64,000 nt of DNA from Chamaesiphon minutus PCC 6605 (GTDB lineage: Bacteria > Cyanobacteriota > Cyanobacteriia > Cyanobacteriales > Chamaesiphonaceae): contig NC_019697.1 in assembly GCF_000317145.1 (NCBI RefSeq), positions 3,878,385 to 3,942,384 on the forward strand. The letters run 5' to 3'. The position numbers and the translations under genes are program-made. Numbering within the stretch: the first letter of the stretch is position 1; each line of letters begins with the position of its first letter. A model generated the notes under the pieces. That model was not told the origin of the DNA, searched no databases, and saw only the letters and a program-made list of their open reading frames with translations. This document shows, in pieces, positions 1 through 64,000 of the stretch.

Positions 1-2
1 TA

Positions 3-164
3 CATCGCTCTGGTTTAAATATGAGTCAAAGATCGAGGTGGTCTATGCAAATGCGGTATTTTAATTTTACCGAACCAACCGGGATAAAAATAGGATGGAA
101 AGGAGCTTTTGCATCAGGCGTAAATGTAGAAGAAGTCCACCCAGAACTTTTTTGTAATAATTAG
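3..164 (+). CDS. Phytanoyl-CoA dioxygenase (PhyH) family, C-terminal end only
   Basis: The window opens inside a gene; the frame starting at base 3 stays open for 53 codons to a TAG at 162-164. The translated tail begins HRSGLN and continues SRWSMQMRYF. This resembles the C-terminal part of Fe(II)/2-oxoglutarate PhyH enzymes, where the last metal-binding His sits in an H-x-S-G motif followed by the Arg that holds 2-oxoglutarate. That would make it a hydroxylase acting on a small molecule, possibly a sugar or lipid. It ends 9 bases before the next gene and is probably the upstream member of the same sugar-modification operon. The assignment rests on a short tail, so it is moderate. Confidence 0.6.
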   Translation, partial: HRSGLNMSQRSRWSMQMRYFNFTEPTGIKIGWKGAFASGVNVEEVHPELFCNN

Positions 165-173
165 GTAAAAATC

Positions 174-1337
174 GTGAAATGTAATATTTGCAAGTATCCT
201 TTAGAAGCCGCTATTTTCTATTCTCAAGAAAATATTTCAATTACATCTTTATGTGAAGTGTATCCACAAAAAACAGAAGTATTCTTCTGTAAGAATTGTG
301 GCCACTCACAGACAACACCACTGAGTGATATAGATAAATATTATGACTTGTCTTATAAAATATTAATTGAGACAGAAGAAGAAGATCAACTATATCAAAC
401 TATCGATGGTCATAAAAAATACCGAATCGACCATCAAGTAGAAACTTTATTAACCAAAGTTAATCTACCTAAAAATGCACAAATTCTCGACTATGGATGT
501 GCTAAAAGTTCCATATTTAAGAAGCTAGTTAAAATTCGTACAGATCTGACTCCACATCTATTCGATGTCAGTGAAATGTACATCCCATTCTGGGATAAAT
601 TTGTTCACTCTAATAATTGGGCTACTTATACAGTAAAACCAGAATGGGATGAATATTTCGATCTGGTAACTTCTTTCTTCGCCCTAGAACATGTTACAAA
701 ACCAGAGGAGATGCTAACAACTATCGAACGATTACTTAAACCTGGGGGTGTCTTCTATGGTATAGTACCAAACACATATACGAACATAGCTGACTTTATA
801 GTAATAGATCACGTCAATCACTTCTCTCAGAACTCCCTAGAGGTTTTATTAAAAAATACTGGATTTGAAGCAATTCATATCGATCCAGAATCCCATAATG
901 GAGCTTTTATAGTTACAGCTAAAAAGAGATCGATAAATAAATCTTCATCAGTAGTATCTCAACCTAGTCAATATGCTATTTCCGATTTAGAACGAGAAGT
1001 AACCTCGATAGCTGAGTACTGGTATAATATTACGACTAAAATTAGATATTTTGAAGCAGAACATAGTAGCTGTAAATTTGCAGCAATTTATGGCTCTGGA
1101 TTTTACGGCACTTTTATTGCTACCTGCTTAGAGAATTTAGAGCGAGTTGAATGTTTTATAGATCTTAGCCCTTATCGTCAAGGTAAATACTTATTAGAAA
1201 AGCCGATCTTATCTCCACAAGAATTGAACAAATCAACAGAGCTTGTCTATGTAGGTCTCAATCCTCAAGGTAGCTCTCGTAGCATAGCGGAGATCGATAA
1301 CTGGCACGAATATACACATGAATATTTCTATCTTTAA
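174..1337 (+). CDS. Zn-binding SAM-dependent C-methyltransferase (NDP-sugar type)
   Basis: 387 aa with a GTG start. The N-terminus carries a C-x2-C pair (C3, C6) and a second C-x2-C pair near residue 40, the zinc-binding module of sugar C-methyltransferases. A class I SAM domain follows, with ILDYGCAKS around residue 105 as a variant of the glycine-rich motif I, and LKPGG near residue 192. The C-terminal third has a second Rossmann-like segment (YGSGFYG), typical of the TylCIII/NovU-like C-methyltransferase architecture. It probably adds a methyl branch to a nucleotide-activated keto-sugar. It lies in a run of tightly spaced plus-strand sugar-modification genes, 7 bases before the next start. 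The exact substrate is unknown. Confidence 0.75.
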   Translation: MKCNICKYPLEAAIFYSQENISITSLCEVYPQKTEVFFCKNCGHSQTTPLSDIDKYYDLSYKILIETEEEDQLYQTIDGHKKYRIDHQVETLLTKVNLPKNAQILDYGCAKSSIFKKLVKIRTDLTPHLFDVSEMYIPFWDKFVHSNNWATYTVKPEWDEYFDLVTSFFALEHVTKPEEMLTTIERLLKPGGVFYGIVPNTYTNIADFIVIDHVNHFSQNSLEVLLKNTGFEAIHIDPESHNGAFIVTAKKRSINKSSSVVSQPSQYAISDLEREVTSIAEYWYNITTKIRYFEAEHSSCKFAAIYGSGFYGTFIATCLENLERVECFIDLSPYRQGKYLLEKPILSPQELNKSTELVYVGLNPQGSSRSIAEIDNWHEYTHEYFYL

Positions 1338-1344
1338 TAGTTAA

Positions 1345-1869
1345 ATGGAGTACATAACAGTTGAGGCATCTCTAATTAGATTAAGGCAACCTGAAGATTC
1401 AGATTTAGCTTTAATGGTCGCGATGCGTAATAATCTAGAATTACAAGCTATGCTTATGAGCTTACCCCGTGCTAGTAATAATCAAAGAGTCCGAGACTGG
1501 TTAAACCATCACCTCAACAATCCTCAATCTATATTTTTTATAATTGCAGAAATAACTACGGATCTCCCCTGCGGATATATTCAAGTCACTAACATAGATT
1601 TTGTTCATAGGCATGGAGAATTAGGAATTTGTATAGATTCATCTTATCAAGGCAAAGGTTATGGAAAACAGGCAATTAATGCGATCGAACAATATACTCA
1701 AGAAATATTTAACCTGCGAAAACTAACTCTGAAGGTTTTAGAGAAAAATCAGGTGGCGATACATTTATATGAAACTCTTACATATCAGAAAATAGGAATA
1801 TATCAAGAACATTTTTACAATCAAGGAACATTGCATAACGTCGTTGCAATGGAGAAATTATTGAGGTGA
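1345..1869 (+). CDS. GNAT family N-acetyltransferase (RimJ/RimL-like)
   Basis: 174 aa, about the usual length for a single GNAT domain. The acetyl-CoA loop is visible as YQGKGYGKQA around residues 101-110, after the beta-4 strand segment GELGICID. The C-terminal part LKVLEKNQVAIHLYETLTY has the N-x-x-A-x-x-x-Y pattern of motif B. In this context it is more likely to acetylate an amino-sugar (as WecD- or PseH-like enzymes do) than a ribosomal protein, because a DegT aminotransferase that could supply the amino group lies downstream. That is inference from neighbourhood. The gap to the next gene is 5 bases. Confidence 0.75.
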   Translation: MEYITVEASLIRLRQPEDSDLALMVAMRNNLELQAMLMSLPRASNNQRVRDWLNHHLNNPQSIFFIIAEITTDLPCGYIQVTNIDFVHRHGELGICIDSSYQGKGYGKQAINAIEQYTQEIFNLRKLTLKVLEKNQVAIHLYETLTYQKIGIYQEHFYNQGTLHNVVAMEKLLR

Positions 1870-1874
1870 AATAA

Positions 1875-2591
1875 ATGAAAAAAATAGTAATATCGCAACC
1901 AATGCTATTTCCATGGATCGGTTTATTTGAGCAAATACGACTTGCAGACTCTTACGTTCATTATGATGATGTTCAATTTTCAAAAGGAAGTTTTGTTAAT
2001 CGAGTTCAAATTAAAACAGTTGATGGCTCTAAATGGCTGACTGTACCTTTAGATGGTATTAAACTAGGTCAAGAAATTAGAGAAGTCCGAATAAACGATC
2101 GCCAAAATTGGCGAGAGTCACATCTTAATTTATTAAAGCAAGTATATGCTAAAGCTCTTTATAAACAAGATATGCTCGATCTTGTTAGTTCAGTTTATAG
2201 TCAGCCAGCCACGACGATTTGCGATCTGAGCATAAATAGTATTTTGGCAATATGTAAATATTTTAATCTTGCTAGATCGGATAAATTTTTATATTCATCA
2301 AGAATTGGTTTGGAAGGTACAAGCTCAGAAAGAGTTTTAGATATTGTTAAATACCTTGATGGCAATATTTATATTACTGGACACGGTGCTAAAAACTACT
2401 TAGATCATTTTTTATTTGAAGAAAGTAATATTAATGTAGAGTATATGGACTACCGCAAAAATACATATCCACAATTACATGGAGAATTTACACCATATGT
2501 ATCCACCTTAGATTTAATTGCTAATGTTGGCACCATAGGAAAAGAATTTATTAATTCAGAAACAATATATTGGAAGGAAGCTGTCAAATGA
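1875..2591 (+). CDS. WbqC family protein
   Basis: 238 aa. The opening IVISQPMLFPWIGLFEQI followed by YDDVQFSKGSF and FVNRVQIK is the characteristic N-terminus of the WbqC-like family, found in O-antigen and other glycan clusters next to aminotransferases and GNAT enzymes. The biochemical role of WbqC is poorly defined; it is usually listed as a sugar-biosynthesis or glycan-modification protein. The stop codon overlaps the next start in an ATGA arrangement (2588-2591), implying translational coupling with the CmcI-like gene. No membrane segment or signal peptide is visible, so it is expected to be cytoplasmic. Confidence 0.85.
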   Translation: MKKIVISQPMLFPWIGLFEQIRLADSYVHYDDVQFSKGSFVNRVQIKTVDGSKWLTVPLDGIKLGQEIREVRINDRQNWRESHLNLLKQVYAKALYKQDMLDLVSSVYSQPATTICDLSINSILAICKYFNLARSDKFLYSSRIGLEGTSSERVLDIVKYLDGNIYITGHGAKNYLDHFLFEESNINVEYMDYRKNTYPQLHGEFTPYVSTLDLIANVGTIGKEFINSETIYWKEAVK

Positions 2592-3325
2592 ACGAAACCA
2601 CTAAATTTCAAGCCGAAGTTGAAAATAACATCCAAAATTTACAAGATGATCCAGATGTTCAAGCTTTGTCGCGGATCTGGTTGCGTGAGATAACTCCGTA
2701 TAAATATGCCTACAATTTTACTTGGATGGGACGACCAATTATTCAGTTCCCACAAGACATGTTGGCAATGCAGGAAATAATTTGGAATCTGAAACCAGAT
2801 TTAATTATTGAAACAGGTATTGCTCATGGCGGCTCGCTAATATTTCATGCCTCAATGTTGGAATTAGTGGGGGAAGATGCGGACGTATTGGGGATAGATA
2901 TTGATATTAGAGAACACAATCGTAGCGAGATTGAAAAACATCCAATGTTTAAGCGTATCACATTGATAGAAGGATCTTCTATCGATGATAAAACTGTTCA
3001 AAAAGTCTTCGACTTCGCTAAAAATAAACAGCGAGTTTTAATAATTTTAGATTCTAATCATACTCACGAACATGTTTTAAATGAGTTAAAAATCTACTCT
3101 AGACTAGTTACAAAAGATAGCTACTTGATTGTCTTTGATACATTAGTAGAAGACATGCCCGATTCACTATCGGGAGATCGACCCTGGGGGAAAGGAAATA
3201 ATCCTAAAACGGCAGTATGGGAATTTCTTAAAAATAACGATCGATTTGAGATTGATAAAAAAATAGAGAGCAAGTTATTAATTACAGTTGCTCCAGATGG
3301 TTATTTGAAATGTATTAAGGATTAA
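2588..3325 (+). CDS. Cephalosporin hydroxylase (CmcI)-like methyltransferase-fold protein
   Basis: 245 aa from ATG 2588, which overlaps the WbqC stop and has GGAAGGA 10-16 bases upstream. An in-frame ATG at 2570 would add six residues but lies deeper in the previous gene. LIIETGIAHGGSLIFHASML (about residues 78-97) is the SAM-binding glycine-rich loop of the CmcI/rhamnosyl O-methyltransferase family, followed by the acidic GIDIDIR. The segment IILDSNHTHEHVLNEL is a family signature. Despite the family name, most members in glycan clusters are probable O-methyltransferases acting on sugars. It ends 2 bases before the DegT aminotransferase. Confidence 0.8.
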   Translation: MNETTKFQAEVENNIQNLQDDPDVQALSRIWLREITPYKYAYNFTWMGRPIIQFPQDMLAMQEIIWNLKPDLIIETGIAHGGSLIFHASMLELVGEDADVLGIDIDIREHNRSEIEKHPMFKRITLIEGSSIDDKTVQKVFDFAKNKQRVLIILDSNHTHEHVLNELKIYSRLVTKDSYLIVFDTLVEDMPDSLSGDRPWGKGNNPKTAVWEFLKNNDRFEIDKKIESKLLITVAPDGYLKCIKD

Positions 3326-3327
3326 CT

Positions 3328-4449
3328 ATGCAATTTATCCCTGTATCTGGCCCTTCAATTACCCAAAAAGAGATAGATTATGTTACTGACGCGGTAACTA
3401 ACGCTTGGTATGGAGATGCAAATATTTATCATGATAAATTCGAGCGAGCATTCGCTAATTATCTAGGTGTTAAATATGCTATTGCCTTACCTTCTTGTAC
3501 CTCAGCTATTCATCTATCATTATTAGCATTAGGGATTACTACTGGAGATGAAGTAATCGTTCCCGACGTAACGTGGATTGCTTCTGCTGCACCTATTAAT
3601 TATGTGGGTGCAACTCCAGTTTTTGCAGATATCGATCCTCAAACTTGGTGTATTTCGGCTGAATCTTTAGAAAGCTATATTACTCCTAAAACTAAAGCGA
3701 TTATTCCAGTTAATTTGTATGGTGGTATGCCAGATATGGATGCAATAATAGCGATCGCCAAGAAGTATAATCTAGCTGTAATTGAAGATGCTGCTGAGTC
3801 GATCGGTTCGGAGTATCATGGGCGCAAAGCTGGTAGTTTTGGGGATACAGGGGTATTTAGTTTTCATGGTTCAAAAACGCTTACCACTGGTGAAGGTGGA
3901 ATGTTAGTAACGGATCGGGAGGATATTTATCAACGAGTCTTATTTTTAAGAGATCATGGGCGTAAGCCTGGAGATAAACTATTTTATAATACTGAAGTTG
4001 GCTATAAATATAAAATGAGCAGTATGCAAGCTGCGCTTGGTTTAGCACAACTAGAGCGGATTGAAGAATTGATCGATCGCAAGCGTCAAATTTTCAGATG
4101 GTATCAGTCTGAATTAGATTGTATTCAGGGTTTAACTCTTAACTATGAACCAGTTAATACGAAGAACACTTATTGGATGGTGACAATAATTATTGATGAT
4201 AAGATGACGATAGAAAAAAATCAACTCATGGATGAATTACGAAAAAAAAACATAGATACTCGTCCATTTTTTCACCCGTTAAGTAGCTTGCTTGCCTATG
4301 AAAAATTAGCAAATACTAAAACAACGGTAGCGAACAATCGTTATAGTTATAAAATTAGTCAGCACGGTATTAATTTACCGTCAGGCATGAATATGGATCG
4401 AGAAAAAATTATTTATATATGTCAAGAGATTAAAAAAATACTAGCTTGA
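3328..4449 (+). CDS. DegT/DnrJ/EryC1/StrS family sugar aminotransferase
   Basis: 373 aa, normal length for PLP-dependent NDP-keto-sugar aminotransferases such as perosamine synthase. The Schiff-base lysine is K183 in FSFHGSKTLTTGEGG, and DAAES (154-158) supplies the aspartate that contacts the PLP ring nitrogen. The N-terminal PSCTSAIHLSLLALG is the cofactor phosphate-binding region. It would transfer an amino group from glutamate to a 4-keto (or 3-keto) nucleotide sugar. Together with the C-methyltransferase and GNAT upstream it points to an N-acetylated, branched deoxy-amino-sugar. It starts 2 bases after the preceding gene, so it is in the same operon. Confidence 0.88.
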   Translation: MQFIPVSGPSITQKEIDYVTDAVTNAWYGDANIYHDKFERAFANYLGVKYAIALPSCTSAIHLSLLALGITTGDEVIVPDVTWIASAAPINYVGATPVFADIDPQTWCISAESLESYITPKTKAIIPVNLYGGMPDMDAIIAIAKKYNLAVIEDAAESIGSEYHGRKAGSFGDTGVFSFHGSKTLTTGEGGMLVTDREDIYQRVLFLRDHGRKPGDKLFYNTEVGYKYKMSSMQAALGLAQLERIEELIDRKRQIFRWYQSELDCIQGLTLNYEPVNTKNTYWMVTIIIDDKMTIEKNQLMDELRKKNIDTRPFFHPLSSLLAYEKLANTKTTVANNRYSYKISQHGINLPSGMNMDREKIIYICQEIKKILA

Positions 4450-4515
4450 TTTTTCATGCTGCATTGTAACTTATCGATCGATTTATAGTAAAATTAGTGC
4501 CTGTGTAATTACTTT

Positions 4516-6969
4516 ATGTGTGTGAAAATTAGTGTAGGTATGCCTGTTTACAACGAGGCAGAAAATATAGCTAGAACGATTGAATCAATCTTAGCTCAAA
4601 ATTATGAGAATTTTGAGCTAATCATTTCTGACAACTATTCTACAGATGGAACAATCGAAATTTGTCAGCATTATGAAAGATTAGATCCGAGAATCAACCT
4701 AATTAGAAACAGTGAAAATATTGGTGCAGTCGGTAATGCAAAACAACTTGTTCAAAGAGCGATAGGTGAATATTTTGTTTGGATCTCTGGGCACGATCTT
4801 TGGCATCCTCAATTTTTATCTAAATCTTTAGAAATATTTGAAGGAGATCGTGATGTAGTTTTATGCTATCCTCGTTCGATCTGGATCGATAGAGACGAAA
4901 AAGATTTAGGTACCATTGGTCGAGGTATTGATACGAGAGGATTAGATTTGATGTCTCGGTTTCAAATGGTTCTTTGGGGGATGGGCTATGGCTGTCCAAT
5001 TTATGGATTGATTCGTTCATCAGCATTGAAACAAACAACATTGGGAACGAAAACAATAGGTCCAGATAATATTTTCTTAAACGAATTATCATTGCTTGGC
5101 ACATTTGCTTATATTGATGAGCCATTACAATATGTTCGTAAATTAGATGACTTTGGTAGTTGGGAGCATTATATTCAGAAAATATTCAACCAAAGTTTAT
5201 CTGAATTCTCAGCGTCAGAGCTATTTTGGACAATGATTTATGAATATCTTAAAATTGTCTATAAACATGTTAATAATTCTCACGACCGTAATATTTTAAT
5301 ATCTTCAGTAGTTAACTGTTTACTGACTAAGCATCAAGGTATTTTATCTGTTCTGACAAGTTCAGAAGTTACAAAGAAAACAGATGACTGGAGCAAAATC
5401 AATAAACTATTAAATAATATTCAGCAATCTGGAAACATAATCGATTCGATCTGGCAACATTATCATTTTGCTTCTTCAGCAAGTAGCTATAATTTGATTG
5501 CGATCGATGGCATATTCTTCCAGCTTTACAGTACAGGAATCGCCCGTGTCTGGAAATCTTTACTAGAAGAGTGGGCGAATACTGAATTTGGAAACCATCT
5601 AGTCGTACTCGATCGAGTAGGTACAGCACCTAAAATTGAAGGCATTAGTTATTATCAAATTCCTGCCTATGATTATAATAACACTGATGCGGATCGCCAA
5701 ATGCTGCAACAAGTATGTAACGATCTAAATGTAGAACTGTTTATATCTACTTATTACACTACACCTCTAGAGACTCCTTCAGTTTTCATGGGATATGATA
5801 TGATTCCTGAAGTCTTGGGTACCGATCTAAATCAACCGATGTGGCAGGAGAAAAGACGTGGGATCGAACACGCATCTGCTTATTTAACTATCTCCGAACA
5901 TACAGCCAAAGATTTACTAGAACTATATCCAGATATCGATCCTAGTACTGTTACCGTTTCTCATTGTGGAGTACAGCCTGTATTTAAAACTAGATCGACT
6001 GAATCGATCGATGAGTTTCGCCATAAGTATGAGATTACAAAACCCTATTTTATTCTTATTGGCTCGGTCTTAGATGGTTACAAAAATGGCATCTTGTTTT
6101 GGCAAGGATTCAGTCAACTCGATCGATCTGATGAGTTTGATATAATTTGCACTGGTGCGGCTGGATTGAATGCTGACGAACTCAAACAATATGCACCGAA
6201 TAGTAGGATTCTACATCTTTGCCTAGATGATGATGAATTGAGTATGGCTTATGCAGGTGCGATCGCGTTAGTATATCCTTCTAAATATGAGGGCTTTGGC
6301 TTGCCGATTGTCGAAGCAATGGCTAGCGGTTGCCCCGTGATTACTTGTCCGAATGCTTCAATTCCCGAAGTTGGTGGTGAGGCAGTTATTTATGTATTCG
6401 ATGATGATATCGATGGGATGGCAGAAGCTCTATGTGAGGTACAAAAGCCGCAGCTAAGAGCCGCTCTGATTGTCGCAGGTTTGGAACAGGCGAAACAGTT
6501 CTCTTGGTCTAAAATGGGAGATATTGTTAAAAATGTTTTAATCGCACAAACTTTAACTCATCTCCCATTAAGCGAGCAAAATCTGATTATTTTCCCCGAT
6601 TGGTCGCAAGATGAAGAAGAGTTAGGTGAAGAGATTGCTAATGTTTGCTATAACTTAGCTCAAAGTTCGGAATTCGATCGACCGACCTTATTAATCGATA
6701 CTACCAATGCTAAAGATATCGAATCTGTAAATGTCTTAATATCAGGTATTGCCATGAATCTGATGATGGCTGTCGATCTCGATATTACCGAACACTTAGA
6801 GATAGCTTTAACTGGAGAACTATCATCGATTCAGTGGGAGGCGTTGTTACCTAAATTGCAGAGCCGGATTAAATTAGAGCTAGAAGATGTTCGATCGCTC
6901 GAATCATCTGGAGCCAGTCTACTAATTGAAATCGATCTAGCTGCATCTCCAGCTCTAGTCTCAGTCTAG
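4516..6969 (+). CDS. Two-domain glycosyltransferase, GT2-GT4 fusion
   Basis: 817 aa. Residues 1 to about 230 are a GT2 (GT-A fold) domain: VGMPVYNEAENIARTIESIL, then SDNYSTDGT and an acidic HDLWHPQF region. After a linker, residues from about 320 are a GT4 (GT-B fold) domain beginning AIDGIFFQLYSTGIARVWKS and carrying the E-x7-E motif in YPSKYEGFGLPIVEAMASG near residue 600. The last 110-120 residues form an extra segment I do not recognise. It probably adds two sugars in sequence to a lipid carrier or to a glycan. It follows the aminotransferase by 66 bases and closes the cluster; a strong hairpin follows. Confidence 0.85.
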   Translation: MCVKISVGMPVYNEAENIARTIESILAQNYENFELIISDNYSTDGTIEICQHYERLDPRINLIRNSENIGAVGNAKQLVQRAIGEYFVWISGHDLWHPQFLSKSLEIFEGDRDVVLCYPRSIWIDRDEKDLGTIGRGIDTRGLDLMSRFQMVLWGMGYGCPIYGLIRSSALKQTTLGTKTIGPDNIFLNELSLLGTFAYIDEPLQYVRKLDDFGSWEHYIQKIFNQSLSEFSASELFWTMIYEYLKIVYKHVNNSHDRNILISSVVNCLLTKHQGILSVLTSSEVTKKTDDWSKINKLLNNIQQSGNIIDSIWQHYHFASSASSYNLIAIDGIFFQLYSTGIARVWKSLLEEWANTEFGNHLVVLDRVGTAPKIEGISYYQIPAYDYNNTDADRQMLQQVCNDLNVELFISTYYTTPLETPSVFMGYDMIPEVLGTDLNQPMWQEKRRGIEHASAYLTISEHTAKDLLELYPDIDPSTVTVSHCGVQPVFKTRSTESIDEFRHKYEITKPYFILIGSVLDGYKNGILFWQGFSQLDRSDEFDIICTGAAGLNADELKQYAPNSRILHLCLDDDELSMAYAGAIALVYPSKYEGFGLPIVEAMASGCPVITCPNASIPEVGGEAVIYVFDDDIDGMAEALCEVQKPQLRAALIVAGLEQAKQFSWSKMGDIVKNVLIAQTLTHLPLSEQNLIIFPDWSQDEEELGEEIANVCYNLAQSSEFDRPTLLIDTTNAKDIESVNVLISGIAMNLMMAVDLDITEHLEIALTGELSSIQWEALLPKLQSRIKLELEDVRSLESSGASLLIEIDLAASPALVSV

Positions 6970-7064
6970 TTCTCCCATCTGCTGGAGGAGACGGTAAAAA
7001 CTGGTTATTAATTTTACTGCGCTCTCATCTTTAAGCCAGATCTCATCATTGTGAATTCCCAAAT

Positions 7065-7092
7065 AAAAGGAGATATATCTATCTCCTTTTTT
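7065..7092 (+). terminator. Rho-independent terminator between converging genes
   Basis: A perfect 11-bp stem (7065-7075 with 7080-7090) closes a 4-base loop and runs into T-rich sequence. Because the stem begins with AAAA and ends with TTTT it can serve both the plus-strand glycosyltransferase and the minus-strand ferredoxin gene, which converge here. Confidence 0.8.
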
Positions 7093-7155
7093 ATTTATCC
7101 AAATTTCAAAATAAAAGATGAGTAGCTAAGCTCGATCTGTCAGGTTTAGATCGCG

Positions 7156-7560
7156 CTACAAATTGGTAGAAATTGCGCCGACGGGACAAGTCGGGATACA
7201 TTGTTCGCATACAATACAACGCGATCGCGTAAAGTTAAGCTTGAAGGTATCGGGAGCGAGATTGAGAGCTTCAGTCGGACATACGCCAGTACACAATCCA
7301 CAATCGACACAGACATCTTCATCGACATAGATTTCCTTATTAGCCGTCGAAACCTGAATGCCTTGCGATCGCATCCACTCAATGGCTGCATCGAGTTCGT
7401 CGATGTCTCCAGCTAGTTCTACCACTAATTTCCCAATTTGGTTGGGTGCTACTTGCGCGCGAATGATGTTAGCAGCGATATTAAAATCTTTAGCCAGTCG
7501 ATATGCCACTGGCATCTGAATAGTACGTTTAGGAAAGGTCAGAGTTACCCGTTTTTTCAC
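7156..7560 (-). CDS. NIL domain / 4Fe-4S dicluster ferredoxin
   Basis: 134 aa if started at the GTG at 7560, giving an N-terminus KKRVTLTFPKR that matches the family; an in-frame GTG at 7602 would add 14 unusual residues. The first ~75 residues are an NIL domain (VTLTFP, NIIRAQVAPNQIGKLVVEL, AIEWMRSQGI), also seen at the end of methionine ABC transporter ATPases. The second half has two CxxCxxCxxxCP motifs (CVDCGLCTGVCP and CIVCEQCIPTCP), binding two 4Fe-4S clusters. Homologues occur throughout cyanobacteria, and an electron-transfer or sulfur-related role is assumed. It is read towards the bidirectional terminator at 7065. Confidence 0.88.
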   Translation of the reverse strand: MKKRVTLTFPKRTIQMPVAYRLAKDFNIAANIIRAQVAPNQIGKLVVELAGDIDELDAAIEWMRSQGIQVSTANKEIYVDEDVCVDCGLCTGVCPTEALNLAPDTFKLNFTRSRCIVCEQCIPTCPVGAISTNL

Positions 7561-7667
7561 GATCGGAAGGGAGAAAAGGAATACGTACTCGCTGTCTATC
7601 ACATTTTACGGCGTAACCGAATCAATGAGAATTTTCGTGGATTAAACTTTAAACTATCACCCACCCC

Positions 7668-8180
7668 TTATCCCTCGAACTGGAAATCTGACTTACCCCC
7701 AGTTTTACTTACCAAACGGATATTCTCGATCTGCATCGACTTTTCCAAAGCTTTAGCCATATCGTATAAAGTTAGAGCCGCGATCGATACTGCTGTCAGA
7801 GCTTCCATCTCCACACCTGTTTTGGCTTCGATCGTTACTATCGATCGAATCAAAATTCCTGGCAAATCTCGATCGGGAGTTAACTCTACCACGACCTGAC
7901 TTAAAGGTAGGGGATGACACAGTGGAATGAGATTGGCTGTTTGCTTCGCCGCCATGATGCCTGCAATCCTGGCAACACCTAAAACGTCACCCTTGGGCGC
8001 ATTGCCCGCCAGAATTGTCTCTAAGGTACTATTAGACATGCGCACTCGACCTTCGGCAACAGCAGTGCGCTTAGTCACCACCTTGTCAGCAACATCTACC
8101 ATCGTTGCTTCTCCCCGATCGTTTAAATGTGTGAGTTGGGAATCTGCCTGAGATTGAGTCCGATCGGAAAAGTTTTGCAT
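7668..8180 (-). CDS. moaC: Cyclic pyranopterin monophosphate synthase MoaC
   Basis: 170 aa. MoaC converts the MoaA product 3',8-cyclo-7,8-dihydro-GTP into cyclic pyranopterin monophosphate, the first stable molybdenum-cofactor intermediate. Recognisable family segments are [15 protein letters not shown], the [20 protein letters not shown] region with the conserved catalytic residues, [15 protein letters not shown], and DMAKALEK. No moaA or other Moco gene is adjacent. A candidate user of the cofactor is the molybdopterin oxidoreductase near 62 kb, but the two are not linked. Confidence 0.95.
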
Positions 8181-8218
8181 GATTACGCTAAAAGTATGTT
8201 AATGTTATTTACTGGCTG

Positions 8219-8291
<73 letters not shown>

Positions 8292-8301
8292 CTAATTTAA
8301 G

Positions 8302-8343
8302 CTAAAAAGGTTCGAGTATCAGCTCGAACCTTTTTAGTTTTTT
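8302..8343 (+). terminator. Strong Rho-independent terminator after tRNA-Arg 1
   Basis: Perfect 15-bp stem 8302-8316 with 8323-8337, 6-base loop, then TTT-rich tail to 8343. It separates the two tRNA-Arg genes into separate transcription units. Confidence 0.9.
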
Positions 8344-8362
8344 CATCAGTTGGGAAAAGGTA

Positions 8363-8371
8363 TGTTATAAT
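8363..8371 (+). promoter_or_regulatory. Extended -10 promoter for tRNA-Arg 2
   Basis: TGTTATAAT (TGn plus a perfect TATAAT at 8366-8371) sits 13 bases upstream of the mature 5' end of the second tRNA and just after the preceding terminator. No good -35 box is visible at 17 bases spacing, consistent with an extended -10 promoter. Confidence 0.65.
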
Positions 8372-8384
8372 AGAGAACGGACTA

Positions 8385-8457
8385 GGGCAAGTAGCTCAGT
8401 GGATAGAGCTTCTGACTACGGATCAGAAGGTCGGGGGTTCGAATCCCTCCTTGCTCA
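8385..8457 (+). tRNA. tRNA-Arg(ACG), second, divergent copy
   Basis: 73-nt cloverleaf: acceptor GGGCAAG with CTTGCTC (one G-U at the second pair), discriminator A, D arm GCTC/GAGC, anticodon stem TCTGA/TCAGA and loop CTACGGA, giving anticodon ACG with G at position 37. The T arm and variable loop are identical to the first copy. Differences concentrate in the D and anticodon arms. CCA is not encoded. Confidence 0.92.
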
Positions 8458-8468
8458 TTATTTATGAC

Positions 8469-8503
8469 TGCTTCTTTCGGCGGGGAACTCGCCGAAAGAA
8501 GCA
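8469..8503. terminator. Hairpin after tRNA-Arg 2
   Basis: Perfect 14-bp stem (8469-8482 with 8490-8503) around a 7-base loop, starting 12 bases after the tRNA. There is no clear T run, so it may act as a processing or weak termination hairpin for the tRNA and for the converging LOG gene. Confidence 0.6.
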
Positions 8504-8601
8504 GACTCTCTCTATTGTCACATTCTCCTGTTCGAGTTTTTCGACCGGAGCACATCCGCTAACCAACCTGCAATTAGACGTAAAAAGATTTCTTTTCGCG
8601 T

Positions 8602-9651
8602 CTATTTAGATTCGGGATGAGTATCCAAACAAACGTTCCCATCCATCCGACCGAGCCGACCAATCATCTGGTACAAACGACCAAAATCGCGCCGATCGAA
8701 TTTGAATACCAATCGTGGCAGGTCAACAGTTGGATCCTCTAATTCTTGAGGTAAAGCAGTAGTTTGAACGATTCTCCCATCAGCCGCCAAGTCACCAAAT
8801 TCTTGATTGAGTAACTCGAGATCTCGATCGCAAAGTGGCAGTTTCAATCGCATCACAAATATATCGCCAACATAACGGCTAGAGTGATATACCCGATAAA
8901 AGTTCCGAATTACTTCTGCTGCAACCTGAATATCATCAGCAATCGTGTATAAATTTAGATCTCCAGGACTAATCAACCCTGTTGTGGCCAAATGTTGGCG
9001 CAAATAATTGTCCCAGTCGCGCCAATATTTACCACCAGGTCGATCGAGTAAAACGATCGGGACGGGGCCGTATCGTCCAGTTTGACACAGTGTCAGCGTC
9101 TCTAGAGCTTCATCTAAGGTTCCAAATCCTCCTGGAAATAGCACCACCGCATCGCTTTCTCTTAAGAAAAATAACTTGCGGGTGAAGAAATATTTAAATG
9201 CGATCGTTTTTGGATCGCCCAGAATATATTTATTCGCGCTCTGTTCGTAAGGAAGCTGAATATTCAACCCAAAGGAATTTTCCGCGCCAGATCCAGCATT
9301 GGCAGCGGCCATAATCCCGCCGCCAGCACCTGTAATTGTCATAAATCCCTGCTGGGTAATGAGCTGGGCGAAATCATAGGCAAGCTGGTATTCGGGGACT
9401 GTCTCGCTAGTCCGCGCCGAGCCAAATACTGCCACCTTACGAACGTGTCTGTAAGGATAAAACACCTCGAAAGCTCTTTCCATGTCTTCGATAGCCGCAC
9501 TCAGAATCTTCCAATCTAACCTATCGATCTCGGTTTCAGATAACCGTAAAATGGCCTCTAATGCCCGCTGAATCCACTTACCATTACTCATGCTGGGTAA
9601 GCGATCGATCGTAGCTAAGAGGTTATCTTTGAGTGCGGATAGAGCATCCAT
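8602..9651 (-). CDS. LOG family protein (cytokinin riboside 5'-monophosphate phosphoribohydrolase-like)
   Basis: 349 aa, longer than plain LOG proteins (about 190 aa). The core (residues ~75-265) contains VAVFGSARTSE, ITGAGGGIMAAANAG and the signature PGGFGTLDEALETLT, with the nucleotide-binding and catalytic residues of the Rossmann-like LOG fold. LOG enzymes hydrolyse the N-glycosidic bond of nucleoside 5'-monophosphates. Long forms with flanking helical regions, as here, are widespread in cyanobacteria with no firm physiological role. It is alone on this strand between the tRNA genes and trxA. Confidence 0.85.
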   Translation of the reverse strand: MDALSALKDNLLATIDRLPSMSNGKWIQRALEAILRLSETEIDRLDWKILSAAIEDMERAFEVFYPYRHVRKVAVFGSARTSETVPEYQLAYDFAQLITQQGFMTITGAGGGIMAAANAGSGAENSFGLNIQLPYEQSANKYILGDPKTIAFKYFFTRKLFFLRESDAVVLFPGGFGTLDEALETLTLCQTGRYGPVPIVLLDRPGGKYWRDWDNYLRQHLATTGLISPGDLNLYTIADDIQVAAEVIRNFYRVYHSSRYVGDIFVMRLKLPLCDRDLELLNQEFGDLAADGRIVQTTALPQELEDPTVDLPRLVFKFDRRDFGRLYQMIGRLGRMDGNVCLDTHPESK

Positions 9652-9974
9652 AGGTTTAATTCAAAATTAATTGGCTGGTGTCTGGTTACTCATCAGCCTA
9701 ACGTAACTTACACTACGCATTGAAAAGCGTCTCTAGCCTAATCTAGACTGAGACGCTGTTTAATTAGGCGCACAAGAATATCGATCGAGCATCATATTCT
9801 TGAGATCAGGCAGATCCCATTTTGGTTCGCATCTGACAGCTCACCAGAAAGAAATGGTGCTGCACTCACTCTGCTGCGTAGCCCTAATCATCTGAGCCAA
9901 CTGACTGAATGTCATATCTTCTCAATGTCGATCGAGAATTCGGCTCGCTATTTGAACCAGGCTAATTGTAATAT
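9652..9974. other. Intergenic region, 323 bases, no gene seen
   Basis: Lies between the starts of the LOG gene and the end of trxA on the same strand. The only structure seen is the hairpin at 9726-9757, described separately. It should hold the LOG promoter, but no clear -10/-35 pair stands out. Confidence 0.5.
9723..9757 (-). terminator. Probable trxA terminator hairpin
   Basis: An 8-bp GC-containing stem (9726-9733 with 9750-9757) with a partly self-complementary 16-base loop; read on the minus strand it is followed by TTTT. Located about 220 bases past the trxA stop. Confidence 0.45.
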
Positions 9975-10298
9975 TTAGAGATATTTTTCTACAGTATTAG
10001 AAAGAGTTGCTTTGGGAACGGCACCGACCACAGTATCGACTTTTTGACCACCTTTAAAAATCATCAGCGTAGGAATACTCCGAATGCCATATTGACTTGC
10101 AACATTGGGATTGTTGTCAGTATTAAGCTTGAATACTTTGATTTTGCCTTCATACTGGGCGGCTATTTCATCTACTACAGGGCCGACCATTCTACAAGGA
10201 CCGCACCAAGGTGCCCAGAAATCCACCAATACTGGAATCTCACTATCCAGGACATCTTCTTTGAAAGAACCGTCTGTTACTTCGACTGCTGACGACAT
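9975..10298 (-). CDS. trxA: Thioredoxin (m-type)
   Basis: 107 aa from the ATG at 10298 (MSSAVEVTD); an upstream in-frame start at 10352 would add 18 non-homologous residues, and AAGGA-TTGGAG upstream of 10298 supports the shorter form. The redox active site WCGPC is at residues 31-35 inside [12 protein letters not shown], and the cis-proline is in RSIPTLMIF. It reduces disulfides in Calvin-cycle and other enzymes using electrons from ferredoxin or NADPH; phosphoribulokinase, encoded 2 kb away, is a known thioredoxin target in plants and cyanobacteria. The gene is downstream of petH on the same strand, with a 150-base spacer. Confidence 0.95.
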
Positions 10299-10352
10299 GG
10301 CTCCAATCCTTATTTTACCTAAGTTTGTTCGGTTTGTATGCAATTTTACCAT

Positions 10353-10447
10353 AGGAATAGGGGGTAGAGGGTAGAGAGTAGGCGGTAGGAAAATAATTCG
10401 TAATTACCTTCTACTGTCTACTCCCCACTCTCTACCCCCTACTCTCT
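10353..10447. repeat. Imperfect inverted/tandem GGTAGAG-type repeat between petH and trxA
   Basis: A purine-rich stretch (GGTAGAGGGTAGAGAGTAGG, 10363-10382) faces its pyrimidine-rich complement (10413-10447), so the petH 3' end can fold into a long imperfect hairpin. This looks like two inverted tracts of short repeat and may act as the petH terminator. Confidence 0.6.
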
Positions 10448-10450
10448 AAA

Positions 10451-12330
<1,880 letters not shown>

Positions 12331-13329
12331 ATGACAAAGGTGGATCGCGTGGTAATAATTGGGGTTGCTGGAGACTCCGGCTGTGGTAAGTCAACGTTTT
12401 TACAACGGATTATTGACTTGTTTGGGGAGAGTTTCGTGACAGTAATCTGTTTGGATGACTACCATAGTCTCGATCGATACCAGCGCAAAGAGCAAAAGGT
12501 AACAGCACTCGATCCGCGTGCGAACAATTTCGATCTGATGTACGAGCAAATCAAAGCTCTTAAAAGCGGTCAAACGATCGAAAAACCAATTTACAATCAT
12601 GAAACTGGTTTGATCGACCCGCCCGAAAAAATCGAACCCAATCATGTGGTCGTCATTGAAGGTTTGCATCCGCTCTACGACGAAAGAGTCCGTGGTCTGA
12701 TCGACTTTAGCGTCTACCTCGATATCACCGATGATGTCAAAATCGCCTGGAAAATTCAAAGAGACATGGCCGAGCGCGGTCACAGCTACGATGATGTCTT
12801 AGCGGCAATCGAATCGCGTCGTCCTGACTTTGAAGCATACATCGAGCCACAACGCGGTCATGCCGATGTCGTAATTCAAGTATTACCAACTAAGTTGATC
12901 GACGATAAAGAAAGCAAGCTCCTCCGCGTGCGCCTGATGCAGCGTGAAGGTGTCTCTGACTTCGATCCTGTCTACCTCTTCGATGAGGGTTCGACGATTC
13001 ACTGGAGACCTTGCGGCCGCAAATTAACTTGCGAATATCCTGGAATTAAAATGTTCTACGGCCCCGATACATACTACGGTCACCCCGTATCAGTACTCGA
13101 ATTAGACGGACAATTGGGCAATCTAGAGCAAGTAAGTTATATCGAGAGCCACTTGAGCAATATTTCCACCAAACACAAAGGTGAAATGACTAGCCTCCTG
13201 CTTCAACACCGCGAGTATCCTGGTTCCAATAATGGTACTGGTTTATTCCAAGTCATGGTCGGTCTAAAAATGAGAGCGACTTACGAACGTTTGACTTCTA
13301 AAGAAGCTAAAGTTGCTGCTAAAGTCTAA
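12331..13329 (+). CDS. prk: Phosphoribulokinase
   Basis: 332 aa, the cyanobacterial/plant-type length. The P-loop GVAGDSGCGKST is at residues 11-22, followed by CLDDYHSLDRYQRK and LDPRANNFDLMYEQ. IEGLHPLYD holds a Walker-B-like region, and the C-terminal half contains the PRK-specific SRRPDFEAYIEPQR. It phosphorylates ribulose-5-phosphate with ATP to make RuBP, the CO2 acceptor of the Calvin cycle. The family is regulated by thioredoxin (two N-terminal cysteines, here C18 and a second in VTVICLDDY) and by CP12/GAPDH complexing. Monocistronic, with a terminator about 35 bases after the stop. Confidence 0.97.
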   Translation: MTKVDRVVIIGVAGDSGCGKSTFLQRIIDLFGESFVTVICLDDYHSLDRYQRKEQKVTALDPRANNFDLMYEQIKALKSGQTIEKPIYNHETGLIDPPEKIEPNHVVVIEGLHPLYDERVRGLIDFSVYLDITDDVKIAWKIQRDMAERGHSYDDVLAAIESRRPDFEAYIEPQRGHADVVIQVLPTKLIDDKESKLLRVRLMQREGVSDFDPVYLFDEGSTIHWRPCGRKLTCEYPGIKMFYGPDTYYGHPVSVLELDGQLGNLEQVSYIESHLSNISTKHKGEMTSLLLQHREYPGSNNGTGLFQVMVGLKMRATYERLTSKEAKVAAKV

Positions 13330-13360
13330 TAGAGTTAACAGGTAATTTGGCTTAAGTTAG

Positions 13361-13405
13361 ATCGAAAACAAGAGAGGGTAGTGTAAAACGCCCTCTCTTT
13401 TCGAT
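13361..13405 (+). terminator. prk terminator
   Basis: Stem AGAGAGGG (13371-13378) with CCCTCTCT (13391-13398), extended by flanking ATCGAAAA/TTTTCGAT, 12-base loop and TTTT after the stem. Confidence 0.85.
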
Positions 13406-13825
13406 CGGGAGCAATCTCGATCGATGTTCGATTAGCCCAACTTGGCCTTCGATAGAAGTCCAATGAGAGGTGCGATCTTGTTAAGATATAATCGATGTGA
13501 TTCGATCGATATTGCGATGATTGCTACCACGACAAAAAAACTCACGAAAGCAGAATTTTGGGCGTTAGCAGATGCTAGCGATCTCACTTATGAATTAATC
13601 GATGGCATTGCCGTATCTAAAACGTCCCCTAAATATTTTCACTCTCGCTCTACTCTAGCTTTAGTTAATATCCTGAACTTATGGAGCGATGGGCGTGGGA
13701 GAGTTGGGATCGAATGGGCATTCGAGCTAAACGAACATTTTACATCCGTACCGGATTTGATATATGTTTCATTCGATCGATTGCCGGAAAGTTGGAATGA
13801 AAATGCGGCTTGTCCAGTCCCACCC

Positions 13826-15309
13826 CATTAGTGACAAGTTAAGAAGCGATCGCACTTGTCAAGCGGGCTTGAGGCGATGAGTCGAAGAAAAAATTGTCTG
13901 TTCGACTCATAGAATCAGGAAAAGGTGCAATAATTAACTTAACATTAGGTTTACGAACAGTTTTAACAATACCTAAATCTTGATTCTCTGGGGCAGCAAA
14001 ATAGGTGACTGGATTGGCAGCTAAACCTTTATGATGAGCTACATGAAAGTGATAAAGACCTCGATAAATCATCTCTAAAGAAATGCGGTCGAATGGGAGA
14101 GATAATTCATCAGCTACAGCATCACCTAAATCGACTAGAACTGCATAAAACAGCCAAGTCCCCCACATCTGTAATTTAATTCCATTAACTGAACCAGTCC
14201 ATAAATAACTCAACCCGAGCAATCGTTTAACAGTATTAAAAGCCTCTTCAATTCGCCACCGTCTTCCGTACAAATCGGCGACTACATAGGGAGGAAGATT
14301 CAATGGGTCGAGTACACTAGTTAGATAAGAATACCAGACTTTACCCACTTTAATTTCGACTAATCTTACAGTTATATATGGAGTCTTTTTGGTGCCAGAC
14401 CCCATCCGCACTATTCGGTCACGGATACTATAACTATTGCTAAATACTCGCTCTATCTGTAGCGATGCACCTTTTTTTAATCGAGTAATAAAATGAATAT
14501 CTCTGTTAATTAATTCTTGCCAAAATTGGAAATGATAGAAGCCTCGATCCAAGAGCAATAAAGTGCCCGATGTTACTAAATTCAGGATATCTTTCTCAAA
14601 ATTAACATCTGAAGCTTTGGGATTTTCTCTAAACCAGATTTCAATCGGCAATCTCGTCACCAAATCTATGACTACTCCCATTTTTCCCGCTAGTTGTCCG
14701 ATTGGCACATCAGATAAGCTATCTAATTTCTTGAATATCGCTTCCAATGTGGAGCCATCACATGCCCAAATCCGCTCAAATTTTGCTTGAGCAAATTCAA
14801 TGCTTTGTGGCAACAATCGCTGTTTTCTCTGGTGCCACTTCACTCTAAATTCTGGCAGTAATTCCTTAAACACTCTCTCAAATAACTCAGATGGAAAGGT
14901 CAGAAATCTTTGTGCAATCGCCTGTTGACTTACTTGTGTTGGCTCACACCACAAAAATCCTTCTCGCCCTAACATTCGGCTTAGTTCTCTGACTCCTGGC
15001 ACATTCCGCCACAGTAGCGTCAGCACTGCTGCCATCATCAAGGGTAAATTTAACAGCCGATTTCTCAGCCCTAATTGTCGGTAGTAATGACTTTGATTGA
15101 AAATTGCTGGTGTCAATAAAGCCTCTACTTGAGCGGCGATGATCTCATCTTCCACACCTGGTTGGTGGTTCTTTTTGGCGTGGTCGCGGTTACTTCTTCG
15201 GCGGCTGGTCATCAGGCCTCTATTCCCTCAAACTCTTGACTAGAAACAGTTTGGCATCTTTTTATTACCCTTTTGACAAATCTCTGATTTTCTTAACTTG
15301 TCACGAATG
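13826..15309 (-). mobile_element. IS4-family insertion sequence, copy 1 (1,484 bp)
   Basis: Bounded by 20-bp terminal inverted repeats beginning CATTAGTGACAAG on the left and, read inward from the right end, CATTCGTGACAAG; they differ at one position. Flanked by a perfect 9-bp target-site duplication GTCCCACCC at 13817-13825 and 15310-15318. It contains a single transposase gene on the minus strand. The same 1,484-bp element occurs at 35358-36841 in the opposite orientation. Confidence 0.95.
13839..15212 (-). CDS. IS4-family DDE transposase, copy 1
   Basis: 457 aa. The DDE catalytic core is recognisable: an aspartate in RIWACDGSTLEAIF, a second in LLLDRGFYHFQFW, and the IS4-family Y-(2)-R-(3)-E-(6)-K signature in YGRRWRIEEAFNTVKR carrying the catalytic glutamate. 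It performs cut-and-paste transposition of the element that contains it. The predicted protein is identical over its full length to the copy at 35455-36828, indicating recent movement. The frame is intact, so it is probably active. Confidence 0.95.
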   Translation of the reverse strand: MTSRRRSNRDHAKKNHQPGVEDEIIAAQVEALLTPAIFNQSHYYRQLGLRNRLLNLPLMMAAVLTLLWRNVPGVRELSRMLGREGFLWCEPTQVSQQAIAQRFLTFPSELFERVFKELLPEFRVKWHQRKQRLLPQSIEFAQAKFERIWACDGSTLEAIFKKLDSLSDVPIGQLAGKMGVVIDLVTRLPIEIWFRENPKASDVNFEKDILNLVTSGTLLLLDRGFYHFQFWQELINRDIHFITRLKKGASLQIERVFSNSYSIRDRIVRMGSGTKKTPYITVRLVEIKVGKVWYSYLTSVLDPLNLPPYVVADLYGRRWRIEEAFNTVKRLLGLSYLWTGSVNGIKLQMWGTWLFYAVLVDLGDAVADELSLPFDRISLEMIYRGLYHFHVAHHKGLAANPVTYFAAPENQDLGIVKTVRKPNVKLIIAPFPDSMSRTDNFFFDSSPQARLTSAIAS

Positions 15310-15579
15310 GTCCCACCCGAACTCGCGATTGAAATTATCTCAACCGGACAAACGTTCGGACAAATGACCCAAAAAGCTGGCTATTATCTGACTGGAAATG
15401 TATTGCGAGTGTGGATAGTCGATCCAGAAGCTAAAAGTGTGACCGTATTTTATCCCGATCGCGCGCCCGTGACTTATATGGGTGAAGGCGTAATTACCGA
15501 CGATTTATTTCCAGAGTTATCAGTGGCAATCGATCGATTATTTTAGAATTTAGTTTTGAGTTTTCAGGCGAACTATCCT

Positions 15580-15744
15580 TTAAGTTTGGATACCAATATC
15601 ATCGGGATGGATGCCGTGATTTACCCACGTAATTGCAGCCTCGACTGTTTTCAGATCTAAAGGAACGTGCCGAACATGAATATGGGCGGTAGATGCACAA
15701 GTCATTTTCTGTAGCATCATCAGGCCGATCTCTGTAAAATGAAG
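15580..15744 (-). pseudogene. Short C-terminal gene remnant (possibly DUF6745-like)
   Basis: The minus-strand frame is open from 15744 to a TAA at 15580-15582 and reads ...MLQKMTCASTAHIHVRHVPL then TVEAAITWVNHGI. This looks like the end of a longer conserved protein: the pattern S-T-x-x-x-H-V-R-x-V-P followed by EAI-x-WVN resembles, from memory, tails of DUF6745-type proteins in cyanobacteria. An in-frame TAG at 15745-15747 cuts it off and no homologous upstream part is seen. I treat it as debris of a decayed gene; a 45-aa ORF from ATG 15717 is possible but unlikely to be real. Confidence 0.35.
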
Positions 15745-15805
15745 CTACTCTTAACCGAGAAGTATTGGAAGTATATGGGAACCGCTCAATTAAGAACGCC
15801 TAGAA

Positions 15806-16114
15806 CTATAATAGCCATTCTGATGCTCGATCGCCTAAATCTAGTAAGATGCTTACCGCCTTACCCAGTCGCGGTTTTTCATTAGTTTTTTCGATAAAGC
15901 TTTTGACTTGTTCGCTACTACCCATTGCGGCTAAATAAGAGCCAACCGTATCTAAATGAGCCAGATAATCTGTCTCTGAAAGTGGAAAAGATGCTTGTTC
16001 TTGATATTTCCACATCACCTGTAAATAGATTTTATTGGGTACCTTCCGCATTTGGACGTCATAGGAATAGCCCCATTTAGCAACGATAACTTCTCTTAAT
16101 TCTTGTCCGGTCAT
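15806..16114 (-). CDS. DUF3067 family protein
   Basis: 102 aa. The whole sequence follows the cyanobacterial/plastid DUF3067 pattern: MTGQELREVI at the start, WGYSYDVQ, KIYLQVMWKYQEQASFPLSE in the middle and KPRLGKAVSILLDLG near the end. Soluble, no signal peptide or membrane segment. The family is conserved across oxygenic phototrophs but has no established biochemical role. It stands alone on this strand between gene debris and the LD-carboxypeptidase; a short ATTTTGG repeat tract follows upstream of its start. Confidence 0.88.
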   Translation of the reverse strand: MTGQELREVIVAKWGYSYDVQMRKVPNKIYLQVMWKYQEQASFPLSETDYLAHLDTVGSYLAAMGSSEQVKSFIEKTNEKPRLGKAVSILLDLGDRASEWLL

Positions 16115-16268
16115 TGGGATTTTGGATTTTGGATTTTGGATTATTTGGCGAACATCCTCTTACTAGATCGAGATCGATCGAATGATTGGATTTTTAATTT
16201 TGCGGATGGCATCGCCTTAATATTTTTGATATCTAAAAATATTATTTAATTGCTGTATTAGCTAGCAC

Positions 16269-17168
16269 TTACACTATTTTCAGTTCGCCTGTATTGCCAT
16301 CTAAAATAGCTTCTACACCGACGGGGAGCGCGGCGTTGCAGCCATCGTGCCCGAAGGGGAGATTGGCGACGATCGGAATCTGAAGATCTGTCAGTCGATC
16401 GCGGAGGACTTCTTCTACTGTAAAGCTAGAACTCCCTTCTGGGGGGTCGCATTGGCTGAATCTGCCGATCGCAATTCCGGCAACTCGATGTAATGCGCCA
16501 GTGAGTCGCCAGTGAGTTAACAACCGATCGATCCGATAGGGAGCTTCAGTAACATCTTCGATTGCTAGAATCGTGCCAGCTAAATCTGGTTGATGGAGCG
16601 TTCCCAATAGATGCGTAGCCACAGTGAGATTGCAGGGTAATAACTTGCCCGTCGCTACATTGCTCACCCAACTATCTCCTTGTAGTGGGGGGAGTGGTGC
16701 GCCAGTAACTAACTTAAATAATCGATCGCACGACCATTCCGGCTCATCTGATAAAGTAGTTACTAATGGCCCGTGGACACCACCCGCAAATCCTGCTCGA
16801 TCGAGACTCCATAATAGAGCTGTAATGTCTGAAAAGCCAATCAGCCACTTAGGTCGATCGCTCGGTTTCCATTGCCAATCTTCTAGCAATCGCATCCCAC
16901 CATAACCGCCGCGCGCGCACAAAATCCCGCGACAGTCTGGATCTGCCCACGCAGCCGCCAATCGATCGCGTCGTGTGACATCGCTACCTGCTAAATATCC
17001 CCATGCTTGAGTAACATCTTCCGCCACTTCTACCCGATAACCGCGATCGCGCCAAATTCTAATGCCACGATCGAGTGCTGTTCGCTCTCGTAATCTCCCG
17101 CTGGGAGCGATAACCCTTAATAAATCTCCACTTTTGAGCGGTAAAGGTGTTTGACAAGGTTGAATCAT
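16269..17168 (-). CDS. ldcA: LD-carboxypeptidase (peptidase family S66)
   Basis: 299 aa, normal for LdcA. N-terminal LKSGDLLRVIAPSG, the central ILCARGGYGGMRLL, and IGFSDITALLWSL, where the Ser-Asp-x-Thr box lies near the conserved catalytic region of family S66. GHDGCNAALPVG near the C-terminus carries the catalytic histidine. The enzyme removes the terminal D-alanine from L,D-linked tetrapeptides of murein during peptidoglycan recycling. This fits with the presence of anmK and ddl elsewhere in the window, though they are not linked. Cytoplasmic: no signal peptide. Confidence 0.9.
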   Translation of the reverse strand: MIQPCQTPLPLKSGDLLRVIAPSGRLRERTALDRGIRIWRDRGYRVEVAEDVTQAWGYLAGSDVTRRDRLAAAWADPDCRGILCARGGYGGMRLLEDWQWKPSDRPKWLIGFSDITALLWSLDRAGFAGGVHGPLVTTLSDEPEWSCDRLFKLVTGAPLPPLQGDSWVSNVATGKLLPCNLTVATHLLGTLHQPDLAGTILAIEDVTEAPYRIDRLLTHWRLTGALHRVAGIAIGRFSQCDPPEGSSSFTVEEVLRDRLTDLQIPIVANLPFGHDGCNAALPVGVEAILDGNTGELKIV

Positions 17169-17462
17169 GGGTATTTATAAGATAAGTGGATTGATTTTTA
17201 TTTAAGCTTGAGATTAGCAAGCGATCGCAGGTTAGAATTTGGATCGTTGGTGTAGCATCTCCTCTCGCAGAATCGCCCGATCTGTCTGGGTTTATCCCCA
17301 TCTCGAAGTTCGCGACTTCTCACTTGCTACATCAAATAGCCAAAATTACTCGCGGATCTACTCTCTGTTGTTGAGAATCGTTTCCCCGAAACCACTTCAA
17401 GCCACACACCTGACTTGCCATCATAGCGCAAACGATCGGATGACCGGAGCAACCCCAACCCC

Positions 17463-19490
17463 ATGACCAACCAACTAGCGGCAAAAATCGTCTGCCAAAA
17501 TCCTGAATGTCAGGCTCCCAACCCAGTGAGTCACAATTTTTGCGCTCATTGTCGTACCGCCATTCCCAAGGTCTACCTATGGACTGTTGGTGAAGATGCC
17601 TCTAGCTTGAAAGTCGGGCAGATGCTGGCAAACAATCGCTATATCGTTGTCAACAGTCGGGTGTTGCTAGACACCAAACCAGGCTGGCAACCAGAAGTAG
17701 TCGAGCGCGTGCCCGAATATATTACTCCTTATCTGCGGCTGATCGGTCATCGCCCCCACGTCCCGCAAGTTTATGGTTCGATTCCCTTAAATCGCTCGGG
17801 ACGACGGACTACTACATTATGGCTGTTGGAAAAAGCACCGATTTATAGTGAGGGATTAGGAGCTGCTTTTGCTGGGAGACTAATGCCAGAACTGATCGAA
17901 AGCTGGAAAACCGCCGGATCGATGCGCCAACTCAATTGGCTGTGGCAAATCGCCAATCTGTGGGACTCGATGCAGGTGGAGGGGGTAAACAAAACTTTAT
18001 TACATCCAGAAGTGCTGCGCGTTGAAGGCGGCCTGTTACGAACGATCGAATTAATACCCAATGCTGAAACACCTCCGAAATTAGCCGAACTGGGCAAACT
18101 CTGGAAAATGTGGCAGAAACAGGCGCGGCTCGGCATCGCCCAAATTCTGGACAAAATTTGTAATGGACTCATCAAAGAAGAAATTACGACCGCTACACAA
18201 CTGATCGCCATGCTAGATGAGGGTTTGCGAACGGTAGGTCAAAAACAATTTCTCAATTGTAATTATCTGACACTCAGCCATACTGGGCCGACTCGCGAGC
18301 AAAATGAAGATGCTTGCTATCCACCCAGCGGCGACCCACTGTATCAGAATACAGGCTACGATCTGAGCCTGGCGATTGTTTGCGACGGCGTGGGCGGCCA
18401 TCAAGGTGGCGAAGTGGCCTCTAATCTGGCAATCGATACGATTCGTCGTCGGGTCGAGAATGTACTTAATAAGCCAGAAAATCGTTATCCCGATAGTATT
18501 ACCATCCAAATTGAGAACTCTACCTGCGTTGCTAACGACCAAATAAGCCTGCGCAATGACAGCGAAAATCGTCAAGAACGCGAGCGAATGGGCACGACGA
18601 TGGTAATGAGTCTAATCTACGGTCACGAGGCTTATATCGCCCATATCGGCGATAGCCGTGTTTATCGGATTACGCGCACTGGCTGCCATCAAATGACATT
18701 AGATGACGACCTGGCAACTAGAGAAGTGCGCCTAAGCGGAGTCTTGTATCGCGAAGCCTTAGGGATGACTAGTTCTGGTTCGTTATTTCAAGCCTTGGGA
18801 ATGAATTCTTCGACCGCGCTCCATCCCAATATCCGCAGGACGATCGTCGATGAGGAATGTATTTTCTTATTGTGTACGGATGGTGTCAGCGATCGCGATC
18901 GAGTCGATCAATATTGGCAAACCGAAATTCTTCCCGTTTTAGAAGGGAAAGTAGATCTAGCGACCGCCTGTCAGCGCACGATCAATATGGCGAATACTCA
19001 CAATGGCCACGACAATGCCACCGTCGCGCTGGTTCATTGTCAAGTCAAGCAGCCAGTCGAAGCCGGACAAAATACCACCATCCAGGATTTTCCAGCCGCT
19101 GCCCCGACCTCGATCCATTCGGATACGCTGCTACTGAGTAGTCCGGAGACTAGTACTGAAGATGCGGCTCGTCCGAGCAGCCGGATTGGCGAGCGAGCCG
19201 CCAACAAACTAGAAAATAAAAAGCCCCTAATCTTAGGGGCAATTGGGTTGTTATCATTAGTCGCGATTGGGGCTGTTAGTTGGTTCTTGTCTCAAAATGC
19301 GCCCAATTTTACAACTCCAGCACCCACCCCCAGTCCGGCAGGTACTGAGGCTCCAACACCTACCCCCAGTCCGGCGGGTACTCAGCCACCGACACCTAGC
19401 TCCAGTCCCACTAGCGCACCGCCGATGGGAGAGCCGCTGCCAGGTAATCCTCGGCCTGCTGGTGCGCCTGACGATCGACCACCAGTATAG
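17463..19490 (+). CDS. Zinc-ribbon / PP2C protein phosphatase with membrane anchor
   Basis: 675 aa. Residues 11-30 are a zinc ribbon (C11, C16, C27, C30). Residues ~45-255 form a region whose layout recalls a degenerate protein-kinase fold (LANNRYIVV, WLLEKAPI, LLHPEVLRVEGGLLRTIEL in place of HRDxKPxN). Residues ~264-525 are a PP2C (PPM) domain: GPTREQNEDACY, VCDGVGGHQGGEVAS, GTTMVMSLI, IGDSRVYRI, CTDGVSDRD and GHDNATVAL, with the metal-binding aspartates in place. A membrane helix follows at about 590-611, then a Pro-rich tail with an approximate 14-residue repeat. It dephosphorylates Ser/Thr-phosphoproteins. Start ATG 17463 has no obvious Shine-Dalgarno. Confidence 0.9.
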   Translation: MTNQLAAKIVCQNPECQAPNPVSHNFCAHCRTAIPKVYLWTVGEDASSLKVGQMLANNRYIVVNSRVLLDTKPGWQPEVVERVPEYITPYLRLIGHRPHVPQVYGSIPLNRSGRRTTTLWLLEKAPIYSEGLGAAFAGRLMPELIESWKTAGSMRQLNWLWQIANLWDSMQVEGVNKTLLHPEVLRVEGGLLRTIELIPNAETPPKLAELGKLWKMWQKQARLGIAQILDKICNGLIKEEITTATQLIAMLDEGLRTVGQKQFLNCNYLTLSHTGPTREQNEDACYPPSGDPLYQNTGYDLSLAIVCDGVGGHQGGEVASNLAIDTIRRRVENVLNKPENRYPDSITIQIENSTCVANDQISLRNDSENRQERERMGTTMVMSLIYGHEAYIAHIGDSRVYRITRTGCHQMTLDDDLATREVRLSGVLYREALGMTSSGSLFQALGMNSSTALHPNIRRTIVDEECIFLLCTDGVSDRDRVDQYWQTEILPVLEGKVDLATACQRTINMANTHNGHDNATVALVHCQVKQPVEAGQNTTIQDFPAAAPTSIHSDTLLLSSPETSTEDAARPSSRIGERAANKLENKKPLILGAIGLLSLVAIGAVSWFLSQNAPNFTTPAPTPSPAGTEAPTPTPSPAGTQPPTPSSSPTSAPPMGEPLPGNPRPAGAPDDRPPV

Positions 19491-19503
19491 TCTCGATCGA
19501 TGG

Positions 19504-20598
19504 TTAAGTTTTTAAGAGATCGGCCCCTTCAATTACCTTCGCCGACTCAATTTTGTCATTGGGTTTGAGCTGTCCGAGGACTTCTTGTCCCGAGATCGCG
19601 TAGCCAAATACGGTATAACGACCATCGAGCAGATTGCGGCCAGCCGGGGTTAATTCTGGCTCGAACAGAAAGAAAAAGACTTGAGAAGAGCCGCCATTGG
19701 GGTCGCCTTCCGGACGCGCCATTGCCAAGGCACCATAGGAAGAAAACGGTAAAACAGGTTCTTCGCGGAAGCGTCCGGCATCTTCCATGGTAATTCCATA
19801 CATCGGCTCTTTATCGCCTTTGACCATTACTTCTAGCGGTACGGCTCGATATTTTTTGGTGTCGGGATCGATAAAACCAACTTCATCCCCTGGCGGATCG
19901 CCAATCTGAAGTACGTAATCATTTTCGGCGCGGGTGAAAGCAAGATTGTTATAAAATCCCCGTTGGACGAGATCGACAAAGTTACCAGCCGTGACGGGAG
20001 CATTATAGCCATCGACGATCAGACCGATCTCACCTTTGTTAGTTTTGATGGAGATCGTGGCACGCCCTTTAAGCTGGGGCAAGTTACTATACTCAGCAGG
20101 TACTGTATAGGGGAAATCCGTCACCATCGATGCTTCAATCGAGCCGATTTTACCCAGAGCCTCGGTACGTTTGGCTTGCACCTGCGGTTTGTCTTTGGCT
20201 GCGGTGGCGATCGCGAGTGCCTCTACATCAGTTTGAATATCATCGAGCAGAGTTTGTGCTTCTGCTTGTTTGGGAGCAGGAACGCTTGTGAGAATATCAG
20301 CTTGCTTGTTTTTCAATATCGCCGCCGCTTTTTTGACATCGTTGCTAATCGTGCTCCACTGTTTGCCGCGCAAGTGGTTGGCAATATCTTCCAAGCTATT
20401 TTGCAGTTCCCGCACTGGTTTATTATCGATCGGGAGTGCATATCTCAAAATTGACTGTCCGTCAGTAATTGCGTTTCCAGAAGGTAGCAGAGTAGCCGCA
20501 CTCAACCCCATCGAGAGGCTGATTGACAGCATTGCCACTATGCCAGTCTGCAACCAGTTTCGCCAGCGGCTAAGTATAGAAATTTTGCCCGTTCGCAT
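19504..20598 (-). CDS. Thylakoid-lumen cyclophilin, TLP40/CYP38-like peptidylprolyl isomerase
   Basis: 364 aa. The N-terminus has a basic stretch then a hydrophobic segment (residues ~17-35, MLSISLSMGLSAATLL), a likely export signal. Residues ~50-160 form a helical region typical of TLP40/CYP38, and the C-terminal half is a cyclophilin domain (VTAGNFVDLVQRGFYNNLAF, SSQVFFFLFEPELTP, DGRYTVFGYAISGQEVL). Plant CYP38/TLP40 assists photosystem II assembly and repair in the lumen, and the cyanobacterial homologue is presumed similar. Its stop lies 13 bases from the converging phosphatase gene. Confidence 0.9.
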   Translation of the reverse strand: MRTGKISILSRWRNWLQTGIVAMLSISLSMGLSAATLLPSGNAITDGQSILRYALPIDNKPVRELQNSLEDIANHLRGKQWSTISNDVKKAAAILKNKQADILTSVPAPKQAEAQTLLDDIQTDVEALAIATAAKDKPQVQAKRTEALGKIGSIEASMVTDFPYTVPAEYSNLPQLKGRATISIKTNKGEIGLIVDGYNAPVTAGNFVDLVQRGFYNNLAFTRAENDYVLQIGDPPGDEVGFIDPDTKKYRAVPLEVMVKGDKEPMYGITMEDAGRFREEPVLPFSSYGALAMARPEGDPNGGSSQVFFFLFEPELTPAGRNLLDGRYTVFGYAISGQEVLGQLKPNDKIESAKVIEGADLLKT

Positions 20599-20664
20599 TT
20601 CTAATAATATTCATATAGTCCAACCCTCTCATCTTGCCATATCTGGGATCGCTATATTAATAAC

Positions 20665-20699
20665 CTGAGTTCGATGAGGCTATGCCTCATCGAACTCAG
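20665..20699. repeat. Perfect 16-bp palindrome
   Basis: 20665-20680 is exactly complementary to 20684-20699 with a 3-base loop. It sits upstream of the cyclophilin gene and downstream of the IS982 remnant (both minus strand), so it could terminate remnant transcription or be a mobile palindrome; no T run follows. Confidence 0.7.
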
Positions 20700-20817
20700 A
20701 TGTGACAACATGTTCAGCTTAATAGCAAATTTTATGTAAATTTTGGCACGATAAAACCCATCATTAAGATGATTAATGATTGAAAATATTGAGTTAAGTT
20801 AATAAATAAATAATCGG

Positions 20818-21579
20818 CTAAATAGGAACAATACTAAAGAAGTTTTGAGCAGGCTCATCTAGCTTCAAACTCGGCTTTTTAGGTTGATGAGTATAAGCAA
20901 TTAATGCTGTAATCAGATTTAGCATGAAATTATGCAAGCTCCGATGGCGAGAATGGACTAAATAACAAATATTTTTTAACTGGTCATTTACCGTTTCAAT
21001 CAGCGAGCGTTTCCGAAGTGATATTTTGTCATCCATCAAGATGAGCTTGTTTTTCATATTAGATTTTAGTGGCGTAATTAGCTGCAATCCTTTATTTAAT
21101 AATTCTTCAAATAGTTCTTTCTTAATATATCCTTTGTCTCCAAATATTTTTCCTGATATTCCCTGTGTCATTGATGGCAAATGTGTGCGGTCATCGACAT
21201 TGCCAGGTGTGATTTTGCAGCTTAATATCTCTCCGCAATCATTAATAATTAAATGAAGCTTGAATCCAAAGTACCATCCCATAGAACTCTTACTCAGCTT
21301 GGCAGTTTCTTTGAAAACCTTATTTCTTTTAATTCTTTTTGGGTGACAAACTGGAATAGCCGTGCTATCCACGAAACTAATTCCAGTCACCTTACCTTGA
21401 CGAGAGTTGAGATAATAAAGGCAAGCTATTAAAACATTTGGCATCAACTCCACCATTCTATTGTAACTAACCAACTTTGGAAAATAATCAGTTAAGTTTT
21501 GACAAACATTTTTGAGGTAATAATCCTTAAATGTTCGATAGCTTGACTGATGGAAATGAATAGAATTCGATCCAGTCGG
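20818..21579 (-). pseudogene. IS982-family transposase, 5'-truncated remnant
   Basis: The open frame (about 253 codons from a TGA at 21580-21582) lacks the first ~40-60 residues of IS982 transposases and has no proper ATG; the first usable start is TTG at 21474. What remains is well conserved: IHFHQSSYRTFKDYYL, LVSYNRMVELMP, GISFVDSTAIPVCH with the first catalytic Asp, GDKGYIKKELF with the second, and KRSLIETVNDQLKN with the Glu. It therefore carries the DDE core but is probably immobile. No matching terminal inverted repeats or target duplication were recognised around it. Confidence 0.85.
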
Positions 21580-21674
21580 TCATTTTCTCAATCTTAAATA
21601 ATTCACTATTTCGATTTTCGATCGTGATGACAAAGATTGGCGGCAAATCGAATTTTAGCTTGGATGAGTTTCGA

Positions 21675-23111
21675 CTAGACAGCCACACCTTTGACGCTGG
21701 CATATAAATCTTTAAACAGCCGTTGCTGGACGCTATGATCCACGATCGGGAGTGGATAGCCGATCTGATGGCGAGTTAGCGGTGGGATATTACCGCTGAG
21801 AATGAGATTGGTCTCGACAGACTTTAATTCTGGCACCCACTGACGAATATAATCTGCCTCTGGATCGAATTTTTGGGCTTGGGTGTAGGGGTTGAAAATT
21901 CGCAACGGTTTGGGGTCCATACCGCTCGATGCGCTCCATTGCCAGCCGCCGTTGTTTGCAGACAGATCGCCATCGATCAGACGTTGCATGAAGTATTTCT
22001 CGCCCCATTGCCAGTTGATAATCAAATCTTTAGTTAAGAAGCTGGCAACGATCATTCGACAGCGATTGTGCATCCAGCCAATTTCGTTGAGTTGGCGCAT
22101 GGCCGCATCGACGATCGGATAGCCTGTTTCGCCCCGACACCAAGCGTCAAAACGATTTTGGTCATCTTGCCACGGAAAATGTTTTAAGGGGTCGCGATAA
22201 GCCCCCTGGGCAAGGCTGGGGAAATGATACATCGCTTGTTGGTAGAATTCTCGCCATGCGAGTTCTTGCTGCCAGGTGGTAATCCCCGCACGGGCTTCGT
22301 CGCTGCTGGTTTGTGCCATTGCCTCGATTGTGGCCGCCCACACGGTCCGAATGCCAATGACGCCGAATTTCAAGGCCGCACTGAGTCCCGATGTGCCTGT
22401 AAGGGCGGGATAGTTGCGTTGTTCGTCATATTCGCAGATCGATCGATCGCAAAATTCTGCTAGTTCCCGTGCGGCTGCGCTCGTACCCGGTTCTAATTTG
22501 AGCGGGTTCTCCCAAGTAAATCCTAAATCTTTGGCTGTGGGGAGATCGATCGTCGGTACTTGAGCTAGATCTGTCAGCTCGGTAGCATCTAATTGGCAGG
22601 GGGGAAGTTTGACTTCGACTGGGGCTGGTTTCGATCGACTGTTCCAGTTGCGCCAGAATGGGGTATAGACTGTATAGGGCTGTTTGTTACCAGTGATAAT
22701 TTCACTTGGGGCATGGAGCAACTGATCCCAATTTGTATGCACTTCGATGCCATCGCTTTTTAAAGTTGTGGCGATGCTCTCGTCCCGCGTCTGGGAATAT
22801 GGTTCGATATCGAGATGCCAATATACAGCTTGGGCTTTGAGTGTAGTAGCTAATAGCGGAATTTTGACGACGGGATTGCCTTCGACAAATAGTAGTTGAC
22901 TCCCCGCGCGGCGATAATCTTTGGCAAGCGACTGCAAGCAGCCGACGAGGTAGGTAACTCTCGCAGGGGCAACACTATCATTAGTTAAAATCGCTCGATC
23001 GAAACAAAAGACACCGATAACTCTAGCATTGGTATTACAGGCTTGGGCTAAACCTATGCTGTCTGAAACGCGTAAGTCACGGCGATGCCAAAATAAGATG
23101 AGATCTGACAT
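21675..23111 (-). CDS. phrA: Deoxyribodipyrimidine photolyase (class I CPD photolyase)
   Basis: 478 aa, normal for class I folate/8-HDF photolyases. The N-terminal antenna domain starts LILFWHRRDLRVSDSIGL; the C-terminal FAD domain contains TGYPIVDAAMRQLNEIGWMHNR, the run to FLTKDLIINWQWGEKYFM, and the DNA/FAD-binding signature DLSANNGGWQWSASSGMD. It repairs UV-induced cyclobutane pyrimidine dimers using blue light. The short spacing to the IS982 remnant indicates the remnant sits just past its 3' end without damaging it. No co-transcribed partner is seen. Confidence 0.94.
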   Translation of the reverse strand: MSDLILFWHRRDLRVSDSIGLAQACNTNARVIGVFCFDRAILTNDSVAPARVTYLVGCLQSLAKDYRRAGSQLLFVEGNPVVKIPLLATTLKAQAVYWHLDIEPYSQTRDESIATTLKSDGIEVHTNWDQLLHAPSEIITGNKQPYTVYTPFWRNWNSRSKPAPVEVKLPPCQLDATELTDLAQVPTIDLPTAKDLGFTWENPLKLEPGTSAAARELAEFCDRSICEYDEQRNYPALTGTSGLSAALKFGVIGIRTVWAATIEAMAQTSSDEARAGITTWQQELAWREFYQQAMYHFPSLAQGAYRDPLKHFPWQDDQNRFDAWCRGETGYPIVDAAMRQLNEIGWMHNRCRMIVASFLTKDLIINWQWGEKYFMQRLIDGDLSANNGGWQWSASSGMDPKPLRIFNPYTQAQKFDPEADYIRQWVPELKSVETNLILSGNIPPLTRHQIGYPLPIVDHSVQQRLFKDLYASVKGVAV

Positions 23112-23250
23112 TTAATTTAGCGACAATCTAGGCATTACAAGTGGAGAAGCGTCAGAGAAAGAGGTTTTGGACTAAACTCGAAAATCGATCGACTATTTCT
23201 AATTTAAACCTCACCAGTGAGGCAATCTCACATCTTGGAACAGTCTGAAA

Positions 23251-23360
23251 ACATTAGTGCCTAGTGTAGATCTGGGGGTACCCACGAGGGGCACCCCTAC
23301 AGGTTATTTGTGTAGGGGCGCCCCTCGTGGGTACCCTGGTTTTCACTAAGCACTAACATG
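23251..23360. repeat. MITE-like palindromic element, ~110 bp
   Basis: Outer arms (about 23252-23266, ATTAGTGCCTAGTG, and 23344-23358, CACTAAGCACTAA) are imperfect inverted repeats; an inner ~26-bp arm (23276-23301 with 23311-23336, GGGTACCCACGAGGGGC...) forms a long GC-rich hairpin with one mismatch. There is no coding potential. The nested structure suggests a non-autonomous mobile palindrome or a dispersed repeat between the photolyase and UbiB genes. Confidence 0.65.
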
Positions 23361-23392
23361 TTCGAGCTGTTGCAAGATGTAAGGCATCCACA

Positions 23393-25111
23393 TTACTTGC
23401 CATTATTACTCAATTCTCTGAGCAAAGAACTCACTCCAGCGGTAGAGAGATCGCCGAGTGTTTTGGGGACGTTTACCGCTAACGCACCGATCGCTACATT
23501 TAAGAGTTTGGCTGGCTCTAGTTCGCCTTTGACTAAATTCCACAACTGTCGAACTTCGGTAATGTGGAGGCGATTGTCTTCGGTTAGTGCCATGACAATT
23601 TGATTTCTGAGCGAGCGTCCTTCCTCAGACATCAGGAATTTAAGTCCTAATTGGGCGGTAGGCAACAGGTCGAAATTTCCACCCGTGCGAGCGATGCCAA
23701 TCATATTTTCCAATCGTTGCCACTGCAACTTACCATCTTTAATTACTACTTCTAGCAACCGTCGCCGCATTTCTGGAGTTTCGCCATTGAGCAATCTTTG
23801 GGCGACATAAGGATAGCCAATTTCGACAATCTTGAAGTTAGGATTGAGACTCAGCGCGACACCTTCTTGCGTAACCAAAGATCGGATAATGAGTGAGAAT
23901 TGAGCGGGGATGCGGAAGGGATATTGGAACATCAATTCCGAAAACTCATCAGTGACGGTTTTAAAATTGAAGTTGCCAACATTTTCGCCGATCGCGTTGC
24001 CCAGTACTCGCTCTAACGCTGGGATAATTGGAGAAATATCCACATCGGGAGTCAGAAAACCCAGCCTGACAAAATCATCTGTGAGGGCGAGATAGTCTTT
24101 ATTAATCAAATGCACTACCGAACCCGCGATCGTTTCTTTAGTGTTTTGGGTGAGCTGATCCATCATCCCAAAATCGATAAATGCCATCCGTCCGTCGGCG
24201 AGTGCAAATAGGTTACCAGGATGCGGATCGGCATGGAAAAAGCCAAATTCTAATAACTGTCGCAGACCTGATGCAACACAAGCTCTAATCAATGTGTCGC
24301 GATCTAGCCCAGCTTTCTTTATCCCATCTATATCGGTTAACTTAATACCGTCGATCCACTCTAAAGTTAGGACGGTATGACTGGTATATCGCCAGTAAAT
24401 AGCCGGAACTTTAACTGTCAGATCGTCTTGAAAATTCGCCGCAAACTTTTCAGCATTGCGCCCTTCATTTTGATAGTCGATTTCTTCAAATAACTTCGTA
24501 CCAAATTCATCGACAACGATGGTGAGATTATCACCCAAATTTAATGGTAAAAATGGTTTGATCCAACTAGCTGCCCACCGTAACAAGTACAGATCGCGAG
24601 TGATAGTTGGCATTAAATTTGGCCGTTGCACTTTAACGGCAACCTGTTCCCCAGTATACAATCTAGCTTTGTAAACTTGACCCAAACTGGCCGCAGCGAT
24701 CGGACGCGGTGAAATTTCTTTGTATAATTCTTCTACCGATCGCTTCAGTTGCGATTCAATAATTTGCATTGCCAACTCATTATCAAAAGGTGGGAGTTGG
24801 TCTTGAAGTTTGATTAGCTCGTCCAAAAAGTCTTGTCTGATTAGATCGGGACGTGTCGATAGCGATTGTCCGACTTTAATAAATGTCGGCCCCAATTGCG
24901 TCAGAATTTCCCGTAATTGCTCGGCTCTTTGATTTTTATTTGCTTCGGTATTACCAACAGATCGATCGAGTAATAACCCAATTAAAAATCCGGCAAACAA
25001 CCAAACGATAACTAGTGCGCGCCAGATTACCAGCCACGGACGTCTATTGTAATACTTAGCAATTGCCTGGGCATTATAACGCCGCAGTTGGGTAAGTTGT
25101 TGCTGACTCAC
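23393..25111 (-). CDS. ABC1/UbiB (AarF) family atypical kinase
   Basis: 572 aa. Family motifs are all present: the KxGQ helix (GPTFIKVGQSLSTRPDLI, residues ~53-70), the A-rich loop AAASLGQVYKA that replaces the P-loop, the lysine in VAVKVQRPN, and FFHADPHPGNLF plus MAFIDFGMMD for catalytic and metal-binding residues. An N-terminal hydrophobic segment (residues ~27-46, WLVIWRALVIVWLFAGFLIG) suggests membrane attachment. UbiB/COQ8-type proteins support prenylquinone biosynthesis or distribution; in plants related ABC1K proteins control plastoquinone and tocopherol pools. The precise role here is inference. Confidence 0.92.
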   Translation of the reverse strand: MSQQQLTQLRRYNAQAIAKYYNRRPWLVIWRALVIVWLFAGFLIGLLLDRSVGNTEANKNQRAEQLREILTQLGPTFIKVGQSLSTRPDLIRQDFLDELIKLQDQLPPFDNELAMQIIESQLKRSVEELYKEISPRPIAAASLGQVYKARLYTGEQVAVKVQRPNLMPTITRDLYLLRWAASWIKPFLPLNLGDNLTIVVDEFGTKLFEEIDYQNEGRNAEKFAANFQDDLTVKVPAIYWRYTSHTVLTLEWIDGIKLTDIDGIKKAGLDRDTLIRACVASGLRQLLEFGFFHADPHPGNLFALADGRMAFIDFGMMDQLTQNTKETIAGSVVHLINKDYLALTDDFVRLGFLTPDVDISPIIPALERVLGNAIGENVGNFNFKTVTDEFSELMFQYPFRIPAQFSLIIRSLVTQEGVALSLNPNFKIVEIGYPYVAQRLLNGETPEMRRRLLEVVIKDGKLQWQRLENMIGIARTGGNFDLLPTAQLGLKFLMSEEGRSLRNQIVMALTEDNRLHITEVRQLWNLVKGELEPAKLLNVAIGALAVNVPKTLGDLSTAGVSSLLRELSNNGK

Positions 25112-25553
25112 GTTGTAAAGTTGCCTCTTAAACTCTGTAGTGCTATATTTCGATATTATCGGCCGACGAGTTAACTTTCGTTAAATTATTCCCTAATATC
25201 TTAACTTTTTGAAATTAGAGATCTAAATCACTCTTAATACAAGTATACAAAAATATAGATAATCTGGTGTTAGTGCGATAACCGAACCTAAAATTTCGGC
25301 AGTCTTGGCGATCCCCAAGCAAGTTGTGTAGTCGCGATCGAGCGGTCGCGATCGCTATCCCCCATCTGCTATGATACCCACTTAAATGCCACGTTTGGAA
25401 ATCCAGCATCGCTCTCAGAGGCGATCGAATCGGCTAAATAGCTGGATCTCGATCGACCATCGACTGTATTATGCGCGATCGATAGCAATCGAGAAAAAAA
25501 TTTTAACTAATACTTCAATGTAAAGATCGACTCGATCCAATCTGTTCCTAATT
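25112..25553. other. Divergent intergenic region, 442 bases
   Basis: Lies between the divergent UbiB and RmlD-like genes. It is AT-rich near both gene starts and dense in GCGATCGC/CGATCG words (25333-25358). A 64-codon minus-strand ORF (25215-25409) has no recognisable features and was not called. Confidence 0.5.
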
Positions 25554-26435
25554 ATGCCGAAATTACTAATTACTGGGGTGAGTGGTTTTCTGGGTTGGAA
25601 TTTATGTCAACAGGCTCGATCTCAATGGGAAACTCACGGTACATACTCGCAAAATGCGATCGAGATTAGTGATGTTCGGCTCCACCAAATCGATCTTACA
25701 CAGCTCGATGCAGTCACAGCCAAGATCGATGCGATCGCGCCAGATGCCATAATTCATACTGCGGCGGCGGCTAGTCCCAACTTTTGTCAAACGCACCCAG
25801 AACTATCCGCACGCATTAATATCGGCGCATCTCAACTACTAGCAAAGATTTGCAATCGAGCCAAAATTCCTTTTGTTTTCACCTCCACCGATTTAGTTTT
25901 CGATGGTAAGAACGCACCTTATCGCGAAACAGATCCAGTTTCGCCGCTGAATATTTATGGCGAGCAAAAAGTAGCTGCCGAACGCAAGATTTTAGACACA
26001 TATCCACAAGCGACAATCTGTCGAATGCCGCTGATGTTTGGCATGGCACCACCGACGGCAAGCAGTTTTCTCCAGCCTTGGATTAAGGCATTAGCTGCCG
26101 AGCAGACGCTTCAATTATTCATTGATGAATTTCGCACACCCGTCAGCGCAGTAACCGCCGCACGCGGCTTGTTGATGGCATTACGCAGCTCGCCAGGAAT
26201 TCTCAATCTCGGAGGCAAAGAACGGCTGTCTCGTTATGAGTTTGGACGATTGTTAGCCGAAGCTTTTGGGTTTGACTTATCGCTGTTGTTGCCAATTTCC
26301 CAACGAGATCTACCGATGGCAGCTCCCCGCGCCGCAGATGTTTCGCTAGATAGTACTAAGGCGATCGCGCTAGGCTACAATTTACCACCATTACGGCAAG
26401 AGTTAGAGTCTCTTCGGTTGGCGATAACCCCATAA
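25554..26435 (+). CDS. RmlD-like NAD(P)-dependent sugar-nucleotide reductase (extended SDR)
   Basis: 293 aa. The glycine-rich dinucleotide motif is TGVSGFLG near residue 7; the SDR active site is carried by STDLVF (residues ~109-114) and the YxxxK pair in NIYGEQKVAAE. Substrate-domain segments (FRTPVSAVTAARGLL, LNLGGKERLSRYEFG) match dTDP-4-dehydrorhamnose reductase relatives. It probably reduces a keto-sugar nucleotide, but it is not in an rml operon, so a different substrate is possible. It reads alone on the plus strand, divergent from the UbiB gene. Confidence 0.85.
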   Translation: MPKLLITGVSGFLGWNLCQQARSQWETHGTYSQNAIEISDVRLHQIDLTQLDAVTAKIDAIAPDAIIHTAAAASPNFCQTHPELSARINIGASQLLAKICNRAKIPFVFTSTDLVFDGKNAPYRETDPVSPLNIYGEQKVAAERKILDTYPQATICRMPLMFGMAPPTASSFLQPWIKALAAEQTLQLFIDEFRTPVSAVTAARGLLMALRSSPGILNLGGKERLSRYEFGRLLAEAFGFDLSLLLPISQRDLPMAAPRAADVSLDSTKAIALGYNLPPLRQELESLRLAITP

Positions 26436-26565
26436 CGGGTAATGGGTAGCGATTCGCGCAACTCATAAGGAGTGGCTACGCCAACGTCGGGTTTCCCACA
26501 GGTGACGCGTGCGACTGCCGATTTTAGCGGCGCGCTTTTCTTCGAGACAATGGGTAATGGGTAAT
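26436..26565. repeat. Dispersed GGCTACGCCAACG-type palindromic repeat
   Basis: 26470-26490 (AGTGGCTACGCCAACG) and the following GTCGGGTTTCCC match, on the opposite strand and with changes, the block at 54200-54245. Short GGGTAATGGGTA tracts flank it. Non-coding. Confidence 0.55.
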
Positions 26566-26650
26566 AGGATGGATCGAAAAGTATCCTTGTATTGCCAGAG
26601 CCTATTTACTCAACAGAGCAGGAAAGCCTCAAAACTAATGGTTGGTAACT

Positions 26651-27067
26651 TTAATCGCCACTAATATGCACGACTAATTCGCGGTTGTAGCGATGTTGGC
26701 GATGTTCCCACAGATAGATTCCTTGCCACGTACCCAGTACTAAACTACCGCGCATGATAGGGATTTGTTCGGAGGTATGGGTAAGTGCAGTGCGAATATG
26801 TGCTGGCATATCATCGGCACCTTCAGCCGAGTGAATATATTTACCATCTTCTGGGACGAGTTTGGCTAAGAAATTAGCTAAGTCGATCAATACATCCGGA
26901 TCTGCATTTTCTTGAATTACCAAACTAGCAGAAGTATGCCGCAAAAACAGAGTACACAATCCAGTTTGAATTCCCGATTGAGTGACGATATTACCGATTT
27001 GTGGTGTAATTTTGACAAATGACTTAGGCGTGCTAGGAATAGTGAGAATTTTTTGATAGTGAGTCAC
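26651..27067 (-). CDS. YjbQ/UPF0047 family protein
   Basis: 138 aa, the standard size of this single-domain family. Signature segments are LFLRHTSASLVIQENADPDV, the acidic-histidine region GADDMPAHIRTAL, and LGTWQGIYLWEHR with the HRxHRxxR-like basic cluster. The conserved His/Asp/Glu residues form a putative metal-binding active site. E. coli YjbQ shows weak thiamine-phosphate synthase activity but the physiological role is not settled. Read alone on the minus strand; short heptamer repeats lie just upstream of its start. Confidence 0.9.
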   Translation of the reverse strand: MTHYQKILTIPSTPKSFVKITPQIGNIVTQSGIQTGLCTLFLRHTSASLVIQENADPDVLIDLANFLAKLVPEDGKYIHSAEGADDMPAHIRTALTHTSEQIPIMRGSLVLGTWQGIYLWEHRQHRYNRELVVHISGD

Positions 27068-27106
27068 GAGTTAGTGGATAGTTGATAGTGGATAGTTGAT
27101 AGTGGA
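27068..27106. repeat. Heptamer short tandem repeat (TAGTGGA/TAGTTGA)
   Basis: Alternating TAGTGGA and TAGTTGA units fill the sequence just upstream of the YjbQ start. This matches the style of cyanobacterial STRR heptamer arrays. Confidence 0.75.
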
Positions 27107-27208
27107 TAGCCAACCATCTAAGTTTTATAGATTATCTATTCGATCGATCTTTTCGTCTACCTGCATAGGTAGATACAATTATTTATAAAATAGATACAGA
27201 TCGAATGT

Positions 27209-28291
27209 TTAGGCGTTACTTAGATATTTGACAATCGAACTAGCGATCGTGCGATTGCCGTCAGTTGCTATTTTTGTAGTCAATCTGGGTGGTTGTAATG
27301 GTCGGTGCAAAAAATCCCAGTTCGGTGCAAAAAAATCTTCAGGCTCGATCACTTGATGATAGCCATAATCTTGCATCCCATTGAGGATAATTTCTGATTC
27401 TGCAAAGCCTGCGCGAGTGATGGAGACGATCGGTACTTGTAGTTTGAGAGCTTCAGCATAAGTACAATAGCCCGGTTTGGAGATGACTCGATCGCACAAT
27501 GGCATAATATCGACGGGACGCACTGCCAGATCTAGAGCCTTAACTAGATTGGGTAAATCTGGGGCATGGCGATCGAGTGTGATAAATTGGTAGTCTGGAA
27601 ATTGACTGACATTCTGATAAGGAATCGCATCTAAACTCAATCCGCCAAATGTCATTAGAATCGTGCGTTCTTTAGGTCGATCTAGCCCGAACTTTGTGCG
27701 AATCATCTCTAGCAGATACTTAGGGTCGCCGCCAGTCAAGCCGACATCTTCAATGACTGGAAATCGCTCCATTGACTCGTGCATTGGTACCCGAAACAAC
27801 CTGTCACAGCATCCATAGCAATCGCTAATCCAGTCCGCAACTTGCGCGAAATCTTCACCCCAATCTCGATATATAAAGTCCCAACCAAAATTACCCGACA
27901 TCCAACAGGGAACGCCTAATTTTTGAGCGATTAAAGTCGCAATCGGCGGAGCATCGCCAAAGACTAAATCCACACCATACTCTTGACAAAATGCTACTTC
28001 TTCGGCAATTATTTCATCTTTATTTGAGATGATATGCTGCCACTTAGATAACGTCGCATCCAGATCCATCTTCAAGCTATCAGCCTGAACGACTCCCACA
28101 TCAAATCCTCGCTGACGATAGATAAAATCACCATCGATATAACATTCTAACAACCATTTTGGTGCCGTGGTCACTAAAATTAATTTAACCGACGGTAATA
28201 GCTTTTGCAACTGTCCGGCGATCGAGGCCGTTCTGGCAGCATGGCCGAAACCGTGGTCGGTAATCGCAATATAAATCGTAGGATTTGACAT
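27209..28291 (-). CDS. GT-B fold glycosyltransferase-like protein (MurG/GT28-related)
   Basis: 360 aa. ITDHGFGHAARTASIAGQL at the N-terminus is the glycine/histidine-rich loop of GT-B enzymes, and FGDAPPIATLIAQKLGVPCW is a typical acceptor-side strand. The C-terminal half has LMTFGG and the donor-binding VISKPGYCTYAEALKL, the GT28-like KPGGxTxxEA motif. The same domain forms the N-terminus of plant L-arabinokinase proteins. The sugar transferred is unknown. It is followed on the minus strand by a tandem-repeat spacer, and the cystine lyase gene ends 19 bases upstream of its start, so the two may be co-transcribed. Confidence 0.75.
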   Translation of the reverse strand: MSNPTIYIAITDHGFGHAARTASIAGQLQKLLPSVKLILVTTAPKWLLECYIDGDFIYRQRGFDVGVVQADSLKMDLDATLSKWQHIISNKDEIIAEEVAFCQEYGVDLVFGDAPPIATLIAQKLGVPCWMSGNFGWDFIYRDWGEDFAQVADWISDCYGCCDRLFRVPMHESMERFPVIEDVGLTGGDPKYLLEMIRTKFGLDRPKERTILMTFGGLSLDAIPYQNVSQFPDYQFITLDRHAPDLPNLVKALDLAVRPVDIMPLCDRVISKPGYCTYAEALKLQVPIVSITRAGFAESEIILNGMQDYGYHQVIEPEDFFAPNWDFLHRPLQPPRLTTKIATDGNRTIASSIVKYLSNA

Positions 28292-28310
28292 AAGAGTGAT
28301 GCTGATTTTT

Positions 28311-29468
28311 TTAATTAATTAGCTTATGCAAACAGTGAATCAATTCATCAATTTCTGTAGTAGTTGTAAAGTAATGAGTACAAGCACGAATGCAGACAGG
28401 ATCGACGATCGTGCGTAGATAAAAATGTTGCCGCTCTAGATCTCGAACTAACTTACCACAGTCACCGTCAGTTAACTGAAACGATACTAAACCCGATCGC
28501 GGTGCGGTCTGATTGAGGCACTTAACCCCTGGGACTTGTTGTAAATTTTCCCACAGATACGTAGCCAAACTCACAATTCGATCGAGCCTATCGATCGCGC
28601 TACCCCAAGCTTGATGCGTCGCAATTGCCGCGCGTAACCCTAAATATAAGGGATAAGCCGATGTCGCCACTTCATAGCGACGAGCATCATTGAATAATGG
28701 TAAGTCGGGGGTGCTATAGTCCAAACCTCGCCAGCCAATAAAAGTTGGCTCCAAACTCGCGATCGCATCTGGATGAATATACAATCCACCTACACCTTCT
28801 GGCCCACACCACCATTTATGTCCGGTGAATGCATAAAAATCTATCCCCAATTCTCCCAGTTGCAGCGGTAATAATCCAACCGATTGAGCGGCATCTACCA
28901 AAATCCGGATCGGTTGCTCGGCGTCTGGATATTGCCGAATTGCCTTTGACATTTCCGCTAGCGGTACTACCTGTCCGGTATTCCACAGCACATGACTGAG
29001 GACGACCAGTCGAGTTTGGGGTGTTAAATGTGCGACGATCGTGGCAACAGGATCGCCTGTATTTAAAGTAGCCTGAAGCGGAAATAGATCGACCGCTACT
29101 CCAAACCGCCGACAGACTTCGTTAATGCTGGCGATGACACCTGGATGTTCGCAGTCGGATAGGAGAATACGGTCTCCAGCCTGCCAATTTAGCCCCCACA
29201 AGGCGATATTACAGCCCGCTGTGACGTTTTCGGTCAGCGCGATCGTGTCAGCGGTAACGCCCAATTCTGCCGCGATCTCTTGGCGCGTTAGATGGGATTC
29301 GCGGATGACTAATTCGCTAGTTTTGAGTCCGAACGGCCCCTGCGTTTGAATCTGCTGGTAGGCACCGATAATGGCATCTAAGGCTGCTTGTGGCATCGGC
29401 CCTTGGCCACCGTAGTTAAAGTAGGCTTTGTTAGCTAAAGCGGGGAATTGTTGGCGATGTACAGTCAT
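28311..29468 (-). CDS. L-cysteine/cystine C-S lyase (class V aminotransferase fold)
   Basis: 385 aa. NYGGQGPMPQAALDAI at the N-terminus, LTENVTAGCNIALWGL for cofactor phosphate binding, VDAAQSVGLLPL with the PLP-ring aspartate, and the Schiff-base lysine in FTGHKWWCGPEG. The sequence strongly resembles the Synechocystis C-DES cystine lyase, which cleaves cystine to pyruvate, ammonia and a persulfide that can feed Fe-S cluster assembly in vitro. A cysteine-desulfurase or isopenicillin-N-epimerase relative is the main alternative; the close match of the N-terminal region favours C-DES. It is 19 bases upstream of the GT-B gene on the same strand. Confidence 0.85.
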   Translation of the reverse strand: MTVHRQQFPALANKAYFNYGGQGPMPQAALDAIIGAYQQIQTQGPFGLKTSELVIRESHLTRQEIAAELGVTADTIALTENVTAGCNIALWGLNWQAGDRILLSDCEHPGVIASINEVCRRFGVAVDLFPLQATLNTGDPVATIVAHLTPQTRLVVLSHVLWNTGQVVPLAEMSKAIRQYPDAEQPIRILVDAAQSVGLLPLQLGELGIDFYAFTGHKWWCGPEGVGGLYIHPDAIASLEPTFIGWRGLDYSTPDLPLFNDARRYEVATSAYPLYLGLRAAIATHQAWGSAIDRLDRIVSLATYLWENLQQVPGVKCLNQTAPRSGLVSFQLTDGDCGKLVRDLERQHFYLRTIVDPVCIRACTHYFTTTTEIDELIHCLHKLIN

Positions 29469-29610
29469 TTAGGAGATAGGGGATAGGGGATAGGGGATAG
29501 TGGATGGGTGGATGGCTTGCACTGTTCGCGAAGCGTCTCCGACCGGAGAAGTGGTGGATAAGAGGATGTAGATTGGGTTGAGCAAAGCGAAACCCAACAG
29601 CACCAACATT
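29469..29610. repeat. GGGGATA heptamer tract and GAAGCGTCTCCGACCGGAGA palindrome
   Basis: GGGGATA units occupy about 29475-29505. They are followed by TTCGCGAAGCGTCTCC/GACCGGAGA (29525-29550), a palindromic dispersed-repeat type common in cyanobacterial intergenic DNA, and by GGGTTGAGCAAAGCGAAACCC (29575-29595), another small inverted repeat. Non-coding spacer between two minus-strand genes. Confidence 0.65.
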
Positions 29611-29662
29611 GTAGGTACGGTTAGCGTTCGGTGTCGATAGGAATTAAGCAAGATCGAGTCGA

Positions 29663-31285
29663 TTATTTGAGTTCAAATTTTTGGACGCTACCTAATGAAT
29701 AATCATCGAGCTTGAGGTTCTTAATTGTTTTAGATAATCGTTGATAAACTGCCTCTTTAACCATCAAGCCTTCGCTTTCTTTGCGGAGTCCGACAATAAC
29801 TAAACTTCGCTGAATAGAAGTTCCGGCGGTATCTCGTTGACAATTATCGCGTTTGAATTGACCGAGATTGAGAATTGGATATTCTTTGACTTGAAACAAT
29901 TGTTTGACAATTTGGTCTTGAATTGTTTTGGCGCGACTAAGCGCGCGTAATTCTTCTTCCGCATTAGTTCCCTCGCAAGATGCGGTACCGATCGCGACGA
30001 TGCGATTGGGATTATCCATGATTTTGAAAATACCTTGTTTTTCTAACTCTTGCTTGAGCACAGCAATTGGTAAAGATTGAGTCGATCCCTTTAGTCTTAC
30101 CTGGGTATCAGAAGCTAATTGCCACTCATAGCGATCGCTTAATACTGCCATATTAATCTCTGCTGACTTACCATTACGGTCTTTTGCCGACAAATAAGGA
30201 TAGTACAGGACGTTGCCAATCTTTTGGGGCGTTTGGAGTTTCATCGGCGGTGGCGGTAGCGGACAAGACGTATTGTGTCCGCCGAGTTGGCACTCAAGGA
30301 AATTTTTATTGGCATAAGCGACTAACCCCGTAGAAATAATTGCCAGAATTGCTGTACCGATAATTGCTTTGAGTCGCCAATTATTTACAGGCGGCAAAGC
30401 CAATGCCGCCTCAATACACGAGATCGATTGATGCCGATCTTGGACTTCATTCATTAACATGCGATCGATTGCACTTGCCAATCGATCGCTAATTTGGCGT
30501 TCTTGAGCTACTAATTCTTGTCGCCACGTCCATTTATTACTCATAAAATCGTACAGGCGATCGGGCGTAATATTCGTCAACAAATGGATACAAGTAGCCC
30601 CGAGGGCATAAATATCGCTTGCTGGATAAGCCACCCCCGCCCGAATTTGTTCTGGCGGCGCATAGCCCATCGTCCCTCCAGTCGTACCGCGCGACATTAC
30701 CGTACTATTGAGATGTTTGGACATCCCAAAATCGATTACCACCAATTGGCCATTTTTGCGGCGCATGATGTTTTCCGGCTTGATATCTCGATGAATCACC
30801 CCGCGATCGTGAACGAATTTTAAAATTGGTAAGATATCATCTAATAATTGTAGGATTTTCTCTTCAGAATACGCCCCATTCTCATCCAATTCTTTAAGCA
30901 AATTTTGCCCGTCGATAAATTCTTGAATCAGATAAAATCTCCGCTCTTGTTCTAAATAAGCAAATAGTTGGGGAATCTGGCTAGAATCCGCTCCCAATCT
31001 ATCGAGCTGCGCTCCCTCTCTCTGAAATAATTCGATCGATTTTTCAAAAGCTTCGACGTCATCTAATACCTGCGGTGCCGGGAAAAATTGCTTGATGACG
31101 CAACGTTTTTCTTCGGGCATATCCGTATCTACTGCCAAAAAATTGCGGCTCATCCCACCACTATCGAGAAAACTGATTGCTCGGTAGCGATCCTTGAGCA
31201 GTAACTGGCTACCACAAGCTTTGCAAACTTTTACTTCAGGATGATTTTGAGGCTGAGGACAATTCGGATTGAGGCAATAGCTCAT
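29663..31285 (-). CDS. Zinc-ribbon Ser/Thr protein kinase with OmpA-like extracytoplasmic tail
   Basis: 540 aa. A zinc ribbon (CLNPNCPQPQNHPEVKVC, then KACG) starts the protein. The kinase domain spans ~30-290, with VIKQFF as the ATP-lysine segment, VIHRDIKPENIM catalytic loop, VIDFGMSK metal loop and GTMGYAPPEQ activation segment, so it looks catalytically competent. A membrane helix (residues ~303-325, LKAIIGTAILAIISTGLVAY) is followed by ~210 extracytoplasmic residues resembling a divergent OmpA-type domain (IGTASCEGTNAEEELRALSRAKTI, later IQRSLVIVGL). It probably links an envelope signal to cytoplasmic phosphorylation. The PP2C at 17.5 kb shares the zinc-ribbon layout. Confidence 0.88.
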   Translation of the reverse strand: MSYCLNPNCPQPQNHPEVKVCKACGSQLLLKDRYRAISFLDSGGMSRNFLAVDTDMPEEKRCVIKQFFPAPQVLDDVEAFEKSIELFQREGAQLDRLGADSSQIPQLFAYLEQERRFYLIQEFIDGQNLLKELDENGAYSEEKILQLLDDILPILKFVHDRGVIHRDIKPENIMRRKNGQLVVIDFGMSKHLNSTVMSRGTTGGTMGYAPPEQIRAGVAYPASDIYALGATCIHLLTNITPDRLYDFMSNKWTWRQELVAQERQISDRLASAIDRMLMNEVQDRHQSISCIEAALALPPVNNWRLKAIIGTAILAIISTGLVAYANKNFLECQLGGHNTSCPLPPPPMKLQTPQKIGNVLYYPYLSAKDRNGKSAEINMAVLSDRYEWQLASDTQVRLKGSTQSLPIAVLKQELEKQGIFKIMDNPNRIVAIGTASCEGTNAEEELRALSRAKTIQDQIVKQLFQVKEYPILNLGQFKRDNCQRDTAGTSIQRSLVIVGLRKESEGLMVKEAVYQRLSKTIKNLKLDDYSLGSVQKFELK

Positions 31286-31595
31286 TGTACGGATAGATGA
31301 TGCGGCGATAGATGAATTTTAGCTTAATGCTACATAAAAAGAGTGAGATATTTGTCTCGATCGAGTGATAAAATCGCCGAGTTTAGGCCGCAGTTACTCG
31401 ATCCGCGTGTAGATATTGGCTTTGCTTTGCTTAGATCTGACTAAGCATTATAAACCTGAGTTACATTCGTAACTCGCTATCGGTATATTATATTAAGTGG
31501 GAAATGAGCACCAAACACGAGATAATATATTTGACTCAGTAAATAAAGACAACATTATCTATTTACAGAGCGAGATTTTTACTGACAACTACTAT

Positions 31596-32468
31596 ATGCC
31601 CCAACTCGGATCTCTCTTCGATTGGTTTGCCGATCGTCAGAAAACTAGCCCCAGCATTCAGCAGCAACAGGAGCGAGAGATTGCTGATGGGCTATGGACA
31701 AAATGCGAAAGTTGTAACGCGATCGCTTACACTAAAGACCTCATCGCCAATCAGATGGTGTGCTTGGAGTGTGGGCATCATAAGCGCGTCTCTTGCCACG
31801 AACGCATCAGTCAACTGATCGATGACGATACCTGGATTCCTCTCGACGAGCAGCTTCAGCCTACCGATCCGCTCAAATTCAAAGATCGCAAGGCTTACAG
31901 CGATAGGCTGCGGGAAACTCAGCGCAAAACAGGCTTAACCGATGCCGTCGTCACCGGGATGGGTAAAATTGAAGGCTCGCCCATCGCCTTGGGCGTGATG
32001 GATTTCCGGTTTATGGGTGGGAGTATGGGTTCTGTCGTTGGCGAAAAGCTGACTAGAGCGATCGAACATGCTACCGCCAACCGGATTGCCGTCGCGATCG
32101 TCTGTGCCTCTGGCGGTGCCAGAATGCAAGAAGGAATGCTCAGTCTGATGCAAATGGCTAAAATATCTGGTGCGCTAGAACGACATCGGGAAGCTCAGTT
32201 ACTCTACCTTCCCATCCTCACCCATCCTACAACGGGCGGTGTGATCGCCAGCTTTGCCATGCTCGGAGATATTATTCTCGCCGAACCCAAAGCCACGATC
32301 GGATTTGCAGGCAGACGCGTGATCGAACAAACCCTCCGCGAAAAACTTCCCGATGATTTCCAAACCTCCGAATATCTTCTCAAGAAGGGTTTCGTAGACA
32401 AAATTGTCCCCCGCACCCAACTCAAGCATACGGTAGCTCAGTTGGTTCGCCTTCACACTAGGGCATAG
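31596..32468 (+). CDS. accD: Acetyl-CoA carboxylase, carboxyltransferase subunit beta
   Basis: 290 aa from the ATG at 31596 ([15 protein letters not shown]), which matches the usual AccD start; the frame is open back to a GTG at 31497, which would add 33 unlike residues. A C4 zinc finger is present (CESC ... CLECGHH), followed by the crotonase-fold carboxyltransferase core: [39 protein letters not shown] and [15 protein letters not shown]. It transfers carboxyl from biotin to acetyl-CoA, the committed step of fatty-acid synthesis, with AccA. No SD is obvious at either start. Confidence 0.95.
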
Positions 32469-32505
32469 GGCTTGTGGATTGTGGATTGTGGATTGTGGAT
32501 TGCGG
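32469..32505. repeat. GGATTGT heptamer tandem repeat
   Basis: About four to five tandem copies of GGATTGT immediately follow the accD stop. Same class of short repeat as elsewhere in the window. Confidence 0.8.
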
Positions 32506-32694
32506 GTTGAGAATAAAATGCTCCCCGCTCCCCAATTGTAAATTTTTCTTTACTTTATGAGGAAAAATCGAGAAACCTTGGGCGAGATAATGAGATGATA
32601 TTGGTAATATAAGATAGCTGTGGCTTTGGTCTTGAGTTTAGCTGTGTTGTGTACTTATCATCTAATTTAAAGTTATCTTTTTTGAGGGAGAACC

Positions 32695-33186
32695 ATGTTC
32701 AAGCGATTCTTGTTGCTGGCTGTGGCAACCATATTGTTTGCATTCCAAACCTTAGTCACTAGTGCTAATGCCATCGAACTTGATGCTGCAACGCGCACAG
32801 TCAAGTTAAACCCAGAGGGTGAAACTGTCACCCTCAATCTCAAACAAGTCAATCAAGGCAGAAAACTGTTTGCATCGACTTGTGCCCAATGTCATGCTGG
32901 TGGTGTTACTAAAACCGACTTTAACGTAGGTTTAAGCCCTGTAGATTTAGCTGGGGCAACACCCGCACGGGATAATATCGTCGCGCTGGTAGACTACATG
33001 CATCATCCCACTACCTACGACGGCGAAACTCCAATTGCGGAGTTGCACCCCAGTATGGAGAGTGCCGATATTTTCACTGAGATGAAAAACCTCTCAGAGG
33101 ATAATATGTATGCTATTGCCGGACATATCCTGATGCAACCCAAAATCATGGGCGAGCAGTGGGGTGGTGGTAAAACTGTCAGATAG
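32695..33186 (+). CDS. psbV: Cytochrome c550, PSII extrinsic subunit PsbV
   Basis: 163 aa with a signal peptide (residues 1-26, cleavage after SANA). The mature protein begins IELDAATRTV. Haem attachment is CAQCH at 63-67, and the second axial histidine is H118 in AELHPS, corresponding to His41/His92 of mature cytochrome c550 (bis-His ligation). It binds the lumenal face of photosystem II and stabilises the Mn/Ca/Cl oxygen-evolving site. GAGGGAG upstream (32682-32688) is a good Shine-Dalgarno. It is 249 bases before petJ on the same strand, a common arrangement for lumenal cytochromes in cyanobacteria. Confidence 0.97.
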   Translation: MFKRFLLLAVATILFAFQTLVTSANAIELDAATRTVKLNPEGETVTLNLKQVNQGRKLFASTCAQCHAGGVTKTDFNVGLSPVDLAGATPARDNIVALVDYMHHPTTYDGETPIAELHPSMESADIFTEMKNLSEDNMYAIAGHILMQPKIMGEQWGGGKTVR

Positions 33187-33435
33187 GCAGTTGGATGTCG
33201 GATGCAGCCGATTTATGCTGCTGTAATAGTGCTAGCAAATCTTCCACATCGACGGTAAAGGTATACTTCGCTAGCATCCGATCGAAGTATGCACGAATTA
33301 TAGTGGCTAGATCTCGAAATTGTTAAAGTTTCGACACAGATAAGTACATTTACCGATCGATACCCAACCAGATTGGTTACAATATATGGTTGATAGTTTA
33401 GGTTTCTTAATTTTAGATTAGTAAGGAGAAACGTT

Positions 33436-33768
33436 TTGAAGAAGCTGATTTCGATTTTAACCGTAGCGTTCGCGCTGTTTACAATTACATTTAGCAGTCC
33501 TGCTCTAGCTGGCGACGCTGCTAGCGGTAGCAAAATCTTCAGTGCTAATTGTGCAGCTTGTCATGCTGGTGGCAACAATGTCATTATGGCCAACAAGAAT
33601 CTCAAAAAAGAAGCTCTGGCACAATACGGGATGAACTCGGTTGCAGCTATTACTACTCAAGTAACTAACGGGAAGAATGCTATGCCTGCTTTTGGGGGCA
33701 GACTCAGTGCCGCTCAAATCGAAGATGTAGCTACTTATGTTTTGGCTCAATCGGAAAAAGGTTGGTAA
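33436..33768 (+). CDS. petJ: Cytochrome c6
   Basis: 110 aa starting at a TTG (33436-33438) with AAGGAGA 7-13 bases upstream; no closer ATG would retain the signal peptide. Signal peptide residues 1-25 end in PALA, giving an 85-residue mature protein. Haem is attached at CAACH (39-43), and the sixth ligand is the methionine in [10 protein letters not shown]. It carries electrons from cytochrome b6f to photosystem I (or to terminal oxidase) and often substitutes for plastocyanin under copper limitation. No plastocyanin gene is in the window. Confidence 0.96.
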
Positions 33769-33824
33769 ATATTACTGTTGGTGACTGAAGACTATTTATT
33801 AGTCGCTAGAGTCTATCAATCGTT

Positions 33825-33917
33825 AGTGGCTGGCTATTGCTGAAGGTCGATCGAGAAATTGCTTATGTGATAAGTTATTCTCTATCCTCATCGGCGATCG
33901 CCAGCCACTTGTTTTTT
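33825..33917 (+). terminator. Possible long-loop terminator after petJ
   Basis: AGTGGCTGGC (33825-33834) is complementary to GCCAGCCACT (33900-33909), which is followed by a T7 run at 33911-33917. The 65-base loop is unusually long, so termination is plausible but unproven. Confidence 0.4.
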
Positions 33918-33919
33918 TA

Positions 33920-34075
33920 GAGGGTAGAGAGTAGGGAGTAGAGGGGAGTGAATAGTGGATAGTGAATAGTGGATAGTGGATAGTGGATAGTGAATAGTGA
34001 ATAGTGAATAGAGGTTGGGACTGCGTTCTCCCGTCCCCCTCTCCCCCTCTCCCCCTCTCCCCCTCTCCCCCTCCC
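33920..34075. repeat. Compound short tandem repeats upstream of the NurA gene
   Basis: GGTAGAGAGTAGG-type sequence, then about nine TAGTGGA/TAGTGAA heptamers (about 33945-34012), then about five CCCCCTCT octamers (34034-34074). Together they extend the reading frame artificially upstream of the NurA start. Confidence 0.85.
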
Positions 34076-34081
34076 AGCCAA

Positions 34082-35311
34082 ATGCTAGACATTAACAAGG
34101 TTGCTAAACAATTACCTGGAATCGGTCAACACTTAGTCAAGGAAACTGCGGCAAATCAGCATCGGTTACAATTGGCAACAGCTTCGCTCCAGCAAGCGAT
34201 CGATCGACAGGTAGAATTAGCGGCAATTCAACAGCAGTGGGGTAATCGATTATTTTTTAACTCATCTGTCCCTGTCGAACCTCTCGATACCCGCATCGAT
34301 ATTGCCGCGCCGCCACCCCAACAAACCGTACTGGCGACTGATGGTTCTCAAATTGCCCCCAGTCATCATGAAATTGCCTATTGCTACCTGATTAATGTTG
34401 GAAGAGTGATGATTCATTACGGGCAAAATTTGCACCCATTGCTCGACAGCATTCCCGAAGTTTTTTATCAACAAGAAGATTTATATATCTCCCGTCAGTG
34501 GGGGATTAGTACCGAGGAATGGTTGGGTTATCGTCGAGCTGTTTCTGAAGCCACAGTCTTAGCAGAATTGGGTTGTAACTGGGTGAATCCACCATTTGGG
34601 TTTGAAGATCGCCCTGAGTCTGTTTCTGCTGTCAGGAAGCCGCGCGTACCCACCTTAGCCATGGTAGATGGCTCGCTAGTCTACTGGTTTCTCGAACAAT
34701 TACCGACCGATGCCCGCGAGCAAATTCTCAATCCGATTTTAGCGGCTTGGGAAGAGTTGCGGATCGCCGGAATTCCGATCGTGGGTTATCTGAGTTCTTC
34801 GCGCAGTATCGACAATCTCAATCTACTGCGATTATTAACTTGTCCGCACGATGTCCCCGATTGTCCGACACATTGTGCCGATGCGAGTAAACTACCCTGT
34901 CAACAATTTGAAGGCGTCAGAGATACGACTCTGTGGAATACCCAACTATCACCAGGACAACGCAGTTGTTGGTGGCAAAGTACCGCCAAAATTTTAGACT
35001 GGTATGACGATCGCCACAAGGTATATTTTTGTTATCTAAATGTGGGGACAGAGATTGCCAGAGTTGAAGTTCCCGCTTGGGTGGCTCAAGACGAGCGGCT
35101 ATCGGGTATGGCTTTAAGTTTAATTATCGCTCAAGTCAATAAGGGTTATGGTTATCCGGTTGCGTTAGCCGAAGCTCACAATCAAGCTGTAGTCAGAGGC
35201 GCAGATCGATCGAGCTTTTTTGCCCTATTAGAACAAGAACTAATCAAAACCGGACTCAAAAATATCGGCACATCTTACAAGGAGACGAGGAAGCGGGGGA
35301 GTATTGCCTAG
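34082..35311 (+). CDS. NurA domain DNA nuclease
   Basis: 409 aa from ATG 34082 (MLDINKVAKQL). The frame is open upstream to 34004 but that part is Pro/Ser-rich translation of the CCCCCTCT repeats and is not credible. VLATDGSQIAPS (~81-92) and LAMVDGSLVYWFL (~195-207) carry the NurA aspartates that bind metal; cysteines cluster around LLTCPHDVPDCPTHCADASKLPCQQ. NurA is a 5'-3' nuclease that in archaea works with HerA in DNA-end resection. Cyanobacterial members are common without an adjacent herA, and none is seen here. The second IS copy lies 47 bases downstream. Confidence 0.85.
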   Translation: MLDINKVAKQLPGIGQHLVKETAANQHRLQLATASLQQAIDRQVELAAIQQQWGNRLFFNSSVPVEPLDTRIDIAAPPPQQTVLATDGSQIAPSHHEIAYCYLINVGRVMIHYGQNLHPLLDSIPEVFYQQEDLYISRQWGISTEEWLGYRRAVSEATVLAELGCNWVNPPFGFEDRPESVSAVRKPRVPTLAMVDGSLVYWFLEQLPTDAREQILNPILAAWEELRIAGIPIVGYLSSSRSIDNLNLLRLLTCPHDVPDCPTHCADASKLPCQQFEGVRDTTLWNTQLSPGQRSCWWQSTAKILDWYDDRHKVYFCYLNVGTEIARVEVPAWVAQDERLSGMALSLIIAQVNKGYGYPVALAEAHNQAVVRGADRSSFFALLEQELIKTGLKNIGTSYKETRKRGSIA

Positions 35312-35357
35312 ATTTCAGGGATTTTGGATTGCGGATTGCGGATTTTGGATTGAGAAT

Positions 35358-36841
35358 CATTCGTGACAAGTTAAGAAAATCAGAGATTTGTCAAAAAGGT
35401 AATAAAAAGATGCCAAACTGTTTCTAGTCAAGAGTTTGAGGGAATAGAGGCCTGATGACCAGCCGCCGAAGAAGTAACCGCGACCACGCCAAAAAGAACC
35501 ACCAACCAGGTGTGGAAGATGAGATCATCGCCGCTCAAGTAGAGGCTTTATTGACACCAGCAATTTTCAATCAAAGTCATTACTACCGACAATTAGGGCT
35601 GAGAAATCGGCTGTTAAATTTACCCTTGATGATGGCAGCAGTGCTGACGCTACTGTGGCGGAATGTGCCAGGAGTCAGAGAACTAAGCCGAATGTTAGGG
35701 CGAGAAGGATTTTTGTGGTGTGAGCCAACACAAGTAAGTCAACAGGCGATTGCACAAAGATTTCTGACCTTTCCATCTGAGTTATTTGAGAGAGTGTTTA
35801 AGGAATTACTGCCAGAATTTAGAGTGAAGTGGCACCAGAGAAAACAGCGATTGTTGCCACAAAGCATTGAATTTGCTCAAGCAAAATTTGAGCGGATTTG
35901 GGCATGTGATGGCTCCACATTGGAAGCGATATTCAAGAAATTAGATAGCTTATCTGATGTGCCAATCGGACAACTAGCGGGAAAAATGGGAGTAGTCATA
36001 GATTTGGTGACGAGATTGCCGATTGAAATCTGGTTTAGAGAAAATCCCAAAGCTTCAGATGTTAATTTTGAGAAAGATATCCTGAATTTAGTAACATCGG
36101 GCACTTTATTGCTCTTGGATCGAGGCTTCTATCATTTCCAATTTTGGCAAGAATTAATTAACAGAGATATTCATTTTATTACTCGATTAAAAAAAGGTGC
36201 ATCGCTACAGATAGAGCGAGTATTTAGCAATAGTTATAGTATCCGTGACCGAATAGTGCGGATGGGGTCTGGCACCAAAAAGACTCCATATATAACTGTA
36301 AGATTAGTCGAAATTAAAGTGGGTAAAGTCTGGTATTCTTATCTAACTAGTGTACTCGACCCATTGAATCTTCCTCCCTATGTAGTCGCCGATTTGTACG
36401 GAAGACGGTGGCGAATTGAAGAGGCTTTTAATACTGTTAAACGATTGCTCGGGTTGAGTTATTTATGGACTGGTTCAGTTAATGGAATTAAATTACAGAT
36501 GTGGGGGACTTGGCTGTTTTATGCAGTTCTAGTCGATTTAGGTGATGCTGTAGCTGATGAATTATCTCTCCCATTCGACCGCATTTCTTTAGAGATGATT
36601 TATCGAGGTCTTTATCACTTTCATGTAGCTCATCATAAAGGTTTAGCTGCCAATCCAGTCACCTATTTTGCTGCCCCAGAGAATCAAGATTTAGGTATTG
36701 TTAAAACTGTTCGTAAACCTAATGTTAAGTTAATTATTGCACCTTTTCCTGATTCTATGAGTCGAACAGACAATTTTTTCTTCGACTCATCGCCTCAAGC
36801 CCGCTTGACAAGTGCGATCGCTTCTTAACTTGTCACTAATG
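35358..36841 (+). mobile_element. IS4-family insertion sequence, copy 2 (1,484 bp)
   Basis: Same length and terminal inverted repeats as the element at 13826-15309, in opposite orientation. Flanked by a perfect 9-bp target duplication ATTGAGAAT at 35349-35357 and 36842-36850. Inserted in a GGATTTT/GGATTGC short-repeat spacer, with no gene interrupted. The ends begin CATTCGTGAC and finish GTCACTAATG. Confidence 0.95.
35455..36828 (+). CDS. IS4-family DDE transposase, copy 2
   Basis: 457 aa with the same predicted protein sequence as the copy at 13839-15212, including the DDE aspartates (WACDGS, LLDRGF) and the YREK signature in YGRRWRIEEAFNTVKR. Identity at protein level and identical element length point to recent duplication by transposition. 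It starts 97 bases inside the left end. Reading frame intact; probably functional. Confidence 0.95.
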   Translation: MTSRRRSNRDHAKKNHQPGVEDEIIAAQVEALLTPAIFNQSHYYRQLGLRNRLLNLPLMMAAVLTLLWRNVPGVRELSRMLGREGFLWCEPTQVSQQAIAQRFLTFPSELFERVFKELLPEFRVKWHQRKQRLLPQSIEFAQAKFERIWACDGSTLEAIFKKLDSLSDVPIGQLAGKMGVVIDLVTRLPIEIWFRENPKASDVNFEKDILNLVTSGTLLLLDRGFYHFQFWQELINRDIHFITRLKKGASLQIERVFSNSYSIRDRIVRMGSGTKKTPYITVRLVEIKVGKVWYSYLTSVLDPLNLPPYVVADLYGRRWRIEEAFNTVKRLLGLSYLWTGSVNGIKLQMWGTWLFYAVLVDLGDAVADELSLPFDRISLEMIYRGLYHFHVAHHKGLAANPVTYFAAPENQDLGIVKTVRKPNVKLIIAPFPDSMSRTDNFFFDSSPQARLTSAIAS

Positions 36842-36896
36842 ATTGAGAATAAGATACTTGTAGTCCCCTTGTCACCTCGGCTCCCAATCTCCCAAT

Positions 36897-38393
36897 CTAT
36901 TTCTTCGAGATCTGTCGCTGAAGACTAGCTACTAGCTTTGGTTTGAGAGTTTCTAACTCTTCTTTGAGCGATCGCTTGCTTTCTTTAATTTGACTGTGGG
37001 TGCTGGGGGTGTTTTGACTTTCTGTCAGCCATTCTTTAAGGAGTTGAGTTTTGCGAGTCGGAATTTTGCCTAAGATCGTGCAGACGCAGTGTTCATCGCC
37101 TTCGAGCGCAAATAGTACCAATCGATAGGTGCTTGTCTGGGTGAGAATTTGGAGTATTTTCTCACCGAGCGGTTTTTTGAGATCGAGATAGCAGGGCAAC
37201 ATCCGATGTTGCTGCTCGTCTTGGTATAGTGTAGTCAGCCACAGTAACATTGGATGGGGCGAACCGACAAATAGAAACTGCGAATGCGGTTTATTATTTT
37301 GGTACTTCTCAATATCGCTACGAGCGAGCATGATCCACATCGTGGCTAATTCTGTTTGCTCGTGCGGAATTAGTTGCGGAAAAACTATTTCTGCTCTAGG
37401 TTTATCTTTAGGCCAAATACTTTGACGACAAATATCGTCAGCAGTCGGTGGTGTTTTTAGCTGTGCGCTAGATTCTTGGCCTTGATTTTTAGTTATTAGT
37501 GGAGCTGATACTTGCGATTGGTTTTGCTCGATTTGTTCGAGTACTTTCAGGACTTCGGTGACGCTGCTCGGTCTTTGAGTCGCTGTTTTTGCCATACATT
37601 TATTGACGATATCCATCAATTGTTGTGGCAAATCTAGTTTAGCTTTGACTTCATTAAATAACTTTGGCGTTTGGTAGTGATGGGATTGAAACCAACCTTC
37701 AAAGGAACTAGCTTTAGGTTTTAACGGTAGTTCTCCCGTCAACATTTGGAACATCATAATTCCCAAACTATAGATATCGGCGCGATTATCTAATGTTTTG
37801 CCATCCATCTGTTCGGGAGAACAATAAGCAGGTGTGCCCATAAATCCAGTGGGTGACTCATCAGATTTAAGTAGCGCGATCCCAAAATCTAGTACTTTTA
37901 CTAGTTCTCCTAGAGTGGCATCTTTGGTGATGATAATATTGCTCGGTTTAATATCGCGATGGACGACTTGGGTAATATTGCCATCGATTTCAATCCCATC
38001 ATGGGCACATTGTAGTCCCAAGCAGATCTGTCGCATAAAGCTAAAAAACTTGGGCAGAGGCATGGGTTTATTCTGCATCACATCTTTGAGACTATCTCCC
38101 TTGAGATATTCCATCACATAGAAGGGCATTTCCTCATCATCAACGCCATAGTCGCGCACTTTGACGATATGGATACTTTTTTCGCCTAATAGCGCGCTAA
38201 CTGTAGCTTCGCGCATAAACCTATCGCGCACCCGTTGGTTCATTTTAGATCGCGATAAAAATTTCACGGCCACAATTACGCCGCCCAAAAGCGTATCCTT
38301 TGCCTGATACACTTGCCCCATAGAGCCTTTCCCCGCTATCTCTAACAGTTGATAGCGTTGTACGAGTAAACGGCCATAAAATTCATCTCTCAC
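36897..38393 (-). CDS. Ser/Thr protein kinase (Hanks type) with cyanobacterial C-terminal domain
   Basis: 498 aa. The kinase domain is at residues ~12-285: glycine loop IAGKGSMGQVYQAKD, VAVKFLSR lysine, catalytic VVHRDIKPSNIII, VLDFGIALL and activation-segment GTPAYCSPEQM. All key residues are kept. A Gln/Ser-rich linker leads to a C-terminal region (~320-470) with VGSPHPMLLWLTTLYQD and HRMLPCYLDL, which recurs in cyanobacterial kinases but has no assigned function. No membrane segment, so it is likely cytoplasmic. It stands alone between IS copy 2 and a 420-base spacer. Confidence 0.9.
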   Translation of the reverse strand: MRDEFYGRLLVQRYQLLEIAGKGSMGQVYQAKDTLLGGVIVAVKFLSRSKMNQRVRDRFMREATVSALLGEKSIHIVKVRDYGVDDEEMPFYVMEYLKGDSLKDVMQNKPMPLPKFFSFMRQICLGLQCAHDGIEIDGNITQVVHRDIKPSNIIITKDATLGELVKVLDFGIALLKSDESPTGFMGTPAYCSPEQMDGKTLDNRADIYSLGIMMFQMLTGELPLKPKASSFEGWFQSHHYQTPKLFNEVKAKLDLPQQLMDIVNKCMAKTATQRPSSVTEVLKVLEQIEQNQSQVSAPLITKNQGQESSAQLKTPPTADDICRQSIWPKDKPRAEIVFPQLIPHEQTELATMWIMLARSDIEKYQNNKPHSQFLFVGSPHPMLLWLTTLYQDEQQHRMLPCYLDLKKPLGEKILQILTQTSTYRLVLFALEGDEHCVCTILGKIPTRKTQLLKEWLTESQNTPSTHSQIKESKRSLKEELETLKPKLVASLQRQISKK

Positions 38394-38813
38394 GCGATCG
38401 ATGCCTCCATGCCGCTCGACAATGAGATTGAGAATAAATTAGCGATGTTAGTAGATGGAAAATAAAAATTGAACATCAAATCAAAAGCAATCGGGTTAAG
38501 CTATAGAGTCTGCGTTAGAAGTGGTCTGGTTTCGTCAATGCTCTGGCTCTAGTGGCAATGCCAATGACAGAGATCGCAATTGGATCTGGCAAATATTTAC
38601 TGTTTGTATATACAGTATCGCTATTTTCAGTGTCGAGCTAACTGGAATTAATCTGAGGCTAGAAGTTTCTATACCTTAACTCTCAAGTGTCTGTTTTGCC
38701 TGCCCCGCGCTGGATGTTTCCGCCACGGCGAGCCGCACCTATCGCGTGTTGACTTTCTTAATAATTTTAAAATGAAGATGAGGATAAACAAGCTTATTTT
38801 CAATATACCCAAT
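38394..38813. other. Intergenic region, 420 bases, nothing recognised
   Basis: Between two minus-strand genes. It should contain the promoter of the kinase gene. A GC-rich island at about 38700-38745 and an AT-rich stretch at 38760-38812 are visible, but no gene, RNA or convincing terminator. Confidence 0.4.
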
Positions 38814-39998
38814 TCATTCGAGAGGATGGACATCTCCCAAGAGCATTGGCTGTTTTGCGCCAGTGGCTGTGGGCAAGTTGCCCGGAATCTGGCGATCTCG
38901 CCAATAGGCTAAGACGGCAAAAGCGATCGCTTCTTTATAATCGCCATCGACTCCCGCCTCATCGGTAGTCGCGATCTGAGTATGTGGCAAGTGATGTTGG
39001 AGCCGCTGGCGTAAATAAAGATTGCGGCTGCCGCCCCCACACAGTAATACTCGCTGAGATCCCTTGGCATTGGCAGCCGTAGACAACTGCGGTAAAAATT
39101 GGCGGTAACTATCAGCAATGCTGCTAGCTGTTAAGTCAGTAAGAGTTGCTAGTAAATCGGCGGGCGTAAGTTGATATGGTATCGCATCGGCGAGACAATT
39201 TTTGAGATATTCTGCACCAAATAGTTCTCTCCCTGTCGATTTGGGTGGCGGGGTGCAAAAATATGCTTGTGTCAACCATTGGCGGACTAATGGCTCGCAA
39301 ACATTACCTGTAGCCGCCCAAGCCCCATCGCGATCGAATGTTAATTTACCCTCGCTCAGTTGGGTGACGGCTAAGTCGAGTAAACTATTTCCCGGCCCAG
39401 TATCCCAACCGCAGACTTTTTGCTCCCAATCGGGCTGACTGGTAGGTGGTAAATAGGTGACATTGCCAATCCCACCAATATTCTGAACGTAGCGATGTTC
39501 GACCGGATCGCCGAGTAGATAAGCATCGGTTTTGGGTACTAGGGGCGCACCTTGTCCGCCTGCGGCGATGTCCGCAGCCCGAAAGTTATCGATCGTGGTT
39601 ATTTGGGCGATCGCGGCAATTAATTCGCCTCTACCGAGTTGGAGACTATACCCCATCTTACTATCGGTTGTCGGGCGATGAAAGACGGTTTGACCGTGCG
39701 AACCGATTAAAGTCGCGCTCGCTCCGTCTGGAACATCAGTTTTGTAGCGTTCCTGAATCGCCATCGCCGCTCGTGCAAAACACGTTGCGATCGCATCATC
39801 TAAGTCGGCTAATTCTAACATCGATAATTTTGCCCCACCGCAAACCGCCAGAATTTGAGATCGCCACTGCTCTGGATAGGGATAAGTTTCGCCAGCCAGT
39901 AGCTCTGCTCGCAAATCGAGTGTCGTGCCCGTAATTTCTACCAACGCGGCATCGATGCCATCGACCGATGTCCCACTCATTAATCCAATTACTTTCAT
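38814..39998 (-). CDS. anmK: Anhydro-N-acetylmuramic acid kinase
   Basis: 394 aa from the ATG at 39998 ([14 protein letters not shown]); the frame is open to 40100 but the 34 extra residues do not resemble the family. The phosphate-binding loop [18 protein letters not shown] is at the start, followed by [37 protein letters not shown] and [13 protein letters not shown] of the ASKHA ATPase fold. It cleaves and phosphorylates 1,6-anhydro-MurNAc to MurNAc-6-phosphate in cell-wall recycling. It is divergent from rpsP. Confidence 0.94.
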
Positions 39999-40157
39999 AG
40001 CTGTTTCATCTACTGTGGCGATTTCGATGTTAGCACTTCCAAATTCAGAAATTCCAGTGGAGCGCGACAAGACAGGGGTTGGGGGATGAGGGATAGCCAC
40101 TGGAATGGCATCAATTAGATTTTGAATTTAGAATTGCTGGACGCAAACGATTAATGT

Positions 40158-40186
40158 TTGGACTAGAGCAGTTGCTATGTTATACT
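40158..40186 (+). promoter_or_regulatory. Sigma70-type promoter of rpsP-khpA
   Basis: TTGGAC (-35, 40158-40163), 17-base spacer, TATACT (-10, 40181-40186) preceded by TG in an extended -10 context. It lies about 105 bases upstream of the rpsP start, leaving a 5' leader that contains a GAGTAGCCTCTCC-type repeat. Confidence 0.75.
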
Positions 40187-40292
40187 CGAAAGGCTGTGGG
40201 TAGTTAGCGTACTGCGACTTCGCTCGGCACGAGTAGCCTCTCCCCTGGAGAATCGGATAACTCACTAATATTAACAGCTAAACTGCTTCAAA

Positions 40293-40559
40293 ATGATTAA
40301 AATACGGCTCAAAAGATTTGGTAAAAAGCGCGAAGCTAGCTACCGTTTAGTCGCAACGCAAAGTACTAGCAGACGTGACGGTCGCCCCTTGGAAGAATTA
40401 GGTTTCTACAACCCCAGAACCGATGAAGTTCGTCTCGATAACGACGCGATCCTCAAAAGACTCCAACAAGGTGCCCAACCCACAGAGACAGTGCGCCGAC
40501 TGTTGGAAAAGGCCAACTTAATCGAGAGAAAAGCGAAAGCGATCGAGCAAGGTACTTAG
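40293..40559 (+). CDS. rpsP: 30S ribosomal protein S16
   Basis: 88 aa, normal for bS16. [20 protein letters not shown] is the classical N-terminus and [14 protein letters not shown] the central signature; the C-terminus is a short helix. bS16 binds 16S rRNA and is required for 30S assembly. The next gene starts 4 bases after its stop, so the two form an operon. Downstream partners found in other bacteria (rimM, trmD, rplS) are absent here. A good promoter lies upstream at 40158-40186. Confidence 0.98.
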
Positions 40560-40563
40560 TAAC

Positions 40564-41040
40564 GTGACAGTTTCGACTCATCAATCTCATGTGCCTGACT
40601 ATGGGCAACTGGTCAAATTTTTATTCCAACCATTTTTGAGTGCAACAGATACGATGGCGATCGATTGCGAACTGACGCTCGATCGCCGTCGAGTGTGGAT
40701 TCGCGTGGCCCTAGGCAGTGCCGACCAAGGTACTGCCTTCGGTCGAGGTGGCCGGAATATTCAGGCAGTGCGGACAGTTTTAGCCGCCGCCGCCGCCGCT
40801 GTCGGTCAATCGATTCATTTAGATGTCTATGGCAGTAGTGCTAGCTCCAGACATCGCGACTCGGATGATGGACGTGATTCCCAGCAAGGCTCTAATGGTG
40901 AGACAGCTAACACTGGCGAATACCGTCCGCCGATTAGCAAACCCGTTCGCGCGGCACCCAATCGCCGCACCCCTAATGGCCAAGAGCGGCGCAGCAACGG
41001 CGATAGTCCGAGCGTACCCCCACCACGCCCCCGCCGTTAG
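40564..41040 (+). CDS. khpA: KH-domain RNA-binding protein KhpA with basic C-terminal tail
   Basis: 158 aa, GTG start 4 bases after rpsP. Residues ~8-90 are a KhpA-type KH domain: LVKFLFQPFL at the start and GRGGRNIQAVRTVLAAAAAA, a GxxG-type loop plus helix. Conventional KhpA is ~75-90 aa; here a further ~70 residues rich in Ser, Arg, Pro and Asn follow (NRRTPNGQERRSNGD, then PPPRPRR), probably disordered. KhpA binds RNA broadly and in other bacteria affects cell division and growth. The rpsP-khpA order is widely conserved. Confidence 0.9.
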   Translation: MTVSTHQSHVPDYGQLVKFLFQPFLSATDTMAIDCELTLDRRRVWIRVALGSADQGTAFGRGGRNIQAVRTVLAAAAAAVGQSIHLDVYGSSASSRHRDSDDGRDSQQGSNGETANTGEYRPPISKPVRAAPNRRTPNGQERRSNGDSPSVPPPRPRR

Positions 41041-41149
41041 AAATTTGGGAGTGGGGATTGTCCCGCCAACAATTACCAATTCGATCGTGCAGCTATCGAT
41101 TTGCAACCGCTGTATGCCCGATCGAATTAGCATCACCGATCGCAACCGT

Positions 41150-42394
41150 TTAACCCATCGTGACCTGCTGCGTGGCAATTAAAGTCGATAGTCCGATCGC
41201 GCCTCGCTGGGAGCCATGATAATTGGACATCCCCAACAACACCCGATCGCTCCCTCGCTGATGGCGATAAAAGCGCGGCGAAGCATTGATATACACGCAA
41301 GCACTATTAACCCCAGCGACAAATTGCTGGGTTTCTAAATAGGAATCGGTAACGATACAATCAGCGTGTCCACTACTGAAGCGATCGATCGTCGAGATCG
41401 CTTCATCCACGCTTTGAACCGATCTAAAAGCAATTATTTTGCGTAAATAGGGCTGATACCATTCCCCATCTTGAGCTATTTGTAAGTATTCGCCATAACT
41501 AGAGACTAATTCTCGATCGCCATGAAGTCGGAACCCCCGCTCTTTTAAACTTTTCCACAGCATTGTTAGAGATGTCGAAGACCTGTCGGCATGAATCAAG
41601 ACTTTTTCGATCGCATTGACAGCATCCGGCTCGCCGACATGACTATCGCAGATGGCATGACGGACTAGCTCCATATTGCCATTTGCACCCCAATATAAAT
41701 AACAATTGCCGATCGCCGCAGGTAAAACCGATACAGTTGCCTGTTGTGTCACTTGATGGATCAAACTCGGTCGCCCGTAAGGAATGACTAAATTGACTTG
41801 CTGAGTACGAGTTAATAGCTCGTATAGCAAGCTTGGAGCCGAGTCAACTAACTGGACGGCATCTACAGGAAAATCGGCCTGTTCTAAGCCGATTCTGAGG
41901 GCAATGGAGATTGCTAAATTAGTGTGTTGTGCCTCTGCCCCTCCTCGGAGAATGATACTATTACCCGTTTTGATACTCATTGCCGCCGCGATTGCACCGA
42001 GTTCTGGCAATGCCTCATAAATAAAAGCCACCGTTCCTAACGGTTTAACCTGACTGTAGCGATGGCGATCTCCTACTTCCGAACTCAAATCGGCATTACC
42101 GCACATCGATGAAATTTCGCCTAATTTGTACAGCAGATCGATGTACCTTTGGAGACGTTCGGGAGTGAGCTTTAACCACTCGATGAGCAGATCGGAAATA
42201 CCTAATTCGCGACTTGCTTCCAAATCGAGAGTGTTAGCTTCGAGAATATCGTGAAAAGACCCTCGCAAGGCCGTCGCCATTGCGCCGATGGCCTGTTCTC
42301 TTTGCTTGCTATTAGTTAAGGCCAGGTGTCGTCCAGCTCGCACTGAGTGGTGTAAAACACTAGCTATGCTAGGGTTGGCATTCGCATGTTCCAT
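41150..42394 (-). CDS. proA: Divergent gamma-glutamyl phosphate reductase (ProA-like)
   Basis: 414 aa. ALDH-fold enzyme of the ProA family: GTVAFIYEALPELGAIAAAMSIKTGNSIILRGG matches the cofactor region, and the catalytic cysteine lies in AAIGNCYLYW. ProA reduces gamma-glutamyl phosphate to glutamate-5-semialdehyde for proline. The C-terminal motif usually reading EIGIST...ARGPMGL is altered to MSNYHGSQRGAIGL, and the NAD-loop region VIPYGRPSLI also differs, so this may be a paralogue with a shifted substrate. It follows the small membrane-protein gene by 11 bases, suggesting an operon. Confidence 0.75.
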   Translation of the reverse strand: MEHANANPSIASVLHHSVRAGRHLALTNSKQREQAIGAMATALRGSFHDILEANTLDLEASRELGISDLLIEWLKLTPERLQRYIDLLYKLGEISSMCGNADLSSEVGDRHRYSQVKPLGTVAFIYEALPELGAIAAAMSIKTGNSIILRGGAEAQHTNLAISIALRIGLEQADFPVDAVQLVDSAPSLLYELLTRTQQVNLVIPYGRPSLIHQVTQQATVSVLPAAIGNCYLYWGANGNMELVRHAICDSHVGEPDAVNAIEKVLIHADRSSTSLTMLWKSLKERGFRLHGDRELVSSYGEYLQIAQDGEWYQPYLRKIIAFRSVQSVDEAISTIDRFSSGHADCIVTDSYLETQQFVAGVNSACVYINASPRFYRHQRGSDRVLLGMSNYHGSQRGAIGLSTLIATQQVTMG

Positions 42395-42405
42395 AAAATA
42401 AGGTT

Positions 42406-42846
42406 TTAACCTCGATCGAATAACCAGAGCATAATGACGATGAGGACGATAATAGCTATCGCTATAGATAGTACAAGATCGACGGTCGGACTAGCTACTA
42501 TCGATCGAGAATAAAGTCTAAATAATACCAGTACTAGCGCAATTATGCCTAGAAATTGAAACCACAGTACCCAACTACCTCTTCCGCCGACCGCTCTTTG
42601 TAAGGCGGCACTTGGTTTCGAGCGAGCGATCTGAAAGCGTTGACCATTCCAGTAATAACGCCGCTTGTAAGGATAATTTGCCGCCAATTCCTCGATCGTC
42701 AAACCATCTGCGTGCAAGACAAAGATGCGATGGCATCGATCGCACCCAAAGGCTTCGGTGAGGACAATTTGTTGCAGTTTGCCGTTCGGATGACACGGAC
42801 ACGGATATTCTTGGTCTAAATAAATTTTCTGGTGGTGGGGTGACAC
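42406..42846 (-). CDS. Conserved small membrane protein with Cys-rich N-terminus, unknown function
   Basis: 146 aa. The N-terminal half is soluble with two Cys pairs (CPCH at 17-20 and CDRCH at 35-39), a likely zinc site, and an aromatic/basic patch YPYKRRYYWNGQRFQI. The C-terminal half has two predicted membrane helices (~92-112, WVLWFQFLGIIALVLVLF; ~120-142, VDLVLSIAIAIIVLIVIMLW). I do not recognise a named family. It is the first gene of a probable two-gene unit with proA, 11 bases apart. Confidence 0.75.
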   Translation of the reverse strand: MSPHHQKIYLDQEYPCPCHPNGKLQQIVLTEAFGCDRCHRIFVLHADGLTIEELAANYPYKRRYYWNGQRFQIARSKPSAALQRAVGGRGSWVLWFQFLGIIALVLVLFRLYSRSIVASPTVDLVLSIAIAIIVLIVIMLWLFDRG

Positions 42847-42914
42847 GAGGAGTATATTAATCTATCGCGATCGATTTACAGGTATAACTACTGTCATTCT
42901 CATAGCATATAAAA

Positions 42915-42937
42915 AAGTCTCCTCATTTGGGAGACTT
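42915..42937 (-). terminator. tRNA-Gly terminator
   Basis: 8-bp stem AAGTCTCC/GGAGACTT (42915-42922 with 42930-42937), 7-base loop; read on the minus strand it is followed by TTTTT. It lies 35 bases past the tRNA. Confidence 0.85.
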
Positions 42938-42971
42938 CTTTTTAGTCCTCATTGGATAAATTGTTAATTTA

Positions 42972-43043
42972 AGCGGGAGACGCGATTCGAACGCGCGACA
43001 TCAACCTTGGCAAGGTTGCGCTCTACCACTGAGCTACACCCGC
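42972..43043 (-). tRNA. tRNA-Gly(GCC)
   Basis: 72-nt cloverleaf on the minus strand: acceptor GCGGGTG with CTCCCGC (one T-T mismatch at the sixth pair), D arm GCTC/GAGC, anticodon stem CAACC/GGTTG with loop TTGCCAA, anticodon GCC, T-loop TTCGAAT, discriminator T. CCA is not encoded. Confidence 0.95.
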
Positions 43044-43107
43044 GAGTGCCTGTGTTTTTAACCACGTCTTCTATTATTGCAGAGGGATAATTGTTTGTCA
43101 ACACTTT

Positions 43108-43220
43108 GTTAGGGGATAGGGGATAGGGGATAGGGGATAGGGGATAGGGGATAGGGGATAGGGGGGCATTTTATTCTCAAGCTGCAATCCGCAATCCAAA
43201 ATCCAAAATCCAAAATCCCC
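43108..43220. repeat. GGGGATA heptamer array followed by AATCCAA repeats
   Basis: About seven perfect tandem GGGGATA units (43110-43162), the longest uniform heptamer array in the window, then AATCCGC/AATCCAA units (43183-43217). They occupy the spacer between tRNA-Gly and the Ddl gene. Confidence 0.9.
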
Positions 43221-43289
43221 CAATTTACCAAACGATCCGGTCAAACGATCGTAGAATGTTTGTCGGCACGATCGGTGGATGCAGAGGCA

Positions 43290-44465
43290 ATGAAGAAGAA
43301 AAAACTGGCAGTACTATTTGGTGGTAGATCCGTCGAGCACGAAATCTCCGTCATCACAGCTCTCCAACTGATGAACGTCATCGACGTTACCCAGTACGAG
43401 ATTATCCCTGTCTACATCGCTCAAACCGGACGCTGGTACGTTGGCGACAATCTGCTCTTCAAAAGTTTCTATCGTCGCCTCCCCAATTCTCTTAAAGAGG
43501 CTCAAGAAGTCGCCTTGTTACCTGTCGCTGGCAGCAAAGGACTCACCTATCTCAATTCGCGCCGGAACGACATTTTGCCTGTAGATATCTATTTCCTCGC
43601 CTTCCACGGTACCTTTGGCGAAGATGGTTGCATTCAGGGGATGCTGGAAATGGCCGATGCTACCTATACGGGGTGTGGCGTTTTGCCCGCAGCTCTAGGG
43701 ATGAATAAATATCAGTGTAAAATGATGCTCAAAGCGGCTGGCATCCCTGTTTTGCCTGCGGCATTGGTCGATCGACGGGATGCCCAAAAAAGCCTGGAAG
43801 CCGTGCGCGAACAGATTTTGGCGACGCCAGGATTGGAACAACTACCCTTATTTGTCAAACCTTGCAATTTAGGTTCGAGTATCGGGATTGGGGTAGCTAA
43901 GGACGAGCGGACGTTAAATGCTTGCCTAGTCAATACTTTTCGATATGACAGTCATGCGATCGTCGAACCCTGCGTCAAGGATATTTTAGAAGTTAACGTC
44001 TCTGTGTTAGAAGACGACGAAATTACGGCATCTGTCATCGAAATGCCAGTCTCCCTCAGTGGTGTCCTCACCTTTGAAGAGAAGTATTTGCGCGATGACG
44101 GGGGTAAAAAGACAGGCGGTAACGAATCGCAAGGGATGGCCAGTTTGTCCCGCATCATCGATCCTCAAGACCTCAATCCCGAACTCAAACAAGCGGCTCT
44201 CGACTACGCGAAAAAAGCCTTTAAAGTCCTCGGTTGTGCTGGTGTTTCGCGAATCGATTTTATCATCGATGCTAGTTGCGACCAGCTCTATTTTAATGAG
44301 ATCAATACTCTCCCAGGTTCGCTGTCTTTTTACCTCTGGGTGAAATCCAACCCGCCACTGGTATATACAGAGTTACTCAATCGCATCATTCGGCAAGCAG
44401 AGAAACGCCAAGTGACGAAGCTCGCACTCAAACGCCAAGAGGGAATGCGGGCATTATTTAAGTAA
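43290..44465 (+). CDS. ddl: D-alanine-D-alanine ligase family protein
   Basis: 391 aa from ATG 43290 (MKKKKLAVLFGGRSVEHEISV); an upstream TTG at 43260 would add ten residues and is less likely. ATP-grasp fold: the N-terminal GGRSVEHEIS loop, the central FVKPCNLGSSIGIGVAK and the C-terminal metal-binding NEINTLPG. After that motif the usual FTxxSMYP is replaced by SLSFYLWVKSNPP, a variant also known in some Firmicutes-type Ddl enzymes. It would join two D-alanines for peptidoglycan precursors, though the C-terminal variant could change the second substrate. At 391 aa it is longer than typical Ddl (~310-360). Confidence 0.85.
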   Translation: MKKKKLAVLFGGRSVEHEISVITALQLMNVIDVTQYEIIPVYIAQTGRWYVGDNLLFKSFYRRLPNSLKEAQEVALLPVAGSKGLTYLNSRRNDILPVDIYFLAFHGTFGEDGCIQGMLEMADATYTGCGVLPAALGMNKYQCKMMLKAAGIPVLPAALVDRRDAQKSLEAVREQILATPGLEQLPLFVKPCNLGSSIGIGVAKDERTLNACLVNTFRYDSHAIVEPCVKDILEVNVSVLEDDEITASVIEMPVSLSGVLTFEEKYLRDDGGKKTGGNESQGMASLSRIIDPQDLNPELKQAALDYAKKAFKVLGCAGVSRIDFIIDASCDQLYFNEINTLPGSLSFYLWVKSNPPLVYTELLNRIIRQAEKRQVTKLALKRQEGMRALFK

Positions 44466-44693
44466 GTTTTGGTGACAGACAGTAACAGTTGTGAGATCGC
44501 CCAATTCAAAATCAATAATTGCTTTCGATCGATCGTATGGAGGAGGGTAAGCCGCTTCATGAATTGCACCTACATCGATCGAAAGTTTATTCGATCGATG
44601 TATTAATTAAATCAACTCTATAAATCTATCTATTTAGCGATTTATTTATTAGCTAAATATTGTGTAAAGTTGACATATTAATAAAAAAATATC

Positions 44694-45245
44694 ATGATGA
44701 ATATAATGAGCATTCCTACAACACAACTTGATGAAAATTTAGAAGCGGCAGACTTGCATACTGATGTGAATACTCGACATAACATCAGAACATCCAAAGT
44801 TAAAACCCTCGCCAAACTCTATCTAGACAGCGAACCCGCCCAAATTGACGATCGAACGTTGGCGGAACTATGTGAATGGCTTTGGGGTGAGTTTCAAACT
44901 ACCCCACTCAACCTAGAATTCTCATGGTATGAGCGTTATCAGAATGCTGCTGAGATGTTTGCCGATATCAAGCAAAGTCATCTGTGGGTGTCTGCGGAAA
45001 ACTACGATACCAGTCTAGATATTAATCCGATTTATAATTTTATTTTCTATGCAGTGCATAACCACGACCACTATCTTACCCATAGTGACTTCAGCATAGA
45101 AGGGGAAATCGCAACTTACAATGCCACCGCCAAACGCGCTCTCAGTCTAAATGTTCAAAAGATTATCTATTCTGAAAATGTGCTAAAGTCTGCTGCTTAC
45201 TTATTTCTGGGACATCCGCCGATATCCAAAATCGTCTTTCCATAA
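44694..45245 (+). CDS. Uncharacterised protein
   Basis: 183 aa. I recognise no named family. The central part has a Trp/Glu-rich stretch (LCEWLWGEFQ, FSWYERYQNAAEMF) and a His-rich segment AVHNHDHYLTHSDFSIEGE that could bind metal; the C-terminus is hydrophobic (SAAYLFLGHPP). No signal peptide or clear membrane helix. It precedes the FMN-binding protein by 61 bases on the same strand, with GGAGG just before that next gene, so they may form a transcription unit. Confidence 0.65.
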   Translation: MMNIMSIPTTQLDENLEAADLHTDVNTRHNIRTSKVKTLAKLYLDSEPAQIDDRTLAELCEWLWGEFQTTPLNLEFSWYERYQNAAEMFADIKQSHLWVSAENYDTSLDINPIYNFIFYAVHNHDHYLTHSDFSIEGEIATYNATAKRALSLNVQKIIYSENVLKSAAYLFLGHPPISKIVFP

Positions 45246-45306
45246 TTTATCGATTTTACATGTCTATTGAATATTACGGGTTAATCGAATTTTTAGGAGG
45301 AAAATA

Positions 45307-45783
45307 GTGTTAGATATCGATGAAATGGGACAGGACGAGATCGATGAATTGCTCCATAAAGTAGGGCACGGTCATCTAGGTTTTATCCATGAGGGCAAGC
45401 CTTGTGTGATGCCGATGCACTATTATCTTGAAAATGCCAATATTTATCTATTTACAACCGTTGGGATGAAAACCCATGACATGGACGCAGATCCTAATGT
45501 TTGTTTGCAGGTTGAAGAAATGCACGATCCCGAACATTGGCGGAGTGCTATCGTGATGGGTCGAGCAAAACACATTACAGCGCAACCAGAGATCGAACGA
45601 GTGATGGCATTGGTCAAACAGCCAGATGCTAGCCTTTCTCCGGCAATTAATCGGACTTGGACTGACTCTTGGGGACGAGCGGAAGTAATCTCAATTTACC
45701 AGATTGTCCTTCAGACAGGCTCCGCCAACGAAGCGGTTGAAATGAGTGGACGCACGACAGATGGTGTTAGTAGTCGTAGCTAA
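45307..45783 (+). CDS. Pyridoxamine 5'-phosphate oxidase-fold FMN-binding protein
   Basis: 158 aa, split-barrel flavoprotein. GHLGFIHEGKPCVMPMHYYL and LFTTVGMKTHDMDADPNVCLQVEE are the typical FMN-phosphate-binding strands of the NimA/PPOX-like group, followed by WRSAIVMGRAKHI. Such proteins bind FMN, haem or F420 and act as small reductases or sensors; the substrate is unknown here. The start is GTG 45307 with GGAGG 8-12 bases upstream. The last ~25 residues are encoded by GGCTCCGCCAACGAAGCGG (45719-45737), which resembles a dispersed intergenic repeat that may have extended the C-terminus. Confidence 0.85.
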   Translation: MLDIDEMGQDEIDELLHKVGHGHLGFIHEGKPCVMPMHYYLENANIYLFTTVGMKTHDMDADPNVCLQVEEMHDPEHWRSAIVMGRAKHITAQPEIERVMALVKQPDASLSPAINRTWTDSWGRAEVISIYQIVLQTGSANEAVEMSGRTTDGVSSRS

Positions 45784-45883
45784 AAATGACTCACAGTGGG
45801 AAGCATTTACTACATAGATTTGTAGCTTTGACGAGCGATAAATATTTATACTAGCCCACTTATTTGACTCGATCGATTGAAAG

Positions 45884-47260
45884 TCATTGGTGTTTTCTAG
45901 ATACTAAATGATGAAACCGCCAGAAAAACATCACGGCAGAAATTGCAATCCCGATCGATTGTCCGAGCCATAAGCCGCTGCCACCTAATGATGTATGAAA
46001 TCCCAACCAATAGCCGATCGTTAAGCCAATGCCCCAAAATGCCACGAAACTGAGGATCGCTGGAATGCGGGTATCTTGTAAACCGTAAAGCGCACCCATG
46101 ATAATTTTTTGAGGGCCATCTAAAATCTGTGAAATGGCGGCAATTGTCATAATACCAGTAGCTAAAGGAACGACATTGGCATTGCGCGGATCTTGCAAGT
46201 CGAGAAAAATGCCAATAATTCGATCGGGAAATAAAAGGAGGATTGCGGCCATTAATAGCATAAATCCTAACCCGATCGCAACACCAACATAACCAGCTCG
46301 AATCGCCCCAACTCGATTGTTTTGACCGATTTCTTGACCGACGCGAATGGTGGCAGCATAGGACATGGCGAGCGGTACCATAAAGGTAATTGCAACTGTT
46401 TGAAGGACGACTTGATGTGCCGCGAGGACTTCGGTACCGAGTAAACCCATCAAATAAGTGACGATCGTAAACAGGCCGATTTCTAAAGCTGTGGCAATAC
46501 CGATCGGTACGCCGACGCGGATTAATGATGCGATAATTTGGCGATCGACTCGATAGATTTGGCGAAAGAATCGATAAGTTTTGAGTTCTTTGTGGGTCAG
46601 AATATAGCCAAGTAAAGATAGAAACATCACCCAAAGCGTAAAGATACTTGCTACTGCTAAACCAGCAATGCCCAATTTGGGAAAACCAAATTTACCAAAA
46701 CCTAAAACATAGTCGCCGATGATATTAATTATCGTCCCCCCGATCGCGATCGACATGACGATTCGCGTGTGCGACATTGCCGAAACAACACTGCGGAGCA
46801 GGGCAAAACCTAATGCAGGAAAAAAGCCCCACACCATAATATCTAGATAAGTATTACCCAAAACTACTGTCGTCTCAGCCTGTCCCAAATTACGCATTAA
46901 AATATCGAAGTTAGCAATGCCAAAAGAAATCGGCACAGCTAAACCAATAACTAGCAAACAGCCTTGCTGGACGACACGCTCGATTTGCGGTTTATCGCCA
47001 GCACCATAAGCCGTAGCCACGATCGGACTTACGCCCATCAGAATACCCGATGTGGTGTACACAAAAACACTGAAGGTTAGTGCTGCTAATCCACCCGCAG
47101 CGAGGGTTTCTAGCCCGATCCGCCCCATCATTAAAGTATCGACAAACCCGATCGCGGCTTGAGAAAGTTGGACGCCAGCCAGGGGTAAAGCCAGTGTGAG
47201 GAATGCTTTAAATTCGTTAAAAAGCAACGATCTATTCGAGATGGATCTGCTGTCGTTCAT
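45884..47260 (-). CDS. MATE family efflux transporter (NorM-like)
   Basis: 458 aa from ATG 47260 (MNDSRSISN); a TTG at 47269 would add three residues. Twelve hydrophobic membrane helices are apparent. The N-terminal repeat begins FLTLALPLAGVQLSQAAIGFVDTLMMGRIG, the MATE signature, and the second bundle contains GVPIGIATALEIGLF. It exports cationic drugs or metabolites using Na+ or H+ gradients. Single-gene unit on the minus strand; a cyanobacterial palindromic repeat lies between it and the prohibitin gene. Confidence 0.93.
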   Translation of the reverse strand: MNDSRSISNRSLLFNEFKAFLTLALPLAGVQLSQAAIGFVDTLMMGRIGLETLAAGGLAALTFSVFVYTTSGILMGVSPIVATAYGAGDKPQIERVVQQGCLLVIGLAVPISFGIANFDILMRNLGQAETTVVLGNTYLDIMVWGFFPALGFALLRSVVSAMSHTRIVMSIAIGGTIINIIGDYVLGFGKFGFPKLGIAGLAVASIFTLWVMFLSLLGYILTHKELKTYRFFRQIYRVDRQIIASLIRVGVPIGIATALEIGLFTIVTYLMGLLGTEVLAAHQVVLQTVAITFMVPLAMSYAATIRVGQEIGQNNRVGAIRAGYVGVAIGLGFMLLMAAILLLFPDRIIGIFLDLQDPRNANVVPLATGIMTIAAISQILDGPQKIIMGALYGLQDTRIPAILSFVAFWGIGLTIGYWLGFHTSLGGSGLWLGQSIGIAISAVMFFWRFHHLVSRKHQ

Positions 47261-47303
47261 TTGCTCCAAATGATGTGAGATAAAATTGTCGGCTAGTCAA
47301 GAC

Positions 47304-47336
47304 AGATCCCCGACTTCTTGGAGAAGTCGGGGATCT
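47304..47336. repeat. Cyanobacterial dispersed palindrome (AGATCCCCGACTTCT type)
   Basis: Perfect 15-bp inverted repeat 47304-47318 / 47322-47336 with a 3-base loop TGG. I recall this sequence type as a very common dispersed intergenic palindrome in many cyanobacterial genomes. It may double as a terminator for the upstream prohibitin gene. Confidence 0.75.
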
Positions 47337-47358
47337 CGCAGTAACGACGATGTTGTCA

Positions 47359-48168
47359 CTATTCGATCTTGTCCGGCTGGATATTGATGAACGGTAGCGC
47401 GCCATTTCCGCCCATTACTTGGGGAAACTTGCCATCCCACTTATCGATCGCTTGTTTCTGTAATAATTCTGCTGTTAGCGTCTCCCGCAACAGGCGTTGC
47501 GCTTCGGCTTGACCCTTGGCGCGGTTGACGTTGGCTTCGGCTTCTTGCTCGGCTTCCTGGGCAACGTAGACGGCTCTTTGAGCGCGTTGTTCGGCAATTT
47601 GTTTTTCTTCTACCGCTTTAGAAAATTCGGGCGAAAAGTCTAAATCGACTACGCTCGTATCGAGGACGATAATGCCATATTTTTCCAAGCGGTTGCCCAG
47701 TGCGAGATCGAAGTCTTGCTTGAGTTCGTCGCGTTTGGTAATTGCTTCTTCTACCGTCCGCCGTGCGGCAGCAATTTTGAATGATTCTTGGGTTTGGGGG
47801 GCGATAATTTTCGAGACAATGTTTTCGAGGGTACCTTGAGTACGGCGGATAGTCACCACTTGTAGCGGATCGAGCCGAAAGTTAATCGCGAAACGGGCAG
47901 TCAAGTCCTGCAAATCCTTGGTCGAACTCTGAGCGGGTACTTCAAATTTTTGCACGGTGATATCATAAACATCGACTTTGCCCACTAATGGCGGCTTGAA
48001 GTGAACGCCTTCTAGCAGCACGCCATCGCCAGCTTTACCCAGTACGCTGACTACCCCTGCTTGTCCCGGATTGATGACCACAAAGGAATTCAAGCCGAGC
48101 AAAAATACAATCAGTGCAAAGCCAATGGCTAATATTTGTTGCCAGTTAGATTTCGTGCGATTTTCCAT
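47359..48168 (-). CDS. Prohibitin / Band 7 (SPFH) family protein
   Basis: 269 aa. One N-terminal membrane helix (~11-31, ILAIGFALIVFLLGLNSFVVI) is followed by an SPFH domain: NPGQAGVVSVLGKAGDGVLLEGVHFKPP, VPAQSSTKDLQDLTARFAINFRLDP, and a long coiled-coil (~180-235, KAVEEKQIAEQRAQRAVYVAQEAEQ). Prohibitins form ring-like membrane scaffolds that interact with FtsH proteases; in cyanobacteria their role in photosystem turnover is debated. Size and domain order match cyanobacterial Phb1-type proteins. Monocistronic on the minus strand. Confidence 0.93.
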   Translation of the reverse strand: MENRTKSNWQQILAIGFALIVFLLGLNSFVVINPGQAGVVSVLGKAGDGVLLEGVHFKPPLVGKVDVYDITVQKFEVPAQSSTKDLQDLTARFAINFRLDPLQVVTIRRTQGTLENIVSKIIAPQTQESFKIAAARRTVEEAITKRDELKQDFDLALGNRLEKYGIIVLDTSVVDLDFSPEFSKAVEEKQIAEQRAQRAVYVAQEAEQEAEANVNRAKGQAEAQRLLRETLTAELLQKQAIDKWDGKFPQVMGGNGALPFINIQPDKIE

Positions 48169-48412
48169 AAGAACGGCTTTGCCAACAGTAATCTACGCTA
48201 CTTTTATCAGTTCATCTTCTAGTTTAGAACTGGAACGAGATTTGTGTTGGTAACCAGACAAAACCTAAAAACACGACCTCTGAGTAGATAGATCCAAAAA
48301 TTTGTTAAATAGATAATCACTGCAACCCAGATGGTGTGAACTGCCCACCCTACGCAGTATTTTATATTTAATTACACTTACCTACTTAGAGAAATCCGGT
48401 TTCTGACTGAGG

Positions 48413-49405
48413 CTAAAACTGACGCAGGAAGCGCAGATCGCTGCCATATAGTTTGCGAATGTCATCGATTTGATGTAGCACCATCGCTAGTCGCTCGACT
48501 CCGAAGCCAGCCGCAAAGCCGCTATACACCTCTGGGTCGTGTCCTACCTTCGTTAATACATTCGGATCTACCATCCCACACCCCATAATTTCCAGCCATC
48601 TTCCCTGCCATTGGACATCGACTTCCGCCGAAGGTTCGGTAAAGGGGAAATAACTAGCGCGGAACCGAATCGGTAACTCCATCCCAAAGGCTTGGGTCAA
48701 GAATTCTTTGATGGTACCTTTGAGATCGGTAAAGGTCAGATCTGGGGCGATCGCGAGAATTTCAATTTGATGGAATACGGCTGAGTGCGTGGCATCGACG
48801 GTATCGCGACGATAACAACGTCCAGGAGAAATAATCCGAATCGGTGGTTCGTTCTCCTCCATATAGTGGATTTGCACCGAAGATGTGTGAGTGCGGAGCA
48901 AATTACCATCGGGTAGATAGAATGTATCTTGCATATCCCGTGCGGGATGATCTGGCGGCGTATTGAGAGCCTCAAAGTTATAATAATCTGTCTCCATTTC
49001 TGGCCCTGTCGCCACGGTATAACCCATACCGACGAAAATATCTACCATTCGATCGATCGTAGAGTTAATCGGATGGATGCGTCCTTGAGGACGATAGACT
49101 CCAGGCATGGTCACATCGAGTGTCTCGGCAGCTAGTTGTGCCTGAATTTGAGCGGTTTGAAGATCGGTTTTGGATCGATCGAGTCGCGCTTGAATTGCAT
49201 CTTTGACGACGTTCGCCGCCGCGCCAATTGCCGGACGTTCTTCAGCAGAAAGTTTGCCCATGCCGCCCAAGATTTTGGAGATTTCGCCTTTTTTGCCTAA
49301 GTAATCGACTCGCAGTTGTTCTAATGCTTCTAGTGTCTGCACTTGAGAAATCGAGTCTAATGCTGTCGCTTGGAGTGTCGCTAGTTGTTGTTCGAGATCG
49401 CTCAT
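48413..49405 (-). CDS. pheS: Phenylalanine-tRNA ligase alpha subunit
   Basis: 330 aa. The N-terminal ~85 residues form the coiled-coil tRNA-binding arm ([22 protein letters not shown]). The class II catalytic domain has [22 protein letters not shown], motif 2 [24 protein letters not shown], and motif 3 [18 protein letters not shown]. It charges tRNA-Phe together with PheT, whose gene is not in this window. Read alone on the minus strand. Confidence 0.97.
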
Positions 49406-49488
49406 TAGTATCGCCGTGCCAGATTTTCACATTAACTGTTTGCCAATCTAGATTCTAACCGAAGCAGGTGGATCTGGAGTATCGCGCT

Positions 49489-49542
49489 TCTCTCCGAGAC
49501 GCTACGCGTTGGCGGAGCCTCGCCTCTGGCGATCCGCATTAG
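49489..49542. repeat. Dispersed palindromic repeat (GAGACGCTACGCG type)
   Basis: CGAGACGCTACGCG-TTGGCGGAGCCTCGCCTCTGGCG contains nested small inverted repeats and matches the GGCTACGCC/GGCGTAGCC family seen at 26470 and 54225. Non-coding, upstream of pheS. Confidence 0.6.
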
Positions 49543-49657
49543 TGCTTTGAGTCAGTTATCAGTGGTGACTGAATTATGTGGATATTCAAGGTTCGCACAT
49601 GTGTTAAGCCAATGGTAGTATCGCTCGCTCGCTGACTGTGATTTAGAGTTAAATAAT

Positions 49658-50698
49658 TTAGTTTTGAGCACGAGAAGTGACTAATTCACCAGCGAGTTGA
49701 ATCGCAGCTTTCATACTTCGATCGTCAGCAATGCCCAATTTAGCGATATCGAATGCCGTCCCATGATCTGGAGAGGTGCGCACGTATGGCAACCCAATGG
49801 TAGTGTTAATTGCTCGATCGAATGCCATTAATTTGACGGGAATCAAGCCTTGATCGTGGTAGAGGGCTAAATAAGCATCTGCTGCTTGGGGATGGGGCTG
49901 GGTGCCAAACCAGGCTTGCCCTGGCTTTACCCACATCGTATCTGGCGGTAAGAGTCCGAGCAACTTATACTGTGGATAGATTTCTCGCTCTCGATCCAAC
50001 CAATCGTCCATCCAATCCACTTCTTCGCGTCCGAGTTGTCCTCCTTCACCGCTGTGTGGATTTAACCCCGCGATCGCAATCGTGCCGGATTCTAGGCCAA
50101 AATCTACCTGCAAACACTCAACTAATAGCCCTAGTTTGAGACTAAGTAGCTCTGGAGTAAGCGTTTGAGCGACTCGATCGAGTGGCAGATGCGTGGTCGC
50201 CAGCAAAGCTCTTAAAGTCCAACCAGTGTGAGGGGAAACACCGACAAATAGCATCCCAAAGCGGTCTATTTTCGCCTTGGCGGCCAGTAATTCAGTTTGA
50301 CCGGGGAAATGATGCCCAGCCGACGTCCAGGCCGATTTAGCGATGGGTGCGGTGACGATCGCGTCGAACTCGCCTGCTAAGGTGCGATCGATCGCTAGAT
50401 CTAGATACGCAAAACTTGCCGCACCGCTAGCCGCATTGCCCCGTCCAATGGTGACACCATCGCGAATTGCTGGCGGGAGTGAGACATCGATAATCTTCAA
50501 ATCGCTCGGATTGGCGAGTGTGACTGTCGATGGTACTTGCTGGCACAAATATTCATATCGATCGATTAATAGTTCGCGATTGCCGATGAGCGTCAGATCG
50601 CACTCAGCTAGAGATCGATCGCTCAAAGCCTTAAGGACAACTTCTGTCCCGATGCCTGCGGGGTCGCCTAATGTCACGATTAATCTAGGTTTGCTCAT
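49658..50698 (-). CDS. pdxA: 4-hydroxythreonine-4-phosphate dehydrogenase
   Basis: 346 aa, normal for PdxA. Opens [22 protein letters not shown], with [27 protein letters not shown] and [16 protein letters not shown] as family signatures; the metal-binding histidines are in HFPGQT and HDQGLIPVK. Ends with [14 protein letters not shown]. It oxidises 4-phosphohydroxy-threonine in the DXP-dependent vitamin B6 pathway. The GNAT gene ends 29 bases upstream on the same strand, so co-transcription is possible. Confidence 0.96.
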
Positions 50699-50726
50699 GG
50701 TTGGCGGGAAGATTTGCCCAAAGGAA

Positions 50727-51305
50727 CTACTCTATATTTTGACCTTTCCACTCGCGTGCGAGCAGGGTATAAACGTCATGGTCTACAAATCGATCGTAAA
50801 GCCATTCAGCATCCCGTGCCACACCTTCACACTTAAAACCCAGCCGTTCGGGAATCGCGCGACTGCGGTGGTTTTCGCAAGCACAAGCAATTACTAAGCG
50901 ATTGAGGTTGAGGCCGCTAAAAGCATAATCGATTAAGCTTTGACAAGATGCACTCATAATGCCGCGACCGCGATGAGATGGTGCCAGCCAATAGCCGATA
51001 TACCCGATCCGATTGGCTCGATCGATCCAGTTCAACCCGATCGTGCCGACAATCTTACGCTGTTCTGATAAATTGGATTTGCTGCCGTAACAGATCGCCG
51101 CAACAAACCCTTCTTCATGAGCGAACTGCTGTTGGGTGGTTGCGATAAATCTGCGCGTGTCGTCAACCCGCTCGATCGAATCCAACCACGGCAACCATTG
51201 GCGCAGATTGCCACGATTGGCATCTGTCAGGGCAAATAACTCTCGATCGTCCCGTAGATCGAGTAAGCGCAACTCATGTACATCGCTAACTTCGCAGTGA
51301 AACAT
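50727..51305 (-). CDS. GNAT N-acetyltransferase (RimJ/RimL family)
   Basis: 192 aa from ATG 51305 ([16 protein letters not shown]); earlier in-frame GTG/TTG codons add only two residues. [21 protein letters not shown] is the RimL-type N-terminal signature, [25 protein letters not shown] contains the acetyl-CoA R/Q-x-x-G-x-G loop (HRGRGI), and the end [23 protein letters not shown] is typical. It probably acetylates an N-terminal or small-molecule amine. The substrate is not predictable. It lies 29 bases upstream of pdxA. Confidence 0.88.
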
Positions 51306-51311
51306 CAACAC

Positions 51312-51558
51312 CGACCAGGATTTAAGGATTTAAGGATTAACAGGATTAGGTTATCGTTACTATGTACCCGACCATGACCCATTATTACCCATTACTTATT
51401 ACCCATTACCCATCCTACGGTGGTACAGTCCACCCATCCACTCATCTACTCATTCACCCCTCTACCGATCGCCGATAACTGTTACGATACATTAGGCGAT
51501 CCCCACAGTCTTGGGCAGCATAAATTTATCATTTAGTAATTTAAGGAGTATTTCCGTC
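51312..51558. repeat. Short tandem repeats (CCCATTA and CCACCCAT types) upstream of petM
   Basis: 51375-51415 holds CCATTA/CCCATTACTTATTA-type repeats and 51420-51465 pyrimidine-rich CCATCCACT tracts. The petM leader (51480-51558) is free of repeats. Confidence 0.65.
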
Positions 51559-51666
51559 ATGGCTGGCGAAATTTTTAATGCAGCGATTTTGTCTTCTAGC
51601 TTAATTCTCGTGGGTTTGGGCTTAGGGTTCCTATTTCTCAAAATTCAAGGCCCAGAAGAAGAATAA
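51559..51666 (+). CDS. petM: Cytochrome b6f complex subunit PetM
   Basis: 35 aa, a small photosynthetic membrane peptide. It starts MAGEIFNAAI, has one membrane helix (~9-28, with LILVGLGLGFLFL) and ends LKIQGPEEE, the typical PetM tail. PetM is one of four small single-helix subunits around the b6f dimer and helps hold it together. TAAGGAG at 51541-51547 is a good ribosome-binding site. It lies 251 bases before the ycf39-type gene on the same strand, an adjacency often kept in cyanobacteria. Confidence 0.93.
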   Translation: MAGEIFNAAILSSSLILVGLGLGFLFLKIQGPEEE

Positions 51667-51815
51667 TCAATTAGGCTTTAGGCTTTAGGTTTTAGGCTTT
51701 AGGTTTTAGGGGGAAGGGGTAAAGGGTAAAACAGATCCAAGATTTCAGATCCTAGTCTACTCATCTACCCATCCACCCATCCACCCATCTACCCATCCAC
51801 CCGCTCCCCGCTCCT
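51667..51815. repeat. TAGGCTTT/TAGGTTTT heptamers and CATCCACC octamers
   Basis: Five to six AGGCTTT/AGGTTTT heptamers follow the petM stop (51671-51712). Further on, CCATCTAC/CCATCCAC units (51760-51805) and CTCCTCTCT units run to about 51835. Confidence 0.8.
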
Positions 51816-51917
51816 CTCTCCTCTCTCCTCTCTTTGTGAATTTTTGTTAACTAACCTGAGATTTTTCTGCTAATATTTTATTGAATAGCTTTAATAATTT
51901 TTAATTATTCTTTATAA

Positions 51918-52901
51918 ATGACAATATTAATTGTTGGTGCTACAGGTACCTTAGGTAGACAGATCGCCCGCCGCGCCTTGGATGAAGGCTACCAAGTCCG
52001 CTGTCTGGTTAGAAGCGTGCGCAGAGCCGCTTTTCTCAAAGAGTGGGGAGCTGAATTAGTGGTCGGGAATATCTGCAACCCTGATACCTTGGCACCTGCA
52101 TTAGAAGGCGTGACCGCAATTATCGATGCGGCAACTGCCAGAGCGACAGATTCATTGAGCATCAAAAAAGTTGACTGGGACGGACAAGTAGCCCTGATCC
52201 AAGCCGCAATCGAAGCGAAGATCGATCGATTTATCTTTTTCTCGATTCTGGGCGCGGAAAATTATCCCAACGTGCCGTTGATGGAAATCAAGCGATGTAC
52301 TGAGTTATTCTTAGCAGAATCGGGACTAAACTATACTATTTTGCGTCCGGCTGGGTTCATGCAGGGGCTGATCGGTCAATATGCCATTCCGACGTTAGAG
52401 GGACAACCCGTCTGGATGACTGGCGAATCTTCGATCGCGTACATGGATACTCAAGATGTCGCCAAATTTGCCGTCAAAGCCCTATCGGTAAAAGAAACCG
52501 AGCGGCGCAGTTTCCCGATCGTCGGCAATAGAGCCTGGAGTGGTAAGGAAATTATTAGTTTCTGCGAACGGCAGTCTGGCAAAGAAGCTAAGATTACCAA
52601 TGTCCCGATCGGGGCGATCCGATTGATGAGACAGACATTACGTTTCTTTGAGTGGAGCTGGAATTCTGCCGATCGATTGGCGTTTACTGAAGTACTAGCT
52701 ACTGGTAAGCCTTTAACCGCAGATATGGAAGAAGTCTATCGCGTCTTTGGGATCGAGCAGCAATCGATCGGGACGCTGGAGGCGTATTTACAAGAATACT
52801 TTAGCCGCATCATGCGCAAACTCAAGGAATTAGACTACGAAAAAAACAAGCAAAAAGAAGTCAAATCATCCAAGCAGAAAAGAAAAAAAGTCATGTTCTA
52901 A
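51918..52901 (+). CDS. ycf39: Ycf39-type atypical SDR protein
   Basis: 327 aa. ILIVGATGTLGRQIARRALDEG is the NAD(P)-binding N-terminus of Ycf39/HCF244; VRCLVRS and ATARATDSLSIKKVDWDGQ are further family segments, and the catalytic tyrosine of classical SDRs is not in its usual place. Ycf39 with high-light-inducible proteins assists early photosystem II assembly and chlorophyll delivery. The last ~25 residues are very Lys-rich (KELDYEKNKQKEV...), a probably disordered basic tail. The petM-ycf39 adjacency is seen in other cyanobacteria. Confidence 0.92.
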   Translation: MTILIVGATGTLGRQIARRALDEGYQVRCLVRSVRRAAFLKEWGAELVVGNICNPDTLAPALEGVTAIIDAATARATDSLSIKKVDWDGQVALIQAAIEAKIDRFIFFSILGAENYPNVPLMEIKRCTELFLAESGLNYTILRPAGFMQGLIGQYAIPTLEGQPVWMTGESSIAYMDTQDVAKFAVKALSVKETERRSFPIVGNRAWSGKEIISFCERQSGKEAKITNVPIGAIRLMRQTLRFFEWSWNSADRLAFTEVLATGKPLTADMEEVYRVFGIEQQSIGTLEAYLQEYFSRIMRKLKELDYEKNKQKEVKSSKQKRKKVMF

Positions 52902-53133
52902 AGATTTTTGGGGTCGATAGTGTGGAACAATCTGCGGCACTCTCATCCGAAGCAGCGATTCTATGCGGCTAATATGCGATAATTATGAGAATCTCTCACA
53001 AAATCTGACGTATTATTAAATACTCAGTTTGCGGTAATGTACGTCCTCCCACAGGGGAAGGACGGTAGTATTGTCGATAATTATCGATCGCCAAAGTTAG
53101 AAAACTGAGAAAATTTGAAGTAGGACTGTATTC

Positions 53134-54051
53134 GTGCCAAAAGTAGGCATCATCTATAATGAGGGTAAGCCCGTCGCTTGTCGGATCGCACGGGAAATTA
53201 ATGACAAGCTAACCGCCTTAGGCTGGGATGTTTATTCAGCAGCAGCCAAAGGTGGAATTTTAGGCTACTGTCAATCGGATCGTCCGATCTCGCACATCCC
53301 GATCGATTCGTTGTGCCCTCCTGGCTTTGACTCGGAGATGGTTTTTGCGATCGTTTTAGGTGGCGATGGCACGGTTTTGGCCGCTTTTAGACAGATTGCA
53401 CCCAAGGGTATTCCTCTGTTGACGGTCAATACCGGACACATGGGCTTTTTGACCGAAACCTACATCAATCAATTGCCAGAAGCAATCGAGCGGGCGATTG
53501 CTGGAGATTATCAAGTTGAAGAGCGAGCGATGTTGACAGTTCGCGTCTGGGAAGGCGATCGACTATTATGGGAAGCATTGTGTCTCAATGAAATGGTCAT
53601 CCATCGCGAACCGCTCACGAGCATGTGTCACTTTGAAGTTACCGTTGGCAGACACGCACCTGTAGATATTGCCGCTGATGGCGTAATTTTATCGACACCC
53701 ACAGGTTCTACCGCCTATTCTCTGAGTGCAGGGGGGCCAGTTGTCGCTCCTGGTGTAGATGCACTTCAATTAGTACCCATCTGTCCGCATTCTCTCGCCT
53801 CGCGCGCTCTAGTCTTTTCAGATACCGAACCCGTCACGATCGAATCTGCCAATCCCAATCGCTTAGTAATGGTAGTCGATGGTAACGGCGGCTGCTATAT
53901 TCTCCCTGAATTTTCAATTCGGATCGAGCGATCGCCCTATTCAGCTAAATTTATCAGACTCCAACCGCCAGAATACTTCAAAATCCTCCGCGAAAAGTTA
54001 GGATGGGGACTACCACACATTGCCAAACCGACTTCAGTGGAGTTGCCATAA
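53134..54051 (+). CDS. nadK: NAD kinase
   Basis: 305 aa, GTG start. Motifs: [12 protein letters not shown] (the GGDG ATP site), [22 protein letters not shown], and [27 protein letters not shown] completes the fold. It phosphorylates NAD to NADP, which photosynthetic electron transport and FNR consume. The OmpR-type regulator follows 320 bases downstream beyond a repeat block, so they are probably separate units even though they are neighbours on the same strand. Confidence 0.96.
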
Positions 54052-54370
54052 GTTAGGGGATAGGGAATAGTGCAATATTCAGCAAGCTGAATATTATTAT
54101 CTGCACGCAGATTACTACCTTGAAAGCCAGTCCCAATTTCAATCCCGACCTTACACCCTATCACCTGTCTCGAAGCTTGCGCGCCGCCTAAGCGGCGGTC
54201 GCTCGTTAACCGTCGGGTTCCCCGACGGTGGCGTAGCCTCTCCAATAGCGGCTCGCTCTCTTGTCTTGTCTCGCATAATCCGGGAGGAAACCTCCCGACC
54301 ATGGAAGCGAGACAAGACAGGAGAAACACAAATCGCTATTCCCTATCCCCTATCCTCTATCCCCTAATCT
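54052..54370. repeat. Repeat-dense spacer with large palindrome, 319 bases
   Basis: Contains a CGCCGCCTAAGCGGCGG hairpin (~54181-54197), CCGTCGGGTTCCCCGACGG (~54210-54228), GGCGTAGCCTCTCC (54229-54242), and a long palindrome whose arms are 54263-54274 and 54307-54318 (GTCTTGTCTCGC) with an inner CGGGAGG/CCTCCCG stem (54281-54297). It ends with CCTATCC heptamers (54335-54365). No gene seen. Confidence 0.8.
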
Positions 54371-55048
54371 ATGGCTGAAAATACCCCAATTGTCTTAGTA
54401 GAAAATGATGCGACATTGGCAGAGCGCATGAGTTTTGACCTGTCTAAGGCAGGTTATCAAGTGTCGATCGCGGACAATGCCAAGATCGGATTAGAGCAAG
54501 TGAAAAAATTGCGTCCGGCACTAGTTGCCGTCGATCGAGCATTGCCTGGAGACTCGGCCCTGACACTAGTACCCCAACTACGGGAATCTGGGTGTGTCGC
54601 TCCCATTTTATTGCTAATGTCGCATGATTCGATCGCCGATCGGATCGTCTGTTTTGAGTCTGGAGCCGACGACTATTTCCTCAAACCCTATCAGGCATCC
54701 AATTTTTTACGCGCTGTCGGACTGTATCTCAATTCCAATGTCCCGCTGGGCGAACAACTACGCTTTGGCGATCTGATTTTGGATTTGGTGTCGCACCGCG
54801 TCATCCGCAACGAACATGCGATCGATTTAACCGTCAAAGAGTTTGAACTGCTGCGCTATTTAATGTCTTATCCCGAAATCGAACTCACCAGAGAACAAAT
54901 TTTGGAAAATGTTTGGGGCTATGATTTTTTGGGCGAATCTAATGTCATCGAGGTTTATGTCCGCTATCTCCGCCTCAAGCTGGAAAAAGATGGCGGCAAG
55001 CGGCTGATTCAAACCGTCCGTGGCGTGGGCTATGTCCTGAGAGATTAG
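54371..55048 (+). CDS. OmpR/PhoB-type response regulator
   Basis: 225 aa. Receiver domain at residues ~6-118: phospho-acceptor aspartate in ALVAVDRALPGD, a Ser in LLLMSHDS at the switch position and the conserved Lys in DYFLKPY. The acidic pair near the N-terminus reads LVENDAT, so one acidic residue is Asn. The DNA-binding winged-helix domain (residues ~130-222) has LTVKEFELLRYLM, REQILENVWGYDF and VRGVGYVLRD. The nadK neighbourhood recalls NblR-type regulators of phycobilisome degradation, but I cannot confirm orthology. The cupin gene starts within 30 bases downstream. Confidence 0.9.
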   Translation: MAENTPIVLVENDATLAERMSFDLSKAGYQVSIADNAKIGLEQVKKLRPALVAVDRALPGDSALTLVPQLRESGCVAPILLLMSHDSIADRIVCFESGADDYFLKPYQASNFLRAVGLYLNSNVPLGEQLRFGDLILDLVSHRVIRNEHAIDLTVKEFELLRYLMSYPEIELTREQILENVWGYDFLGESNVIEVYVRYLRLKLEKDGGKRLIQTVRGVGYVLRD

Positions 55049-55076
55049 ATTGACATTGCAGAACAAAAATACTACT

Positions 55077-55493
55077 ATGTCCGTAGTTATTTGGCAGCGT
55101 CAAGATATGAACGTTATCGATATTAAGTCTGAGATCGAATCGATCGAGCAGCTAGAAATTACCGATCGCACCACAGCGACAGATGCTAGCGCAGCCATGA
55201 GAATGCTGGGTGATTTCGATCGATACGCCATCGGTATGGCTTGTTTTGCTGGCTCCACGCCCTGGGAACGCCATCCAGAAGACGAACTACTCCAGATTCT
55301 CGCTGGAACTGTAAATGTCACTATCCTGGACGATCGAAATCGATCTCGTCAAATAACATTATCCGCAGGCACGATGTTTGTCGTGCCTAAAGGATGGTGG
55401 CACCAGCAGCACTCATCAGCAGGCGTAAAACTGCTGTTTGTGACATCCCAAACAGGTAACGATCATTCAGCCACAGATCCGCGCCTAATCTAA
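55077..55493 (+). CDS. Cupin domain protein
   Basis: 138 aa from ATG 55077; alternative starts are TTG 55050 and ATG 55107. The cupin core is ELLQILAGTVNVTILDD ... SAGTMFVVPKGWWHQQHS, covering motif 1 (with HPEDE replacing the usual H-x-H) and motif 2 (PKGWWHQ). A small beta-barrel, possibly metal-binding enzyme or sensor; the substrate is unknown. It begins 28 bases after the response-regulator stop and may be co-transcribed with it. Confidence 0.8.
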   Translation: MSVVIWQRQDMNVIDIKSEIESIEQLEITDRTTATDASAAMRMLGDFDRYAIGMACFAGSTPWERHPEDELLQILAGTVNVTILDDRNRSRQITLSAGTMFVVPKGWWHQQHSSAGVKLLFVTSQTGNDHSATDPRLI

Positions 55494-55629
55494 TTAGGAA
55501 ACAAAATTCCACATTAGCTCGTCATCCTCTTTCCAGAGGGAATCGTCAGGTAGCTCGCAGCCAATTTATCCACCCAGAGTTTTGCTACTTCTTTGCCTTT
55601 ATCCCCTACCCCCTATCTCAGACAAAATT

Positions 55630-56187
55630 GTGAAACAGTATTTTAAATTTGGCATAACTTGTGGGGTAGCGGGGGTCTTATTGCTCGGTCATTCTTTACC
55701 AATTCTCTCGGTACCGCCCGTCCAGCCCAAAAATCCATCAGCACAGGCTACCGTAGAGCCAAAAACCACTCCACAGGGGCAAAAACTCCCGCTAACGGCT
55801 CAATTTAGCGTCAAAGGACAAACCATTCTGTTAGAGGTCGCTCGCACGCCTGAAGAGCAATCTATGGGACTGATGTATCGAACAGAACTAGCTGCCAATC
55901 GCGGCATGTTATTCTCGTTCTCGCCACCCCGTGCCGTTCGCTTTTGGATGAAAAATACGCTCATCCCGCTAGATATGTTGTTTGTGTCTAATGGCGTAGT
56001 CAAATATATCGGTGCCAACATCCCGCCTTGCAAGCAGGCAACTTGCCCAGACTATGGCCCAGACTCACAAATTGCGGTAGATAGCGTAATTGAATTACGT
56101 GCTGGTAGAGCAGCAGAGCTAGGAATTAAAGTTGGCGATCGCGTGAAAATTGCTAGTTATTCAGCCAAACGGCTGAAATCTATTTAG
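55630..56187 (+). CDS. DUF192 family secreted protein
   Basis: 185 aa from GTG 55630; the frame is open to 55582 but the extra residues do not help. An N-terminal hydrophobic segment (~8-28, ITCGVAGVLLLGHSLPIL) suggests export or membrane anchoring, then a Pro-rich linker. The DUF192 domain follows: LEVARTPEEQSMGLMYRTEL, RGMLFSFSPP, FWMKNTLIPLDMLFV, and VIELRAGRAAELGIKVGD. The family is widespread and uncharacterised. Two cysteines (CKQATC) are visible in the middle. It stands alone between the cupin gene and a long spacer. Confidence 0.88.
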   Translation: MKQYFKFGITCGVAGVLLLGHSLPILSVPPVQPKNPSAQATVEPKTTPQGQKLPLTAQFSVKGQTILLEVARTPEEQSMGLMYRTELAANRGMLFSFSPPRAVRFWMKNTLIPLDMLFVSNGVVKYIGANIPPCKQATCPDYGPDSQIAVDSVIELRAGRAAELGIKVGDRVKIASYSAKRLKSI

Positions 56188-56679
56188 TCATCGATATAGA
56201 GATATATAGCAATGTTATAATCCGTTGCTAATAATAAAACTACCTGAATTTACGCACACTCTCAGCGCAGCTTCAACAGAAACCTGGTATTTATACGGAT
56301 TTCAACTAATCTTTGACAGGGTTAAATAATGTTACTGCCTTCGTTCGATTTCCTCATCTGGTCATTGAGACAGGCGAATTTATACCAGTCACATAAATCG
56401 GGTATTTCTAACAGTTACATTGTCATTAAAACCCAACCATGACGATAGCTCTAATTGTCATTTTGGTTACTTCGGTACTGACGGTGGTTGTCGTTTGACA
56501 ATTACATACAACATCAAATTAAATTTAAGTTTGAATTTTTCTGTAATTTAGATCGAAGCTGGTGAAGATCTAGATTAATAACCACCGAATTCGGTTTTGT
56601 AGGCACAAACGACCGAAACGGTGTAAAATTTACTTCTCTTTAAATAAATAATTTTTAATATTCAGCCGGAGGAACGGCC
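56188..56679. other. Intergenic region, 492 bases
   Basis: AT-rich and unremarkable except for a possible 19-codon ORF at 56439-56498 (MTIALIVILVTSVLTVVVV), entirely hydrophobic but with no ribosome-binding site. No repeat or terminator was recognised. The DUF2949 leader with CCGGAGGA (56664-56671) is at the right end. Confidence 0.45.
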
Positions 56680-56874
56680 ATGATCGCATCTACACATTTA
56701 ACAAAATTAATTCGGTTTTTACAGGAAGATTTAGCTATTTCGGCTTCGTCGATGGCCATCGGTCTCAAGCAACTAGAAAATAATCCCGGCCCTTTGCCGA
56801 TGATTCTCTGGCAGTACGGACTAGTGACAATCGAACAACTCGATCGAATCTACGATTGGATGGACGCCGCCTAA
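56680..56874 (+). CDS. DUF2949 family small protein
   Basis: 64 aa with GGAGG 10 bases upstream of the ATG. LIRFLQEDLAISASSMAIGLKQ followed by LPMILWQYGLVTIEQLDRIYDWM is the DUF2949 pattern, a small all-helical protein found throughout cyanobacteria. Function unknown. No signal peptide. A terminator follows 43 bases after the stop, so it is a single-gene unit. Confidence 0.9.
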   Translation: MIASTHLTKLIRFLQEDLAISASSMAIGLKQLENNPGPLPMILWQYGLVTIEQLDRIYDWMDAA

Positions 56875-56916
56875 TTGCTAATCTCGCCTTCAGTTTAAAA
56901 ATTGATTTAGACCGAC

Positions 56917-56949
56917 AAAAAGCTCTCAGTGTAAACTGGGAGCTTTTTA
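56917..56949 (+). terminator. DUF2949 gene terminator
   Basis: Stem of about 13 bp (AAAAGCTC... with ...GAGCTTTT, one G-U pair), 5-base loop GTAAA, ending in TTTTT. It also faces the converging HAD gene, where it can work in reverse. Confidence 0.85.
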
Positions 56950-57004
56950 AATGGTTTTTAAAAATCTGCTTGACGATCGCTAAATCGCTATTGGCTATCA
57001 ACGA

Positions 57005-57748
57005 TTAAGTAGCCAGCAATCTAGCCAGCAGTGACACATCGACATAGGTAGCACCTTGAGTATCCCCTTGGATAATTTGACAAGGACGATCGGGTTCGCC
57101 AAGATCGGATAAGACTAGCTTGGCGCGATCGAAATGATGGTTTTGAGTATAGTCATTAATGGTAACGATCGTCGTCAGTCCGGCAGCCATCGCCGAAATC
57201 AGACCATTTTCGGAGTCTTCAAAAGCCAGACAATTGGCTGCTGGTAACTGCATCTGCTCCAAGACGTAGTCATAGATATCGGAGGCGGGTTTCTTCTTAG
57301 GGACGATATCGCCTGCGGCAATAACTTCAAACCAGTTAGAGTCAATATTATTTGCCAGCAACGCGAAGACATTTTCTGGGGTGGTGGTAGTCGAGATCGC
57401 CAGTCGCAGATTGGCCGCTCTAGCCGCCGTCAACAGCCGCTTAACGCCAGGACGAAGAGGAATGCCCCCGCGCTCTAATAACTGGGCGTAATATTGATTT
57501 TTGGCCTTATGGAGATCCGCGATCGTACTATCTTCCATCCGCACATCGGGACGATAAGTATCGAGATAAAAGCGCATCCGCTCTTTGCCACCAGTCACAG
57601 CCAAAAGTTTGCCATATAATTCGATCGACCAATCCCAGTCTAGTCCAGCATTGACAAATGCTTGATTAAAAGCGATCCGATGCCCGTCGCGCTCGGTATC
57701 GGCCAAAGTCCCATCGACATCAAAAATTAGTGCTTGTAATGCGCTCAT
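57005..57748 (-). CDS. HAD-superfamily hydrolase, CbbY-like
   Basis: 247 aa from ATG 57748; a GTG at 57757 would add three. Motif I is ALIFDVDGTLADTERDGHR (D-x-D nucleophile), motif II AISTTTTPEN, motif III ... VPKKKPASDIYDYVL and motif IV FEDSENGLISAMAAGL. The subclass-I helical cap follows the first motif. The best match is CbbY/Gph-like sugar phosphatases; CbbY dephosphorylates the Rubisco inhibitor XuBP. The exact substrate is inference. It converges on the DUF2949 terminator. Confidence 0.9.
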   Translation of the reverse strand: MSALQALIFDVDGTLADTERDGHRIAFNQAFVNAGLDWDWSIELYGKLLAVTGGKERMRFYLDTYRPDVRMEDSTIADLHKAKNQYYAQLLERGGIPLRPGVKRLLTAARAANLRLAISTTTTPENVFALLANNIDSNWFEVIAAGDIVPKKKPASDIYDYVLEQMQLPAANCLAFEDSENGLISAMAAGLTTIVTINDYTQNHHFDRAKLVLSDLGEPDRPCQIIQGDTQGATYVDVSLLARLLAT

Positions 57749-57944
57749 CTCCCTCACCTTCCTCTGTTTCAGTTATTTAGTGATGGTATCACTCCTCTCG
57801 GTGGATTGCTCTAGAGTCGTTACGCCGATCGGTGCCAAACCCTTATAATATGAGGAGGTGAATCAGTGGTAAATATCGATACTCCACCATCTGTGGCAAG
57901 TAAAAGTAATAGTTCATTTCAGAACGCGATCGCAATAAGAGACT

Positions 57945-59129
57945 ATGGCACAACTCGAAACTAGAACCGAACCGATGGTGCTGAACATGGGGCCGCACCA
58001 CCCATCGATGCACGGGGTCATGCGGCTGATTGTCACCCTCGACGGTGAAGATGTTGTCGATTGCGAACCCGTGATCGGTTATCTACATCGCGGTATGGAA
58101 AAAATCGCCGAAAACCGCACCAATATCATGTTCGTGCCCTACGTCAGCCGTTGGGACTACGCCGCTGGGATGTTTAATGAAGCGATTACGGTAAATGCTG
58201 TCGAAAAACTCGCCAATATTTCTGTCCCCAAGCGTGCCAGCCATATTCGGGTAATTATGCTCGAACTCAACCGGATTGCCAATCATCTGCTGTGGCTTGG
58301 CCCATTTATGGCAGATGTCGGCGCGCAGACTCCTTTCTTCTATATCTTCCGCGAACGGGAGATGATCTACGATTTATGGGAAGCGGCAACAGGCTACCGG
58401 ATGGTCAATAATAACTATTTCCGCGTTGGTGGGGTGGCTGTAGATCTACCTTATGGTTGGATCGACAAATGTAGCGATTTTTGTGAATACTTTTATCCCA
58501 AAGTGGATGAGTACGAACGATTAATTACTAATAATCCAATCTTCCGCCGTCGGGTCGAAGGCGTCGGTACCATCGATCGCGAAGAAGCGATTAATTGGGG
58601 CTTATCTGGCCCGATGTTGCGGGCTTCTGGCGTGAAGTGGGATCTGCGAAAAGTCGATAGCTACGAGTGTTATGACGACTTTGATTGGGATGTCCACTAC
58701 GAGACGGCTGGCGATTGCCTAGCGCGCTATTTCGTGCGGATTCGCGAGATGCGGGAGTCGGTGAAAATTATCCGTCAAGCCATTGCAGCTTTACCAGGTG
58801 GTGCGTATGAAAGTCTCGAAGCCAAACGCCTCGCCGCCGGGCCAAAATCCGAGTGGGACGGGATGGATTATCAGTACGTCAGCAAGAAAATTGCCCCAAC
58901 ATTCAAGATTCCCAAAGGCGAACATTACGTCCGAGTGGAAAGTGGCAAAGGCGAGTTAGGGATCTTTATTATGGGTGACGATAATGTGTTCCCCTGGCGG
59001 TGGAAGATTCGCGCGGCTGATTTTAATAATGTCCAAATTTTACCGCACCTATTACGCGGCGTGAAGGTAGCCGATATCGTCACGATTTTGGGAAGTGTAG
59101 ATATTATTATGGGTTCTGTCGATCGATAA
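57945..59129 (+). CDS. ndhH: NAD(P)H-quinone oxidoreductase subunit H
   Basis: 394 aa, the standard cyanobacterial length. [37 protein letters not shown] and [20 protein letters not shown] are NdhH/49-kDa signatures; the C-terminus MGSVDR is also typical. It is a peripheral-arm subunit of NDH-1, which accepts electrons (from ferredoxin in cyanobacteria) and drives cyclic flow, respiration and CO2 uptake. No other ndh gene is adjacent, as usual in this phylum. A terminator follows 25 bases after the stop. Confidence 0.97.
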
Positions 59130-59153
59130 CAAGTTTCTCGAAGTCAAATCTAG

Positions 59154-59180
59154 AATGGGGGACATTAGTCCCCCATTTTT
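59154..59180 (+). terminator. ndhH terminator
   Basis: Perfect 10-bp GC-rich stem 59154-59163 / 59168-59177 with a 4-base loop ATTA and a T5 tail. Confidence 0.92.
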
Positions 59181-59361
59181 ATTAATTCAGCTTTCATTAA
59201 GAATCATCCTTAAATCCAGCACCTCCGAAGATCTCAATCTTAGACGGTTAAATTATCAGAGGTAGAGGAAGTCGATCGAATTATTAGTATTCTCGATCGA
59301 GATAAAATTAGCTATTCTATTGCAGAATATTGACTGATACTAACTGTGAGGAGACAGCCGA

Positions 59362-59565
59362 ATGAACGGGCAAGAGCGAGAACCACGTTGTGTCAAAGAG
59401 AGTGCCGAGTATCTCGGTTTATCGGTTGGTACGATCTACAGACTGGCGCGGCTTGGCGAGATTGCCCACCATTGGGAGGGCAGACAGCTTCGCTGCTATA
59501 CAGCAGATCTGAATGAATTCTTAGCTCGCCCCGAAGTCGAACGACGACGTTTGTCAACTTTTTAG
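59362..59565 (+). CDS. Small HTH excisionase/MerR-like DNA-binding protein
   Basis: 67 aa with GAGGAGA 11 bases before the ATG. CVKESAEYLGLSVGTIYRLARLGEIAHHWEGRQ carries a helix-turn-helix (residues ~10-31) of the HTH_17 excisionase type, then a short wing ending in a basic tail. Proteins of this size regulate neighbouring genes or help excise mobile elements; no integrase is nearby, so a regulatory role is more likely. The lipase-like gene starts 24 bases downstream and may be co-regulated. Confidence 0.8.
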   Translation: MNGQEREPRCVKESAEYLGLSVGTIYRLARLGEIAHHWEGRQLRCYTADLNEFLARPEVERRRLSTF

Positions 59566-59588
59566 AATTTTACGACTAATCGATATTA

Positions 59589-60287
59589 ATGTTACCCACC
59601 GTTATTTTACCTGGCTACCTCGAAAGTGCCGATGTTTATCTGCCGCTCCAACAAGCTTTAACCGCACTCGGTACACCGACAACTACAGTACCACTGCGCA
59701 AACGCGATTGGTTGCCAACACTCGGCGGTCGATCGATGATACCAATTTTGCGACAACTCGATCGGACTGTCAGTGCCGCCTTAGTAGATAATCAAGCCGC
59801 ACAAATCAATCTGATCGGACATTCAGCAGGCGGCTGGATTAGTCGGATTTATTTAGGCGATATTCCTTATACAATTCATGGTGATGTCACCGAAGCCGAG
59901 CAATTGTGGAATGCGAAAGCTAAAGTTGCCAATCTAATTACACTGGGAACTCCACATATTAGCGGCGAACGCTGGACTAAGAAAAATCTCGATTTTGTGA
60001 ACGATAATTATCCAGGTGCCAAGCATCCCGAAGTCAGATATGTTTGCGTTGCGGGTAAATCGATCTATGGCGAAAAAAAGCTCGGTCAGTGGTTGGCATA
60101 TAGTAGTTATCAGCAAACTTGCGGCGAAGGAAATACTTGGGGTGATGGAATTACCGCAATTAAGGCAGCACATTTGACTGGTGCGATAAATATTGAGATC
60201 GAGGGTGTCAAACATTCACCACGAACGCCTGGGATTTGGTATGGTTCGCCAGCGGTTTTACCGCAATGGACTGGTTATCTCAGTTGA
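59589..60287 (+). CDS. Alpha/beta hydrolase (lipase-like)
   Basis: 232 aa. TVILPGYLESADVYLPL at the start is the oxyanion-side strand-loop; INLIGHSAGGWISRIYLGDIPYT carries the nucleophile elbow GHSAGG with Ser near residue 80. NLITLGTPHISGER gives a conserved strand, and the histidine of the triad is probably in GVKHSPRTPGIW near the C-terminus. No signal peptide. Related lipase-type hydrolases occur in plastids and cyanobacteria; the substrate (ester, thioester or lipid) is unknown. It follows the small HTH gene closely. Confidence 0.85.
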   Translation: MLPTVILPGYLESADVYLPLQQALTALGTPTTTVPLRKRDWLPTLGGRSMIPILRQLDRTVSAALVDNQAAQINLIGHSAGGWISRIYLGDIPYTIHGDVTEAEQLWNAKAKVANLITLGTPHISGERWTKKNLDFVNDNYPGAKHPEVRYVCVAGKSIYGEKKLGQWLAYSSYQQTCGEGNTWGDGITAIKAAHLTGAINIEIEGVKHSPRTPGIWYGSPAVLPQWTGYLS

Positions 60288-60461
60288 GTTATAAAATATT
60301 GACTTTATAGAAGTGAGCTATGTTTTAAGTAGATAAAGTATTTCCGATTTATTTTAAAATTAATATGCTCATGTCCGGCAATTGACTGATGGATATCACA
60401 GCCTAGTTTCAATCGGGTTCAGACAATAGAGTTACATTAAGTTATCGATTGTCACCTTAGC

Positions 60462-61091
60462 ATGAAACCCAGCTCCTTTGTGGCCCTGATTGGCTCGCTT
60501 GCAATTAATGGATTCAATACTTTCCATCAACCTGCTGTTGCCGAGCAACTTCCTCCATCTCGGCATATTGCTGAAGCTGTCCGTCCGGCAAATGCGAGTA
60601 ATAGTCAGACAGATAGTCTAGTTATCGCACGAGTAGGCCAGAAGTATGGATATAAAGATGCTAACGGTAAGCTAGTAATTCCCGCTCGCTTTGATAATTG
60701 TTATGATTTTTTTGATGGATTAGCTGCTGTCGAAATCAATGGTGAGTGGGGTTATATCGATCGATCTGGAGAATTGGTCATTCCGGCACAATTCGATCGT
60801 GCTGGCAGTTTTGATGGTGGTTTAGCCCTCATCCAATTAGATGAAAAGTGGGGCTATATCGATCGACAAGGTGAGATTGCGGTTACGCCCATTTTTGAAG
60901 AGGCTGAGACTTTTAGTGAGGATTTAGCTAAAGTAAAAGTTGGCGATAAGTGGGGCTATATTAATAAAAGAGGGACTTTAGTTATCGCCCCAATTTTTGA
61001 TGAGGTCGATAGTTTTCATAATGATACGGCTTGGATTAGAATCGGTAAACAAGTAGGTTATATCGATCGCACGGGTAAGTTTCTACAATAA
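60462..61091 (+). CDS. WG-repeat protein, probably exported
   Basis: 209 aa. An N-terminal hydrophobic signal (~1-26, ending in QPAVAEQ) precedes four or five WG-type repeats of ~30-35 residues: KYGYKDANGKLVIPARFDN, EWGYIDRSGELVIPAQFDR, KWGYIDRQGEIAVTPIFEE, KWGYINKRGTLVIAPIFDE, and a final QVGYIDRTGKF. WG repeats build a beta-propeller-like or solenoid fold thought to bind proteins. The role in cyanobacteria is unknown. It is monocistronic. Confidence 0.88.
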   Translation: MKPSSFVALIGSLAINGFNTFHQPAVAEQLPPSRHIAEAVRPANASNSQTDSLVIARVGQKYGYKDANGKLVIPARFDNCYDFFDGLAAVEINGEWGYIDRSGELVIPAQFDRAGSFDGGLALIQLDEKWGYIDRQGEIAVTPIFEEAETFSEDLAKVKVGDKWGYINKRGTLVIAPIFDEVDSFHNDTAWIRIGKQVGYIDRTGKFLQ

Positions 61092-61225
61092 ATATTTACT
61101 TACCAGTGGAGTACAGATACCCAGACAAAATTTACTTTGTGGATGCGCTGACAATTTACGAACTTTCTGAGTTGTGACTAGTACGAGACGGCAGAAATAA
61201 AGCTACCATTTCTTGCCAACTCTCC

Positions 61226-61275
61226 CTGTCTTGTCATGTCTTGTCTCGCATAATCCCCGCTCCCCACTCCCCACC
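61226..61275. repeat. TGTCTTGTCTCGCATAATCC repeat
   Basis: The stretch at 61229-61256 shares TCTTGTCTCGCATAATCC with the palindrome at 54263-54280, but without its inverted partner. It lies between the WG-repeat and cytochrome genes, followed by CCCCGCTCCCCACTCCCC. Non-coding. Confidence 0.7.
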
Positions 61276-61354
61276 AAAATAGTAACTAGACTTACGCCGT
61301 AGACTACTAGCTGCGATCGAATCTACAATAAGAGTAAATTCACATAAAGTTCAG

Positions 61355-61978
61355 ATGACAGCTACGACGGGAAAAGAGCCAGGAGGACAACCAACGATCG
61401 TTAAGATCTTCCATTGGGTAAATATAATTAGCCTATTTGGGATGATTGCTAGTGGGTTGCAGATCTATAATGCAAATCCCGTGTTTGGCGGACGCGAAGG
61501 CTGGCATATTCCCTGGCTGATAACATTGGGAGGTTGGTTGGCTGGCGGACGCAATTGGCACTTTGCCTTAATGTGGATTTATGGCATCAACTTATTAGGC
61601 TACGGCATTTATATTTTTTGGACGCGCAGATGGCGCGATCGATTTATTGCTACTGTCGATATCAAAGCACTTCAAGCTAGCCGCAATATTAAGAGACGAA
61701 ATTATGCTTGGCATCGGTTAGTTTATACGAGTATTATCCCAATCTTATTACTGGCGATCGCGACGGGTTTGGCAATGTATCAACCCGTCCAATTTTATTG
61801 GTTATCTTCAATATTTGGCGATTGGCAATCGTTACGAACGGTACATTTTATGACTGTGCCACTTGTTTTATTATTTACTTTCGTTCATTCTAGTTTGGCA
61901 TTAGGTATCGGTGAAGGCAAGATTGCATCAGCATTTTTAGAAATTAAAGATATCAAGATAGTTCAGAATAAGTCTTAG
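61355..61978 (+). CDS. Membrane cytochrome b (Ni,Fe-hydrogenase/b561-type, YedZ-like role)
   Basis: 207 aa with four predicted membrane helices (~18-38, ~68-88, ~122-145, ~165-190). Histidines placed within or next to helices (IFHWVN, RNWHFALMW, AWHRLVY, RTVHFMTVP, TFVHSS) can ligate two haems, as in prokaryotic cytochrome b561 and hydrogenase cytochrome b. The immediate neighbour encodes a molybdopterin oxidoreductase, so this is probably its membrane quinone-linked electron-transfer partner, by analogy with YedYZ. A 95-base spacer separates them; they are likely co-transcribed. Confidence 0.85.
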   Translation: MTATTGKEPGGQPTIVKIFHWVNIISLFGMIASGLQIYNANPVFGGREGWHIPWLITLGGWLAGGRNWHFALMWIYGINLLGYGIYIFWTRRWRDRFIATVDIKALQASRNIKRRNYAWHRLVYTSIIPILLLAIATGLAMYQPVQFYWLSSIFGDWQSLRTVHFMTVPLVLLFTFVHSSLALGIGEGKIASAFLEIKDIKIVQNKS

Positions 61979-62073
61979 ATTGCAAGTAGTAACATAACTG
62001 GTGGGCACTGCTCACCCTACTGGGACGAATTATATTTCTATCTACTATTCACTATTCACTATCTACTATCAAG

Positions 62074-62781
62074 ATGAACGAAATATCCGAAGAACCGCAA
62101 CACATCTCCCGCCGTCAACTATTACAATGGGTGGGTGCTGGTTTATTTGTAAATGTAGCCGGAACTTTGCTCTACGATCCGATCGGGCGAATTTCGATGC
62201 CTGCGAATGAGGCATTTGAAGCCTTGTTATTATCATCGAAACCGACACCAGAGTTCCCAATTTCGGCGATCGAACCCGATAAACTAATTGTCAATAGTTT
62301 TCGCGGTACGCCTGCGATCGATTTAGCAAACTTTAAATTAAATATCTCTGGAGCGGTAAACAACCCCCTGAGTTTAAAAATGGCCGATATCCAACAGTTT
62401 CCATTGACATCGATGGTCATCCGTCAGGTATGTGTCGAGGGCTGGGCGGCAATCGTGCAGTGGGGAGGCGTGAGAATGCGAGATTTATTAACTTTAGCCC
62501 AACCTCGATCTGGTGCTAAATATGTCTATTTCAAATCTGCCGATGGCTATTATGAAAGCTGGGATTTAGCATCGGTAGTCCATCCGCAAACTTTATTAGC
62601 CTATCAAATGAATGGTCGAGATTTACCCAAAGAGAATGGTGCTCCTTTACGATTGGCGGCACCGATTAAATTAGGTTATAAGCAGAGTAAATGGGTCACA
62701 GAAATAGTCGTCACTGAGAAGTTGTTACCCAAGCGCGGCTATTGGGAAGATTTGGGATATGAATGGTTTGCTGGATTATAA
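62074..62781 (+). CDS. Molybdopterin-dependent oxidoreductase (YedY/sulfite-oxidase-like)
   Basis: 235 aa. The N-terminus SRRQLLQWVGAGLFV (residues ~12-26) has a twin-arginine motif for folded export. The molybdopterin domain contains VIRQVCVEGWAAIVQWGGV, with C120 as the predicted Mo-ligating cysteine, and a YVYFKSADGYYESWDL strand; the C-terminus LGYKQSKWVTEIVV is typical. It is shorter than YedY/MsrP (~300 aa). Reductase substrates (sulfoxides, nitrogen compounds) cannot be assigned. With the cytochrome b it forms a putative two-component extracytoplasmic redox system depending on Moco made through MoaC. Confidence 0.88.
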   Translation: MNEISEEPQHISRRQLLQWVGAGLFVNVAGTLLYDPIGRISMPANEAFEALLLSSKPTPEFPISAIEPDKLIVNSFRGTPAIDLANFKLNISGAVNNPLSLKMADIQQFPLTSMVIRQVCVEGWAAIVQWGGVRMRDLLTLAQPRSGAKYVYFKSADGYYESWDLASVVHPQTLLAYQMNGRDLPKENGAPLRLAAPIKLGYKQSKWVTEIVVTEKLLPKRGYWEDLGYEWFAGL

Positions 62782-62875
62782 AATGGGCGATTGGCGAACT
62801 AGCGATTAAATTTGGGCATATTAGATGGACTAAGCTTACGTAAGTGCTGCTGTCAGATTTAATACTGCGAATTAT

Positions 62876-64000
62876 ATGGGCATATTCGTTTTCGTCCTGG
62901 CCTTAGTTGCTTCGATTTGGGCATTGAGGTGGATTACGAGCGGACTCAACCTTGACATTGGTTCTTCACGAAAAGAACCGATCGTCCTCAATTACCCACG
63001 GGCAGCCATGTCAGTGGAGCCGATCGTCAAACCAGTTGATGAAGTAAAAATTCCCGAACGATTGCCTCAAATCTTTCTAGATTACGTGCCGAGTGTCGTA
63101 CCCACCCCGGCAAGTGAGGCTCAGTCAGAAATATCCGCAAACTTTACCATCGCATCATCAGCAGTCGAAGAATCCCTGTTATTTCGGCTTATGGTACTGG
63201 CACTATTTATCCTGAGCGTTATTAATACAGATTTAGCAGCGGGAACTCATTACAGCGCAATCTGCCTGCCCATCACTATCTTCGGGACATTTTGGAGCTA
63301 TACCCGTCGCCATCATGCCAAACATTGGCTGAATATCTCGGTATCCGTCGTTAGTAGCGCGCTCGTTATCGGGTATCTGACACCACTTTTAGTCAGACAA
63401 ACTCAGAATGCGATCGATGGAGCCGCACCAACAGCCAAATTAATCTTCGCGCTAGCATTGACACTGGGCACGATCTGTATCGGACTCCAGATGGGTTTGA
63501 GCTGCCATCTCTACAGTCGCCGCTTGTTGGGTTATTGCATGGTAGCGAGTATCACGCTCATGGCTGTTGCGGCTAGTTTGAGCCAGAATGGACTCTATTT
63601 GCTGCTATTGGCTGGTTTTATCGCGATCGGGATTCCTACTTTGATGCTCGATTATCGATCGAGACTAGGACTTAAACCAGTTGGCATTACGTCTGTAACG
63701 CAACTGGGACAACTACCCTATCACCATTTACCCTGGAAATATCTAAGTCAATTAGCCGCAATTGCGATCGGGTTAGGATTGGTAGTCGCATTATTTTTAC
63801 CCAACTTTTCGATTCCTCAGCTCTCATTGCAACCACCCGGATTGGATCGACTGCAAATTCCCCAAAAACCACTAAATTTGGGTAATAATTCTCGATTCTC
63901 CAATGGAGAGGCTTCGCCAACGAATTCATCACCGCAGCTTAGCCTTCCGCCCCAGCCAACCGCCAAAGAACTAGCCGCTCAGGTATTTGGGCAACCAGGT
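62876..64000 (+). CDS. TgpA-like (DUF3488) transglutaminase membrane protein, N-terminal part (cut by window end)
   Basis: Open from ATG 62876 to the window end, at least 375 aa, with no stop. One helix at the start, a Pro/Ser-rich soluble stretch, then several membrane helices (e.g. LMVLALFILSVINTDLAAGTHY, KLIFALALTLGTICIGL, MVASITLMAVAASLSQNG, LLLLAGFIAIGIPTLML), and a final helix AIAIGLGLVVALFLP. The string IPTLMLDYRSRLGLKPVG is a cyanobacterial TgpA signature. The soluble transglutaminase domain should lie beyond the window. A dispersed repeat at 63903-63921 encodes part of the extracytoplasmic linker. Confidence 0.8.
   Translation, partial: MGIFVFVLALVASIWALRWITSGLNLDIGSSRKEPIVLNYPRAAMSVEPIVKPVDEVKIPERLPQIFLDYVPSVVPTPASEAQSEISANFTIASSAVEESLLFRLMVLALFILSVINTDLAAGTHYSAICLPITIFGTFWSYTRRHHAKHWLNISVSVVSSALVIGYLTPLLVRQTQNAIDGAAPTAKLIFALALTLGTICIGLQMGLSCHLYSRRLLGYCMVASITLMAVAASLSQNGLYLLLLAGFIAIGIPTLMLDYRSRLGLKPVGITSVTQLGQLPYHHLPWKYLSQLAAIAIGLGLVVALFLPNFSIPQLSLQPPGLDRLQIPQKPLNLGNNSRFSNGEASPTNSSPQLSLPPQPTAKELAAQVFGQPG

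Follow-up and report, generated by a model that had tools for sequence, protein, structure and literature searches.

The nearest solved relatives of the phosphatase domain described here are the tPphA/PphA-type cyanobacterial PP2C proteins (PDB 2j82, 2j86, and 5iti), which consist of the phosphatase domain alone (chains of 240 to 243 residues). Phosphatase and kinase folds are combined in one protein in the PP2C-kinase fusions of Pseudomonas and others, in which, according to the accessible part of the report, PP2C occupies the N-terminal position and the other part is spoken of as a kinase (PMC1262709). Seven families of bacterial pseudokinases were distinguished in a 2025 review, the available sections of which call their functions unknown (PMC12599244). 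For one bacterial pseudokinase without catalytic motifs, i.e., ActPs3 (Rv3910/MviN), which is fused to a peptidoglycan-synthesis membrane protein, the same sections report a non-catalytic recruiting role; they contain no phosphatase fusion, and the word "phosphatase" occurs in them once, among the references (PMC12599244). In Anabaena PCC 7120, PrpJ1 and PrpJ2 are a pair of similar PP2C phosphatases; the excerpts available place PrpJ on the plasma membrane and state that a prpJ (all1731) mutant lacks the major heterocyst glycolipid and N2 fixation under oxic conditions (PMC6161253, PMC4376521). Among the open-licence PMC papers listed, no title or abstract beginning described a protein in which a zinc ribbon, a pseudokinase, and a PP2C domain are fused. 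Neither "pseudokinase" nor "PrpJ" appears in the accessible portion of a review of cyanobacterial phosphorylation (PMC11863333), and the former word is also absent from that of PMC6213207.

We describe a putative fusion of this kind in Chamaesiphon minutus PCC 6605, the genome of which comprises 6.76 Mb in three contigs. The window, i.e., the whole stretch of 64,000 nucleotides that was analyzed, carries it as a single ORF without interruption. Compared with the Pseudomonas fusions, the order of the two domains is reversed and the kinase is apparently dead; compared with Rv3910/MviN, which it resembles in predicted fold, the pseudokinase is joined to a phosphatase. The features of the gene are as follows.

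17463..19490, + strand: whole gene (675 amino acids plus stop), encoding zinc ribbon, predicted pseudokinase, PP2C domain, hydrophobic helix, and Pro/Thr tail
17493..17555, + strand: four-Cys zinc ribbon, residues 11-31 (C11, C16, C27, C30), from Cys positions and sub-threshold family matches
17565..18257, + strand: predicted pseudokinase domain, residues 35-265 (boundaries approximate), from alignment, fold model, and profile comparison
17757..17777, + strand: HVPQVYG, residues 99-105, putative counterpart of the alphaC-beta4 loop, from the profile alignment
17817..17831, + strand: LWLLE, residues 119-123, putative counterpart of hinge strand beta5, from the profile alignment
17925..17963, + strand: RQLNWLWQIANLW, residues 155-167, Trp-rich helix, putative counterpart of alphaE, from alignment, model, and profile
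17982..18023, + strand: GVNKTLLHPEVLRV, residues 174-187, putative counterpart of the HRDxKPxN catalytic loop with the catalytic residues replaced (low confidence in the second model)
18033..18053, + strand: LLRTIEL, residues 191-197, putative counterpart of the strand ending in DFG, from the profile alignment
18081..18104, + strand: LAELGKLW, residues 207-214, putative counterpart of the alphaF start, leaving no room for an activation segment judging from the spacing
18258..19046, + strand: PP2C phosphatase domain, residues 266-528, from Pfam matches, tPphA alignment, fold match, and motifs
19227..19289, + strand: hydrophobic, probably transmembrane helix, residues 589-609, from hydropathy
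19315..19408, + strand: tandem repeat in the C-terminal tail (36-bp unit, 2.6 copies, 12-residue Pro/Thr unit)

A Pfam scan of the whole protein returned only the PP2C domain and a weak zinc ribbon. The PP2C domain, which an earlier note made from the letters of this DNA had also recognized, scored above the cutoffs of PF13672 (42.2 bits versus 24; E = 8.6e-11) and PF00481 (32.9 bits versus 20.3; E = 7e-8) and was aligned to tPphA (E = 4.4e-21), which among the solved PP2C proteins is nearest in both sequence and fold. The motifs NED, VCDGVGGH, MGTT, GDSR, CTDGVSD, and GHDN were located, with their acidic residues invariant in 11 rows; we presume that the metal-binding residues are among them. 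The zinc ribbon claimed in the note is present as two Cys pairs (C11/C16 and C27/C30), all four invariant in an 11-row alignment, and its family matches were below the cutoffs (NCBIfam 4Cys_prefix_kin, E = 0.0015 and 18.8 bits versus a cutoff of 24; Pfam DZR, double zinc ribbon, E = 0.039). The membrane helix of the note corresponds to the hydrophobic helix at residues 589-609, where the best 19-residue hydropathy was 2.24. Pro/Thr repeats do follow this helix, as the note had it, with a unit of 12 residues instead of the 14 that it gave. From these matches, the protein is most likely a putative membrane-anchored PP2C Ser/Thr phosphatase.

The seven close relatives of the gene (80 to 84% identity) come from six metagenome-assembled genomes labelled Chamaesiphon and one "uncultured cyanobacterium." Residues 529-675 are loosely conserved among them, with 48 to 61% identity across 93 to 110 of the 147 residues in seven comparisons. 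Tails are short or repetitive in the Chamaesiphon relatives; in other genomes, the outer tail of window-type proteins (i.e., those of the same form as the protein in the window) is much longer and extends up to 245 residues past the helix. The C-terminal part of one protein (L008, residues 673-710, frame 1872-4229) weakly matched a bacterial SH3 domain (E = 0.065). Four window-type proteins (L125, L126, L169, and L183) showed no simple Cys-pair pattern within their first 90 residues and may have lost the zinc ribbon and retained the pseudokinase.

Described cyanobacterial proteins were also considered as possible identities. HltA, a Group II PP2C-family phosphatase that the available part of its description reports throughout cyanobacteria, with a GAF domain and a SpoIIE-type PP2C domain (PMC9430166), was rejected because the Pfam scan gave no GAF or SpoIIE match. 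The CP1 pseudokinases of cyanobacteria and proteobacteria, which are linked to a COG3899 domain and have no transmembrane region according to the sections of the review at hand (PMC12599244), were rejected since the Pfam scan gave no such domain and the protein has a hydrophobic helix. The GLW pseudokinases, in which, by the same sections, a GLW motif replaces HRD (PMC12599244), were rejected as well: the HRD counterpart here is NKTLLHPEVL, and no GLW occurs there in 32 rows. As with the PrpJ pair of Anabaena, two paralogs with a hydrophobic helix are encoded in the C. minutus genome, and our guess is that PrpJ, PrpJ1, and PrpJ2 belong to the same family.

The genome carries three paralogous forms of the protein. 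The second paralog (L015) is 36% identical to the window protein over residues 34-530 and has no ribbon, and the third copy (L016) scored 711 bits against the NCBIfam model NF011149 (PRK14559), for which the window protein remained below the cutoff (234 versus 374 bits). PRK14559, a family named "serine/threonine phosphatase" with no mention of a kinase-like domain, resembles the window protein in having one or more zinc ribbons, a homologous middle domain (hhalign probability of 98.7; E = 2.5e-16), and a PP2C domain in the same order. It differs in having two ribbons instead of one, no helix after PP2C, and, at most of the loci compared, an adjoining kinase gene. All 36 proteins examined from the window type and the second paralog have the hydrophobic helix C-terminal of PP2C; none of 24 PRK14559-type proteins has it. 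In a PP2C tree of 69 rows, 65 domain-bearing proteins were split from four PP2C proteins without the domain (98/95); support was 100/100 for the PRK14559 type, 100/99 for the window type plus second paralog, and weak (91/58) for the window type alone. The bootstrap of this tree had not settled, two of the PP2C-only rows were long-branched, and four rows in which the cutting motif could not be located (L139, L146, L010, and L012) were excluded. The simplest reading of the tree would be one old fusion followed by duplications.

Gene neighborhoods were compared at loci hand-picked across families (24 PRK14559-type and 32 window-type loci), and a kinase neighbor was defined by one HMM at an E value of 1e-4 in frames of at least 80 amino acids within about 4 to 6 kb on each side. 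A same-strand kinase gene lies downstream in 18 of the 24 PRK14559-type loci, at open-frame gaps ranging from -15 to 512 bp, and is missing from the remaining six: L140 (from the C. minutus genome), L161, L162, L163, L165, and L166. No kinase neighbor was found at the 32 window-type loci or at four second-paralog loci. Two partner kinases were scanned; in both, the FHA and kinase domains exceeded the cutoffs and the zinc-ribbon match was weak (in one of them, E = 2.6e-4 for the 4-Cys prefix). Zinc-ribbon Cys residues C166, C178, and C181, as well as K229, HRD (323-325), N330, and DFG (344-346), are invariant in all 18 partner kinases. C. minutus encodes a 65%-identical kinase elsewhere in its genome (query residues 162-448). 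Of four loci from genomes outside the class, one (L135) carries a zinc-ribbon kinase gene immediately upstream of, and in the same orientation as, the gene for its zinc ribbon-pseudokinase-PP2C protein; no kinase neighbor was found at the other three, two of which are on short contigs (6.2 and 3.9 kb). These sister-family neighborhoods suggest a live zinc-ribbon kinase as a putative partner. Because the zinc-ribbon-kinase unit occurs live beside the sister phosphatase and, by prediction, dead inside it, we infer that the pseudokinase descends from such a kinase; direct profile comparison with the partner kinases was weak and is no more than suggestive of this descent (E = 0.0014). The corresponding comparisons for the window-type profile (E = 0.043, 15 columns) and the PRK14559-type profile (E = 0.071) were too weak to count, as was an hhalign comparison of the window-type profile alone with kinases.

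Around the gene itself, the convergent frame 19504-20598 (-), presumably a peptidyl-prolyl isomerase of the thylakoid-lumen CYP38/TLP40 kind, was dropped as a functional partner because it stands beside the phosphatase in close relatives only. Across 22 loci, this frame and frame 16269-17168 (-) were kept in six and seven, respectively, of L001-L007 and in none of L008-L010 and L123-L134. Frames 13839-15212 (-) and 20818-21474 (-), on either side of the gene, are what we take to be transposases. Two Ser/Thr kinase frames, 29666-31318 (-) and 36900-38438 (-), lie about 10 and 17 kb downstream of the phosphatase, and Pkinase matches number 39 across the genome.

We give slightly better than even credence to the reading that the protein is a membrane-anchored PP2C phosphatase carrying an N-terminal zinc ribbon and a dead kinase of zinc-ribbon-kinase descent, which would serve in docking or regulation without catalysis and in opposition to kinase signalling. 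The ancestor of the dead kinase would have been a zinc-ribbon Ser/Thr kinase; its fold would have been kept, and the strand that binds ATP, the residues of the catalytic loop, and the activation segment would have been lost, along with ATP binding. The module would then bring the phosphatase to its partners, the likeliest of which are zinc-ribbon Ser/Thr kinases or the substrates of these kinases, and the phosphatase would thereby oppose kinase signalling at the membrane. The recruitment of phosphorylated targets, as proposed in the note, would be one hypothetical version of such a role; a live-kinase partner is compatible with it but is a different claim.

In the main rival reading, which we regard as rather unlikely, the pseudokinase acts mainly within its own molecule, as a switch that turns the attached PP2C domain on or off instead of docking partners. 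The switch would respond to a bound ligand, to the metal or redox state of the ribbon, or to signals passed on by the periplasmic tail; the window-type proteins do combine a hydrophobic helix with a variable outer tail. In a second, longer model (residues 8-533; pLDDT of 74.6), hardly any linker separates the last pseudokinase helix (237-253) from the first PP2C strand (256-266), which together with a pTM of 0.77 suggests a fixed arrangement. However, pTM alone does not demonstrate a regulatory interface, and the sister-family operon with a live kinase fits docking at least equally well.

The middle region is predicted to have a protein-kinase fold. AlphaFold2 modeling of this region from 11 sequences gave a pLDDT of 74.9 and a pTM of 0.59 (pLDDT of 55.7 to 65.8 in the other four models). 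The top Foldseek matches in the PDB were PknG (E = 4.7e-4), the kinase-homology domain of Rv3910 (2.0e-3), and the PAN3 pseudokinase (3.1e-3); the best 50 rows comprised 49 named kinases or pseudokinases and WbdD, which we take to carry a kinase domain. These scores were modest, with just two hits at an E value of ≤0.001 and TM-scores of 0.26 to 0.51. The best match, the kinase domain of PknG, differs in belonging to an active kinase without PP2C; in PknG, a metal-binding rubredoxin part precedes the kinase. VIA-align scored YabT at Z = 10.8 (rmsd of 4.1 over 190 residues) and Rv3910 at Z = 9.6 (3.6 over 181 residues), and its best 50 rows were all kinases or the Rv3910 pseudokinase. Of Foldseek's top 1,000 chains, 998 scored 5 or more; the lack of other folds says little here since VIA-align re-aligns Foldseek's own list. 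The longer model placed residues 173-183, the stretch of the catalytic loop, below a pLDDT of 50 and left the beta7/beta8 pair unformed. Thus, the fold comparison that the note had proposed returned kinase folds in all 50 best rows both times, and not an unrelated fold.

The sequence libraries were less telling. No match to any Pfam kinase family was found among the 32 rows or 26 rows scanned, and sequence searches of the PDB gave no convincing kinase: LanKC kinases reached E = 0.24 at best and were outranked by a repeat-protein hit without a passing stretch (E = 2.7e-10). The case for a kinase therefore draws on the predicted fold and on hhalign comparison with a widened family, for which we built a 26-row profile from the window type, the second paralog, the PRK14559 type, and the four proteins from outside the class. 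Against 19 kinases chosen from the 39 matches in the same genome, this profile gave a probability of 67.2 (E = 5.1e-5) over 98 columns, running from alphaC to the DFG strand. In this register, PQVYG aligns with the alphaC-beta4 loop, LLE with the hinge strand, the Trp-rich helix with alphaE, SLLxPxxLRV with HRDIKPxNI, and the next strand with the one ending in DFG. The score was 38.9, compared with 15.8 for reversed kinases and a maximum of 20.0 among column shuffles, 0 of 200 of which reached it. The PRK14559-type profile alone scored 25.5 (0 of 200 shuffles; best, 21.0), and the window-type profile alone scored 21.4, a value reached by 6 of 200 shuffles and not clearly above chance.

The modest TM-scores, the absence of a kinase from the sequence library results, and the near-shuffle score of the window-type profile would all fit a middle region that is unrelated to kinases and owes its likeness to a common arrangement and a coincidental order of motifs. 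We consider this improbable: the widened profile beat 200 of 200 shuffles by a wide margin and in the expected register, and the listed fold matches were all kinase folds, although VIA-align only re-aligned Foldseek's list. Fold comparison and controlled profile-profile comparison hence support the note's proposal of a degenerate kinase module fused to PP2C.

The region spans about 230 residues and follows the kinase order of motifs, and, as the note had read it, no conserved ATP-lysine (beta3 Lys), HRD, or DFG is present in the 32-row alignment of relatives. Invariant in that alignment (in its own numbering) are R26-Y27, D37, P68-Q69, L89-E90, W126, W128, Q129, L177, and W181. Two strands, not three, precede alphaC in the AlphaFold2 model, and the spacing from the DFG position to the start of alphaF is 9 residues, compared with about 33 in the partner kinases; from these counts, the beta3 Lys strand and the activation segment appear to be missing. 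Some "pseudokinases" have turned out to be enzymatically active, and the strong conservation of the domain, invariant acidic and aromatic residues included, would accord with an unusual enzymatic activity of its own. Such an activity is nevertheless highly improbable in our judgment, given that Lys, HRD, and DFG have no conserved counterpart and that the usual nucleotide site seems to be absent from the model, with two strands instead of three before alphaC.

Compared with the seven close relatives, the middle domain showed 81 to 86% identity, with 231 of 231 residues aligned and no gap. In seven comparisons, dN/dS was 0.05 to 0.08 for the middle domain and 0.02 to 0.05 for PP2C, values that are rough because dS exceeded 1 for both domains. 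The middle domain is under purifying selection. The taxon distribution, which the note had suggested examining, was broad: the domain was found in 305 of 388 cyanobacterial genomes of the class and in 136 of 160 genera, often twice per genome. A phylum-wide search matched 103 of 292 genomes, four of the 103 being listed as outside the class; the four outside-class proteins have the identical order of parts, and three (L135, L136, and L137) retain a Gly-loop-like stretch. Rows and loci were hand-picked rather than random (32 rows in the alignment of relatives; 19 of the 30 loci given for 90 matching genomes). That the domain is a decaying relic without function, as the loss of all catalytic motifs and a stop-ridden remnant in one genome might imply, is scarcely credible, since the selection data, the gap-free alignment, and its retention in most of the genomes contradict it.

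That remnant (L117; G384:C1:348891-349280), a pseudokinase-domain sequence interrupted by ten stop codons, comes from a genome belonging to the same order and indicates that the gene is being lost there. A window-type gene on a contig labelled Chloroflexaceae (L009, 5001-6563) was placed among cyanobacterial ones in the tree, and the contig is probably mis-binned. In a Ktedonobacterales locus (L012), frame 3504-5780 (+) encodes a PP2C protein in which two stretches, apart from each other, resemble zinc ribbons. Ahead of PP2C it has the short stretch RYRVEAII, which resembles a kinase start, and the protein possibly contains another stripped kinase.

By prediction, then, an otherwise ordinary phosphatase, a known enzyme, is joined here to an overlooked pseudokinase of what looks like a new family. 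To our knowledge, little has been established about how bacterial PP2C phosphatases find their targets. We tentatively entertain a wider possibility, which we would not yet count as probable: an undescribed pseudokinase family, old enough to reach outside the class, in which the dead half would bind a live zinc-ribbon kinase, or the substrates of that kinase, by way of a kinase-pseudokinase interface and would thereby make kinase and phosphatase a single working unit in most cyanobacteria. The comparison supplies a likely identity for a domain left blank in the family libraries searched. In most of the cyanobacteria examined, this putative pseudokinase is covalently tied to a phosphatase, and one form adjoins an intact zinc-ribbon kinase gene, which offers a concrete, testable pair of dead and live kinases in laboratory cyanobacteria.
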